DNA of 35,025 nucleotides, taken from NCBI GenBank assembly GCA_002773095.1, contig PFCG01000030.1, positions 1-35,025 of the forward strand. The letters run 5' to 3'. The stretch comes from Candidatus Moranbacteria bacterium CG10_big_fil_rev_8_21_14_0_10_35_21 (GTDB lineage Bacteria > Patescibacteriota > Minisyncoccia > Moranbacterales > UBA2206). Within the stretch, counting starts at the first letter, position 1, and every line of letters starts with the position of its first letter. Shown here piece after piece: positions 1 to 35,025 of this stretch. The notes beneath the pieces are model-generated. The model had not been told where the DNA came from. It worked only from the letters and a program-made list of their open reading frames with translations, and did not search any database. The position numbers and the translations under genes were made by a program.

Positions 1-288
1 AGAAAAAGGGTCGCGCGAAAAATTAAAGAATTGAAAAGAAAATTGTTTTGCTTTGCTCGCCGAGTTTCGGCGGGCGGAAACGCTAGGGTGGGGTTTCAAA
101 TCATTCGAGCGATTTTCGCTCGAAAAAGGTTCGAGCTTCGTTCAGCAATTGCGACCAATCAAAAATAAAAATAAAATGTAGCGACCGAATCTCTATGAAA
201 AATATTTTTGAAATAAGTGAAGGATAGAATTGTATTTTTAATAGGACTATAAAAATTTTTTAATATTAATAAACTAATCAAAAAACAT

Positions 289-651
289 ATGTTTAATGAA
301 AAAATTGTAGATTTGGCGAAAAGTAATTCTAATTTTCGTCAGGTTCTCAAAACCGGTAAAAACTCCCAAGTAGTGGTTATGAGTATTCCAGCCGGAGGCG
401 AAATCGGAATGGAAACCCACGATACAGTGGATCAAATTTTGGTTTTTGTGGAAGGCGAAGGAAAAGCGATTCTAGGAACCGAAGAGTCAGTAGTTGGTCC
501 AGAAATGCTTACTTATGTTCTGGCTGGGACTAAGCATAATTTTATTAACACCGGCGCTGGTGATTTGAAATTATATACTATTTATTCTCCACCTCAACAT
601 GCAGATGGCACTATCCATAAAACTAAGGAAGAAGCTGACGCAGCTGAATAA
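289..651 (+). CDS. Cupin-domain protein
   Basis: 120-aa ORF; cupin-like pattern (PAGGEIGMETHDTVDQILVFVEGEGKAIL ... VLAGTKHNFINTG). Confidence 0.85.
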   Translation: MFNEKIVDLAKSNSNFRQVLKTGKNSQVVVMSIPAGGEIGMETHDTVDQILVFVEGEGKAILGTEESVVGPEMLTYVLAGTKHNFINTGAGDLKLYTIYSPPQHADGTIHKTKEEADAAE

Positions 652-658
652 AATAAAA

Positions 659-689
659 AAATCCCCTAAGTATTCAGGGGATTTTTTTT
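659..689. terminator. Bidirectional rho-independent terminator between cupin gene and rpmB
   Basis: ATCCCCT-aagtattc-AGGGGAT hairpin followed by T8, A-rich on the other side; lies between convergent genes. Confidence 0.8.
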
Positions 690-861
690 ATTTCGTTTTG
701 GACAAGGTTTTGATACAACGAGCGCAAACTTTTTTATTTTGCCCGTCAATTTTTTTTGCTTGTAAGTTGATGCTAAACTTTCTTAGCGTGGCAATATTAG
801 AATGACTTCTTTTGTTTCCCGATTTGGCTCCCCGTTGGCAAATATCACAAACTTTACTCAT
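688..861 (-). CDS. rpmB: 50S ribosomal protein bL28 (57 aa, absent from the supplied ORF track)
   Basis: Reverse-strand translation MSKVCDICQRGAKSGNKRSHSNIATLRKFSINLQAKKIDGQNKKVCARCIKTLSKTK; CxxC...CxxC zinc-type L28 pattern. Confidence 0.9.
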   Translation of the reverse strand: MSKVCDICQRGAKSGNKRSHSNIATLRKFSINLQAKKIDGQNKKVCARCIKTLSKTK

Positions 862-958
862 AGTATTTTTCTAAACCATTGATTTATTATATGGTTCAGG
901 CTATCATAGGCGTAAAGTTCTGGCAAGAGATAATTAATTATTTAAAGAAAAAAATAAA

Positions 959-1654
959 ATGCTTAGCGTCGCAGTTTTAATTTTCTTCTATGTAATCATT
1001 CTACTTTATTCTGTTATTATTCATGAAGTAGCTCACGGAGTGGCGGCTTTGTGGCTGGGCGATCCGACGGCTAAATATGCTGGACGTCTGACGGCTGATC
1101 CACGAAAGCACGTTGATCCCTGGATGACCGTAGCTGTGCCTATTTTAATGTTAATTTTAAGTGGAGGACGTTTTGCTTTTAGTGTAGCCAAGCCAGTACC
1201 CTATAATCCATATAATTTAAAAAATCAAAGATGGGGACCGACATTGGTGGCCTTGGCTGGTCCGCTTTCCAATATTTTGTTAGCTTTAATTTTTGCGATG
1301 GCTGGGAAATTCATTGGGATAACTGCGGCAGCTAAGATAGATATTATTTCCAATTTTAATAACTGGAGCGATGTGTCAACAGTTATCTCGGGATCCTTAG
1401 GTTCGATTTTTTTTGAACTTTTTGTGATTATAATATTTTGGAATGTTCTTCTAGCTTTCTTTAATCTGATTCCTTTTCCTCCGCTGGATGGATCAAAACT
1501 GCTGTTAGCTTTTTTGCCAATAAAAACTCAAACAGTGGCTTTTTTAGAACAATTTGGTTTTTTTCCTTTGATAATTTTTATTCTCTTTTTTTCTGGTCCA
1601 TTAGGTGCTCTACTGAATTTTGTATTAGGAATTTTTCTGGGGATAACTATTTAA
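959..1654 (+). CDS. Site-2 protease family (M50) membrane metalloprotease
   Basis: HEVAH zinc motif in a hydrophobic helix; downstream NLIPFPPLDGSK motif (NxxPxxxLDG). Confidence 0.9.
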   Translation: MLSVAVLIFFYVIILLYSVIIHEVAHGVAALWLGDPTAKYAGRLTADPRKHVDPWMTVAVPILMLILSGGRFAFSVAKPVPYNPYNLKNQRWGPTLVALAGPLSNILLALIFAMAGKFIGITAAAKIDIISNFNNWSDVSTVISGSLGSIFFELFVIIIFWNVLLAFFNLIPFPPLDGSKLLLAFLPIKTQTVAFLEQFGFFPLIIFILFFSGPLGALLNFVLGIFLGITI

Positions 1655-1682
1655 AAAACAGACTTCTTCAACCCTACCCCTG

Positions 1683-1711
1683 TTGACATATTCTCGTTTA
1701 TTGTTTACTAT
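1683..1711 (+). promoter_or_regulatory. Predicted sigma70-type promoter of the str operon
   Basis: TTGACA, 17-nt spacer, TACTAT; about 220 nt upstream of rpsL. Confidence 0.6.
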
Positions 1712-1739
1712 TGAACCTGCTAGTCGTCTAGCGACCCGT

Positions 1740-1843
1740 CTGCAATGCTTTGTTTTATAATAACTTGCTAAGTGAAGGGCTTAATGAGTTTGAAGAAATA
1801 AGTTTGAAGATTATAAAACATTACAAAGCGGGCAGGTTTTTTT
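1740..1843 (+). promoter_or_regulatory. Long imperfect hairpin ending in a T tract; candidate attenuator or structured leader of rpsL
   Basis: CTGCAATGCTTTGTTTTATAAT (1740-1761) pairs imperfectly with ATTATAAAACATTACAAAGCGGGCAG (1810-1835), followed by T7. Confidence 0.5.
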
Positions 1844-1879
1844 AATACTTATATAAAATAATTAATTAAAATTTAACTG

Positions 1880-1941
1880 TGAATTGGTGCGAGACGCTTA
1901 TTTTGTAGCTACTCGCTTCGCTCACAGACAAAAATAGCGTG
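1880..1941 (+). repeat. Interspersed repeat family B, copy 1; 3' arm contains the rpsL GTG start
   Basis: gtgaattggtgcgagacgcttattttgtagctactcgcttcgctcacagacaaaaatagcgtg; near-identical segments at 29980 and 30427. Confidence 0.75.
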
Positions 1942-2358
1942 CCAACTATTAATCAATTGAAAAGAAACCCAAGAAAAAGAGTTAAGGGAAAAACTAAATC
2001 CCCAGCTTTTAAGAATGTTTTTAATACTTTGAAAAACCGACCAGTCAGCTCCAATAGTCCTTTCAAACGAGGAGTTTGTTTGAAAGTGAGTACCACTACT
2101 CCTAAAAAACCGAATTCAGCTTTGCGAAAAATCGCTCGAGTGAGATTGACTAACGGAATGGAAGTAACTGCTTACATCCCTGGTATTGGGCATAATTTAC
2201 AAGAACATTCCATCGTAGTGATTAGAGGCGGAAGGGTAAAGGATCTTCCAGGTGTGCGTTATCATATTGTGCGAGGAGTGTTGGATACGGCTGGAACTGC
2301 CAATCGTAAACAGGGCAGAAGCAAATATGGAGCTAAAAAAGAAAAATCCAAGGAATAA
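1939..2358 (+). CDS. rpsL: 30S ribosomal protein uS12 (GTG start)
   Basis: MPTINQL...[36 protein letters not shown]. Confidence 0.97.
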
Positions 2359-2378
2359 TTTAATTAGACAAAAATTGT

Positions 2379-2846
2379 ATGCCGAGAAGAAAAAGAGTCT
2401 ATGATAAAAGACTAAAACCCGACAGTCGTTATGGGAGTGTTGTGGTGAGCAAATTAATTAGTGCCTTGATGCAAGAAGGTAAAAGATCAGTGGCAGAAAA
2501 ATTAGTTTATGATTGCTTTGATATTATTAAAGAAACCACTCAAAAAGGTGGCTTGAATGTTTTTGAGCAAGCGCTTAAAAATGTTTCCCCTTTAGTGGAA
2601 TTAAAATCTCGTCGAGTAGGAGGGGCTAATTATCAAATCCCAATTCCAGTAACTGGCGATCGCCGAACAGCGCTGGCTATTCGTTGGATTAAAGATGGAA
2701 CTCAATCAAAAAAAGGAAAAAGAATGGCGGAAAAATTAGCGGCTGAATTAATAGATGCTTCTAATAAAACTGGAGTAGCTATGAAGAAAAGAGACGATGT
2801 GCACCGCATGGCAGACGCCAATAAGGCCTTTGCCCATTTCGCTTAA
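2379..2846 (+). CDS. rpsG: 30S ribosomal protein uS7
   Basis: [27 protein letters not shown]; classic S7 family. Confidence 0.97.
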
Positions 2847-2910
2847 TATCTACAAAATACGAACATTTACGAAATTACGAATATATTTTGACTTTTTATT
2901 TTATTTATTT

Positions 2911-5001
2911 ATGGCCAGACAATATCCCATCGAAAAATATCGCAATATTGGAATTATTGCTCATATAGACGCCGGTAAAACAACTACTACCGAGCGAGTT
3001 TTGTTTTATACTGGAATTACCCATAAAATTGGAGAAGTGCATGAAGGAGAGGCCACTATGGATTGGATGGAACAAGAAAAAGAAAGAGGTATCACTATTA
3101 CCAGTGCAGCTACAACTTGTTTTTGGAAAGATCATCAGATAAATATTATTGATACTCCTGGTCATGTTGATTTCACAGTGGAAGTGGAAAGATCTTTGCG
3201 AGTTTTGGATGGTGGGGTGGTAGTTTTTGATGGAAAAGAAGGAGTAGAACCGCAGTCTGAAACAGTTTGGCGTCAAGCGGATAAATATAATGTTCCTAGA
3301 GTTTGTTTTATTAATAAAATTGACAAAGAAGGAGCTGATTTCTATTTTGCTCTAAAAACTATTTGGGATCGCTTAACTCCTAATGCAGTAGCGGTGCAGT
3401 TGCCTATTGGAGAAAGAGGTGATTTTCGAGGGGTTATTGATTTGATGAAAATGAAAGCCTATTCCTTTGAAGGCTCAATGGGAGAAAAAGTAATTGAAGA
3501 AGAAATTCCTGCCGATCTTTTGGATAAAGCCAAAGAGTGGAGAGAAAAAATGGTAGAGAAAATTTCTGAAACCGATGAGAAATTAATTGAAAAATATTTA
3601 AACGGAGAAGAAATTTCCATAGAAGAATTGAAAGCGGCGTTGAGAAAGGGAGTAATCGCAGTAACTTTAATTCCGGTTTTTGTGGGAACTGCTTTGCGCA
3701 ACAAAGGAGTGCAATTGGTTTTGGATGCAGTGATTAATTATTTACCATCACCTTTAGATGTGCCACCTATGAAAGGGACGGACCCAGAAAATGAAGAAAA
3801 AGAAATTAAAATTGTGAATGATGATAACGGTTCTTTTGTGGCATTAGCTTTTAAAGTGGCTACGGATCCTTTTGTTGGTCAATTAACGTTTTTTAGAGTT
3901 TATTCCGGAGTACTTAAAGCTGGATCCTATGTTTTAAATTCAACTAAAAATCAAAAAGAAAGAATCGGACGAATTTTAAGAATGCATGCCAATCACCGAG
4001 AAGAAGTGGAAGAAATATATTCTGGAGGGATTGGAGCTTTGGTGGGAATGAAAAATACTACTACTGGAGATACTCTTTGCGATGAAAATAAACCAGTACT
4101 TTTGGAATCAATTAATTTTCCGGAACCAGTTATTTCCATTGCCATTGAACCAAAAACTAAAGCTGATCAAGAAAAGATGGGCTTGGCTTTACGAAAGTTA
4201 GCCGAGGAAGATCCAACTTTTAAAGTGAGATCAGATGAAGAAACTGGTCAGGTAATTATTTCTGGTATGGGAGAACTACATTTGGATATTTTGGTGGATC
4301 GCATGAAAAGAGAATTTAAAGTGGAAGCTAATATCGGTCAGCCTCAGGTAGCTTATCGTGAAACGATTAAGACTATGGCTGAAGCAGAAGGAAAATACAT
4401 CAAACAATCAGGAGGTCGTGGACAATATGGACATGTTTGGTTGAAAGTAGAACCCCAAGAAAAAGGCAAAGGGTTTGAATTTGTGAACGAAATTAAAGGG
4501 GGAGCTATTCCACAAGAATATATTGCTCCAGTAGGGAAAGGAGCTAAAGAAGCTATGGATAAGGGAGTTTTGGCTGGTTATCCAATGGTAGATATTAAAG
4601 TTACTCTTTATGATGGGTCATATCATGATGTGGATTCTTCTGAAGCGGCTTTTAAAATTGCTGGTTCTATTGGTTTTAAAGAAGCGGTGAGAAGGGCGAA
4701 TCCTTTTATTTTGGAACCAGTAATGAAAGTGAATGTAATCACGCCGGAAAAATTTATGGGAGATGTCGTGGGAGACCTAAACTCCAAGCGGGGAATTATT
4801 AAAGAAATGAATGATAGAGGAGAAGGTTCTGCTCGGGTTAAATTAATTGATGCAGAAGTTCCTCTTTCAGCTATGTTTGGTTATGCTACTCAACTACGAT
4901 CTATGACTCAAGGACGAGCTAACTATGCTATGGAATTTGGATATTATAGCGAAGTACCAAAAAGTATTTCTGAAAAAATAATTAGCGGAGAAGTTAAATA
5001 A
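2911..5001 (+). CDS. fusA: Elongation factor G; start trimmed from 2797 to ATG at 2911
   Basis: [35 protein letters not shown]; upstream part of the ORF is the rpsG overlap and spacer. Confidence 0.97.
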
Positions 5002-5003
5002 AT

Positions 5004-5282
5004 ATGATATTGGAAAAAAAACTAAAAGAAGCCCTGGATCTTTTGGGAGGAAAAGCAGTTGTTTTTGATAGTAATGAATGCTATATTTTCTTGACTTTGA
5101 AAGAATTTCGTAAAATAAAAAAAGAAGGCATCGAAGGCTTGACAAAGCAAGAATTGATTGATAAGATTAACAATGATATTGCTGCTTGGAAGATTTCTCA
5201 AGAACAGGAACAAGTGGATCAAATTGATGCCGAAGCTCTGTCTGAAGATCAGGAAGAAGAGATAAAGTATGAAAGGAGTTAG
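5004..5282 (+). CDS. Conserved-position hypothetical small acidic protein between fusA and tuf
   Basis: 92-aa ORF starting 3 nt after the fusA stop; no family recognised. Confidence 0.6.
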   Translation: MILEKKLKEALDLLGGKAVVFDSNECYIFLTLKEFRKIKKEGIEGLTKQELIDKINNDIAAWKISQEQEQVDQIDAEALSEDQEEEIKYERS

Positions 5283-5456
5283 TTATCCACAATAAAAATA
5301 CTTGGCTCTTGCCAAAAAAAACAATTTGTAGTAGAATAATTTTTGTATAAACAAATTAAATAATAAATCACAAATCGTGATAATTTGTGCTTTGGTTAGC
5401 TTTTTTAGTTAAAAATAATTAAGCTTCAATAGCCTAAATTGAAACGACAAAAAAAT

Positions 5457-6650
5457 ATGGCAGCAGAACAATTTGACAGATCAAAACTTCATGTTAACGT
5501 CGGTACTATCGGCCACGTTGATCATGGAAAAACAACTTTAACTGCAGCAATTCTGCATGTTTTAAGTTTTAGTGGAAAAGCTAAGGAAAAAGGAGTGGAT
5601 GAAATAGATAAGGCTCCAGAAGAAAGAGAGCGCGGGATTACTATTGCCACTGCTCATTGTGAATATGAAACAGATAAGCGTCATTATGCCCATGTAGATT
5701 GTCCGGGACATGCTGACTATATTAAAAATATGATTACTGGAGCTGCCCAAATGGATGGAGCAGTTTTAGTGGTGGCGGCTACTGATGGACCGATGCCACA
5801 AACTCGTGAACATATTCTTTTAGCTAAACAAGTAGGTGTTCCAGAAATAGTGGTTTTTCTAAATAAAGTTGATATGGTAGATGATCCAGAGTTGATAGAT
5901 TTAGTAGAAGAAGAAGTACGTGAGCTTTTGACTAAATATGAATTTGATGGAGAAAATGCTGTTATTATTAGAGGTTCTGCTCTAAAAGCGCTAGAATCTA
6001 AATCAGATAAGGAAGAAGCAGCTAAGCCGATTTTAGATTTAATGGAAGCCTTGGATACTAAAATTCCTGAACCAATAAGAGACATAGATAAACCTTTTCT
6101 AATGCCAATTGAAGATATTTTCTCAATTGAAGGACGAGGAACAGTGGTTACTGGAAGAATCGAAAGAGGAATAGTTAATATTAATGATGAGATTGAAATT
6201 GTTGGTCTGAAAGCAACTCAAAAAACCATTGTTACTGGAATTGAAATGTTTAACAAATCTTTGGATCGTGGACAAGCAGGAGATAATGCTGGTGTTCTCT
6301 TAAGAGGAACCAAAAAGGAAGATGTTGAAAGAGGTCAAGTTTTAGCTAAACCAGGATCTATTACTCCTCATACTGAATTTGAAAGTGAAGTTTATATTTT
6401 AACCAAAGAAGAAGGCGGACGCCATACTCCTTTTTTCAAGGGTTATAAACCGCAATTTTATGTTAGAACTACTGATGTAACTGGAGAAGTTACTTTACTG
6501 GAAGGAACTGAAATGGTTATGCCTGGGGACACAGTTAACTTTGTAGTTAAGCTAGTAGCTCCAGTAGCCATGGAAGAAGGAATGAAGTTTGCCATCCGTG
6601 AAGGAGGCAAAACTGTCGGAGCCGGAGTGGTTACAAAAATTGTAAAATAA
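5457..6650 (+). CDS. tuf: Elongation factor Tu; start at ATG 5457
   Basis: [32 protein letters not shown]. Confidence 0.97.
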
Positions 6651-6661
6651 GTTTATTCTTT

Positions 6662-6692
6662 GCCCAGCTCTTTTCCAAGGGCTGGGTTTTAG
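6662..6692 (+). terminator. Probable terminator or attenuator after tuf
   Basis: GCCCAGC-loop-GCTGGGT followed by a short T run. Confidence 0.5.
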
Positions 6693-6757
6693 AGGGAATT
6701 TATAAGTCAACTCTCTCGACCGTTGTATGAATAATTAATATTCATTAAAAACTAATA

Positions 6758-7081
6758 ATGAAAAAGGAAGAAGAAGTAAAATCTAGAGTAAGAATAAAAA
6801 TCAAGGCCTATGATCATAAGATAATTGATCAAACTGCCAAGCAGATTGTAGAGACAGCTGAGAGAAATGGTGCCAATATTACCGGTCCAGTTCCTTTGCC
6901 AACAGAAATTAAGAAGTTTACTGTTAATAAATCTACTTTTGTGCACAAAGATGCGCGCGACCAATATGAGATGCGTATGCATAAAAGATTGATTGATATT
7001 TGGAGTCCATCTCCTAAGACCATTGATAGTTTGACTAATCTTGATTTGCCAGCTGGAGTAGATATAGAAATAAAAATGTAG
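6758..7081 (+). CDS. rpsJ: 30S ribosomal protein uS10
   Basis: [50 protein letters not shown]. Confidence 0.97.
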
Positions 7082-7221
7082 TTTATCTAGTTAAAGTCCC
7101 GCTAAATAAATAAGCGTGGATACTCAACTAGCCATAGTAAATCGGGTAATCACTAGCCCATAAATTTTACTGGCTTGTGGATGCTCGATTTTTTAATTCT
7201 CTAAAAATGTAAAGAAGATCA

Positions 7222-7797
7222 ATGAGTAGATTTGCATTAGGAAAAAAAGTAGGAATGACTACTATATATGATGAAAAAGAAGGAGTGTTAAATATAACGC
7301 TAGTTGAATGTTTTTCTAAAGTGAATTTAATTCGGACTATGGAAAAGGATGGATATGAAGCAGTAAGATTAGAAATTGAAAAAACTAAAAATAAAAAACT
7401 TATTCGTGAATTTAGAATGGAAGGAAAATCAGAAATGAAAGTGGGAGACATCATAAAAGCTGAAAATTTTTCAATTGGAGAATTGACTAAAGTAAGTGGT
7501 ATAACTAAAGGGAAAGGTTTTCAAGGAGTAGTTAAAGGGCATGGGTTTAAAGGTTCACCGAAATCCCATGGACATAAACATGATTTGCGAGCGCCTGGAT
7601 CGATTGGATCGGGATTTCCAGAACATGTAATAAAAGGCAAAAGAATGGCAGGGAGAATGGGCGGAGGACGATCAACTGCAAAGAATATTAAGATTGTTTT
7701 TGTTGATAAAGAAAAAAATCTAATTGGATTTCAAGGTGCTATTCCCGGCATTCCCGGAAATATTATAGAAATAGCAAAAATGGAAGAGAAAAAATAA
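7222..7797 (+). CDS. rplC: 50S ribosomal protein uL3
   Basis: GKKVGMTTIYDEKEGVLN...GHGFKGSPKSHGHKHDLRAPGSIGSG. Confidence 0.96.
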   Translation: MSRFALGKKVGMTTIYDEKEGVLNITLVECFSKVNLIRTMEKDGYEAVRLEIEKTKNKKLIREFRMEGKSEMKVGDIIKAENFSIGELTKVSGITKGKGFQGVVKGHGFKGSPKSHGHKHDLRAPGSIGSGFPEHVIKGKRMAGRMGGGRSTAKNIKIVFVDKEKNLIGFQGAIPGIPGNIIEIAKMEEKK

Positions 7798-7806
7798 TTT
7801 TAGAAA

Positions 7807-8436
7807 ATGGCCAAAATTACAATCTACAATTTAGAAGGAAAAAAAGTAGAAGATCTTGAATTAAATGATTCTGTTTTTGCCTTGCCGATTAGTGATGATA
7901 TTTTACATCAAGTATATGTAGCTCAGGCCAGTAATCAACGTCAAGTCTTAGCTCACACTAAAAATAGAGGAGAACGAGCTGGATCAGGGATCAAGCCTTG
8001 GAGACAGAAGGGAACAGGCCGAGCACGAGTAGGATCAGTAAGAAGTCCTATTTGGAGAAAGGGAGGCGTAACTTTTGGTCCTACTAAAGATAGAAATTTT
8101 AAAAAGAAAATTAATAGAAAAGTTAACACGCAAGCTATAAAATTAGCGTTAAGTGGAAAGCTTAGAGATCAGGAGATTTTTGTAATAGATAAAATGGAAA
8201 TTCCTGAAAGAAAAACCAAAACAGCGGTTTTGGCGATGAAAAATATGAAAATAAAAGGAAATACCTTGGTAGTTTTTTCTCAAGCAGAAAAAGCCAATGC
8301 TGTAGCAACTCAGAATATTCCGAAAGTTACTAATATTCCGGTAAGTCAATTGAATGTATTGGATATTTTGAATAATAAAAATTTACTTTTATCAAAGGAT
8401 TCAATTAAATATTTGGAAGAAAAGTACGGTAAATAA
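7807..8436 (+). CDS. rplD: 50S ribosomal protein uL4
   Basis: KNRGERAGSGIKPWRQKGTGRARVGSVRSPIWRKGGVTFGP. Confidence 0.96.
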   Translation: MAKITIYNLEGKKVEDLELNDSVFALPISDDILHQVYVAQASNQRQVLAHTKNRGERAGSGIKPWRQKGTGRARVGSVRSPIWRKGGVTFGPTKDRNFKKKINRKVNTQAIKLALSGKLRDQEIFVIDKMEIPERKTKTAVLAMKNMKIKGNTLVVFSQAEKANAVATQNIPKVTNIPVSQLNVLDILNNKNLLLSKDSIKYLEEKYGK

Positions 8437-8441
8437 AAAAT

Positions 8442-8783
8442 ATGGAAAAAGCAATTGCTAAAAAAGAGAATAAAGAAAAACAAATTATCGGAAATGTTGA
8501 TTTCGGAATTTTAGTAGAACCTTGGGTTACAGAAGCTTCAACAGCTATGATGGAAATGAATAAATATGTTTTTAAGGTAGCTTCGAGGGCAGAAAAAGGT
8601 AAAATTAAAAGAGCAGTAGAGGGTTTATATAATGTAAAAGTAATAGCAGTGAATACGATTAATATCCCCAAAAAACTTAGAAATTATGGCAATACCCCAG
8701 GATGGAAATCTGGTTTTAAGAAAGCTATTATTACCCTGAAAGAAGGAGATAAAATAGAATTATTTGAAGGCGCAAGTAAATAA
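8442..8783 (+). CDS. rplW: 50S ribosomal protein uL23
   Basis: YVFKVASRAEKGKIKRAVEGLYNVKVIAVNT; position in S10 operon. Confidence 0.95.
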   Translation: MEKAIAKKENKEKQIIGNVDFGILVEPWVTEASTAMMEMNKYVFKVASRAEKGKIKRAVEGLYNVKVIAVNTINIPKKLRNYGNTPGWKSGFKKAIITLKEGDKIELFEGASK

Positions 8784-8788
8784 AAATT

Positions 8789-9622
8789 ATGGCGATTAAA
8801 ATATATAAAAAAAATAATGCTGGAAGAAGAAATATGTCGATTGTTAAATCGGATATTTTGTATTCTGGAAAACCGGAAAAAGGATTAACTGTTGGAATGA
8901 AAAGTAAGGCCGGAAGAAGTGGGGGAAAAATTTCTGTTCGCCATCAAGGAGGCGGACACAAACAACAATATCGAATAATTGATTTTAAACAAACTAAATT
9001 CGGAATTCCAGGTAAGATTGCATCTATTGAAAGAGATCCTGTGCGCAGTGGTTTTATTGCTCTAGTTAATTATCGGGATGGCGAGAAAAAATATATTTTA
9101 GCCAGTGAAGGTATGGTTTCCGGAAAAGAAATTATTTGTGATGAAAACGCTCCAATTAAATTAGGTAATCGAACGAAAGTTAAAAATATACCAACTGGAA
9201 CCATCCTTTGTAATGTGGAACTTTTTCCAGGCAAGGGAGGACAAATTGCTAGATCAGCCGGTTCAGGAGTAGCCTTGAATGCGGTAGATGAATCAGTGGC
9301 TCAATTAAAAATGAGTTCCGGAGAAATTAGGATTGTAGATAAGGAATGCTATGCTACTATTGGACAAGTGAGTAATTTTGAACACAACGCCATTGATATA
9401 GGAAAAGCTGGACGCAGTCGATGGATGGGCCGACGTCCATCAGTAAGAGGCTCAGCTATGAATCCAGTTGATCATCCTCATGGAGGAGGAGAAGGAAGAC
9501 AAGGAATTGGTCTAAAACATCCGAAAACTCCTTGGGGAAAGCCAGCTTTAGGAAAAAAGACCAGAAAAAAGTATAAGTATAGTAATAAGTTTATAATTAA
9601 AAGAAGAGAAAAGAAAAGATAA
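8789..9622 (+). CDS. rplB: 50S ribosomal protein uL2
   Basis: RHQGGGHKQQYRIIDFKQ...MNPVDHPHGGGEGR. Confidence 0.97.
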   Translation: MAIKIYKKNNAGRRNMSIVKSDILYSGKPEKGLTVGMKSKAGRSGGKISVRHQGGGHKQQYRIIDFKQTKFGIPGKIASIERDPVRSGFIALVNYRDGEKKYILASEGMVSGKEIICDENAPIKLGNRTKVKNIPTGTILCNVELFPGKGGQIARSAGSGVALNAVDESVAQLKMSSGEIRIVDKECYATIGQVSNFEHNAIDIGKAGRSRWMGRRPSVRGSAMNPVDHPHGGGEGRQGIGLKHPKTPWGKPALGKKTRKKYKYSNKFIIKRREKKR

Positions 9623-9631
9623 TAAGAAATT

Positions 9632-9976
9632 ATGACTAGAAGTCTAAAAAAAGGTCCCTATGTGGATCAGCGATTAATTAAAAAAATTCAGGACAAAAAA
9701 CCTGAAGACAAGTCACCAATTAAAACTTGGTCTCGGGCTTCGGTTATTTCTCCGGAAATGGTAGGGGTCACCTTTGCAGTGCATAATGGAAAAGATTTTA
9801 TTTCTGTTTATATTACCGAAGAGATGGTGGGACATCGCCTAGGAGAATTTTCCTTAACCAGGAAATTTACTCGGCATGGAGGAAAAATGCAGAAGGAAAT
9901 AGAATTAGCTGATAAACAAAAGGAAATTGATTCATCTAAAGCTGAAAAAGCCGGCGCTGAGTCAGGAAAAAAATAG
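9632..9976 (+). CDS. rpsS: 30S ribosomal protein uS19 with acidic/lysine C-terminal tail
   Basis: [19 protein letters not shown]...[19 protein letters not shown]. Confidence 0.96.
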
Positions 9977-9992
9977 TAAGTAAATTATCAAA

Positions 9993-10550
9993 ATGAAAGT
10001 TTCAGCCAGATTAAAAAATTTAAGAGTAGCTCCTAGAAAAAGTCGATTGCTTATCGGATTAATTAAAGGTCTAGATATAAGTGACGCGCTTATCCAATTG
10101 GATGATACGGTGAAAAAGAGTAGTGCCCCCATCAAGAAATTATTGGAAAGTGCCATTGCTAATGGAGAAAATAATTTTGGATTGGATAAAAGTAACCTCT
10201 ACGTTTTTGATATGAAAATCCAATCTGGCCCAGTTTTGAAACGTTGGATGCCGAAAGCCTTTGGAAGAGCAGGTAAAATTATGAAAAGAACATCCGTCAT
10301 AGAAATAACTTTAGAGGAAAGAATAGAGGGTAAAGGCAGAAAAACTAAAGAAGAAATTGAAAAAGAAAAGCAAAAAAGAGCCGAAGAAAGAAAAAAGCAA
10401 GAAAAAGAAAGAAGTGCTCAAGAAAAGGAAGAAGAAAAAATCTCTGAAAAAGGAATAAACAAGAAGGTAGAAAAAGATCAGCCAGTTGTCAATCGAAAAA
10501 AAGAAAAATCTGGATGGGGTAGCAAGATATTCAGAAGAAAATCAATGTAA
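9993..10550 (+). CDS. rplV: 50S ribosomal protein uL22 with about 70-residue K/E-rich C-terminal extension
   Basis: RLKNLRVAPRKSRLLIGLIKG core; low-complexity charged tail. Confidence 0.95.
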   Translation: MKVSARLKNLRVAPRKSRLLIGLIKGLDISDALIQLDDTVKKSSAPIKKLLESAIANGENNFGLDKSNLYVFDMKIQSGPVLKRWMPKAFGRAGKIMKRTSVIEITLEERIEGKGRKTKEEIEKEKQKRAEERKKQEKERSAQEKEEEKISEKGINKKVEKDQPVVNRKKEKSGWGSKIFRRKSM

Positions 10551-10567
10551 ATTACGAATACAATATT

Positions 10568-11245
10568 ATGGGACACAAAGTTAATCCGGTAGGTCTAAGA
10601 ATTGGAATAACCAATACCTGGAGATCTCGTTGGATAAGTAAAAAAGAATATCAAGAAAATCTAAAGCAGGATATAAAAGTTCGTTTTTTAGTGATGGAAA
10701 AATGGAAAAGCGCAGCTATTGCCGATGTGGAAATTGAAAGATCTCCGGCCATGATTAATATTATTATAAAAACTGCTCGCCCTGGAGTTTTAATAGGACG
10801 AGGAGGTAGTGGTATTGAAGACATACAAAAATTTATTAAAAGTAATATTTTTAAGAATAAAAAGATTGTTTTAAAAATTGAAGTGCAAGAAGTAAAAAAA
10901 TTTGAAGAACATGCAATGTTAATTGCTCAAAATATTGCTGAACAATTAGAAAAAAGAATGCCCTTTAGAAGAATATTGAAGTCTTCCTTGGATCGAGTGG
11001 TTAAAAATAGTGCTATTAAAGGAATTAAAATTCAATTGGCTGGAAGATTGGGTGGCGCAGAAATGTCTCGATTAGAATGGGCAGCCAAGGGGACTCTTCC
11101 TCTTCATACATTAAGAGCTAATATTGATTTTGCTAAAGCGACGGCCTTTACTACCTATGGAACACTAGGTGTAAAAGTTTGGTTATATAAAGGGGAAGTT
11201 TTTGATAAAAATAATTCAGAAAAAGTAAATAATAATAAAGAATAA
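10568..11245 (+). CDS. rpsC: 30S ribosomal protein uS3
   Basis: MGHKVNPVGLRIGITNTWRSRW; KH-domain GRGG. Confidence 0.97.
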   Translation: MGHKVNPVGLRIGITNTWRSRWISKKEYQENLKQDIKVRFLVMEKWKSAAIADVEIERSPAMINIIIKTARPGVLIGRGGSGIEDIQKFIKSNIFKNKKIVLKIEVQEVKKFEEHAMLIAQNIAEQLEKRMPFRRILKSSLDRVVKNSAIKGIKIQLAGRLGGAEMSRLEWAAKGTLPLHTLRANIDFAKATAFTTYGTLGVKVWLYKGEVFDKNNSEKVNNNKE

Positions 11246-11274
11246 GAACTAACGACTGAAAAATCATTATGTTG

Positions 11275-11685
11275 ATGCCGAAAAAAGTAAAACATAGAAA
11301 GCTTCAAAGAGGAGGCAAAATCAGAGGAACAGCTCAGCGCGGGAGTTCTATTAGTTTTGGTGCTTATGGATTAAAAGCTTTGGAATCTAATTTGATTTCT
11401 GCCAGACAAATCGAAGCTGCTCGAAGGGCTATGACACGGTATATCCAAAGAGGAGGTAAAATTTGGATAAGAATATTTCCTGATAAACCAATGACTAAAA
11501 AAGGAGACGAAACTCCTATGGGAAAAGGAAAAGGAGCTGTAGATCATTTTGTTTCAGTGGTGAAGGCTGGAAAAATTTTATTTGAAATGGATGGAGTGAA
11601 AGAATCAGCAGCGCGCGAAGCCATGAATCTGGCGGCTTATAAATTGAATGTTAAGACGAAGTTTATATCTAAGGAAAAAGAATAA
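11275..11685 (+). CDS. rplP: 50S ribosomal protein uL16
   Basis: [26 protein letters not shown] at 11275 favoured over 11269. Confidence 0.96.
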
Positions 11686-11689
11686 TTAT

Positions 11690-11872
11690 ATGAAAATCAA
11701 GGAATTAAGAGAAAAGAATAGTGGAGAATTAAATAGAATTCTGGTTGAAAAAAAAGAAATAATCAGGAAGATTCGTTTTGATATTGCTTCCAAGCAAGTT
11801 AAAAATACTAAAGATTTAGGTAAGGCTAAAAAAGATATTGCTAGAATTTTGACTATAATTAAAGAAAGTTAA
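11690..11872 (+). CDS. rpmC: 50S ribosomal protein uL29
   Basis: MKIKELREKNSGELNRILVEKKE; start trimmed from 11648. Confidence 0.93.
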   Translation: MKIKELREKNSGELNRILVEKKEIIRKIRFDIASKQVKNTKDLGKAKKDIARILTIIKES

Positions 11873-11877
11873 AAACT

Positions 11878-12162
11878 ATGACAAGCCAATCATCTAAAAA
11901 TAAAATAATTGTAAGAAAAAGAGGAAAAGTTGTGAGCGATAAAGCTGATAAAACTGTTGTAGTTTCCATAGATAGCTTCAAGACCCATCCTATGTATAAG
12001 AAAAAATATAAAGTAACGAAAAAATACAAAGCTCATGATCCAGAAAATCGTTTTAAGATGGGAGATTTAGTAGAAATAATTCCTTGTCGCCCGATGAGTA
12101 GAGATAAGAGACACAAAGTGATTTATCCCAGCACCCAAAATAATCAGAAAATAGAGAATTAA
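11878..12162 (+). CDS. rpsQ: 30S ribosomal protein uS17
   Basis: RGKVVSDKADKTVVVSIDSFKTHPMYKK. Confidence 0.95.
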   Translation: MTSQSSKNKIIVRKRGKVVSDKADKTVVVSIDSFKTHPMYKKKYKVTKKYKAHDPENRFKMGDLVEIIPCRPMSRDKRHKVIYPSTQNNQKIEN

Positions 12163-12213
12163 AATCACCTCAATCCCAGGCATAAGCCAGTGGATGCGGG
12201 GTTTACGAAAAAT

Positions 12214-12579
12214 ATGATTCAAGCAGAAACAAAATTAAAAATAGCTGACAATACTGGTGCTAAAATCATCAAGTGTTTTAAGGTATTAGGCGGAACCAGG
12301 AAAAGATATGCTCAAATTGGTGATATTGTGGTGGCCTCAGTTAAAGTGGCTGAACCCAGAGGTATGGTAAAAAAGGGAGATAAAGTGAGAGCGGTGATTG
12401 TTAGACAAAGAAAAGAATTGAAAAGAAAAGACGGATCCCTAATTAGATTTGATGAGAATGCAGCTGTGATTTTAGAAGGAAAAGAGCCAAAGGGGACTAG
12501 AATTTTTGGTCCCATTGCTAGAGAAATACGGGAAAAGGGTTATGCTAAGATAATTTCTTTGGCTCCTGAAGTTTTATAG
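12214..12579 (+). CDS. rplN: 50S ribosomal protein uL14
   Basis: [27 protein letters not shown]; start trimmed from 12190. Confidence 0.96.
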
Positions 12580-12624
12580 AAAGTTTTAGATTTAAGATTT
12601 TAAATAGAAAAGTAATAAGCATAT

Positions 12625-12930
12625 ATGAAAATAAAGAAAGGCGATCAAGTAAAAATGTTGGCAGGAAAAGACCGCGGTAAAATCGGTAAGGTACTTACTA
12701 TTTTTCCAGTTGAAGAAAAATTGACAGTAGAAGGTTTGAATTTAATGAAAAAGCATGTTCGTCCGAAAAAAGAAGGCGAAAAAGGACAAATAGTAGAAAT
12801 TCCAAGAAGAGTGGATAGTTCCAATGTTATGGTAGTCTGCCCAAAATGCGGAAAAAATTCTCGCATCGGACTGAGGCAATCCAAAAGTGGAAAACTGAGA
12901 ATTTGCAAAAAGTGTCAAACAGAGCTATAA
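12625..12930 (+). CDS. rplX: 50S ribosomal protein uL24 with C-terminal C4 motif
   Basis: MKIKKGDQVKMLAGKDRGKIGKV ... CPKCGKNSRIG...CKKC. Confidence 0.95.
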   Translation: MKIKKGDQVKMLAGKDRGKIGKVLTIFPVEEKLTVEGLNLMKKHVRPKKEGEKGQIVEIPRRVDSSNVMVVCPKCGKNSRIGLRQSKSGKLRICKKCQTEL

Positions 12931-12946
12931 AGCGTTAATCAAGTAT

Positions 12947-13486
12947 ATGACAAAAATTAAGCAACAATATAATAAGGAAGTTGTTCCAAACATGAAAAAG
13001 AAGTTTGGGTTTAAAAATGACTTAGAAGTGCCACGAATTGAAAAGGTGGTAATTAATAGTGGAGTTGGAAGATTTATTAAAGATGCCAATTTGGTTAAAG
13101 AAATATTTGATTCTATCCAAAGCATCGTTGGACAAAAACCAGTTATGACTAAAGCTAAAACTTCCATTGTCGGGTTTAAAACTCGAGAGGGATTAGAAAT
13201 CGGAATTAAGGCTACTTTGAGAGGGAAAAGAATGTGGGATTTTTTGGATCGCTTAATTAATTCAGCTATACCTCGGGTAAGGGATTTTCAGGGGATTAAT
13301 CAATCTTCCATTGATGCAAGCGGGAATTTGAACATTGGAATTAAAGAACATATGATTTTTCCGGAAATTATAGCCGAAAATGTAAAAAGTGTTTTTAGCC
13401 TTCAAGTTATAGTGGTTACGACGGCTAAAAGCAGAGAAGAGGGAAAAGAATTATTTAAATTATTAAAATTGCCAATTAAGGAATAA
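12947..13486 (+). CDS. rplE: 50S ribosomal protein uL5
   Basis: Central L5 motif [33 protein letters not shown]. Confidence 0.96.
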
Positions 13487-13493
13487 TAAAAAT

Positions 13494-13679
13494 ATGGCTA
13501 AAAAATCTGTTGAGGCGCGAGCCAGAAAAAAACCTAAATTTTCTACCCGAATTGTTCGGAGATGTTGGAAATGCGGAAGAAAACACGGGTATATGCGTCA
13601 GTTTGATATTTGTCGAATTTGTTTTAGAGAGCTGGCTAGTACCGGACAAATTCCCGGAGTTAAAAAATCTAGTTGGTAA
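13494..13679 (+). CDS. rpsZ: 30S ribosomal protein uS14, zinc type
   Basis: [25 protein letters not shown]. Confidence 0.95.
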
Positions 13680-13704
13680 TAAATAATCTCATAGTAAGAA
13701 CATT

Positions 13705-14112
13705 ATGTTAGATCCAATTGCAGACATGTTATCCAGAATAAGAAACGCCCAGATGGCTGGTAAGAGCGAGGTATTTTTCCGTGCGTCAAAAATAAAAATG
13801 GCGGTGTCTAATATTTTGGAGCAAGAAGGTTTCATTGAAGCAGCTTCTCAGGAAAAAAATAATGACAACAAGGAAACTATACGGGTAGTGTTAAAATATA
13901 ATAAGGTTTCCAATACGGAAAAAATGCCAGCTATCAGAGAAATTAAAAGAATTAGTCGAGAAGGAAATAGAGTTTATATTAAAAAACAAGACATTAGAAA
14001 AATAAAAAATGATTTTGGTATTGCAATTATTTCAACTTCACGAGGCGTAATGACAGGAGAGGGTGCTAAGAAAAATGGCTTGGGAGGAGAATATATTTGC
14101 GAAGTCTGGTAG
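13705..14112 (+). CDS. rpsH: 30S ribosomal protein uS8
   Basis: DPIADMLSRIRNAQMAGKSEV ... ISTSRGVMTGEGAKKNGLGGEYICEVW. Confidence 0.96.
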   Translation: MLDPIADMLSRIRNAQMAGKSEVFFRASKIKMAVSNILEQEGFIEAASQEKNNDNKETIRVVLKYNKVSNTEKMPAIREIKRISREGNRVYIKKQDIRKIKNDFGIAIISTSRGVMTGEGAKKNGLGGEYICEVW

Positions 14113-14235
14113 TAAAAAAAATAAAAAGTCAAAAAATATGTATTCGCTAACGCTCATATTAATTAATAGAAAGAGTGCGTGGAGACACAAAAATTTTAAG
14201 AGTTGATATTAGAGTTTTTAAATTATATTATTTAT

Positions 14236-14781
14236 ATGTCGAGAATAGGAAAAAAACCCATAAAAATTGAAGAAGGCGTTGAAGCCAAGATAGATAAAAA
14301 TCATTTGGAGATAAAAAGCTCCAAGGGTGCTTTGCAGTTGACGATTAATCGAGAAATCAAGATAGAAATAAAAGAAAATGAAATAATCGTCTCACCTAGC
14401 AGAAAATCTAAGCAATCTCCAGCTATTTGGGGGCTTACTCGCTCATTAATCAGCAATATGGTTAAAGGAGTTAAAGAAGGTTATCAGAAAAAATTAGAAT
14501 TACAAGGAGTTGGATTCAGAATGGCAGTTCAAGGAAAAAAAATTAATATGGCTTTAGGGTTTTCTCATCCAGTAGTGGTGGATATTCCAGATGGATTAGA
14601 AGCTAAGATTGAGGAAAATATTTTAACCATTTCCGGAATAGATAAACAGCTAGTAGGACAATTTGCAGCCAATATCAGGGCGCTTAAGGAGGTAGAGCCA
14701 TACAAAGGGAAAGGTTTTAGATATGTAGGAGAACATGTCCGTAAGAAAGCAGGAAAGAAAGCAGCTGCCACAACTAAATAA
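14236..14781 (+). CDS. rplF: 50S ribosomal protein uL6
   Basis: MSRIGKKPIKIEEGV...EPYKGKGFRYVGEHVRKKAGKK; start trimmed from 14203. Confidence 0.96.
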   Translation: MSRIGKKPIKIEEGVEAKIDKNHLEIKSSKGALQLTINREIKIEIKENEIIVSPSRKSKQSPAIWGLTRSLISNMVKGVKEGYQKKLELQGVGFRMAVQGKKINMALGFSHPVVVDIPDGLEAKIEENILTISGIDKQLVGQFAANIRALKEVEPYKGKGFRYVGEHVRKKAGKKAAATTK

Positions 14782-14805
14782 AAAAGCTTAATTTATTTCA
14801 ATAAA

Positions 14806-15153
14806 ATGGAAAAGAATAGTCGAAACAATTTAAGACAAATGAGAAAAAAGAGAGTTTCAATCAAAAACAGAGGAACTGCTCAAAGACCTCGGCTTTCAGT
14901 TTTTCGCAGTTTGAAAAATATTTGGGTTCAAGTCATTAATGATGAAAAAGGCGTGACTTTGTTTTCAACTAATTTAAAAGTTATAAAAGGTAAAAATGAT
15001 TTAAAGAGTGCTCGATTGCTAGGGAAATTAGTAGCTGAAAAATGTTTAGAAAAAAATATTAAAGCAGTAGTTTTTGATCGTTCTGGATATAAATATCATG
15101 GAAAAATTAAGGAGTTGGCCGAAGGAGCGCGCGAAGGAAAGTTAACGTTATAA
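14806..15153 (+). CDS. rplR: 50S ribosomal protein uL18
   Basis: RPRLSVFRSLKNIWVQVINDEKGVTL...FDRSGYKYHGKIKELAEGAREG. Confidence 0.96.
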   Translation: MEKNSRNNLRQMRKKRVSIKNRGTAQRPRLSVFRSLKNIWVQVINDEKGVTLFSTNLKVIKGKNDLKSARLLGKLVAEKCLEKNIKAVVFDRSGYKYHGKIKELAEGAREGKLTL

Positions 15154-15170
15154 ATCTATAAGTAATATAT

Positions 15171-15680
15171 ATGGCAAAAGGCGGAAAAAATTTTAGAGGT
15201 AAAAGGGAAAAGCCCGAATACGATCAAAAACTTTTGGATTTGGCCAGAGTAACCCGAGTGGTGAGGGGAGGAAGACGTTTTCGTTTTAGAGCTACTGTGG
15301 TGATTGGTAATCGCAAAGGACGAGTAGGTGTGGGAGTCGGCAAAGGAGCAGATGTCTCTGATTCTATAAAAAAAGCTTTTGAAAATGGAAAAAAGAATTT
15401 AATTTCTATTGATGTTAATAATCATACTATTTTACACGATGTTCGACATAAAAAAGGAAGTGCCAAGATAATTCTTAAACCAGCTCCAAAAGGAACCGGA
15501 ATTATTGCTGGTGGACCTATCAGAGTAGTAGCGGAACTTGGCGGTATAAAGGATATAGTAACCAAATCATTAGGAACTTCCAATAAGTTGAATGTGGCTC
15601 GCGCTGCTATTGAAGCTCTTGATTCTTTGCGCAAAACTCGTCCAAGAAAAAATCAGAAATTTTTTAAAGAAAATAAATAA
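15171..15680 (+). CDS. rpsE: 30S ribosomal protein uS5
   Basis: RVVRGGRRFRFRATVVIGNRKGRVGVGVGKGADV. Confidence 0.97.
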   Translation: MAKGGKNFRGKREKPEYDQKLLDLARVTRVVRGGRRFRFRATVVIGNRKGRVGVGVGKGADVSDSIKKAFENGKKNLISIDVNNHTILHDVRHKKGSAKIILKPAPKGTGIIAGGPIRVVAELGGIKDIVTKSLGTSNKLNVARAAIEALDSLRKTRPRKNQKFFKENK

Positions 15681-15685
15681 AAATT

Positions 15686-16126
15686 ATGCAGATTAATACA
15701 CTGAAAATTAAATATCCTAAGAAGAAAAGAAAAACCATCGGCCGTGGAGGAAAGAAGGGAACTTATTCTGGTCGTGGAAGTAAGGGGCAAAAAGCCAGAA
15801 GTGGGTCAGCCATTAATCCTCTTTTTGAAGGAGGACGCTCTTCCTTAATTGATCATCTTAAAAAAGTGCGCGGATTTAAATCGCGTAATAAAAAATTTGT
15901 GGAAGTTCAAGTGTCTCAACTAGGAAAGTTATTCAAAGACAAGGAAGCAGTAGATGTTAAATCTTTAAAGAAAGCCGGACTTTCTCCCAAAAGGCTGGAT
16001 GGTAGGAAAATTAAAATTATTGGCAGAGAAGAAATAAAAAAAGGCTTAACCATTGGAAAAGATATTCTATTTTCAAAAAAATCCAAGGAAACCATCGAAA
16101 AAGCCGGTGGCAAGATGGGTGTCTAA
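15686..16126 (+). CDS. rplO: 50S ribosomal protein uL15
   Basis: RKTIGRGGKKGTYSGRGSKGQKARSG. Confidence 0.95.
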   Translation: MQINTLKIKYPKKKRKTIGRGGKKGTYSGRGSKGQKARSGSAINPLFEGGRSSLIDHLKKVRGFKSRNKKFVEVQVSQLGKLFKDKEAVDVKSLKKAGLSPKRLDGRKIKIIGREEIKKGLTIGKDILFSKKSKETIEKAGGKMGV

Positions 16127-16141
16127 AAATTGGCTAAGAGC

Positions 16142-16170
16142 TTCTTGGTTATCATTTCTTGAGCTATAAT
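16142..16170 (+). promoter_or_regulatory. Predicted promoter upstream of secY
   Basis: Perfect TATAAT at 16165-16170 with TTCTTG 17 nt upstream. Confidence 0.45.
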
Positions 16171-16197
16171 AAAGATAATTAAGGACAAACCAATCAG

Positions 16198-17469
16198 ATG
16201 TTTGAAAAAATTTTACAAATCTTCAGGATAAAAGAACTACGGAATAAAATATTTTTTATTCTGGTTCTTTTGATAATTTTTCGTTTGGCTGCCAATATTC
16301 CAGTTCCTGGAGTGGATCAGGAACAATTGAAGAATTTTTTTCAAGGCAACCAGCTTTTTGGACTTTTAAATCTTTTTTCTGGGGGAGGGCTAAGTAGCAT
16401 CTCTATTATGCTTCTAGGAGTAGGTCCATATATTACTGCTTCTATTATTATGCAACTTTTAACTATGATTGTTCCAAGACTGGAGCAAATCTATAAAGAA
16501 GAAGGAGAAGCTGGGAGACAAAAATTTAATCAATGGACTCGTTGGGCCACAGTTCCTTTGGCTGCTATGCAAACTTTTGCTATGATTTCTCTCTTACGGT
16601 CTCAACAAATTTTGGGTGAGTTAACTCGTTTTGATATGGCTTCTATCGTGGTGGTATCGGTAGCTGGAACTATTTTTTTGATGTGGTTGGGAGAGTTAAT
16701 CACGGAGAAAAAAATCGGCAATGGAGTTTCTTTGATTATCTTTGCTGGAATTGTGGCTGGGATACCTTCAGTTGTTTCTCGAATTATATCTACTTGGGAT
16801 TCCTCTCAATTTTTTACTTATCTGTTTCTTCTAATTGCGACTGTTATTGCAGTGGCTGGCGTGGTGATGGTTACTGAAGGCCAGAGAAATATTCCAGTGT
16901 CCTATGCTAAAAGAATTAGGGGTAATAGGATGTATGGCGGGACATCTTCTCATCTGCCATTGCGAGTCAATCAAGCGGGAGTAATTCCGATAATTTTTGC
17001 TATGTCTATTATGCTTTTCCCTGGAATGATTGCTAATTTTTTGGCTAATTCTTCCCAAGCCACAGTCGCTTCTATTGCTAGATTTGTGGGGAACATTTTT
17101 CAAAATCAACTCTTTTATGGATCAGCCTATTTTATTTTGGTGGTAGCGTTTACTTACTTTTATACGGCTGTGGTTTTTGATCCGAATAAAATTTCCGAAA
17201 GTCTGCAAAAACAAGGAGGTTATGTTCCAGGTATTCGGCCGGGAAAAAATACAGCGGAATATTTGTATGCCATAATGAATCGAGTGACTTTGTCAGGAGC
17301 TATTTTCTTGGGTTTAATCGCGGTTTTGCCTTTTATTATTCAAGCTTTTACTAATATTAATTCAATCAGCGTAGGCGGAACCGGGTTGTTAATTGTGGTT
17401 TCGGTAGTCATTGAAACTATTAAACAGATTGAAGGTCAGCTGGTTATGAGAGACTATGAAGGATTTTAA
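16198..17469 (+). CDS. secY: Protein translocase subunit SecY
   Basis: RIKELRNKIFFILVLLIIFRLAANIPVPGVD; multiple TM segments; ends with GQLVMRDYEGF. Confidence 0.97.
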   Translation: MFEKILQIFRIKELRNKIFFILVLLIIFRLAANIPVPGVDQEQLKNFFQGNQLFGLLNLFSGGGLSSISIMLLGVGPYITASIIMQLLTMIVPRLEQIYKEEGEAGRQKFNQWTRWATVPLAAMQTFAMISLLRSQQILGELTRFDMASIVVVSVAGTIFLMWLGELITEKKIGNGVSLIIFAGIVAGIPSVVSRIISTWDSSQFFTYLFLLIATVIAVAGVVMVTEGQRNIPVSYAKRIRGNRMYGGTSSHLPLRVNQAGVIPIIFAMSIMLFPGMIANFLANSSQATVASIARFVGNIFQNQLFYGSAYFILVVAFTYFYTAVVFDPNKISESLQKQGGYVPGIRPGKNTAEYLYAIMNRVTLSGAIFLGLIAVLPFIIQAFTNINSISVGGTGLLIVVSVVIETIKQIEGQLVMRDYEGF

Positions 17470-18121
17470 TCAGCCAAAAAATTTAATCATTCTTGGATCT
17501 CAAGGGGCGGGAAAAGGAACCCAAGCTAAGCTTTTAGCAGAAAAATTTGGGTTAGTTCATTTAGAAATGGGAGAAATTTTACGTAGAACCATAAAATCTC
17601 AGAGTGTTTTAGGCAAAAAATTAGAAAAAATAGTTTATCAAAAGAAAGAATTGGTTCCAGACAAAATGATTATTCGGATTCTTTCTCAAGAAATTAAACA
17701 AGTTTCTTTCAAAAAAGGTTTAATTTTAGACGGTTTTCCCAGAACGGTTGAGCAAACAGAGGAAGGAGAAAGAGTCTTTCAAAAAAATAAAAGAAGCATT
17801 GATAAAGTAATTTATATTCGGCTTTTAGAAAAGGAATCTTTACGGAGAATAGCTAAGCGATTTAATTGTTCCAGTTGTCAAAAAAGTTTGATTCTAGGGC
17901 GGGATATAAAAAAGGCAGAAAGTGCTTGTCCATTTTGCGGAGGCTCTTCGGAAAAAAGAATAGATGATACTCCATCTGGCGCTCGGAAAAGAATAAAAAT
18001 ATTTAAGAAGGAAACGTTACCAGTCATTGACTATTTTCGTCGAAATAAAATATTAGTAGAGGTTAATGGAAAAGGAAGTATTCAAGAAATTTTCCAAAGA
18101 ATTATAAAAAAAATCAAGTAA
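17456..18121 (+). CDS. adk: Adenylate kinase with zinc lid
   Basis: LGSQGAGKGTQAKLLAEKFG P-loop; CSSCQK...CPFC lid; overlaps secY by 14 nt. Confidence 0.95.
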   Translation: MKDFNQPKNLIILGSQGAGKGTQAKLLAEKFGLVHLEMGEILRRTIKSQSVLGKKLEKIVYQKKELVPDKMIIRILSQEIKQVSFKKGLILDGFPRTVEQTEEGERVFQKNKRSIDKVIYIRLLEKESLRRIAKRFNCSSCQKSLILGRDIKKAESACPFCGGSSEKRIDDTPSGARKRIKIFKKETLPVIDYFRRNKILVEVNGKGSIQEIFQRIIKKIK

Positions 18122-18122
18122 T

Positions 18123-18881
18123 ATGTCTACTGAAAATAACAAAATTAAAATAATGCGTGTAGCCGGAAGAAAGCTAGCGGAGATTATGCAGGAATTGGAG
18201 GAAGAAATACGAGTAGGCTTAAACACGTTGGAATTAGACAAGCTTGCTGAGAAGCTTGTTTTTTCTTCAGGTGGAACGCCAGCTTTTAAAAATTTCGGCC
18301 AAGAAAATCCTTATCCGGCAACTATTTGTGCTTCCATCAATTCAGAAATTGTTCATGGTATTCCTCGGCAAGATAAAATAATTAAAAACGGCGATCTTCT
18401 AAAAATTGATGTTGGGATGAAATACAAAGGTTTTTATGCGGATATGGCTCGTTCATTTATTATCGGACAAGCTAGCCCAGAGGCCAAAAAATTAATGGAA
18501 GTTACCCAACAGTCTTTTTGGGAGGGGATTGAAAATTTGAAAGCCGGAAGGATGCTCAGTGATTATTCTCGGGTGGTTCAAAAATATGTGGAAGATAATG
18601 GCTTTTCGGTGGTTAGAAATCTAGTGGGTCATGGCATTGGAAAGGCCCTTCACGAAGATCCGCAAATTCCCAATTATTTCAACAAAAAATATCCTGATTT
18701 GAAATTAAAAGAAGGGATGACTTTGGCATTTGAACCGATGGTGAACGCTGGGAAATTTGGAACGGTTTTGGATACTAACGATGGATGGACTTTTCGCACT
18801 AAGGATGGAAGTTTATCAGCGCATTATGAAAATACGGTTTTAATTACCAAAGACGGAACAGAAGTTCTTACTAAAATTTAG
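18123..18881 (+). CDS. map: Methionine aminopeptidase type I
   Basis: SINSEIVHGIPRQDKIIKNGDLLKIDVGMKYKGFYADMARSF ... GHGIGKALHEDPQIPNY. Confidence 0.96.
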   Translation: MSTENNKIKIMRVAGRKLAEIMQELEEEIRVGLNTLELDKLAEKLVFSSGGTPAFKNFGQENPYPATICASINSEIVHGIPRQDKIIKNGDLLKIDVGMKYKGFYADMARSFIIGQASPEAKKLMEVTQQSFWEGIENLKAGRMLSDYSRVVQKYVEDNGFSVVRNLVGHGIGKALHEDPQIPNYFNKKYPDLKLKEGMTLAFEPMVNAGKFGTVLDTNDGWTFRTKDGSLSAHYENTVLITKDGTEVLTKI

Positions 18882-18892
18882 AAAATAAAAAA

Positions 18893-18940
18893 TCCCCCTT
18901 GGATAAATTAAGTCATATTAAACTTAATCATCCAAGAGGG
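18893..18940. terminator. Terminator-like hairpin between convergent map and small minus-strand ORF
   Basis: CCCTTGGAT...TTAAGT / ACTTAATCATCCAAGAGGG inverted repeat. Confidence 0.6.
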
Positions 18941-18954
18941 AATCTCAGAGGCTA

Positions 18955-19149
18955 TTAATTTATAAAATGATATCGTTGCCTCTTTAAAATCTTTCTTGTT
19001 TTTTTTAGTCTCATTTGGGCAATGATTTGCCCGATGAAACAATTTGAAACATTATTTTTTACTTTATCAAAATCAAACTTAATCTCTGCTATACTAGCAA
19101 CCAGTAAAACAACAGATAGAAATGCGATCCAAAGCAATAATTCAAACAT
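18955..19149 (-). CDS. Small membrane-anchored hypothetical protein (64 aa)
   Basis: N-terminal TM segment (LLLWIAFLSVVLLVASI); strong SD ATGGAGGATAAATATG directly upstream on the minus strand. Confidence 0.55.
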   Translation of the reverse strand: MFELLLWIAFLSVVLLVASIAEIKFDFDKVKNNVSNCFIGQIIAQMRLKKTRKILKRQRYHFIN

Positions 19150-19226
19150 ATTTATCCTCCATATATTAATTTTTTAAAAAACATGCAAACACTACCAATA
19201 TACTATTTTATCATAAAAAAACCTTT

Positions 19227-19652
19227 ATGTCAATACCTAGTCAAAATTCGGCTGAAATAAGCCACGTTCTGGGGGTAGATTTTGGACAAGCCAAGATCGG
19301 CTTAGCTTTGGCCGATATGGAGACCAAAATCGCTTTTGCCCATAAAACTCTGGAAAATAAAGCTAATATTTTCCAAAAGCTATCAGAAATTGTGCAGAAT
19401 AAAAAAGTGGAGAAAATAATCGTGGGTATGCCTATCCATAAAGCTTCTGATGATACAGCCAAGACGGTGCGTGAGTTTATTCATAAACTAAAAGAAGAAA
19501 TAAAAATTCCAGTAGAATTGCAAAATGAAATGTTCACTACTAAAATGGCGGAAGAAAATCTTAAAGAATCTGGAGCAAAAAAGATTAAAAATTTTGATGA
19601 TCAAGAAGCGGCTCGGATAATCTTACAAAGTTGGTTAGAAGAAAATTATTAA
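19227..19652 (+). CDS. ruvX: Putative pre-16S rRNA nuclease / RuvX-YqgF family
   Basis: VLGVDFGQAKIGLALAD ... VGMPIH. Confidence 0.9.
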   Translation: MSIPSQNSAEISHVLGVDFGQAKIGLALADMETKIAFAHKTLENKANIFQKLSEIVQNKKVEKIIVGMPIHKASDDTAKTVREFIHKLKEEIKIPVELQNEMFTTKMAEENLKESGAKKIKNFDDQEAARIILQSWLEENY

Positions 19653-19673
19653 ATCTTCCCCAGTCAAATTGTG

Positions 19674-19682
19674 TGGTATAAT
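19674..19682 (+). promoter_or_regulatory. Extended -10 promoter (TGGTATAAT) upstream of GT2 gene
   Basis: tgtggtataataaag; same extended -10 type as at 22256 and 26789. Confidence 0.5.
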
Positions 19683-19710
19683 AAAGTTAACTAAATATTA
19701 AGTTAAACAA

Positions 19711-20469
19711 ATGGAAACCAGTCCATATCTTTCAGTTATCATCCCTTCCTATAAAGAAGGTCAGCGTATTGGGCGCAATCTCTTGCAAATTGAAGAATAT
19801 TTAAGCTCCAAAAATTATACCTATGAAGTTTTGGTGGTAGTGGACGGCTCACCAGATAATACGGCTGAAGTGGCACGCAGTTTTTCGGATAAAGTGAAAA
19901 ATTTGCGGGTAATTGATAACCCGGAAAATCACGGCAAAGGCTATGTGGTTCGCCAAGGACTTTTGGAATCTCACGGAGAATATCGTCTTTTTTTGGATGC
20001 CGACGGTTCCACTTCCATAAATCATCTGGATTCATTTTTTCCGGAATTTAAAAATGGTTTTGACGTGGTTCTTGGATCGCGGGATATTCAAGGCGCCTAT
20101 GTTCAAGTTCATCAGCCGAAATATCGGGAAGTTATGGGAGATATGGGCAATTGGTTGATTAGAATTGTTTTGGGGCTGTGGATTTTTCCAGATACGCAAT
20201 GCGGTTTCAAAATGCTGAACGCACGAGCGGCTCAAGCAGTAGCTAGTAGGATGGTAGTGGATCGTTTCGGTTTTGATTTTGAGTTGATAATTTTGGCTAA
20301 AAAATTAGGTTTTAAAATTAAACAAATGCCGGTGAGATGGTTGAATGAAGAAGGCTCTACGGTGAGCGGGCTCACCGGACCGAATGGATTCATTCAAGTG
20401 ATAGTAGATTTATTCAAAACCAAAGGCAGATTAATTACCGGAAAATATAATATTCACCCAGTTAAATAA
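19711..20469 (+). CDS. GT2 family glycosyltransferase (DPM/DPG-synthase-like)
   Basis: LSVIIPSYKEGQRIGRNLLQIEEYL...VVDGSPDNTAEVA...FLDADGSTS. Confidence 0.93.
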   Translation: METSPYLSVIIPSYKEGQRIGRNLLQIEEYLSSKNYTYEVLVVVDGSPDNTAEVARSFSDKVKNLRVIDNPENHGKGYVVRQGLLESHGEYRLFLDADGSTSINHLDSFFPEFKNGFDVVLGSRDIQGAYVQVHQPKYREVMGDMGNWLIRIVLGLWIFPDTQCGFKMLNARAAQAVASRMVVDRFGFDFELIILAKKLGFKIKQMPVRWLNEEGSTVSGLTGPNGFIQVIVDLFKTKGRLITGKYNIHPVK

Positions 20470-20512
20470 TTTCGCTTTACGAAATTATGCCTAGGGCGTA
20501 TTTAACAGGGTA
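20455..20512. repeat. Palindromic repeat family A, copy 1 (contains the GT2 stop codon)
   Basis: ACCCAGTTAAATA (20456-20468) / TATTTAACAGGGT (20499-20511). Confidence 0.75.
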
Positions 20513-20538
20513 AAGAAAAAAGATTAAAATAAAAAACC

Positions 20539-20595
20539 ACCCCAGTTAAATCCCCGCCGTTGCGGGTGATCAATACTCGAGCAATTTAACGGGGT
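20539..20595. repeat. Palindromic repeat family A, copy 2
   Basis: ACCCCAGTTAAAT / ATTTAACGGGGT with inner CCCCGC-cgtt-GCGGG hairpin. Confidence 0.75.
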
Positions 20596-20608
20596 AAAAA
20601 AACAGGAG

Positions 20609-21634
20609 ATGGAAAATAAAAAAACAATCAAATATGCTAAAGCTGTTTCCGAATTAAGGCAGGATGTAGTGACTGGAGATTGGGTAATTATTGCTACTGG
20701 ACGAGCCAAGCGACCTGAAGAGTTCGCGGAAGAAGAAAAGGAGACGATTAAAGAAGATTCTGAAAAGAAATGTTTTTTTTGTTTTCCAGAAATGACCGGA
20801 CAAGAGGAAGATGTTTTGATTTACCAAGACGAAGAAGGTAGTTGGAGCTTGAGAGTTTTTCCTAATAAATATCCGGCAGTTTCTCGTACTCGTGAAGTGA
20901 AACATATGGAAGAAGGTCCGTATTTTGCTATGGACGGCGTCGGTTATCATGAAATAATTGTGACGCGCGATCATAAGCGCCAAATTGCTCTAATGGAAAA
21001 AGAAGCGGTGGCGGAAGTTATAGACGCCTATCAAGAGAGATATATTGATTTGATGAATAAAAAGAGTGTCAAATATGTAGATATTTTTCACAATCACGGT
21101 TCCAAAGCTGGTGCTTCTATTCCTCATCCACATTCCCAACTAATGGCTATTCCGGTTATTTCTCCTTATGTGCAGTCGGAACTAGACGGAGCGGAAATTT
21201 ATCATCGCTCTAATCAGCATTGTGTTTATTGTTCAATGGTGGAATGGGAAAGAGAAAAAGGAAAAAGAATAATTTTTGAAAATGATAATTTCATCGCCCT
21301 TTGTCCCTTTGCTTCACGAGTGGCTTTTGAAGTTTGGGTTATGCCCAAAAAACACAGTCCTTACTTTGAAAGAATTTCTAGTGAGAATAAGGTTCAACTG
21401 GCCGAGGCTCTGCAAAAAGCCGTTGGAAAAATCTATGGTGCGCTTAATAATCCGGATTATAATTTTTATTTGCACACTGCGCCGTGCGACGGAAAAGATT
21501 ATCCGCATTTTCATTGGCATATTGAAATTCTCCCACGGACTTCTATTTGGGCGGGGTTTGAACTTTCTACTGGGATAGAAGTTTCCACTATCCAGCCGGA
21601 AGTAGCGGCGGAATATCTTCGGAAGCAAGAATAA
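20609..21634 (+). CDS. galT: Galactose-1-phosphate uridylyltransferase
   Basis: HNHGSKAGASIPHPHSQLMAIPVI; FHWHIEILPR; CFFCFPE. Confidence 0.92.
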   Translation: MENKKTIKYAKAVSELRQDVVTGDWVIIATGRAKRPEEFAEEEKETIKEDSEKKCFFCFPEMTGQEEDVLIYQDEEGSWSLRVFPNKYPAVSRTREVKHMEEGPYFAMDGVGYHEIIVTRDHKRQIALMEKEAVAEVIDAYQERYIDLMNKKSVKYVDIFHNHGSKAGASIPHPHSQLMAIPVISPYVQSELDGAEIYHRSNQHCVYCSMVEWEREKGKRIIFENDNFIALCPFASRVAFEVWVMPKKHSPYFERISSENKVQLAEALQKAVGKIYGALNNPDYNFYLHTAPCDGKDYPHFHWHIEILPRTSIWAGFELSTGIEVSTIQPEVAAEYLRKQE

Positions 21635-21640
21635 TTTAGT

Positions 21641-21704
21641 TTTTAGTTGGTAGTTTTTAGTTAGTAGTTGATAGTTGATAGGTTTTAGTTAATAGTTTTG
21701 GTTT
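21641..21704. repeat. Degenerate short tandem repeat (TAGTTkrTAGTTT-like)
   Basis: tagtttttagttggtagtttttagttagtagttgatagttgataggttttagttaatag. Confidence 0.6.
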
Positions 21705-21737
21705 TTTAGATATTTGGGGTTGATTTCCTTATTTAAT

Positions 21738-22219
21738 ATGAAAAGAAAAGGTTTCACACTTATTGAATTATTAATCTCATTGCTATCATTGGTATTCTAG
21801 CCAGTGTGGTTTTGGTGAGTTTGAGTAGTGCTAAAAGTAAAGCCAGAAATGCTGGCAGAAAGCAAGACGTAGCGTCTTTGATTAAAGCTTTTAAAGCTAT
21901 AAATATCGATACTGGTAGTTATCCGGATACCGGAGATAACTATAAATGTGTTAGTACTGCTTGCATGAGTGTGTCTTCAAGTTATCTTCCTGATAACGGT
22001 GTTTTTGCAAAGAGTCTACTTTCTTATATATCAGCTATTCCAATTGATCCCCAAGATAGTAATCGAACCACTGGCGGATCACAGACCTATGGGTATTTTT
22101 ATAAAGGTGGGGGTGCGCCAATTTTATTTTGGTCATTAGAATATAAAGCAGATTGTTCCCCAGGCATTGTAAATATTTTAGGAGGATCAACAACAAGTTG
22201 TTACTATTTATTTAACTAA
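21738..22219 (+). pseudogene. Type IV pilin/pseudopilin-like gene with 1-nt frameshift in the prepilin helix
   Basis: ATG at 21738 gives MKRKGFTLIELLI then frame change; the other frame continues IAIIGILASVVLVSLSSAKSKARNAGRKQDVASL to 22219. Confidence 0.75.
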
Positions 22220-22237
22220 GCACTAAATATCTAAATT

Positions 22238-22257
22238 GCCCCTTAGGGCTTTTTTTG
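22238..22257 (+). terminator. Rho-independent terminator after pilin-like gene
   Basis: GCCCCTTAGGGC followed by T7. Confidence 0.7.
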
Positions 22258-22264
22258 TTATAAT
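22256..22264 (+). promoter_or_regulatory. Extended -10 promoter (TGTTATAAT) upstream of tpiA
   Basis: tttgttataatttg, about 50 nt upstream of tpiA ATG. Confidence 0.45.
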
Positions 22265-22313
22265 TTGAATATATGCCATCCTGCGGGTGGTCATTCGTAG
22301 AAACAATAAAATT

Positions 22314-23126
22314 ATGAAAAGATTAATTATAGGAAATTTAAAGATGCACTTGTTATCTCCAATTGAAAGAGATCGGTATTTAGATACCTTAGAAAAAGAA
22401 TTAAAGGGGAAGAAGTTTCCTAATGCAGAAGTTGTTATTTGCCCGCCTTTTGTGCATCTGGAGGCTTTTAAAAAAAGATTGGGTAAAAAAATTCACCCTG
22501 TTAAATCCCCGACAAGTCGGGGTGCGCAGCAATCTAACAGGGTAAAATTGGGAGCCCAAAATGTTTTTTCGGAAAATAAAGGATCGTTTACTGGAGAAGT
22601 TTCTCCGATGATGCTCAAAAATCTGGGATGTGAATATGTGATTCTTGGTCACAGTGAAAGAAGAAAATATTTTTCTGAAACGGATGAAGAAGTAAATCGA
22701 AAATCTTTGGGTTGTCTAAAAAACGGGCTAAAGCCAATTATTTGCATTGGTGAAACCGGAATAGAAAGAGAAATGGGAGAAACGCATAAAATAATCACCA
22801 GACAAGTGAAGGAGGCTCTAAAAAATGTTTCTAGAACTAAGGCTGAGGAGTTAGTTTTGGCCTATGAGCCAGTTTGGGCAGTAGGCAGTGATAATGTTCC
22901 GGAATCCAATGAAACCTTAAGTGCTAAACTTTTGATTAAGAAAATAATTACTGGAATGTTTGGAAAAAAATATGCGGAAAAAGTGAGGATAATTTATGGT
23001 GGAAGCGTGAGTGTTAAATCGACCAAGGAAACCTGCGTAGATCCAGAAATGGACGGAGCCTTAATTGGACGGGATTCGTTAGTACCATATGAGTTTATAA
23101 AAATAGTGGAAATAATTAATAACTAA
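22314..23126 (+). CDS. tpiA: Triosephosphate isomerase with an in-frame repeat-derived insertion; start trimmed to ATG 22314
   Basis: MKRLIIGNLKMHL...VILGHSERRKYFSETDEEVNRK...LAYEPVWAVGS...IIYGGSV. Confidence 0.95.
   Translation: MKRLIIGNLKMHLLSPIERDRYLDTLEKELKGKKFPNAEVVICPPFVHLEAFKKRLGKKIHPVKSPTSRGAQQSNRVKLGAQNVFSENKGSFTGEVSPMMLKNLGCEYVILGHSERRKYFSETDEEVNRKSLGCLKNGLKPIICIGETGIEREMGETHKIITRQVKEALKNVSRTKAEELVLAYEPVWAVGSDNVPESNETLSAKLLIKKIITGMFGKKYAEKVRIIYGGSVSVKSTKETCVDPEMDGALIGRDSLVPYEFIKIVEIINN
22494..22544. repeat. Palindromic repeat family A, copy 3, inserted in frame in tpiA
   Basis: ACCCTGTTAAAT (22495-22506) / ATCTAACAGGGT (22532-22543) with inner CCCCGACAAGTCGGGG. Confidence 0.75.
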
Positions 23127-23129
23127 TTT

Positions 23130-23993
23130 ATGATAACACCAGTCAAAGAAATTTTAGAAAGAGCTCGAAAAGGCGGTTATGCCGTCGGAGCTTTTAATAC
23201 AGTTAATTTGGAAACTACTCGCGCCATTGTGGAAGCGGCTTTAGAAATGGGCTCGCCAGTGATTATCCAAATGACGGAAAAAACTATGGAATATGGAGGC
23301 GGAAGAGGAATGTATCAGTTAGTCAAAAACGACGCCGAATTTTATGCTCCATCCATTCCCATTGGAATTCATTTGGATCATGGACATAGTTTTGAAATAG
23401 TTGAGCGAGCGGCCGAGATTGGCTATAATTCGGTTATGTATGACGGTTCCAGAAAAAGTTTTGAAGATAATTTAGAAACGACTAAAAAAATTACCCAATT
23501 TTGTCACGATAAAGAGATTTCAGTTCAAGCTGAGTTAGGCAGTGTGCCTTATTTGGGAGAAGTTAATGTAGGGGAAATAGATTGGGATAAATATATGACC
23601 GATCCGGTTCAAGCGGAAAAATTTGTGGCGGAAACCGAAATAGATTCTTTGGCTGTAGCTATTGGTAATGCCCATGGCTTTGTTAAGGAACGAAGTGAAC
23701 CAGATTATGAAAGGCTAGAAAAAATCAATCAAGCGGTTAATATTCCTTTAATTCTTCATGGAGCTTCCGATTGGGAAAACGGTAGAGTATCGGAAGTGAT
23801 TAAAAGAGGTATCACTTGCTTTAATGTTGATACGGCGCTTCGATTGGCTTTTGTTAATAATTTAATAAAATCGGTTCGGGAACAAGAGAATGTTTCTTTT
23901 GATGTTCGAAAACTTTTGGGAGATGCACGCGAAGCAGTGAAAAAAACCGTCAAAGAAAAAATAAAAATCTTTGGGAGTGAAGGTAAGGCTTAA
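23130..23993 (+). CDS. fba: Class II fructose-bisphosphate aldolase
   Basis: YAVGAFNTVNLETTRAIVEAA...IHLDHGHSFEIVERAAEIGYNSVMYDGS...LHGASDW. Confidence 0.94.
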   Translation: MITPVKEILERARKGGYAVGAFNTVNLETTRAIVEAALEMGSPVIIQMTEKTMEYGGGRGMYQLVKNDAEFYAPSIPIGIHLDHGHSFEIVERAAEIGYNSVMYDGSRKSFEDNLETTKKITQFCHDKEISVQAELGSVPYLGEVNVGEIDWDKYMTDPVQAEKFVAETEIDSLAVAIGNAHGFVKERSEPDYERLEKINQAVNIPLILHGASDWENGRVSEVIKRGITCFNVDTALRLAFVNNLIKSVREQENVSFDVRKLLGDAREAVKKTVKEKIKIFGSEGKA

Positions 23994-24035
23994 CTTTCCA
24001 TATTTTATCCCAGCGCTAATTCCAACATAAAATAC

Positions 24036-25313
24036 ATGTGTTTAACTATACCGGCGAAAGTGGTAGAAATAAAAGGACGGGAAGCGATTATTCAAAAAGA
24101 ATCTGCTACTAAAACAATTGATATTTCTCTCGTCCCCGATGTTAAAATCGGGGATTGGATTTTATTTGCCAATCAAACGGCAGTGCAGGTGATTTCCGAG
24201 ACGGATGCCAAAGAGATTGTGGATCTTTTGGAAAGTTATCATCCCAATGCTCAACCGGATAAACTGTCGGAGAAATTTAAGAATATTATTGAAAATTCCA
24301 AAAAGCGAGATCTAACCAAAGAGGAAATAATTTATCTTTTGCAAACGAAGGACGCAGAAAAAGAAGCGCTGTATTCCGAAGCGGATGTGGTGCGTCGAGC
24401 GAATCTTCAAGATTTCATTTGCATCCACGGCATTATTGAATTTTCCAATTATTGTAAAAACGATTGCGCCTATTGCGGATTGCGCTGTCAAAACTCTGAG
24501 GTTAAGCACTATAGAATGACGCCGGAAGAAATAGTGTCCACAGCGGTAAAAGCAGCCAATGTGAAGGGCTATAAACTTTTGGTTTTACAATCTGGAGAAG
24601 ATCCATATTACACGGCGGAAATGTTTGCGGATATTATCCAAAAAATAAAAGCGACCGCTAAAGTTTTTATTTTTATCAGTGTGGGTGAGCGTGGATTGGA
24701 TTTCTACAAAAAATTGAAAGAAGCGGGCGCTTCGGGAACACTTTTCCGTTTTGAAACGGCTAATACGAAACTTTTTCAAAAAATGCATCCGAATGGAAAA
24801 AATTTTGAAAGTCGTCTGGAGCATTTGAAATTTATGAAAGAACTAGGATATTTTGTTGCTACTGGATCCATTATTGGGTTGCCCGAACAGACACTAGAAG
24901 ATTTAGCCGACGATATAATGATAATGAAAAAATGGGCTAATATGATTTCCATGGGACCATTCGTGCCTTCAAAAAATACGCCGTTGGAAAAAGAAAAATC
25001 GGGAGATCCTGAAATGAATTTTAAAATGATTTCAGTCGTGCGCCTTCTGATGCCGAAAATCCGCATTCCGGTCGTGACGGCTTTGGAAACTTTGGCGGAC
25101 GAAGGCGGAAGAAAAAAAGGACTTTTAGCAGGAGCTAATTCTTTAATGCTCAATCTCACACCGGGAAAATATCGTGCCAATTATAAAATATATGACAACA
25201 AATTTTTTGATAAAGAAAGCATTTGGGAAAAATATGGTCTTTTCAAAGCGGAAGAAAGCTATCAGATGATTGAAGAAAGGATGGGTGAAGAATTAAATAA
25301 AGTTATAAAGTAG
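24036..25313 (+). CDS. HypC-HydE fusion: N-terminal HypC/HupF chaperone domain joined to HydE-type radical SAM domain
   Basis: N-term MCLTIPAKVVEIKGREAIIQKESATKTIDISLVPDVKIGDWILFANQTAVQ (HypC, Cys2 kept), then CKNDCAYCGLR CX3CX2C radical SAM and HydE-like QSGEDPYY, GLPEQTLEDLADD, PGKYRANYKIYDNKF. Confidence 0.88.
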   Translation: MCLTIPAKVVEIKGREAIIQKESATKTIDISLVPDVKIGDWILFANQTAVQVISETDAKEIVDLLESYHPNAQPDKLSEKFKNIIENSKKRDLTKEEIIYLLQTKDAEKEALYSEADVVRRANLQDFICIHGIIEFSNYCKNDCAYCGLRCQNSEVKHYRMTPEEIVSTAVKAANVKGYKLLVLQSGEDPYYTAEMFADIIQKIKATAKVFIFISVGERGLDFYKKLKEAGASGTLFRFETANTKLFQKMHPNGKNFESRLEHLKFMKELGYFVATGSIIGLPEQTLEDLADDIMIMKKWANMISMGPFVPSKNTPLEKEKSGDPEMNFKMISVVRLLMPKIRIPVVTALETLADEGGRKKGLLAGANSLMLNLTPGKYRANYKIYDNKFFDKESIWEKYGLFKAEESYQMIEERMGEELNKVIK

Positions 25314-25336
25314 AAAGTTATAAAGTTATAAAGTTT

Positions 25337-25390
25337 ACCCTGTGAAATTCTGCTCCGCGGACCACGCTTTGTGTGGTATTTCACAGGGAA
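25337..25390. repeat. Palindromic repeat family A-like, copy 4, between hypC-hydE and hydG
   Basis: CCCTGTGAAAT / ATTTCACAGGG perfect 11-bp arms with inner hairpin ACCAC...GTGGT. Confidence 0.7.
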
Positions 25391-25398
25391 AAGAATTT

Positions 25399-26775
25399 AT
25401 GGATAAAATAAAAAAAGTTCTGAATGAGGAAAAAATATTTTCCATTCTCAAAAAAAATCAAAATCCTAGCAAAAAAAAGGTAGCGGAAATATTGAAAAAA
25501 TCTTTGAATAAAAAAGGACTCACTTTGGAAGAAGTGGGAGCTTTGGTCAATGTGAAAGATAAAAAACTTTTGGAAGAAATTTTTTCCACAGCCGGAAAAA
25601 TAAAAAAAGAAATTTATGGAGAACGGCTAGTGCTTTTTGCACCACTCTATATTTCTAGCTTTTGTGTTAATGATTGTGAATATTGCGGATTCCACGCGCG
25701 CAACAAGATGCCGAGAAAGAAATTGAAATTGAGTGAAATCAAGAAACAAGTGAAAATTTTGGAGGATATGGGTCACAAGCGACTGCTTTTGGAATTTGGC
25801 GAACATGAAAAAGAAAATCCGATTGACTATGTGGTGGAAGTGATTAAAACCATTTATGCCACCAAATCCAAAAAAGGTTCCATTCGTCGAGTGAATGTGA
25901 ATATCGCTTCCACGACAGTGGAAAATTATAAAAAATTAAAAAAAGCCGGTATAGGAACCTACCAATTGTTTCAAGAAACTTATCATCAAGAAACATACAA
26001 AAAAATGCACAAAGGTCCGAAAGCGGACTATGCTCGTCAGCTTTTCGCGCACGACAAAGCATTTGAAGCGGGGATTGATGATTTGGGGATTGGGGTTTTG
26101 TTTGGACTCTTTGACTGGAAATTTGAAGTGTTGGCGTTGCTTTCTCACGCCAAATATATGGACAAGAAATTTGGAGTGGGTCCTCACACCATTTCAGTTC
26201 CGCGTTTTCAGCCGGCGGATTCGGTGAATTTCAAGCCGAAACATTATGTGGACGAAAATGAACTTTTAAAAATAGTGGCCATTCTGCGCCTGGCTGTGCC
26301 ATATACCGGAATGATTATTTCTACACGAGAAAGAGCCGAGATTAGGGAAAAAGCTTTCATCACTGGAATTTCTCAAACCAGTGCGGCCTCACGCACGGCT
26401 CCCGGTGGTTATGGCAAAGGGCATAATTTGGAGCAATTTCACACGGCTGATCATCGCAGTGTGTCTGAATTTATTAGCGCGCTTTTGGAAAAAGAAATGA
26501 TGCCTAGTTTTTGCACAGCTTGCTATCGCATTGGCAGAACTGGAGAAAAATTTATGGATTTGGCGAAACCGGGAGATATTCAAAATTTCTGCCGGCCTAA
26601 TGCTATTTTGACTTTCAAAGAATATCTGTTGGATTATGCCGACAAAAAACAGAAAGTTTTGGGTGAAAAAATAATCCAGAAATATCTCAAGCTTATTCCC
26701 GACCAAAAAATTAGAAAAGAAACCCAAAAACGTTTAGAAAAAATTACTAAAGGTAAGCGAGATTTTTATTTTTAG
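25399..26775 (+). CDS. hydG: HydG-type radical SAM tyrosine lyase (CO/CN-forming family); start trimmed to ATG 25399
   Basis: CVNDCEYCGFHARN (CX3CX2C) and C-terminal CTAC-X22-C motif (CX2CX22C) diagnostic of HydG versus ThiH. Confidence 0.88.
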   Translation: MDKIKKVLNEEKIFSILKKNQNPSKKKVAEILKKSLNKKGLTLEEVGALVNVKDKKLLEEIFSTAGKIKKEIYGERLVLFAPLYISSFCVNDCEYCGFHARNKMPRKKLKLSEIKKQVKILEDMGHKRLLLEFGEHEKENPIDYVVEVIKTIYATKSKKGSIRRVNVNIASTTVENYKKLKKAGIGTYQLFQETYHQETYKKMHKGPKADYARQLFAHDKAFEAGIDDLGIGVLFGLFDWKFEVLALLSHAKYMDKKFGVGPHTISVPRFQPADSVNFKPKHYVDENELLKIVAILRLAVPYTGMIISTRERAEIREKAFITGISQTSAASRTAPGGYGKGHNLEQFHTADHRSVSEFISALLEKEMMPSFCTACYRIGRTGEKFMDLAKPGDIQNFCRPNAILTFKEYLLDYADKKQKVLGEKIIQKYLKLIPDQKIRKETQKRLEKITKGKRDFYF

Positions 26776-26788
26776 TAAGCATTTTTTG

Positions 26789-26797
26789 TGGTATAAT
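26789..26797 (+). promoter_or_regulatory. Extended -10 promoter immediately upstream of hydrogenase small subunit
   Basis: TGGTATAAT, 7 nt before ATG 26805. Confidence 0.45.
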
Positions 26798-26804
26798 TAA
26801 TTCA

Positions 26805-27572
26805 ATGGAAAATAAAAACAAACCAAAAATTGCTATTGTTAGTCTGACGTCCTGTGAAGGGTGCCAGTTTGCGCTTCTGGATTTGGGAGAAAGATTTTTG
26901 GATTTTGCCAATCAAGTAGAAATGGTGGAATTTCGACTTTTAGAAGATGAAGAAGATAAGGGAGAAAAATTAGATGTTGGAATTATAGAAGGTAATCCGA
27001 TGACAGAAGAAAATATTAAAACTTTGAAAAATCTGCGCGAGCGCAGTAAATTACTGGTAGTGATTGGAAATTGTGCCGCTATGGGTGGTATTCCGGAAAT
27101 AAAAAATTATCAAGAAGGAAAAAATACCATCAAACATGTCTATAAATATCTTCAAGGGATTGAAAATCCGGAAATCAAGGAAGTGGATAATTTTGTGAAA
27201 GTGGATTTCACTTTTCCGGGTTGCCCCATTAATGCAGAAGAATTTTTGCTGTATATGCCGGGATTATTAGCTGGAAAAATTCCCCAGATTCCTGACAATC
27301 CAGTTTGTGTGGAATGTAAGAAAAAGGGCAATCGTTGTTTACTATTGGATAAAAAGCCGTGTTTTGGGCCAATGATTTTGGGAGGATGTGATGCAGCTTG
27401 TCCGACATCTCGAATGGTTTGCCAAGGTTGCAGAGGCTTGCGTCCCAAGGGTAATATCAAGGCTATGCGAGCTACCTTGAAAAATATGATGACTGATGAA
27501 GAATTTGAAAATACTGCTGAAATTTATGGCCTCAGAGATGATTTAGAAGAAAGAGAAAAAAAGATTAACTAA
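26805..27572 (+). CDS. [NiFe] hydrogenase small subunit (group 3-like, soluble, no signal peptide)
   Basis: SLTSCEGCQFALLDLGERF; VVIGNCAAMGGIPE; FPGCPIN; additional C-rich cluster region CVEC...GGCDAACPTSRMVCQGCRG. Confidence 0.92.
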   Translation: MENKNKPKIAIVSLTSCEGCQFALLDLGERFLDFANQVEMVEFRLLEDEEDKGEKLDVGIIEGNPMTEENIKTLKNLRERSKLLVVIGNCAAMGGIPEIKNYQEGKNTIKHVYKYLQGIENPEIKEVDNFVKVDFTFPGCPINAEEFLLYMPGLLAGKIPQIPDNPVCVECKKKGNRCLLLDKKPCFGPMILGGCDAACPTSRMVCQGCRGLRPKGNIKAMRATLKNMMTDEEFENTAEIYGLRDDLEEREKKIN

Positions 27573-27575
27573 AAT

Positions 27576-28520
27576 ATGAAGGCTCTAAAGATTTTAATAA
27601 TATTATTAGCTATAACTGGAAGTACGGTCTGGTCTTTTCAAAAAAAGGTAGTGGAAGTTAAAAATGGAAAGCTATCAATAGAGGTAGAAAATATTTTTTC
27701 CACTCCTTGCTCTCAGCCGATAGAATATTCGATTGGCAATGTGGATGAACGCTTTGGAATGGCGCGGGAGGATTTTCAAAAAATAGTTATGGACTCGGAA
27801 AAAATCTGGGAAAATGCTATGGGAATGAATATTTTTGAATATAATCCGGATGGATTAGTAAAAGTGAATTTAATCTATGATGAAAGGCAAGCCAGTTCCG
27901 ATGAATCATTAAAATTAGAAAAAGAGTTGGCAGCGTTAAATTCCAGCGCTAATGTTTTGAATAAAAATTACGATGACCTAAAAATTTCTTATGAAAAAAA
28001 ATCCAAAGAATATGAAGAAAACTTAGCTCAATATGAAAAAAATTTAAAAAAATACAATAACAAAGTAGATGATTGGAATAAGAGCGACAAAAGTTCTCAA
28101 TCAGAATATGAAGAACTTAAGGATGATAAAAAAGATTTAGAGGAAGAATATAAAAAGCTAGACAAGGAAAGAAAGGATTTAAATTCTCAGTCAGAAAAGA
28201 TTAACGGAGCGGTGAAGAAAGAAAACAAACTTGTTAATAATTATAATAGCAAAGTTAATACCTATAAAGATAAATATGGAGCTACTCGAGAATTTGAAAA
28301 AGGAGTTTATTCTGCCGATATCATTAATATATATCAATATCAAACAGAAGAAGATTTGCGGTTGACCCTCTCTCATGAATTTGGACACGCTCGCGGAATT
28401 GATCATGTGGAAAATCCCTTATCTCTGATGTATTATTTAATGGCTGATCAGGATATGGATAACCCAACACTGACCAATGAGGATATTAGGGAAATGAAAA
28501 ATGTTTGTGAAATATTATGA
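27576..28520 (+). CDS. Matrixin/metzincin-like zinc metalloprotease with N-terminal signal/TM segment and coiled coil
   Basis: HEFGHARGIDH (HExxHxxGxxH) followed by SLMYYL Met-turn; central E/K-rich coiled coil; hydrophobic N-terminus. Confidence 0.8.
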   Translation: MKALKILIILLAITGSTVWSFQKKVVEVKNGKLSIEVENIFSTPCSQPIEYSIGNVDERFGMAREDFQKIVMDSEKIWENAMGMNIFEYNPDGLVKVNLIYDERQASSDESLKLEKELAALNSSANVLNKNYDDLKISYEKKSKEYEENLAQYEKNLKKYNNKVDDWNKSDKSSQSEYEELKDDKKDLEEEYKKLDKERKDLNSQSEKINGAVKKENKLVNNYNSKVNTYKDKYGATREFEKGVYSADIINIYQYQTEEDLRLTLSHEFGHARGIDHVENPLSLMYYLMADQDMDNPTLTNEDIREMKNVCEIL

Positions 28521-28619
28521 ACCCCGTTAGAATTTATGATTATACGGGATACAAAATAATAATAATTTAAATAATTTTCACTATTGGTTTAAACAATAGT
28601 TGCAAAATTCTAACGGGGT
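28521..28619. repeat. Palindromic repeat family A, long copy 5, fills the gap between metalloprotease stop and large-subunit start
   Basis: Perfect 15-bp arms ACCCCGTTAGAATTT (28521-28535) / AAATTCTAACGGGGT (28605-28619); inner ACTATTG-gtttaaa-CAATAGT. Confidence 0.8.
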
Positions 28620-29877
28620 GAATATAAAAATAAATCACATTGCTAAAACAGAAGGACATGCCGGTTTTGCAGCCAGTATTATTAAGGGCGACGTCAAGTC
28701 GGCTAAATTAGAAGTACAGGAAGGCATGCGCTTGATTGAAGGTATATTGGTTGGTCGGAATTTTATGGATGTTCCGATTGTGGCTCAAAGAATTTGTGGA
28801 ATTTGTCCGGTAGTTCATAATTTAACTTCTATTAAGGCTTTGGAAAATGCTATGGGAGTCAAAGTGAGTGAAGAAACAAAAAAATTAAGAACTCTTTTGG
28901 AATTAGGACAACTTATTCATTCTCATGCGTTGCATCTTTTCTTTCTGTCTTTGGCTGATTTTTTGGATATGGAAAATGATCTAACTTTAATTAAAGAATA
29001 TCCGGAAGAAACAAGAATGGTTATTAGAATTAGAGAATACGGAATGAGTTTGATTAAAATTATTGGCGGTAGGGTGGTTCATCCATTAACCAATGAAGTT
29101 GGAGGATTTAAGAAAGTGCCCACCACGGAAGAAATTCAACAGTTGATTCAAGGAAGTGAAAAAATTATTTCCGAAGTGCTAGAATTAGGAGAATTTTTCC
29201 GAAAAATAAAGATTCCTGAATTTTCCAGAAAAACTGAATATGTTTCTTTGGGGCAAAAAGGTCGGTATGCTATTTATGAAGGCGATATTATTTCTTCTCA
29301 GGGATTGCATATTCCGGCGGAAAAATTTGAAGCTAATTTTCATGAATTGCAAAAGCAAAAAGAAGTCATTAAAAAAGTAGAGCATAACGGAAAGAGCTAT
29401 ATGATTGGTGCTATTGCTAGGATTAATAATAATCGAGACAAATTAATGCCCCTAGCGCATAAATATTTAGAAAGTCTTGGCTGGACATTCCCGGATTTCA
29501 ATCCTTTCCATAATATTTTATCTCAAATGACAGAGGTAATTCATTGTATTGAAGAATCAGGAAAAATTCTCAAAGAATTGTCTCACGTAGATTTAAACAA
29601 AGCTTTGACTGAAAAATATGCAGTCAAGGAAGGAGTAGGTGTTGCGGCAGTAGAAGCTCCTCGCGGAACGCTTTATTATCATATTGAAGTGGATAATAGG
29701 GGATATGTAAAAAATGTGAACATTATGACGCCTACGGCTCAATTCCTTTCTAATTTAGAGGATGATATTGCTCTTTATCTTCCAAAAGTTATGAATTTAG
29801 AGGAGCATGAAAGAGAGAAAAAATTGCGGGCTTTTATTCGGGCTTATGATCCGTGCATATCTTGCGCGGTCCACTAA
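28618..29877 (+). CDS. [NiFe] hydrogenase large (catalytic) subunit, no C-terminal extension; GTG start 28618
   Basis: RICGICPVVH (L1) and DPCISCAVH-stop (L2); N-term NIKINHIAKTEGHAGF. Confidence 0.94.
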   Translation: MNIKINHIAKTEGHAGFAASIIKGDVKSAKLEVQEGMRLIEGILVGRNFMDVPIVAQRICGICPVVHNLTSIKALENAMGVKVSEETKKLRTLLELGQLIHSHALHLFFLSLADFLDMENDLTLIKEYPEETRMVIRIREYGMSLIKIIGGRVVHPLTNEVGGFKKVPTTEEIQQLIQGSEKIISEVLELGEFFRKIKIPEFSRKTEYVSLGQKGRYAIYEGDIISSQGLHIPAEKFEANFHELQKQKEVIKKVEHNGKSYMIGAIARINNNRDKLMPLAHKYLESLGWTFPDFNPFHNILSQMTEVIHCIEESGKILKELSHVDLNKALTEKYAVKEGVGVAAVEAPRGTLYYHIEVDNRGYVKNVNIMTPTAQFLSNLEDDIALYLPKVMNLEEHEREKKLRAFIRAYDPCISCAVH

Positions 29878-29884
29878 TTTTATT

Positions 29885-30044
29885 ATCCCAGCGCCAATTC
29901 CGATTTAATTGTAAATAATGTAAAGTTTAATTCGCGGATTCGCCTACGGCTTAAATATTTGATTTAATAAGTTAATAATTGCGAATTAGTGCGGGACGCT
30001 CGTTTTTATAGCCACTCGCCCAGCTCGCGGACAAAAAAGGCGTG
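29885..30044. repeat. Long composite repeat (family B with upstream inverted half), copy upstream of hypA
   Basis: tatcccagcgccaattccgatttaatt...ttaattcgcggattcgcctacggctt...gcgaattagtgcgggacgctcgtttttatagccactcgcccagctcgcggacaaaaaaggcgtg; same order of blocks at 30328-30485. Confidence 0.75.
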
Positions 30045-30317
30045 CATGATTTTCTTTTAGCTAAACAGATTATTGATAAGGTTCTGGAAATAACACAGGA
30101 AAAAAAATTGGAGCAAGTTTCCAAAGTTTTTTTGGAAGTTGGAACGATATCTATGGCACACGATAGTTTCGACGAACATCCGGAAGAAATTAATTTGGAA
30201 AATTTGCAGTTCGGATTGGAAAGCATCGCCAAAGATACAATTTTGAAAGATGTAAAATTTAATATAAAGAAAACAGAAGGGGATAGTTGGAAAATAACCA
30301 ATATTGAGGTAAAATAA
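30042..30317 (+). CDS. HypA-like nickel chaperone lacking the C-terminal zinc-binding domain (GTG start)
   Basis: MHDFLLAKQIIDKVLEITQEKKLEQVSKVFLEVGTI...; HypA-like N-terminus, no cysteines in the protein. Confidence 0.75.
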   Translation: MHDFLLAKQIIDKVLEITQEKKLEQVSKVFLEVGTISMAHDSFDEHPEEINLENLQFGLESIAKDTILKDVKFNIKKTEGDSWKITNIEVK

Positions 30318-30327
30318 AAGCGTATGA

Positions 30328-30485
30328 CTATCCCGCACCAAATTCCGAATTAGAATATAGTTTATGCATAGTCTAATTCACGGAATCGCCTGCGGCTTAG
30401 TTTGTAAAAATATTAAAATTAAAAGAGCGAATTGGTGCGGGATGCTCGTTTTTGTTCCTGCTCTCTTTGCTCACAGACAAAAATG
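30328..30485. repeat. Long composite repeat (family B), copy upstream of gap
   Basis: tatcccgcaccaaattccgaattag...ctaattcacggaatcgcctgcggctt...gcgaattggtgcgggatgctcgtttttgttcctgctctctttgctcacagacaaaaatg. Confidence 0.75.
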
Positions 30486-31478
30486 GCAAAATTAGCTATC
30501 AATGGTTTCGGACGAATTGGTCGAGCAGCCTTTAAAATTGCTTTAGAAAAAAATAATCTAGAAGTAGTGGCTATCAATGATTTGACTGATGCTAAAACTC
30601 TAGCTCATTTAATTCAATACGATACGGTCTATGGAAAATATCCCAAAAAAGTTTCTGCGGGAGAAAAAAGTATAAATATCGATGGCAAAGAATATCCTAT
30701 CTTCGCTGAACCGGATCCAACCAAGCTTCCTTGGAAAGAATTAAATATCGATGTGGTTTTGGAATGCACAGGTCGGTTTATTAAAGACGGAAAGGCGCGC
30801 GCTCATATTGAAGCGGGGGCCAAAAAAGTAATTATTTCTGCTCCAGCTAAAGGAGGGGATGTTTCCACTTTTCTATTAGGAGTAAACGAAGACAAATATT
30901 CAAATCAGGATGTTGTTTCTAATGCTTCCTGCACCACCAACTGTATTGCTCCAGTAGCGCAAATTATCCATTCAAATTTTGGAGTGGAAAAGGCCATGAT
31001 GACAACTATTCATTCTTATACTGCTGACCAAAATATTCAAGATGGACCGCACAAAGATCTTCGCCGAGCAAGAGCGGCCGCTCAAAACATTGTTCCGACA
31101 ACTACTGGTGCAGCTATTGCAACAGCAGAAGTAATTCCAGAACTACAAGGTCTCTTTGATGGACTAGCAGTTAGAGTACCCACCATTAATGGATCACTTT
31201 CGGATTTCACTTTTCTTTTAAAAAAGGATACTACAGTGGAGGAAATCAATAATGTTTTAACTAAAACTTCCCAAGAGGATAGATATAAAAATATTTTAGA
31301 AGTGACCAATGATCCGATTGTTTCTTCGGATATTATTGGTAATCCAAAATCAAGTATCGTGGATCTTTCTCTGACTAAAGTTGTAGGAGGAAATTTAATT
31401 AAGATTGTCGTTTGGTATGATAATGAGTGGGGATATTCCAATCGGTTGGTTGAAATGGTGGAACATATAATAAAATAG
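30483..31478 (+). CDS. gap: Glyceraldehyde-3-phosphate dehydrogenase type I; start at ATG 30483
   Basis: MAKLAINGFGRIGRAAFK...SNASCTTNCIAPVAQ...WYDNEWGYSNRLVEMV. Confidence 0.97.
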   Translation: MAKLAINGFGRIGRAAFKIALEKNNLEVVAINDLTDAKTLAHLIQYDTVYGKYPKKVSAGEKSINIDGKEYPIFAEPDPTKLPWKELNIDVVLECTGRFIKDGKARAHIEAGAKKVIISAPAKGGDVSTFLLGVNEDKYSNQDVVSNASCTTNCIAPVAQIIHSNFGVEKAMMTTIHSYTADQNIQDGPHKDLRRARAAAQNIVPTTTGAAIATAEVIPELQGLFDGLAVRVPTINGSLSDFTFLLKKDTTVEEINNVLTKTSQEDRYKNILEVTNDPIVSSDIIGNPKSSIVDLSLTKVVGGNLIKIVVWYDNEWGYSNRLVEMVEHIIK

Positions 31479-31484
31479 ATTATT

Positions 31485-33056
31485 ATGTTTGATATTTTAA
31501 TAAAAAATGGAATGCTGGTAGATGGGACTGGCAAGGCTATGTATCAAGCCAACATCGGGATTAAAGAAGATAGAATTGTTGAGATTGGAGAATTACATAA
31601 TGAAAAAGGAGAAATAGAAATTGATGCCGAAGGTAAAATTGTTTGCCCTGGTTTTATTGATGTGAATAACCATAGTGATACCTATTGGCAAATATTCCAA
31701 AATCCTAATTTAGAAAGTTTACTTTATCAGGGTATTACCACTATAATTGGTGGAAATTGTGGGTCTTCTTTGGCTCCCCTGGCTGATTCTAAAACACTTC
31801 AATCCATTCAAAAATGGTCTAATCTCAATCAGATAAATTTTAATTGGCTTTCCTTGAAAGAATTTTTTGATTTTTTGGAAACCAAAAAAATTTCTGTTAA
31901 TTTTGGGACGCTGACTGGACATGGCACACTGAGAAGAGGAATATTGAAAGATCAGATGAGAGGGCTTGAACAAAAAGAATTGGATTTTGTGAAAAAAATG
32001 CTTACCCAATCTTTTAAGGAAGGTGCTCTGGGAATGTCAACGGGACTAGTTTATACGCATGCACGTAGTGCTACTGTTGATGAACTTTCGGAGTTAGCTA
32101 ATATTATAAAAAAATTTGACGGAGTTTATGTTACTCACGTGAGAGATGAACGAAAAGATTTTTTGGAAGCGATTGAAGAATCAATTAAGGTTGCTGAAAA
32201 AACTGGAGTGAAGCTTCACATAGCTCATTTAAAAGTAATGGGAGAAAATAATTGGGATTTAATGGACGACGCTTTTTATCTTCTGGATAAGGCTCATGAA
32301 AAAGGTATGGAGATAAGTTTTGATGTATTCCCATATACTAACACTGGAACTGTTCTTTACACTCTTTTGCCAAATTGGGTTTCGGCTGGAGGGAAAAAAG
32401 TGATGTTGCAAAGACTCAAAGATCAGATTATTAGAAAAAAGGTTATAAGGGAAATGCAAGAATCGGGTTTTAATTATTCAAAAATAGAGATTGCCATATC
32501 TTTATTAAATAAAACTTTAGGTAATAAAAGTATTGCAGAAATAGCTAAATCTCAAGAGAAGTCATTGGAAGAAGCTGTTTTGGATATTTTATTAGCTTCC
32601 GAAGGAAGGGTGATAACTTCTATGGAAGTATTGAGCGAAGAAAATGTGGAAAAAGCTATTATGCATCCTTTGTCGATAATTTCAACTAATGGAGCGGGAT
32701 ATAATATTGCTCATTCAAAAACCGGAGAGTTGGTTCATCCTAGAAGTTTTGGAACATTTCCTAAGGTGTTAGCAAAATATGTAAAAGAAAAAAAGATAAT
32801 TAGCTGGGAAGAAGCAATCCGAAAAATGACTTTGGCTCCAGCAAAAAAGTTTGGAATAGAAAAAAGAGGGAAATTAGAGTTAAAATATTTTGCGGATATT
32901 GCTATTATTGACCAAAATAAGATAGAGGATTTAGCTACTGCAGATAATCCATATCAATATAGTCAAGGCGTAGAAACCCTTATTATTAATGGTCAATTAG
33001 TTTTAGATAAAGGCAAATGTACCGGATTAAAAAACGGGAAAGTATTGAGGCGATAA
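31485..33056 (+). CDS. Amidohydrolase family (N-acyl-D-amino-acid deacylase-like)
   Basis: DILIKNGMLVDGTGKAMYQANIGIKEDRIVEIGE...CPGFIDVNNHSD...GGNCGSSLAPL...HIAHLKVMG. Confidence 0.88.
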   Translation: MFDILIKNGMLVDGTGKAMYQANIGIKEDRIVEIGELHNEKGEIEIDAEGKIVCPGFIDVNNHSDTYWQIFQNPNLESLLYQGITTIIGGNCGSSLAPLADSKTLQSIQKWSNLNQINFNWLSLKEFFDFLETKKISVNFGTLTGHGTLRRGILKDQMRGLEQKELDFVKKMLTQSFKEGALGMSTGLVYTHARSATVDELSELANIIKKFDGVYVTHVRDERKDFLEAIEESIKVAEKTGVKLHIAHLKVMGENNWDLMDDAFYLLDKAHEKGMEISFDVFPYTNTGTVLYTLLPNWVSAGGKKVMLQRLKDQIIRKKVIREMQESGFNYSKIEIAISLLNKTLGNKSIAEIAKSQEKSLEEAVLDILLASEGRVITSMEVLSEENVEKAIMHPLSIISTNGAGYNIAHSKTGELVHPRSFGTFPKVLAKYVKEKKIISWEEAIRKMTLAPAKKFGIEKRGKLELKYFADIAIIDQNKIEDLATADNPYQYSQGVETLIINGQLVLDKGKCTGLKNGKVLRR

Positions 33057-33057
33057 T

Positions 33058-34458
33058 ATGAAAACAGAAGATTTACGGGGTAAAAAAGTTTTAGTAATGG
33101 GCCTAGGTCTACATGGGGGCGGAATCGGAACCGTCCGATTTTTGTGTTCGGCTGGAGCCCATGTTATAGTCACTGATTTGAAAACAAAAGAACAGTTGGC
33201 TAATTCTTTAGACAAAATTAAAGATTTAAAAGGTATCGAGTATGTCTTTGGGCAACATCGTCCCGAAGATTTTTTAAGGGCTGATCTGATTATAAAAACT
33301 CCACCAATACCGTGGAATAATAAATATATAAAAGCAGCTTTGGAAAAGAAAATACCAGTAGAAATAGATGCTGGGCTCTTCTTTAAATTGAATAGAAATC
33401 CAGTAGTGGGTATTACTGGCACCAAGGGCAAAACAACCACGTCCAGTTTTATTTATGAAATTATAAAAAATTCTGGAAAAAATACTATCAAAGTTGGTGT
33501 CGGACAAATTTCTGTATTGGACAAACTTCTAAACTTAAAAAAAGACAGCTTGGTTATTTTCGAACTTTCTAGCTGGAGATTGAGTGCTTTAGGCAAGGCC
33601 AAAATTAGTCCTCAAGTAGCGGTGCTTACTAATATTTATCCTGATCATCTGAACTATTATAAAACAATGGAAGATTATATCCAGGATAAGAAGTTTATTT
33701 TTCTTAATCAAAAACCTAAAGATTTTTGTATTCTTAATTGGGATAATGAAATCCTAAGAAAAATGGAACCGGAAATAAAATCCCAGATTATTAAATTTTC
33801 TCGAAATAAAATTTCTAATGGAAAGTCGGTTTATATTAATGAGGGAGCTATTTATTTAAACAACGGAATAGACGAAAAGAAAATAATTGATTTGTCTGAA
33901 GTTGGAATAAAAGGCGAACATAATCTAGAAAATATTTTAGCGGGAATAGGAGTTGCCTATGCGCTAGGAATAGATGCGAATTATATTAAAAAAACTATAG
34001 CAACCTTCAAGGGCATTGCTCATCGTTTGGAATTTGTCAGAGAGGTTAATGGGATTAAATATTATAACGATACATCGGCTACTACTCCTGAGAGTGCTAT
34101 CTTTGGCATCGAGGCATTTATTAATCCGGTGGTTTTAATCTGTGGAGGGTCAGATAAAAATCTTAATATGTCCCCATTGGTAGAAAAAATAGCCGAAAAA
34201 GTCAAGGGCGTTGTTTTCTTGAAAGGAAAAGCGACTGAAAAAATCATCATTGAGTTAGAGAGGAAATTTATTAATTCAGATCTAGAAAAAAAATTTATTA
34301 TAGCCGACTCTATGGAAAAAGCCGTCGAATTTGCTAATCAGTCGGCAGAAACAGGTGATGTGGTGCTTCTTTCTCCTGGAGCAGCTAGTTTTGGAATTTT
34401 TGCCAATGAATTCGAAAGAGGTGATAAATTTAAAGAGGCTGTAAAAAAACTTAAATAA
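33058..34458 (+). CDS. murD: UDP-N-acetylmuramoyl-L-alanine:D-glutamate ligase
   Basis: VVGITGTKGKTTTSSFIYEII; VLTNIYPDHLNYYKTMEDY; NDTSATTPES. Confidence 0.92.
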   Translation: MKTEDLRGKKVLVMGLGLHGGGIGTVRFLCSAGAHVIVTDLKTKEQLANSLDKIKDLKGIEYVFGQHRPEDFLRADLIIKTPPIPWNNKYIKAALEKKIPVEIDAGLFFKLNRNPVVGITGTKGKTTTSSFIYEIIKNSGKNTIKVGVGQISVLDKLLNLKKDSLVIFELSSWRLSALGKAKISPQVAVLTNIYPDHLNYYKTMEDYIQDKKFIFLNQKPKDFCILNWDNEILRKMEPEIKSQIIKFSRNKISNGKSVYINEGAIYLNNGIDEKKIIDLSEVGIKGEHNLENILAGIGVAYALGIDANYIKKTIATFKGIAHRLEFVREVNGIKYYNDTSATTPESAIFGIEAFINPVVLICGGSDKNLNMSPLVEKIAEKVKGVVFLKGKATEKIIIELERKFINSDLEKKFIIADSMEKAVEFANQSAETGDVVLLSPGAASFGIFANEFERGDKFKEAVKKLK

Positions 34459-34570
34459 TCTGGACAAAATTAAATTCTCTTGCTAGAATAATCATCAGTT
34501 TTGGTTCAGTAAGTTTGTTTGTTTTAGGGATGTTATTTTTTATCCTTAGTAAATAAATAAAGTTATTAAT

Positions 34571-34643
34571 GGGCCGGTAGCTCACCTGGTAGAGCGCCTC
34601 GTTTGCACCGAGGAGGTAGCGGGTTCAAGTCCTGTCCGGTCCA
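34571..34643 (+). tRNA. tRNA-Ala(TGC), CCA not encoded
   Basis: GGGCCGG/CCGGTCC acceptor; anticodon arm CCTCG-TTTGCAC-CGAGG; GGTTCAAGTCC T arm. Confidence 0.93.
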
Positions 34644-34758
34644 CTTGGTTAAAAATAAAAGGACTTGAAGGGCGCGAGTAAATCCGAGCAAGTGAAGATT
34701 TATTGTGTGTAGCGCCCAGGCTCCGAGTCGGAGTGAGGAGAAGTCCTGTCCGGTCCAC
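34627..34758. repeat. 18-bp direct repeat of the tRNA-Ala 3' end (34627-34644 and 34741-34758) bracketing a structured 96-bp spacer
   Basis: aagtcctgtccggtccac occurs exactly twice; spacer holds GGGCGC/GCGCCC and CTCCGA/TCGGAG complements. Confidence 0.7.
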
Positions 34759-34770
34759 CGATTATTTTAA

Positions 34771-34856
34771 GGGCATGTAGCTCAGTTTCGGCCATAGGCC
34801 GACCAGCCTATGGCTGGGGTTTAGAGCGCGCCCGCCGTGGCGGGTAATGACGAGGT
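34771..34856 (+). pseudogene. Broken tRNA-Ile copy with two palindromic insertions
   Basis: gggcatgtagctcagtt and tagagcgcg...taatgacgagg match the intact tRNA-Ile at 34880; interrupted by CCATAGGC/GCCTATGG (34792-34813) and CCCGCCGTGGCGGG (34831-34844); no 3' half. Confidence 0.75.
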
Positions 34857-34879
34857 TTAGTTAATTTAATTTTATTTAA

Positions 34880-34956
34880 GGGCATGTAGCTCAGTTGGTT
34901 AGAGCGCGTCACTGATAATGACGAGGTCCCCGGTTCGAATCCAGGCATGCCCACCA
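34880..34956 (+). tRNA. tRNA-Ile(GAT), CCA encoded
   Basis: GGGCATG/CATGCCC acceptor; anticodon arm CGTCA-CTGATAA-TGACG; GGTTCGAATCC T arm; ACCA 3' end. Confidence 0.95.
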
Positions 34957-35025
34957 AAATCAAACTTTCAGATTTTTTCCCTACTAATTCGGCGGTCAAG
35001 TTTTGTTTCTATCTCTACAAGCTCA

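Follow-up and report, generated by a model that had tools for sequence, protein, structure and literature searches.

The window, a 35,025-nucleotide stretch of DNA, belongs to a 753-kb, CPR-like genome that is 95% complete. The earlier note had placed two [NiFe] hydrogenase subunits, HydE- and HydG-type genes and a HypA-like gene on one strand, and all of these were found as placed, on the forward strand. The locus reads HypC::HydE, HydG, small subunit, M10 peptidase, large subunit and HypA N-domain, with the following features:

23130..23993, +, class II fructose-bisphosphate aldolase (FBA; PF01116), left border of the conserved operon, order as in relatives
24036..25313, +, HypC::HydE fusion, 425 aa, proposed assembly and delivery platform (TIGR00074 and TIGR03956 both above cut-off)
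24036..24236, +, HypC domain, aa 1-67, N-terminal MCLTIP with Cys2 (TIGR00074, 58.8 bits versus a cut-off of 48)
24297..25214, +, HydE radical-SAM domain, aa 88-393 (TIGR03956, 295 bits versus a cut-off of 254.6)
24420..24428, +, invariant Cys129-x-His131 on barrel strand 1, replacing the His52-x-Arg54 of canonical HydE (T. maritima)
24453..24476, +, radical-SAM CX3CX2C (C140, C144, C147) of the HydE domain, from the sequence
25342..26775, +, HydG, predicted tyrosine lyase making CO and CN (TIGR03955, 564 bits versus a cut-off of 312)
26512..26592, +, HydG C-terminal CX2CX22C, CTACYRIGRTGEKFMDLAKPGDIQNFC, from alignment with T. italicus HydG
26805..27572, +, [NiFe] small (delta) subunit, CEGC (NCBIfam sulfhydrogenase delta, E 1.5e-46; PF01058)
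27576..28520, +, secreted matrixin-like (M10) metallopeptidase carrying a signal peptide and a coiled coil (PF00413, E 8e-8)
28600..29877, +, [NiFe] large (alpha) subunit, RICGIC/DPCISC (NCBIfam sulfhydrogenase alpha, E 1.6e-72; PF00374)
30042..30317, +, HypA-like nickel chaperone (TIGR00100, E 5.5e-8, below cut-off; PF01155 above gathering score)
30432..31478, +, glyceraldehyde-3-phosphate dehydrogenase (GAPDH), right border of the conserved operon, order as in relatives

An assembly chimera was ruled out, as contig composition is even and both flanks match the operon of relatives.

HypC::HydE is encoded by a single in-frame gene. The AlphaFold2 model (pLDDT 90, pTM 0.89) is confident over both domains and in the PDB best matches structures of T. 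maritima HydE, complex-B-bound ones among them; a phmmer comparison of the HydE domain with T. maritima HydE gave an E value of 2e-78. Of 74 fused proteins, 73 retain the HypC signature MCxxIP, the lone exception being truncated by a contig end, and all 74 have the CX3CX2C motif of the HydE domain. Cys129 and His131, carried by strand 128-137 of the model, are found together with L123 in every fused HydE compared (73/73), whereas canonical HydE has Arg (10/10) and usually His (8/10) at the H-x-R site; the G026 HydE, an incomplete sequence, was left out of this residue comparison. E351 is also new and invariant in the fused proteins. Phylogenetically, the fused HydEs form one supported clade of bacteria and DPANN archaea, separate from canonical HydE.

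HydG is 477 aa long when read from GTG, with a later start possible near aa 20, and matches T. italicus HydG (4wcx) over its full length (E 3e-167, phmmer). It has the radical-SAM CX3CX2C as well as the HydG-specific C-terminal CX2CX22C, which forms the auxiliary cluster carrying the dangler iron and is retained in 48 of the 52 HydG proteins examined. Curated cut-offs and motifs rule out that HydG or HydE is really ThiH, BioB or PylB. No position in the alignment separates this HydG from canonical HydG, while HydE has acquired the invariant C129, H131 and E351, which points to HydE as the probable branch point of the pathway.

Both hydrogenase subunits are of the group-3b/sulfhydrogenase type with the L1 and L2 CxxC pairs present, and the large subunit ends in ...DPCISCAVH, without a cleavable extension. 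Beta and gamma diaphorase subunits are not encoded at the window locus and are found in other fusion loci. The HypA-like protein (91 aa) consists of the N-terminal nickel domain only, lacking the zinc domain; its gene is also present in the loci of relatives, four of which (L070, L071, L072 and L081) likewise have the M10 peptidase between the subunit genes.

The earlier note had seen no HydF or H-cluster subunit in the window, and this extends to the whole genome, where neither HydF nor [FeFe] HydA was detected above cut-off. These and the other absences described here come from Pfam/NCBIfam profile searches. The window genome yielded no match to PF01924 (HypD) or PF02906 (HydA), and general GTPases only in the search for HydF. 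The best HypE match (E 7e-4) lies in a frame with stops, and that for HypF (E 1.5e-4) covers just a portion of the C-terminal Kae1/TsaD-like region. A second Hyp or Hyd set hidden in this genome (HypD/E/F, HydF, HydA) was thus looked for and not found. HypD, HypE and HypF are all missing from four further genomes as well (G407, G390, G184 and G129).

Within the same taxonomic family, the locus is conserved as TPI–FBA–X–small–M10–large–HypA–GAPDH, where X is HypD/HypE/HypF-C in relatives and HypC::HydE–HydG in the window genome. As the two sets occupy exactly the same slot, this is a one-for-one replacement and not a chance neighbourhood. Close relatives keep the operon around the exchanged genes, and the bypass of HypE and HypF suggested in the earlier note gains support from both this replacement and the lack of HypD, HypE and HypF in the window genome. 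The large subunit shares 66-72% identity with those of the HypD-linked relatives and nests inside the HypD-matured clade (support 99 in a tree with other CPR large subunits).

Scanning a genome collection, we found that 70 of the 80 top-ranking loci carry the HypC::HydE fusion, and that these are spread over many bacterial phyla and DPANN archaea, a recurrence far beyond chance. Synteny also holds beyond close relatives, the cassette being kept beside [NiFe] genes in many other phyla, and complete operons have the order beta–gamma–delta–alpha–endopeptidase–HypA–(HypB)–HypC::HydE–HydG. HydG was not present in the retrieved neighbourhood of 30 of the 70 fusion loci, some of them ending at contig ends; these include gammaproteobacterial and most Buchananbacteria loci. 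Profile searches detected HypD in none of the 46 fusion genomes, compared with 23 of 75 surveyed genomes without a NiFe-associated HydG (Fisher p 5e-6). HypC::HydE and HydG are thus associated with [NiFe] hydrogenases. Making the cofactor is described as the task of the six Hyp proteins in all [NiFe] hydrogenases, and no earlier description of HydE or HydG with [NiFe] enzymes was found in the open-access papers searched. The best reading of the locus is a third hydrogenase maturation route: judging from gene content and sequence, the cassette is probably (about 0.83) a complete alternative [NiFe] maturation module, in which HypC::HydE would replace HypCD and HydG would replace HypEF.

We infer the chemistry of this HydG–HydE route to the [NiFe] centre as follows. 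Canonical HydG is established to convert tyrosine to CO and CN and so to yield an Fe(CO)2(CN)(Cys) synthon. The HydG described here would likewise cleave tyrosine and load the products onto its dangler iron as the mononuclear synthon, which the HydE domain of the fusion protein would receive; for the canonical pair, direct transfer from HydG to HydE is established. The HydE domain would convert the synthon to mononuclear Fe(CN)2CO rather than dimerise it for HydF. Since the synthon has two CO to one CN, the opposite of the [NiFe] site, a ligand exchange must be assumed, and the swap of one CO for a second CN in the HydE domain is the step we are least sure of. Cys129/His131, Cys2 of the HypC domain, or both may hold the iron unit, in the way proposed for HypC-Cys2 and HypD-Cys41 in the classical scaffold. 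The HypC domain would then hand the unit over at the large subunit's CxxC site, and HypA would complete nickel insertion and processing, together with HypB and endopeptidase in lineages keeping them. That HypC::HydE represents a novel type of radical-SAM enzyme, swapping CO for CN at HypC-Cys2/Cys129/His131 and delivering Fe(CN)2CO through its own HypC domain, we rate at slightly better than even odds. If true, [NiFe] and [FeFe] centres start from one tyrosine-derived precursor and their routes part at HydE, in a lineage that spans bacteria and archaea.

The putative module combines parts of known systems. With classical maturation by HypA-F and endopeptidase it shares the HypC domain with Cys2, HypA and the target enzyme family, as well as HypB and a HycI-type endopeptidase in other fusion lineages, but HypD, HypE and HypF are replaced by the HypC-fused HydE domain and HydG. 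It has HydG with CX2CX22C and the HydE radical-SAM domain, both above family cut-offs, in common with [FeFe] maturation by HydE, HydF and HydG, from which it differs in the lack of HydF and HydA in the window genome, the fusion of HydE to HypC and the replacement of His/Arg by C129/H131. The HypX route is likewise a departure from the usual ligand supply of the [NiFe] site, drawing CO aerobically from N10-formyl-THF (PMC12134894). It supplies CO only, to an ordinary HypCD scaffold, whereas here the entire Fe-ligand assembly appears to be replaced. Group 3b hydrogenases, hyd1/hyd2, with a HypC homologue nearby, have been described in CPR (Jaffe et al. 2020, PMC7304191); their subunits are of the type found here, but the hydrogenase section of that paper mentions no HydE, HydG or HypC::HydE, and the word 'maturation' appears nowhere in its text.

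A widespread second route would have a ligand source that is known and can be tested, namely tyrosine processed by HydG, would unite both hydrogenase chemistries at one common precursor and would explain [NiFe] maturation without HypDEF in many uncultured lineages. It could also offer a compact two-protein system for producing [NiFe] enzymes in new hosts. For annotation, the presence of HydE and HydG need not mean an [FeFe] hydrogenase.

A modified active site, such as Fe(CO)2(CN) taken straight from the HydG synthon in place of Fe(CN)2CO, would fit the known product of HydG, Fe(CO)2(CN)(Cys) (PMC12752695), and the lack of diagnostic divergence between this HydG and the canonical enzyme. We consider it unlikely, however: a large subunit so close to, and nested among, HypD-matured ones probably accepts the standard centre, and the new invariant HydE residues could perform the exchange.

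The cassette might instead provide CO only, with CN still derived from carbamoyl phosphate via HypE/HypF on a HypC-HypD scaffold. A 2025 review (PMC12134894) describes the origin of CO in anaerobic [NiFe] maturation as still open, and a separate HypC adjoins the fusion in two loci (L063 and L065). Yet this division of labour is very improbable given that none of the 46 fusion genomes has HypD, and that HypD, HypE and HypF are all lacking in the window genome and the four others named above.

HydE and HydG have, after all, been known so far only as maturases of [FeFe] hydrogenases, a class unrelated to the [NiFe] enzymes, and the cassette could serve an [FeFe] or other organometallic enzyme encoded elsewhere, its place beside [NiFe] genes being due to chance or a recent transfer. 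In keeping with this, HydF scored above cut-off in 7 of the 46 fusion genomes (which were searched with profiles for HypD, HydF and the [NiFe] large subunit), and 22 of the 70 fusion loci have no [NiFe]-system gene in the retrieved stretch. Nevertheless, the HydE concerned is fused to a [NiFe] chaperone, HypC, and the window genome has no HydF or HydA. Moreover, 39 of the 46 genomes lack HydF while 44 have a [NiFe] large subunit above cut-off, and the conserved operons include endopeptidase and HypA/HypB genes, so we give this reading hardly any weight. HydF adjoins unfused HydE only (6/10 unfused versus 0/70 fusion loci). The HydE/HydG pair of G026 was identified as an ordinary [FeFe] system (HydA 286 bits; HydF-like protein 319 bits, just below cut-off) and not counted.

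Finally, some CPR [NiFe] genomes, whose loci have intact cysteines, possess neither HypD nor HydG, so the absence of HypDEF is no proof in itself; but the idea that there is no dedicated maturation, or a host-derived cofactor, with the cassette decaying or in another role, is barely credible for an intact cassette that retains every catalytic motif and is kept across phyla in genomes of up to 4 Mb. DUF6390 was considered as a HypD substitute, a candidacy weakened by its position next to HypD itself in some genomes.

Around the window's hydrogenase, [FeFe]-type maturases take the place usually filled by Hyp proteins. The window is one entire contig (G000:C30) of a 753 kb genome that is 94.85% complete and comes from a phylum in which all genomes are small, consistent with the CPR/Patescibacteria. 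A ribosomal-protein operon occupies the first part of the contig, and the hydrogenase and maturase genes are flanked by fructose-bisphosphate aldolase and GAPDH:

24036-25313, + strand: HypC::HydE, an in-frame fusion of 425 aa, with HypC at residues 1-67 and HydE at 88-393, both above curated cut-offs
25342-26775, + strand: HydG, 564 bits against a cut-off of 312
same locus: [NiFe] small subunit
27576-28520: matrixin-like secreted metallopeptidase with a coiled-coil insert, between both [NiFe] subunit genes
same locus: [NiFe] large subunit with RICGIC and DPCISC, ending three residues (AVH) past DPCISC
30042-30317: HypA, N-terminal nickel-binding domain only, without the zinc domain

Lacking a C-terminal extension, the large subunit should not require an endopeptidase. 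The matrixin-like peptidase gene is also kept between the subunit genes of HypD-type relatives, and HypA likewise lacks its zinc domain in the operons of the window's relatives.

Searches of the whole genome gave no match for HypD or for an [FeFe] H-cluster domain. The sole HypE match was a fragment (E 7e-4) in a frame with stops, the HydF profile found general GTPases only, far under cut-off, and HypF gave a weak match to part of its C-terminal region, as would be expected from TsaD-like proteins.

The fusion is widespread. A genome-collection scan with four fusion proteins as queries returned the best 80 loci, 70 of which encode HypC::HydE. Going by record names as deposited, some of which are possibly misbinned, the carriers span CPR, DPANN archaea (Nano-, Woese-, Micr- and Aenigmarchaeota), Planctomycetes (Kuenenia, Scalindua), Omnitrophota, Elusimicrobia, WOR-1/Margulis/Saganbacteria, Spirochaetes, Nitrospirae, Atribacteria, and Gamma- and Deltaproteobacteria. 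Within the fetched stretches, 48 of the 70 fusion loci have at least one [NiFe]-system gene and 40 have HydG, which was not seen in the other 30, some of which end at contig ends. The fullest operons (L134, L150, L155) run beta-gamma-delta-alpha-endopeptidase-HypA-HypC::HydE-HydG, and others also include HypB; an NCBIfam check of the neighbours recovered a HycI-family peptidase, HypB (266 bits), HypA, and sulfhydrogenase beta and alpha. Group-4-like membrane hydrogenase genes lie beside some fusions (L116, L131, L139, L166). Large subunits retain an extension past DPCxxCxxH in loci that have the endopeptidase; CPR loci usually lack both. Seven mostly gammaproteobacterial loci without HydG in the fetched stretch (L132, L137, L143, L145, L146, L158, L173) share a conserved gene of approximately 156 aa, rubrerythrin-like by eye, close downstream of HypC::HydE.

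None of the 46 fusion genomes tested has HypD; the sole match among 50 genomes was in an unfused control, Desulforamulus putei. By comparison, HypD occurs in 23 of 75 surveyed genomes that lack NiFe-associated HydG, nearly all of which carry a [NiFe] hydrogenase (Fisher p = 5e-6, uncorrected for phylogenetic dependence). A [NiFe] large subunit scored above cut-off in 44 of the 46, while HydF did so in only seven, versus three of four unfused controls. HydF adjoins unfused HydE in 6/10 loci and HypC::HydE in 0/70. Searches for HypE and HypF covered the 39-genome CPR set.

Within the window's taxonomic family and order, the gene order TPI-FBA-X-small subunit-(M10)-large subunit-HypA-GAPDH is conserved, with X a variable maturase slot. 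In the window X is HypC::HydE-HydG; in the related genome G469 it is HypF-C, HypE and HypD (C7:4393-8633, between small subunit and aldolase), a set also found in G688 and G542 and, on a separate contig, in G631 and G624. The window hydrogenase is 66-72% identical to those of HypD/HypE/HypF-C-type family relatives, and its large subunit nests among them with 99% support (eight HypD-linked, five with neither HypD nor HydG, plus the window). The window's HypC::HydE groups most closely with the fusions of L101, L063/L100 and L102; these belong to other lineages, and their large subunits lie far from the window's in the large-subunit tree. Since the large subunit is resident in the family while the fusion is closest to other lineages, we infer that the maturase cassette has been swapped onto a native hydrogenase. 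The supported branches of the large-subunit tree require the fusion state to have changed at least five times. In CPR HypD-type genomes (G469, G542, G404, G631 and others), HypF matches only the C-terminal half of its profile (positions about 387-739), with no match within that gene to the acylphosphatase, zinc-finger or YrdC parts. Two genomes of one genus, G407 (L065) and G383 (L073), have near-identical large subunits; convergent to these genes lie HypC, HypC::HydE and HydG in the former and HypC, an EamA transporter and DUF6390 in the latter.

The fused HydE domains form one clade in a quick tree (99% SH-aLRT), with a single unfused member, L123 of G390, at its base; G390 has a [NiFe] hydrogenase but neither HypD nor HydF. 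All 73 fused domains and L123 carry Cys129-x-His131 on the first barrel strand, just ahead of the cluster motif; the corresponding residues of canonical HydE are His at the first place in 8/10 and Arg at the second in 10/10 (His52/Arg54 in T. maritima, with a 10-residue tag offset subtracted). Glu351, present in 99% of fused domains, is mostly Gly in canonical HydE, and Ser305 and Ser369 likewise differ; Gln185, Glu240, Arg260, Met303, Met371, Asn373, Tyr383 and Tyr386 are common to both. At the same thresholds no HydG position separated fusion-linked from canonical sequences, and CX2CX22C is retained in 48/52. With new residues in HydE and no separating position in HydG, the initial step seems unaltered and the divergence appears to sit in HydE. 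The AlphaFold2 model of the fusion (pLDDT 90, pTM 0.89) best matches T. maritima HydE, including structures with bound complex B.

In the classical scaffold, the Fe is thought to be held between HypC Cys2 and HypD Cys41 (PMC12134894). From gene content, the fusion itself, the replacement, the exclusion pattern and the new invariant residues, we infer a route in which HydG would supply HypC::HydE, which would make Fe(CN)2CO and then deliver it; along this route the CO:CN ratio would have to be inverted. We call this putative pathway new because, by their defining tests, it belongs to neither the Hyp nor the Hyd system; judged against the openly licensed literature, the newness would lie in the pathway, every protein being from a known family.

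Further CPR [NiFe] loci (L071-L072, L073, L074, L075-L077, L079, L080; genomes G487, G698, G450, G582, G718, G383, G388, G540, G514, G429) keep the active-site cysteines (RICGxC/DPCxxC) and have neither HypD nor HydG, so a third maturation or import route, or host dependence, may exist.

The maturase slot in most of these loci holds HypC with either DUF6390 (PF19927) or a protein of approximately 220 aa. DUF6390 genes lie at L073:6019-6822, L074:11298-12047, L079:1062-1688 and L080:6249-7016, with an EamA transporter between HypC and DUF6390 in three of the four (L073, L074, L080). DUF6390 resembles HypC in its C-terminal part (hhalign probability 92%, E 8e-7), where the Cys of 'NCRIGWG' occupies the place of HypC Cys2. 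In some genomes DUF6390 adjoins HypD. In or near maturase/hydrogenase loci of the same family (G469, G582, G631), where HydF was not above cut-off and HydG was not detected, lie genes for NuoG-like proteins that carry a PF02906 [FeFe]-type domain at the C-terminus (L071:5269-6720, L092, L091, L093), possibly part of hybrid [NiFe]/[FeFe] complexes. In the L071 protein, the cysteines at H-cluster positions seem by eye to be kept (FCP, ACTARK, CPEGCGNGGGQ).

Follow-up and report, generated by a model that had tools for sequence, protein, structure and literature searches.

A HypC-HydE fusion co-occurring with HypD-less [NiFe] hydrogenases of Patescibacteria: probable core of an alternative pathway to the iron half of the [NiFe] site

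INTRODUCTION

Hydrogenases of the [NiFe] and [FeFe] types are unrelated, and the metal sites of both carry CO and CN ligands that come from separate machineries. The [NiFe] site needs an Fe(CN)2CO unit.

According to a 2025 review, six Hyp proteins are required for the anaerobic synthesis, and the anaerobic origin of the CO ligand of [NiFe] enzymes is the most pressing open question; HydG is not mentioned in its text (PMC12134894). HypC, or HybG, can by itself carry Fe(CN)2CO via Cys2 to the apo large subunit, with which it makes contact (PMC8692609, PMC11565642). On the [FeFe] side, HydG furnishes each iron with two CO and one CN, giving an Fe(CO)2(CN) synthon that passes directly to HydE (PMC11736057, PMC12752695). 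No publication on a HypC-HydE fusion, or on HydE or HydG serving [NiFe] enzymes, was found in the open-access literature.

Here, we describe a locus in which elements of both machineries are joined in a single protein. The window, i.e., the whole stretch of DNA that was analyzed, comprises 35,025 nucleotides of Candidatus Moranbacteria bacterium CG10_big_fil_rev_8_21_14_0_10_35_21.

RESULTS AND DISCUSSION

Domain composition of the fusion protein

One continuous open reading frame of the window (24036..25313, plus strand) encodes a protein of 425 amino acids, in which a HypC domain (residues 1 to 65) is followed by a linker and by a HydE radical SAM domain (residues 88 to 393). The HypC part (24036..24287, plus strand) retains Cys2 within an MCLTIP signature, which includes Thr4, while its canonical His is replaced; the HydE part (24291..25310, plus strand) carries the SAM-cluster motif CKNDCAYCG, corresponding to Cys140, Cys144 and Cys147. 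Translation confirmed the single frame, its coordinates and both motifs as originally predicted, and the alignment placed an Ala in the column of the His that had been described as lost.

A scan with Pfam and NCBIfam models, a domain search having been proposed as a check of the original prediction, recovered a HypC domain and a complete HydE domain, each above its curated cut-offs. In particular, HupF_HypC (PF01455) scored 59.8 bits over residues 1 to 65 (cut-off, 28.5), the TIGR00074 HypC model scored 58.8 bits (cut-off, 48), and the TIGR03956 HydE model scored 295.3 bits over residues 88 to 393 (curated equivalog cut-off, 254.6). Furthermore, by sequence, the large part of the protein finds its best PDB matches in HydE chains (7o1o, for example, at 2.3e-78), and the first 64 residues find theirs in HypC chains (2z1c and 3vyr). 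The models of PylB, BioB, ThiH and HydG all scored far below their cut-offs, so the radical SAM half is HydE, as had been proposed, rather than a member of another family such as BioB or PylB; HydG is ruled out as its identity on the same grounds. The merging of two genes by an assembly error is likewise ruled out, because ten genomes hold the same architecture in continuous frames free of internal stops. The structure predicted for the fusion from three sequences was poor (mean pLDDT, 54), and its domain arrangement is unusable.

Distribution of the fusion and relationships of its HydE domain

The search proceeded from a scan of genome contigs to the order, the class and the phylum, followed by the reading of the loci. 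The first contig scan returned the full-length fusion from two further Peregrinibacteria bins, with 54 to 58% identity, and the whole search extended the architecture to nine Patescibacteria genomes besides that of the window (G000): G477, G478, G164, G652, G501, G601 (L080, 7836-9146), G600, G694 and G603. The eight fusion genomes with a family label belong to seven families, G501 and G601 sharing one. All 10 fusions match HupF_HypC, Radical_SAM, the HypC model and the HydE model, the latter at an E value of ≤0.001, with the comparison to the cut-off referring to the window protein alone. Two more genomes, G144 and G139, encode a HydE of the same type lacking the HypC domain; the G139 sequence is truncated by the contig end, with its start present. 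The genomes are drafts that look like metagenome bins, although only two are titled as such, with an estimated completeness of 86 to 100% where given (there is no figure for G477 and G478), and two of the twelve HydE genomes are rated 100% complete. The fusion is spread over many tiny-genome bacteria, always in the company of a [NiFe] hydrogenase for which the usual assembly gene hypD is lacking, so that the metal center of this enzyme appears to be made by another route.

Within G601, L080 and the stretches L131-L214 encode few radical SAM proteins overall, though the fusion and a group 3b hydrogenase are present. A further HydE match, in G535 (L085, 3260-5119), was set aside: it falls below the HydE cut-off and combines a HydE-like radical SAM domain with a methyltransferase domain, possibly representing an undescribed enzyme.

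The three cysteines of the CX3CX2C SAM-cluster motif (C140, C144 and C147) are invariant in the ten fusions. Eleven residues are invariant in the [NiFe]-linked HydE sequences and missing from three classic HydE sequences; they include Cys129 and His131, located just ahead of the SAM-cluster loop. The [NiFe]-linked HydE proteins form a clade apart from classic HydE (support, 100/99), the classic sample being small (n = 3).

The [NiFe] hydrogenase and the natural exchange of its maturation genes

Downstream of the fusion, the window encodes, all on the plus strand, a HydG tyrosine lyase (25342..26775), a group 3b-like [NiFe]-hydrogenase small (delta) subunit with Oxidored_q6 and sulfhydrogenase HydD/ShyD matches (26805..27572), a coiled-coil protein with a matrixin-like M10 zinc-protease end (27576..28520), the large (alpha) subunit (28600..29877) and a HypA-like nickel chaperone lacking the zinc domain (30042..30317). 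The matrixin-like gene lies between those of the two hydrogenase subunits. The large subunit has the four active-site cysteines and ends with DPCISCAVH, with no C-terminal extension. The HypA-like protein (91 amino acids, GTG start, MHDF) reaches 34.0 bits with the Pfam HypA model (cut-off, 28.9) and 32.9 bits with TIGR00100, below the cut-off of 88.1; HypA is weak or absent in most genomes.

All 12 genomes that carry a HydE of this kind, namely, the ten fusion genomes, G144 and G139, encode a [NiFe] large subunit. The fusion is linked to hydrogenase subunit genes in G000, G477 (in the order HypC-HydE, HydG, small subunit, large subunit), G164, G652 and G601; the HydG and large subunit genes adjoin tail to tail in G652 and G164, and the hydrogenase operon of G601 lies approximately 5 kb from the fusion. 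Genes for large, small, diaphorase and FeS subunits occur together in seven genomes, as in group 3b, while the stretches read for G000 and G600 hold the large and small subunits only. A distinct two-subunit type with a short small subunit is found in G477, in G478 and as one of the enzymes of G144, and the large subunit of G139 groups with this type in the tree.

HypD is absent from all 12 HydE genomes and present in all four relatives that have a [NiFe] hydrogenase but no HydE (Fisher P = 5.5e-4, a value that is not corrected for kinship and, since the genomes are related, overstates the evidence somewhat). These four relatives (G107, G124, G048 and G088) allow the same hydrogenase to be compared in two maturation contexts. 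The large subunit of G000 is 68% identical to theirs, its small subunit is 76 to 80% identical, all five large subunits group in a single clade (support, 100/100), and each of the five genomes has a HypA-like gene after that of the large subunit. Where the four relatives agree on a residue, G000 departs from them at 29 sites, six of which correspond to its unaligned N-terminal extension and none of which is a CxxC cysteine. HypD, HypE and HypF are all encoded in the four relatives, in which a search with the window protein gave no HydE or HydG match; G000 retains the hydrogenase and the HypA-like protein and possesses HydG and HypC-HydE instead of that set. It follows that two maturation gene sets serve one orthologous hydrogenase and that, as judged from gene content, the iron branch in the window genome is the product of a natural swap.

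The fusion had been read originally as a Rosetta-stone link between an [FeFe]-type synthon processor and a [NiFe]-type iron carrier. The association itself is strongly supported by the co-occurrence with [NiFe] hydrogenases, by the absence of HypD in 12 of 12 genomes and by the natural swap. However, a mere link understates the case: the HypC/D/E/F iron branch looks to have been replaced.

Features of the HypC domain and of standalone HypC

Cys2 is invariant in 10/10 fusions, and Thr4 is fixed as well. The His of the VHxGFA segment, on the other hand, is found in none of the 10 fusions versus 15 of the 16 distinct standalone HypC proteins of relatives, and this loss fits the loss of HypD. The sole standalone HypC devoid of the His is that of G093, a genome in which neither a HypD nor a HydE match was found. 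There (L011, 1492-2376), a standalone HypC of the fusion type (MCLTIP, no His) is followed by a 221-amino-acid protein with a HypC-like VLVHYGF segment and then by a [NiFe] small subunit.

Besides the fusion, five genomes (G164, G501, G601, G694 and G603) also encode a standalone HypC (L064 6382-6654, L079 3292-3522, L080 7601-7831, L121 5916-6143 and L120 9356-9583); the fused HypC domain might therefore have another role there. These five proteins keep the His, most of them with a His-rich tail, despite the absence of HypD.

Proposed maturation pathway and ligand set of the product

The fusion probably lies at the heart of an alternative way of assembling the iron half of the [NiFe] site in the absence of HypD, HypE and HypF, for which we infer the chemistry, the capture on Cys2 and the insertion. 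HydG would cleave tyrosine to yield an iron-CO-CN synthon, and the HydE domain would take this synthon in its mononuclear form, its radical SAM chemistry releasing the iron from the cysteine carrier. By means of its Cys2, the fused HypC would then capture the iron before a dimer of two units can form, dimerization being the step toward the [FeFe] cofactor. In this way, the fusion of HypC to HydE would divert the mononuclear iron, which would reach the [NiFe] enzyme by way of Cys2, and a direct handover of iron inside the fusion protein may be envisaged, as the original prediction had it. Finally, HypC-HydE would dock on the apo large subunit and insert the iron, and nickel would follow, in the window genome probably via the HypA-like protein.

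A broader proposition, which we favor on balance and with less assurance, is that of a third route to the [NiFe] site, in which all CO and CN would derive from tyrosine via HydG, HydE would act in a mononuclear branch, the fused HypC would deliver the iron, and HypD, HypE and HypF would be dispensed with; this route would be Patescibacteria-wide and, for an orthologous hydrogenase, would have traded places with that of the Hyp proteins. Several observations weigh against the pathway as proposed, among them that no HydG was found in G601 and that five fusion genomes also have a standalone HypC. In addition, the ligands do not match, the synthon having one cyanide and two CO and the site having two cyanides and one CO, and two genomes (G144 and G139) use an unfused HydE.

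Another reading is that the pathway runs as proposed and that the HydG-type unit is itself inserted, leaving the enzyme with nonstandard ligands, for instance, Fe(CO)2(CN). Such a set is suggested by the stoichiometry of HydG, which provides each iron with one CN but two CO (PMC11736057, PMC12752695), and by the fact that neither the cyanide-making HypE nor a genuine HypF was found in the six genomes searched for them. The large subunits, however, point the other way: both CxxC motifs are present in 17/17 sequences, and the 39 columns invariant over these 17 sequences include both motifs and EPRG, the active site thus keeping its conserved frame. The conserved motifs equal those of Hyp-matured relatives and suggest the same cofactor. 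We regard a nonstandard ligand set as unlikely.

HydG as the putative source of CO and CN

The window HydG scores 564 bits with TIGR03955 (cut-off, 312) and matches PDB entry 4wcx at 3e-167; its open reading frame begins with a GTG at 25342, and the likely start is the ATG at 25399. The ligands of the SAM and auxiliary clusters (C108, C112, C115, C391, C394, C417 and H282) are invariant in seven HydG sequences. Since all of them are kept, it is plausible, at the level of the sequence, that the HydG proteins of these loci cleave tyrosine and form CO and CN.

HydG is encoded directly after the fusion in six genomes (G000, G477, G478, G164, G652 and G600). In G601, a local search of approximately 959 kb, nearly the whole genome, revealed no HydG, ThiH or other tyrosine lyase; no HydG adjoins the fusion in the neighborhoods of G694 and G603, and no further HydG occurs within the 372 kb read of G501, whose contig stops at the fusion. 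The HydG step is thus not seen in every fusion member, and either HydG was missed in G601, G694 and G603 or the source of CO and CN differs in that clade. It is possible to hypothesize from these three genomes that HypC-HydE works without HydG, with iron, CO and CN coming from another source and HydG being an optional partner. Against this stands the position of HydG immediately after the fusion in six genomes, and we hold a HydG-independent fusion to be a little less likely still than a nonstandard ligand set.

Absence of the Hyp iron branch

The HypE, HypF, HydF and HydA searches covered six HydE genomes (G000, G164, G477, G478, G144 and G139). HypE was found in none of them, apart from weak scraps of 17 to 18 bits in two, and was detected in 4/4 HypD-bearing relatives; nothing near the HypF cut-off occurred in the same six genomes, while in each of the four relatives a single long match aligned with the latter half of the model. 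The approximately 959 kb of G601 contain no HypD, HypE, HypF, HydF or HydA, only GTPase-like scraps.

An ordinary Hyp iron branch could nevertheless be present and have been missed through assembly gaps or extreme divergence, in which case the fusion would be merely auxiliary. The genomes are drafts of 86 to 100% estimated completeness, and the HypE and HypF searches took in seven of the 12 HydE genomes (the six named above and G601). HypD, however, is recognized at 390 to 420 bits in each of the four relatives, and all 12 HydE genomes, including the two rated fully complete, are without it; HypE shows the same pattern, and the almost fully read G601 lacks all three proteins. A hidden Hyp branch is therefore, in our judgment, highly improbable.

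Absence of the [FeFe] partners

Neither HydF nor Fe_hyd_lg_C was detected in G000, G164, G477, G478, G144 and G139, and an ordinary [FeFe] maturation locus is ruled out by the absence of HydF and HydA. HydF exceeded its cut-off only in G059, and Fe_hyd_lg_C was found only in G059 and G088. The Fe_hyd_lg_C protein of G088 (L068, 5899-7347) is encoded beside HypD, lacks the TSCCP and MPC motifs of the H cluster and is perhaps a [NiFe] electron-transfer subunit.

The least likely explanation of all is that HydE and HydG were left behind by an [FeFe] system since lost, or work for a hidden [FeFe] enzyme, the [NiFe] neighborhood being incidental. In its favor, no further role has been established for HydE and HydG, and some Patescibacteria do carry HydE, HydF and HydG together (G059 and G503, the former also with an [FeFe] hydrogenase). 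Those two [FeFe]-type genomes, however, have no [NiFe] large subunit, whereas the genes considered here are intact, include a HydE of a separate clade that is fused to HypC, have [NiFe] genes alongside in 12 of 12 genomes and, in the six genomes where both were sought, are accompanied by neither HydF nor Fe_hyd_lg_C.

Comparison with known systems

If [NiFe] hydrogenases are indeed matured by HydG and HypC-HydE, the rule of six Hyp proteins has an exception, tyrosine is one anaerobic source of CO, and the chemistry of HydE acquires a mononuclear branch, which could be examined separately from H-cluster assembly; moreover, a compact set of maturation genes would suggest itself for producing [NiFe] enzymes in other hosts.

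The group 3b [NiFe] hydrogenases described in CPR bacteria (PMC10811913) are of the same kind and from the same radiation as those considered here, but the text of that study does not mention HydE, HydG or maturation. The HypX route, which provides the CO ligand under oxygen, resembles the proposed pathway in being an alternative ligand supply to the [NiFe] site; different from it, HypX is another kind of protein and gives only CO, to HypCD (PMC12134894), whereas here the whole iron branch appears to be replaced.

With [FeFe] maturation by HydE, HydF and HydG, in which HydE adenosylates and reduces the HydG synthon, the locus shares a HydG that has all its cluster ligands and, next to it, a HydE above the curated cut-off. 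However, neither HydF nor an [FeFe] hydrogenase was found where searched, HydE is fused to HypC beside [NiFe] subunits, and eleven diagnostic residues set the fusion-type HydE apart from three classic HydE proteins. With the Hyp pathway, in which HypE and HypF act with a HypCD scaffold, it has in common the four cysteines of the [NiFe] large subunit that is served, the use of Cys2 in a HypC domain and, in the window genome, a HypA-like protein. It differs in that HypD is missing from 12 of 12 genomes, that HypE and a genuine HypF were not found where searched, and that HypC is joined to a radical SAM HydE, with HydG encoded next to the fusion.
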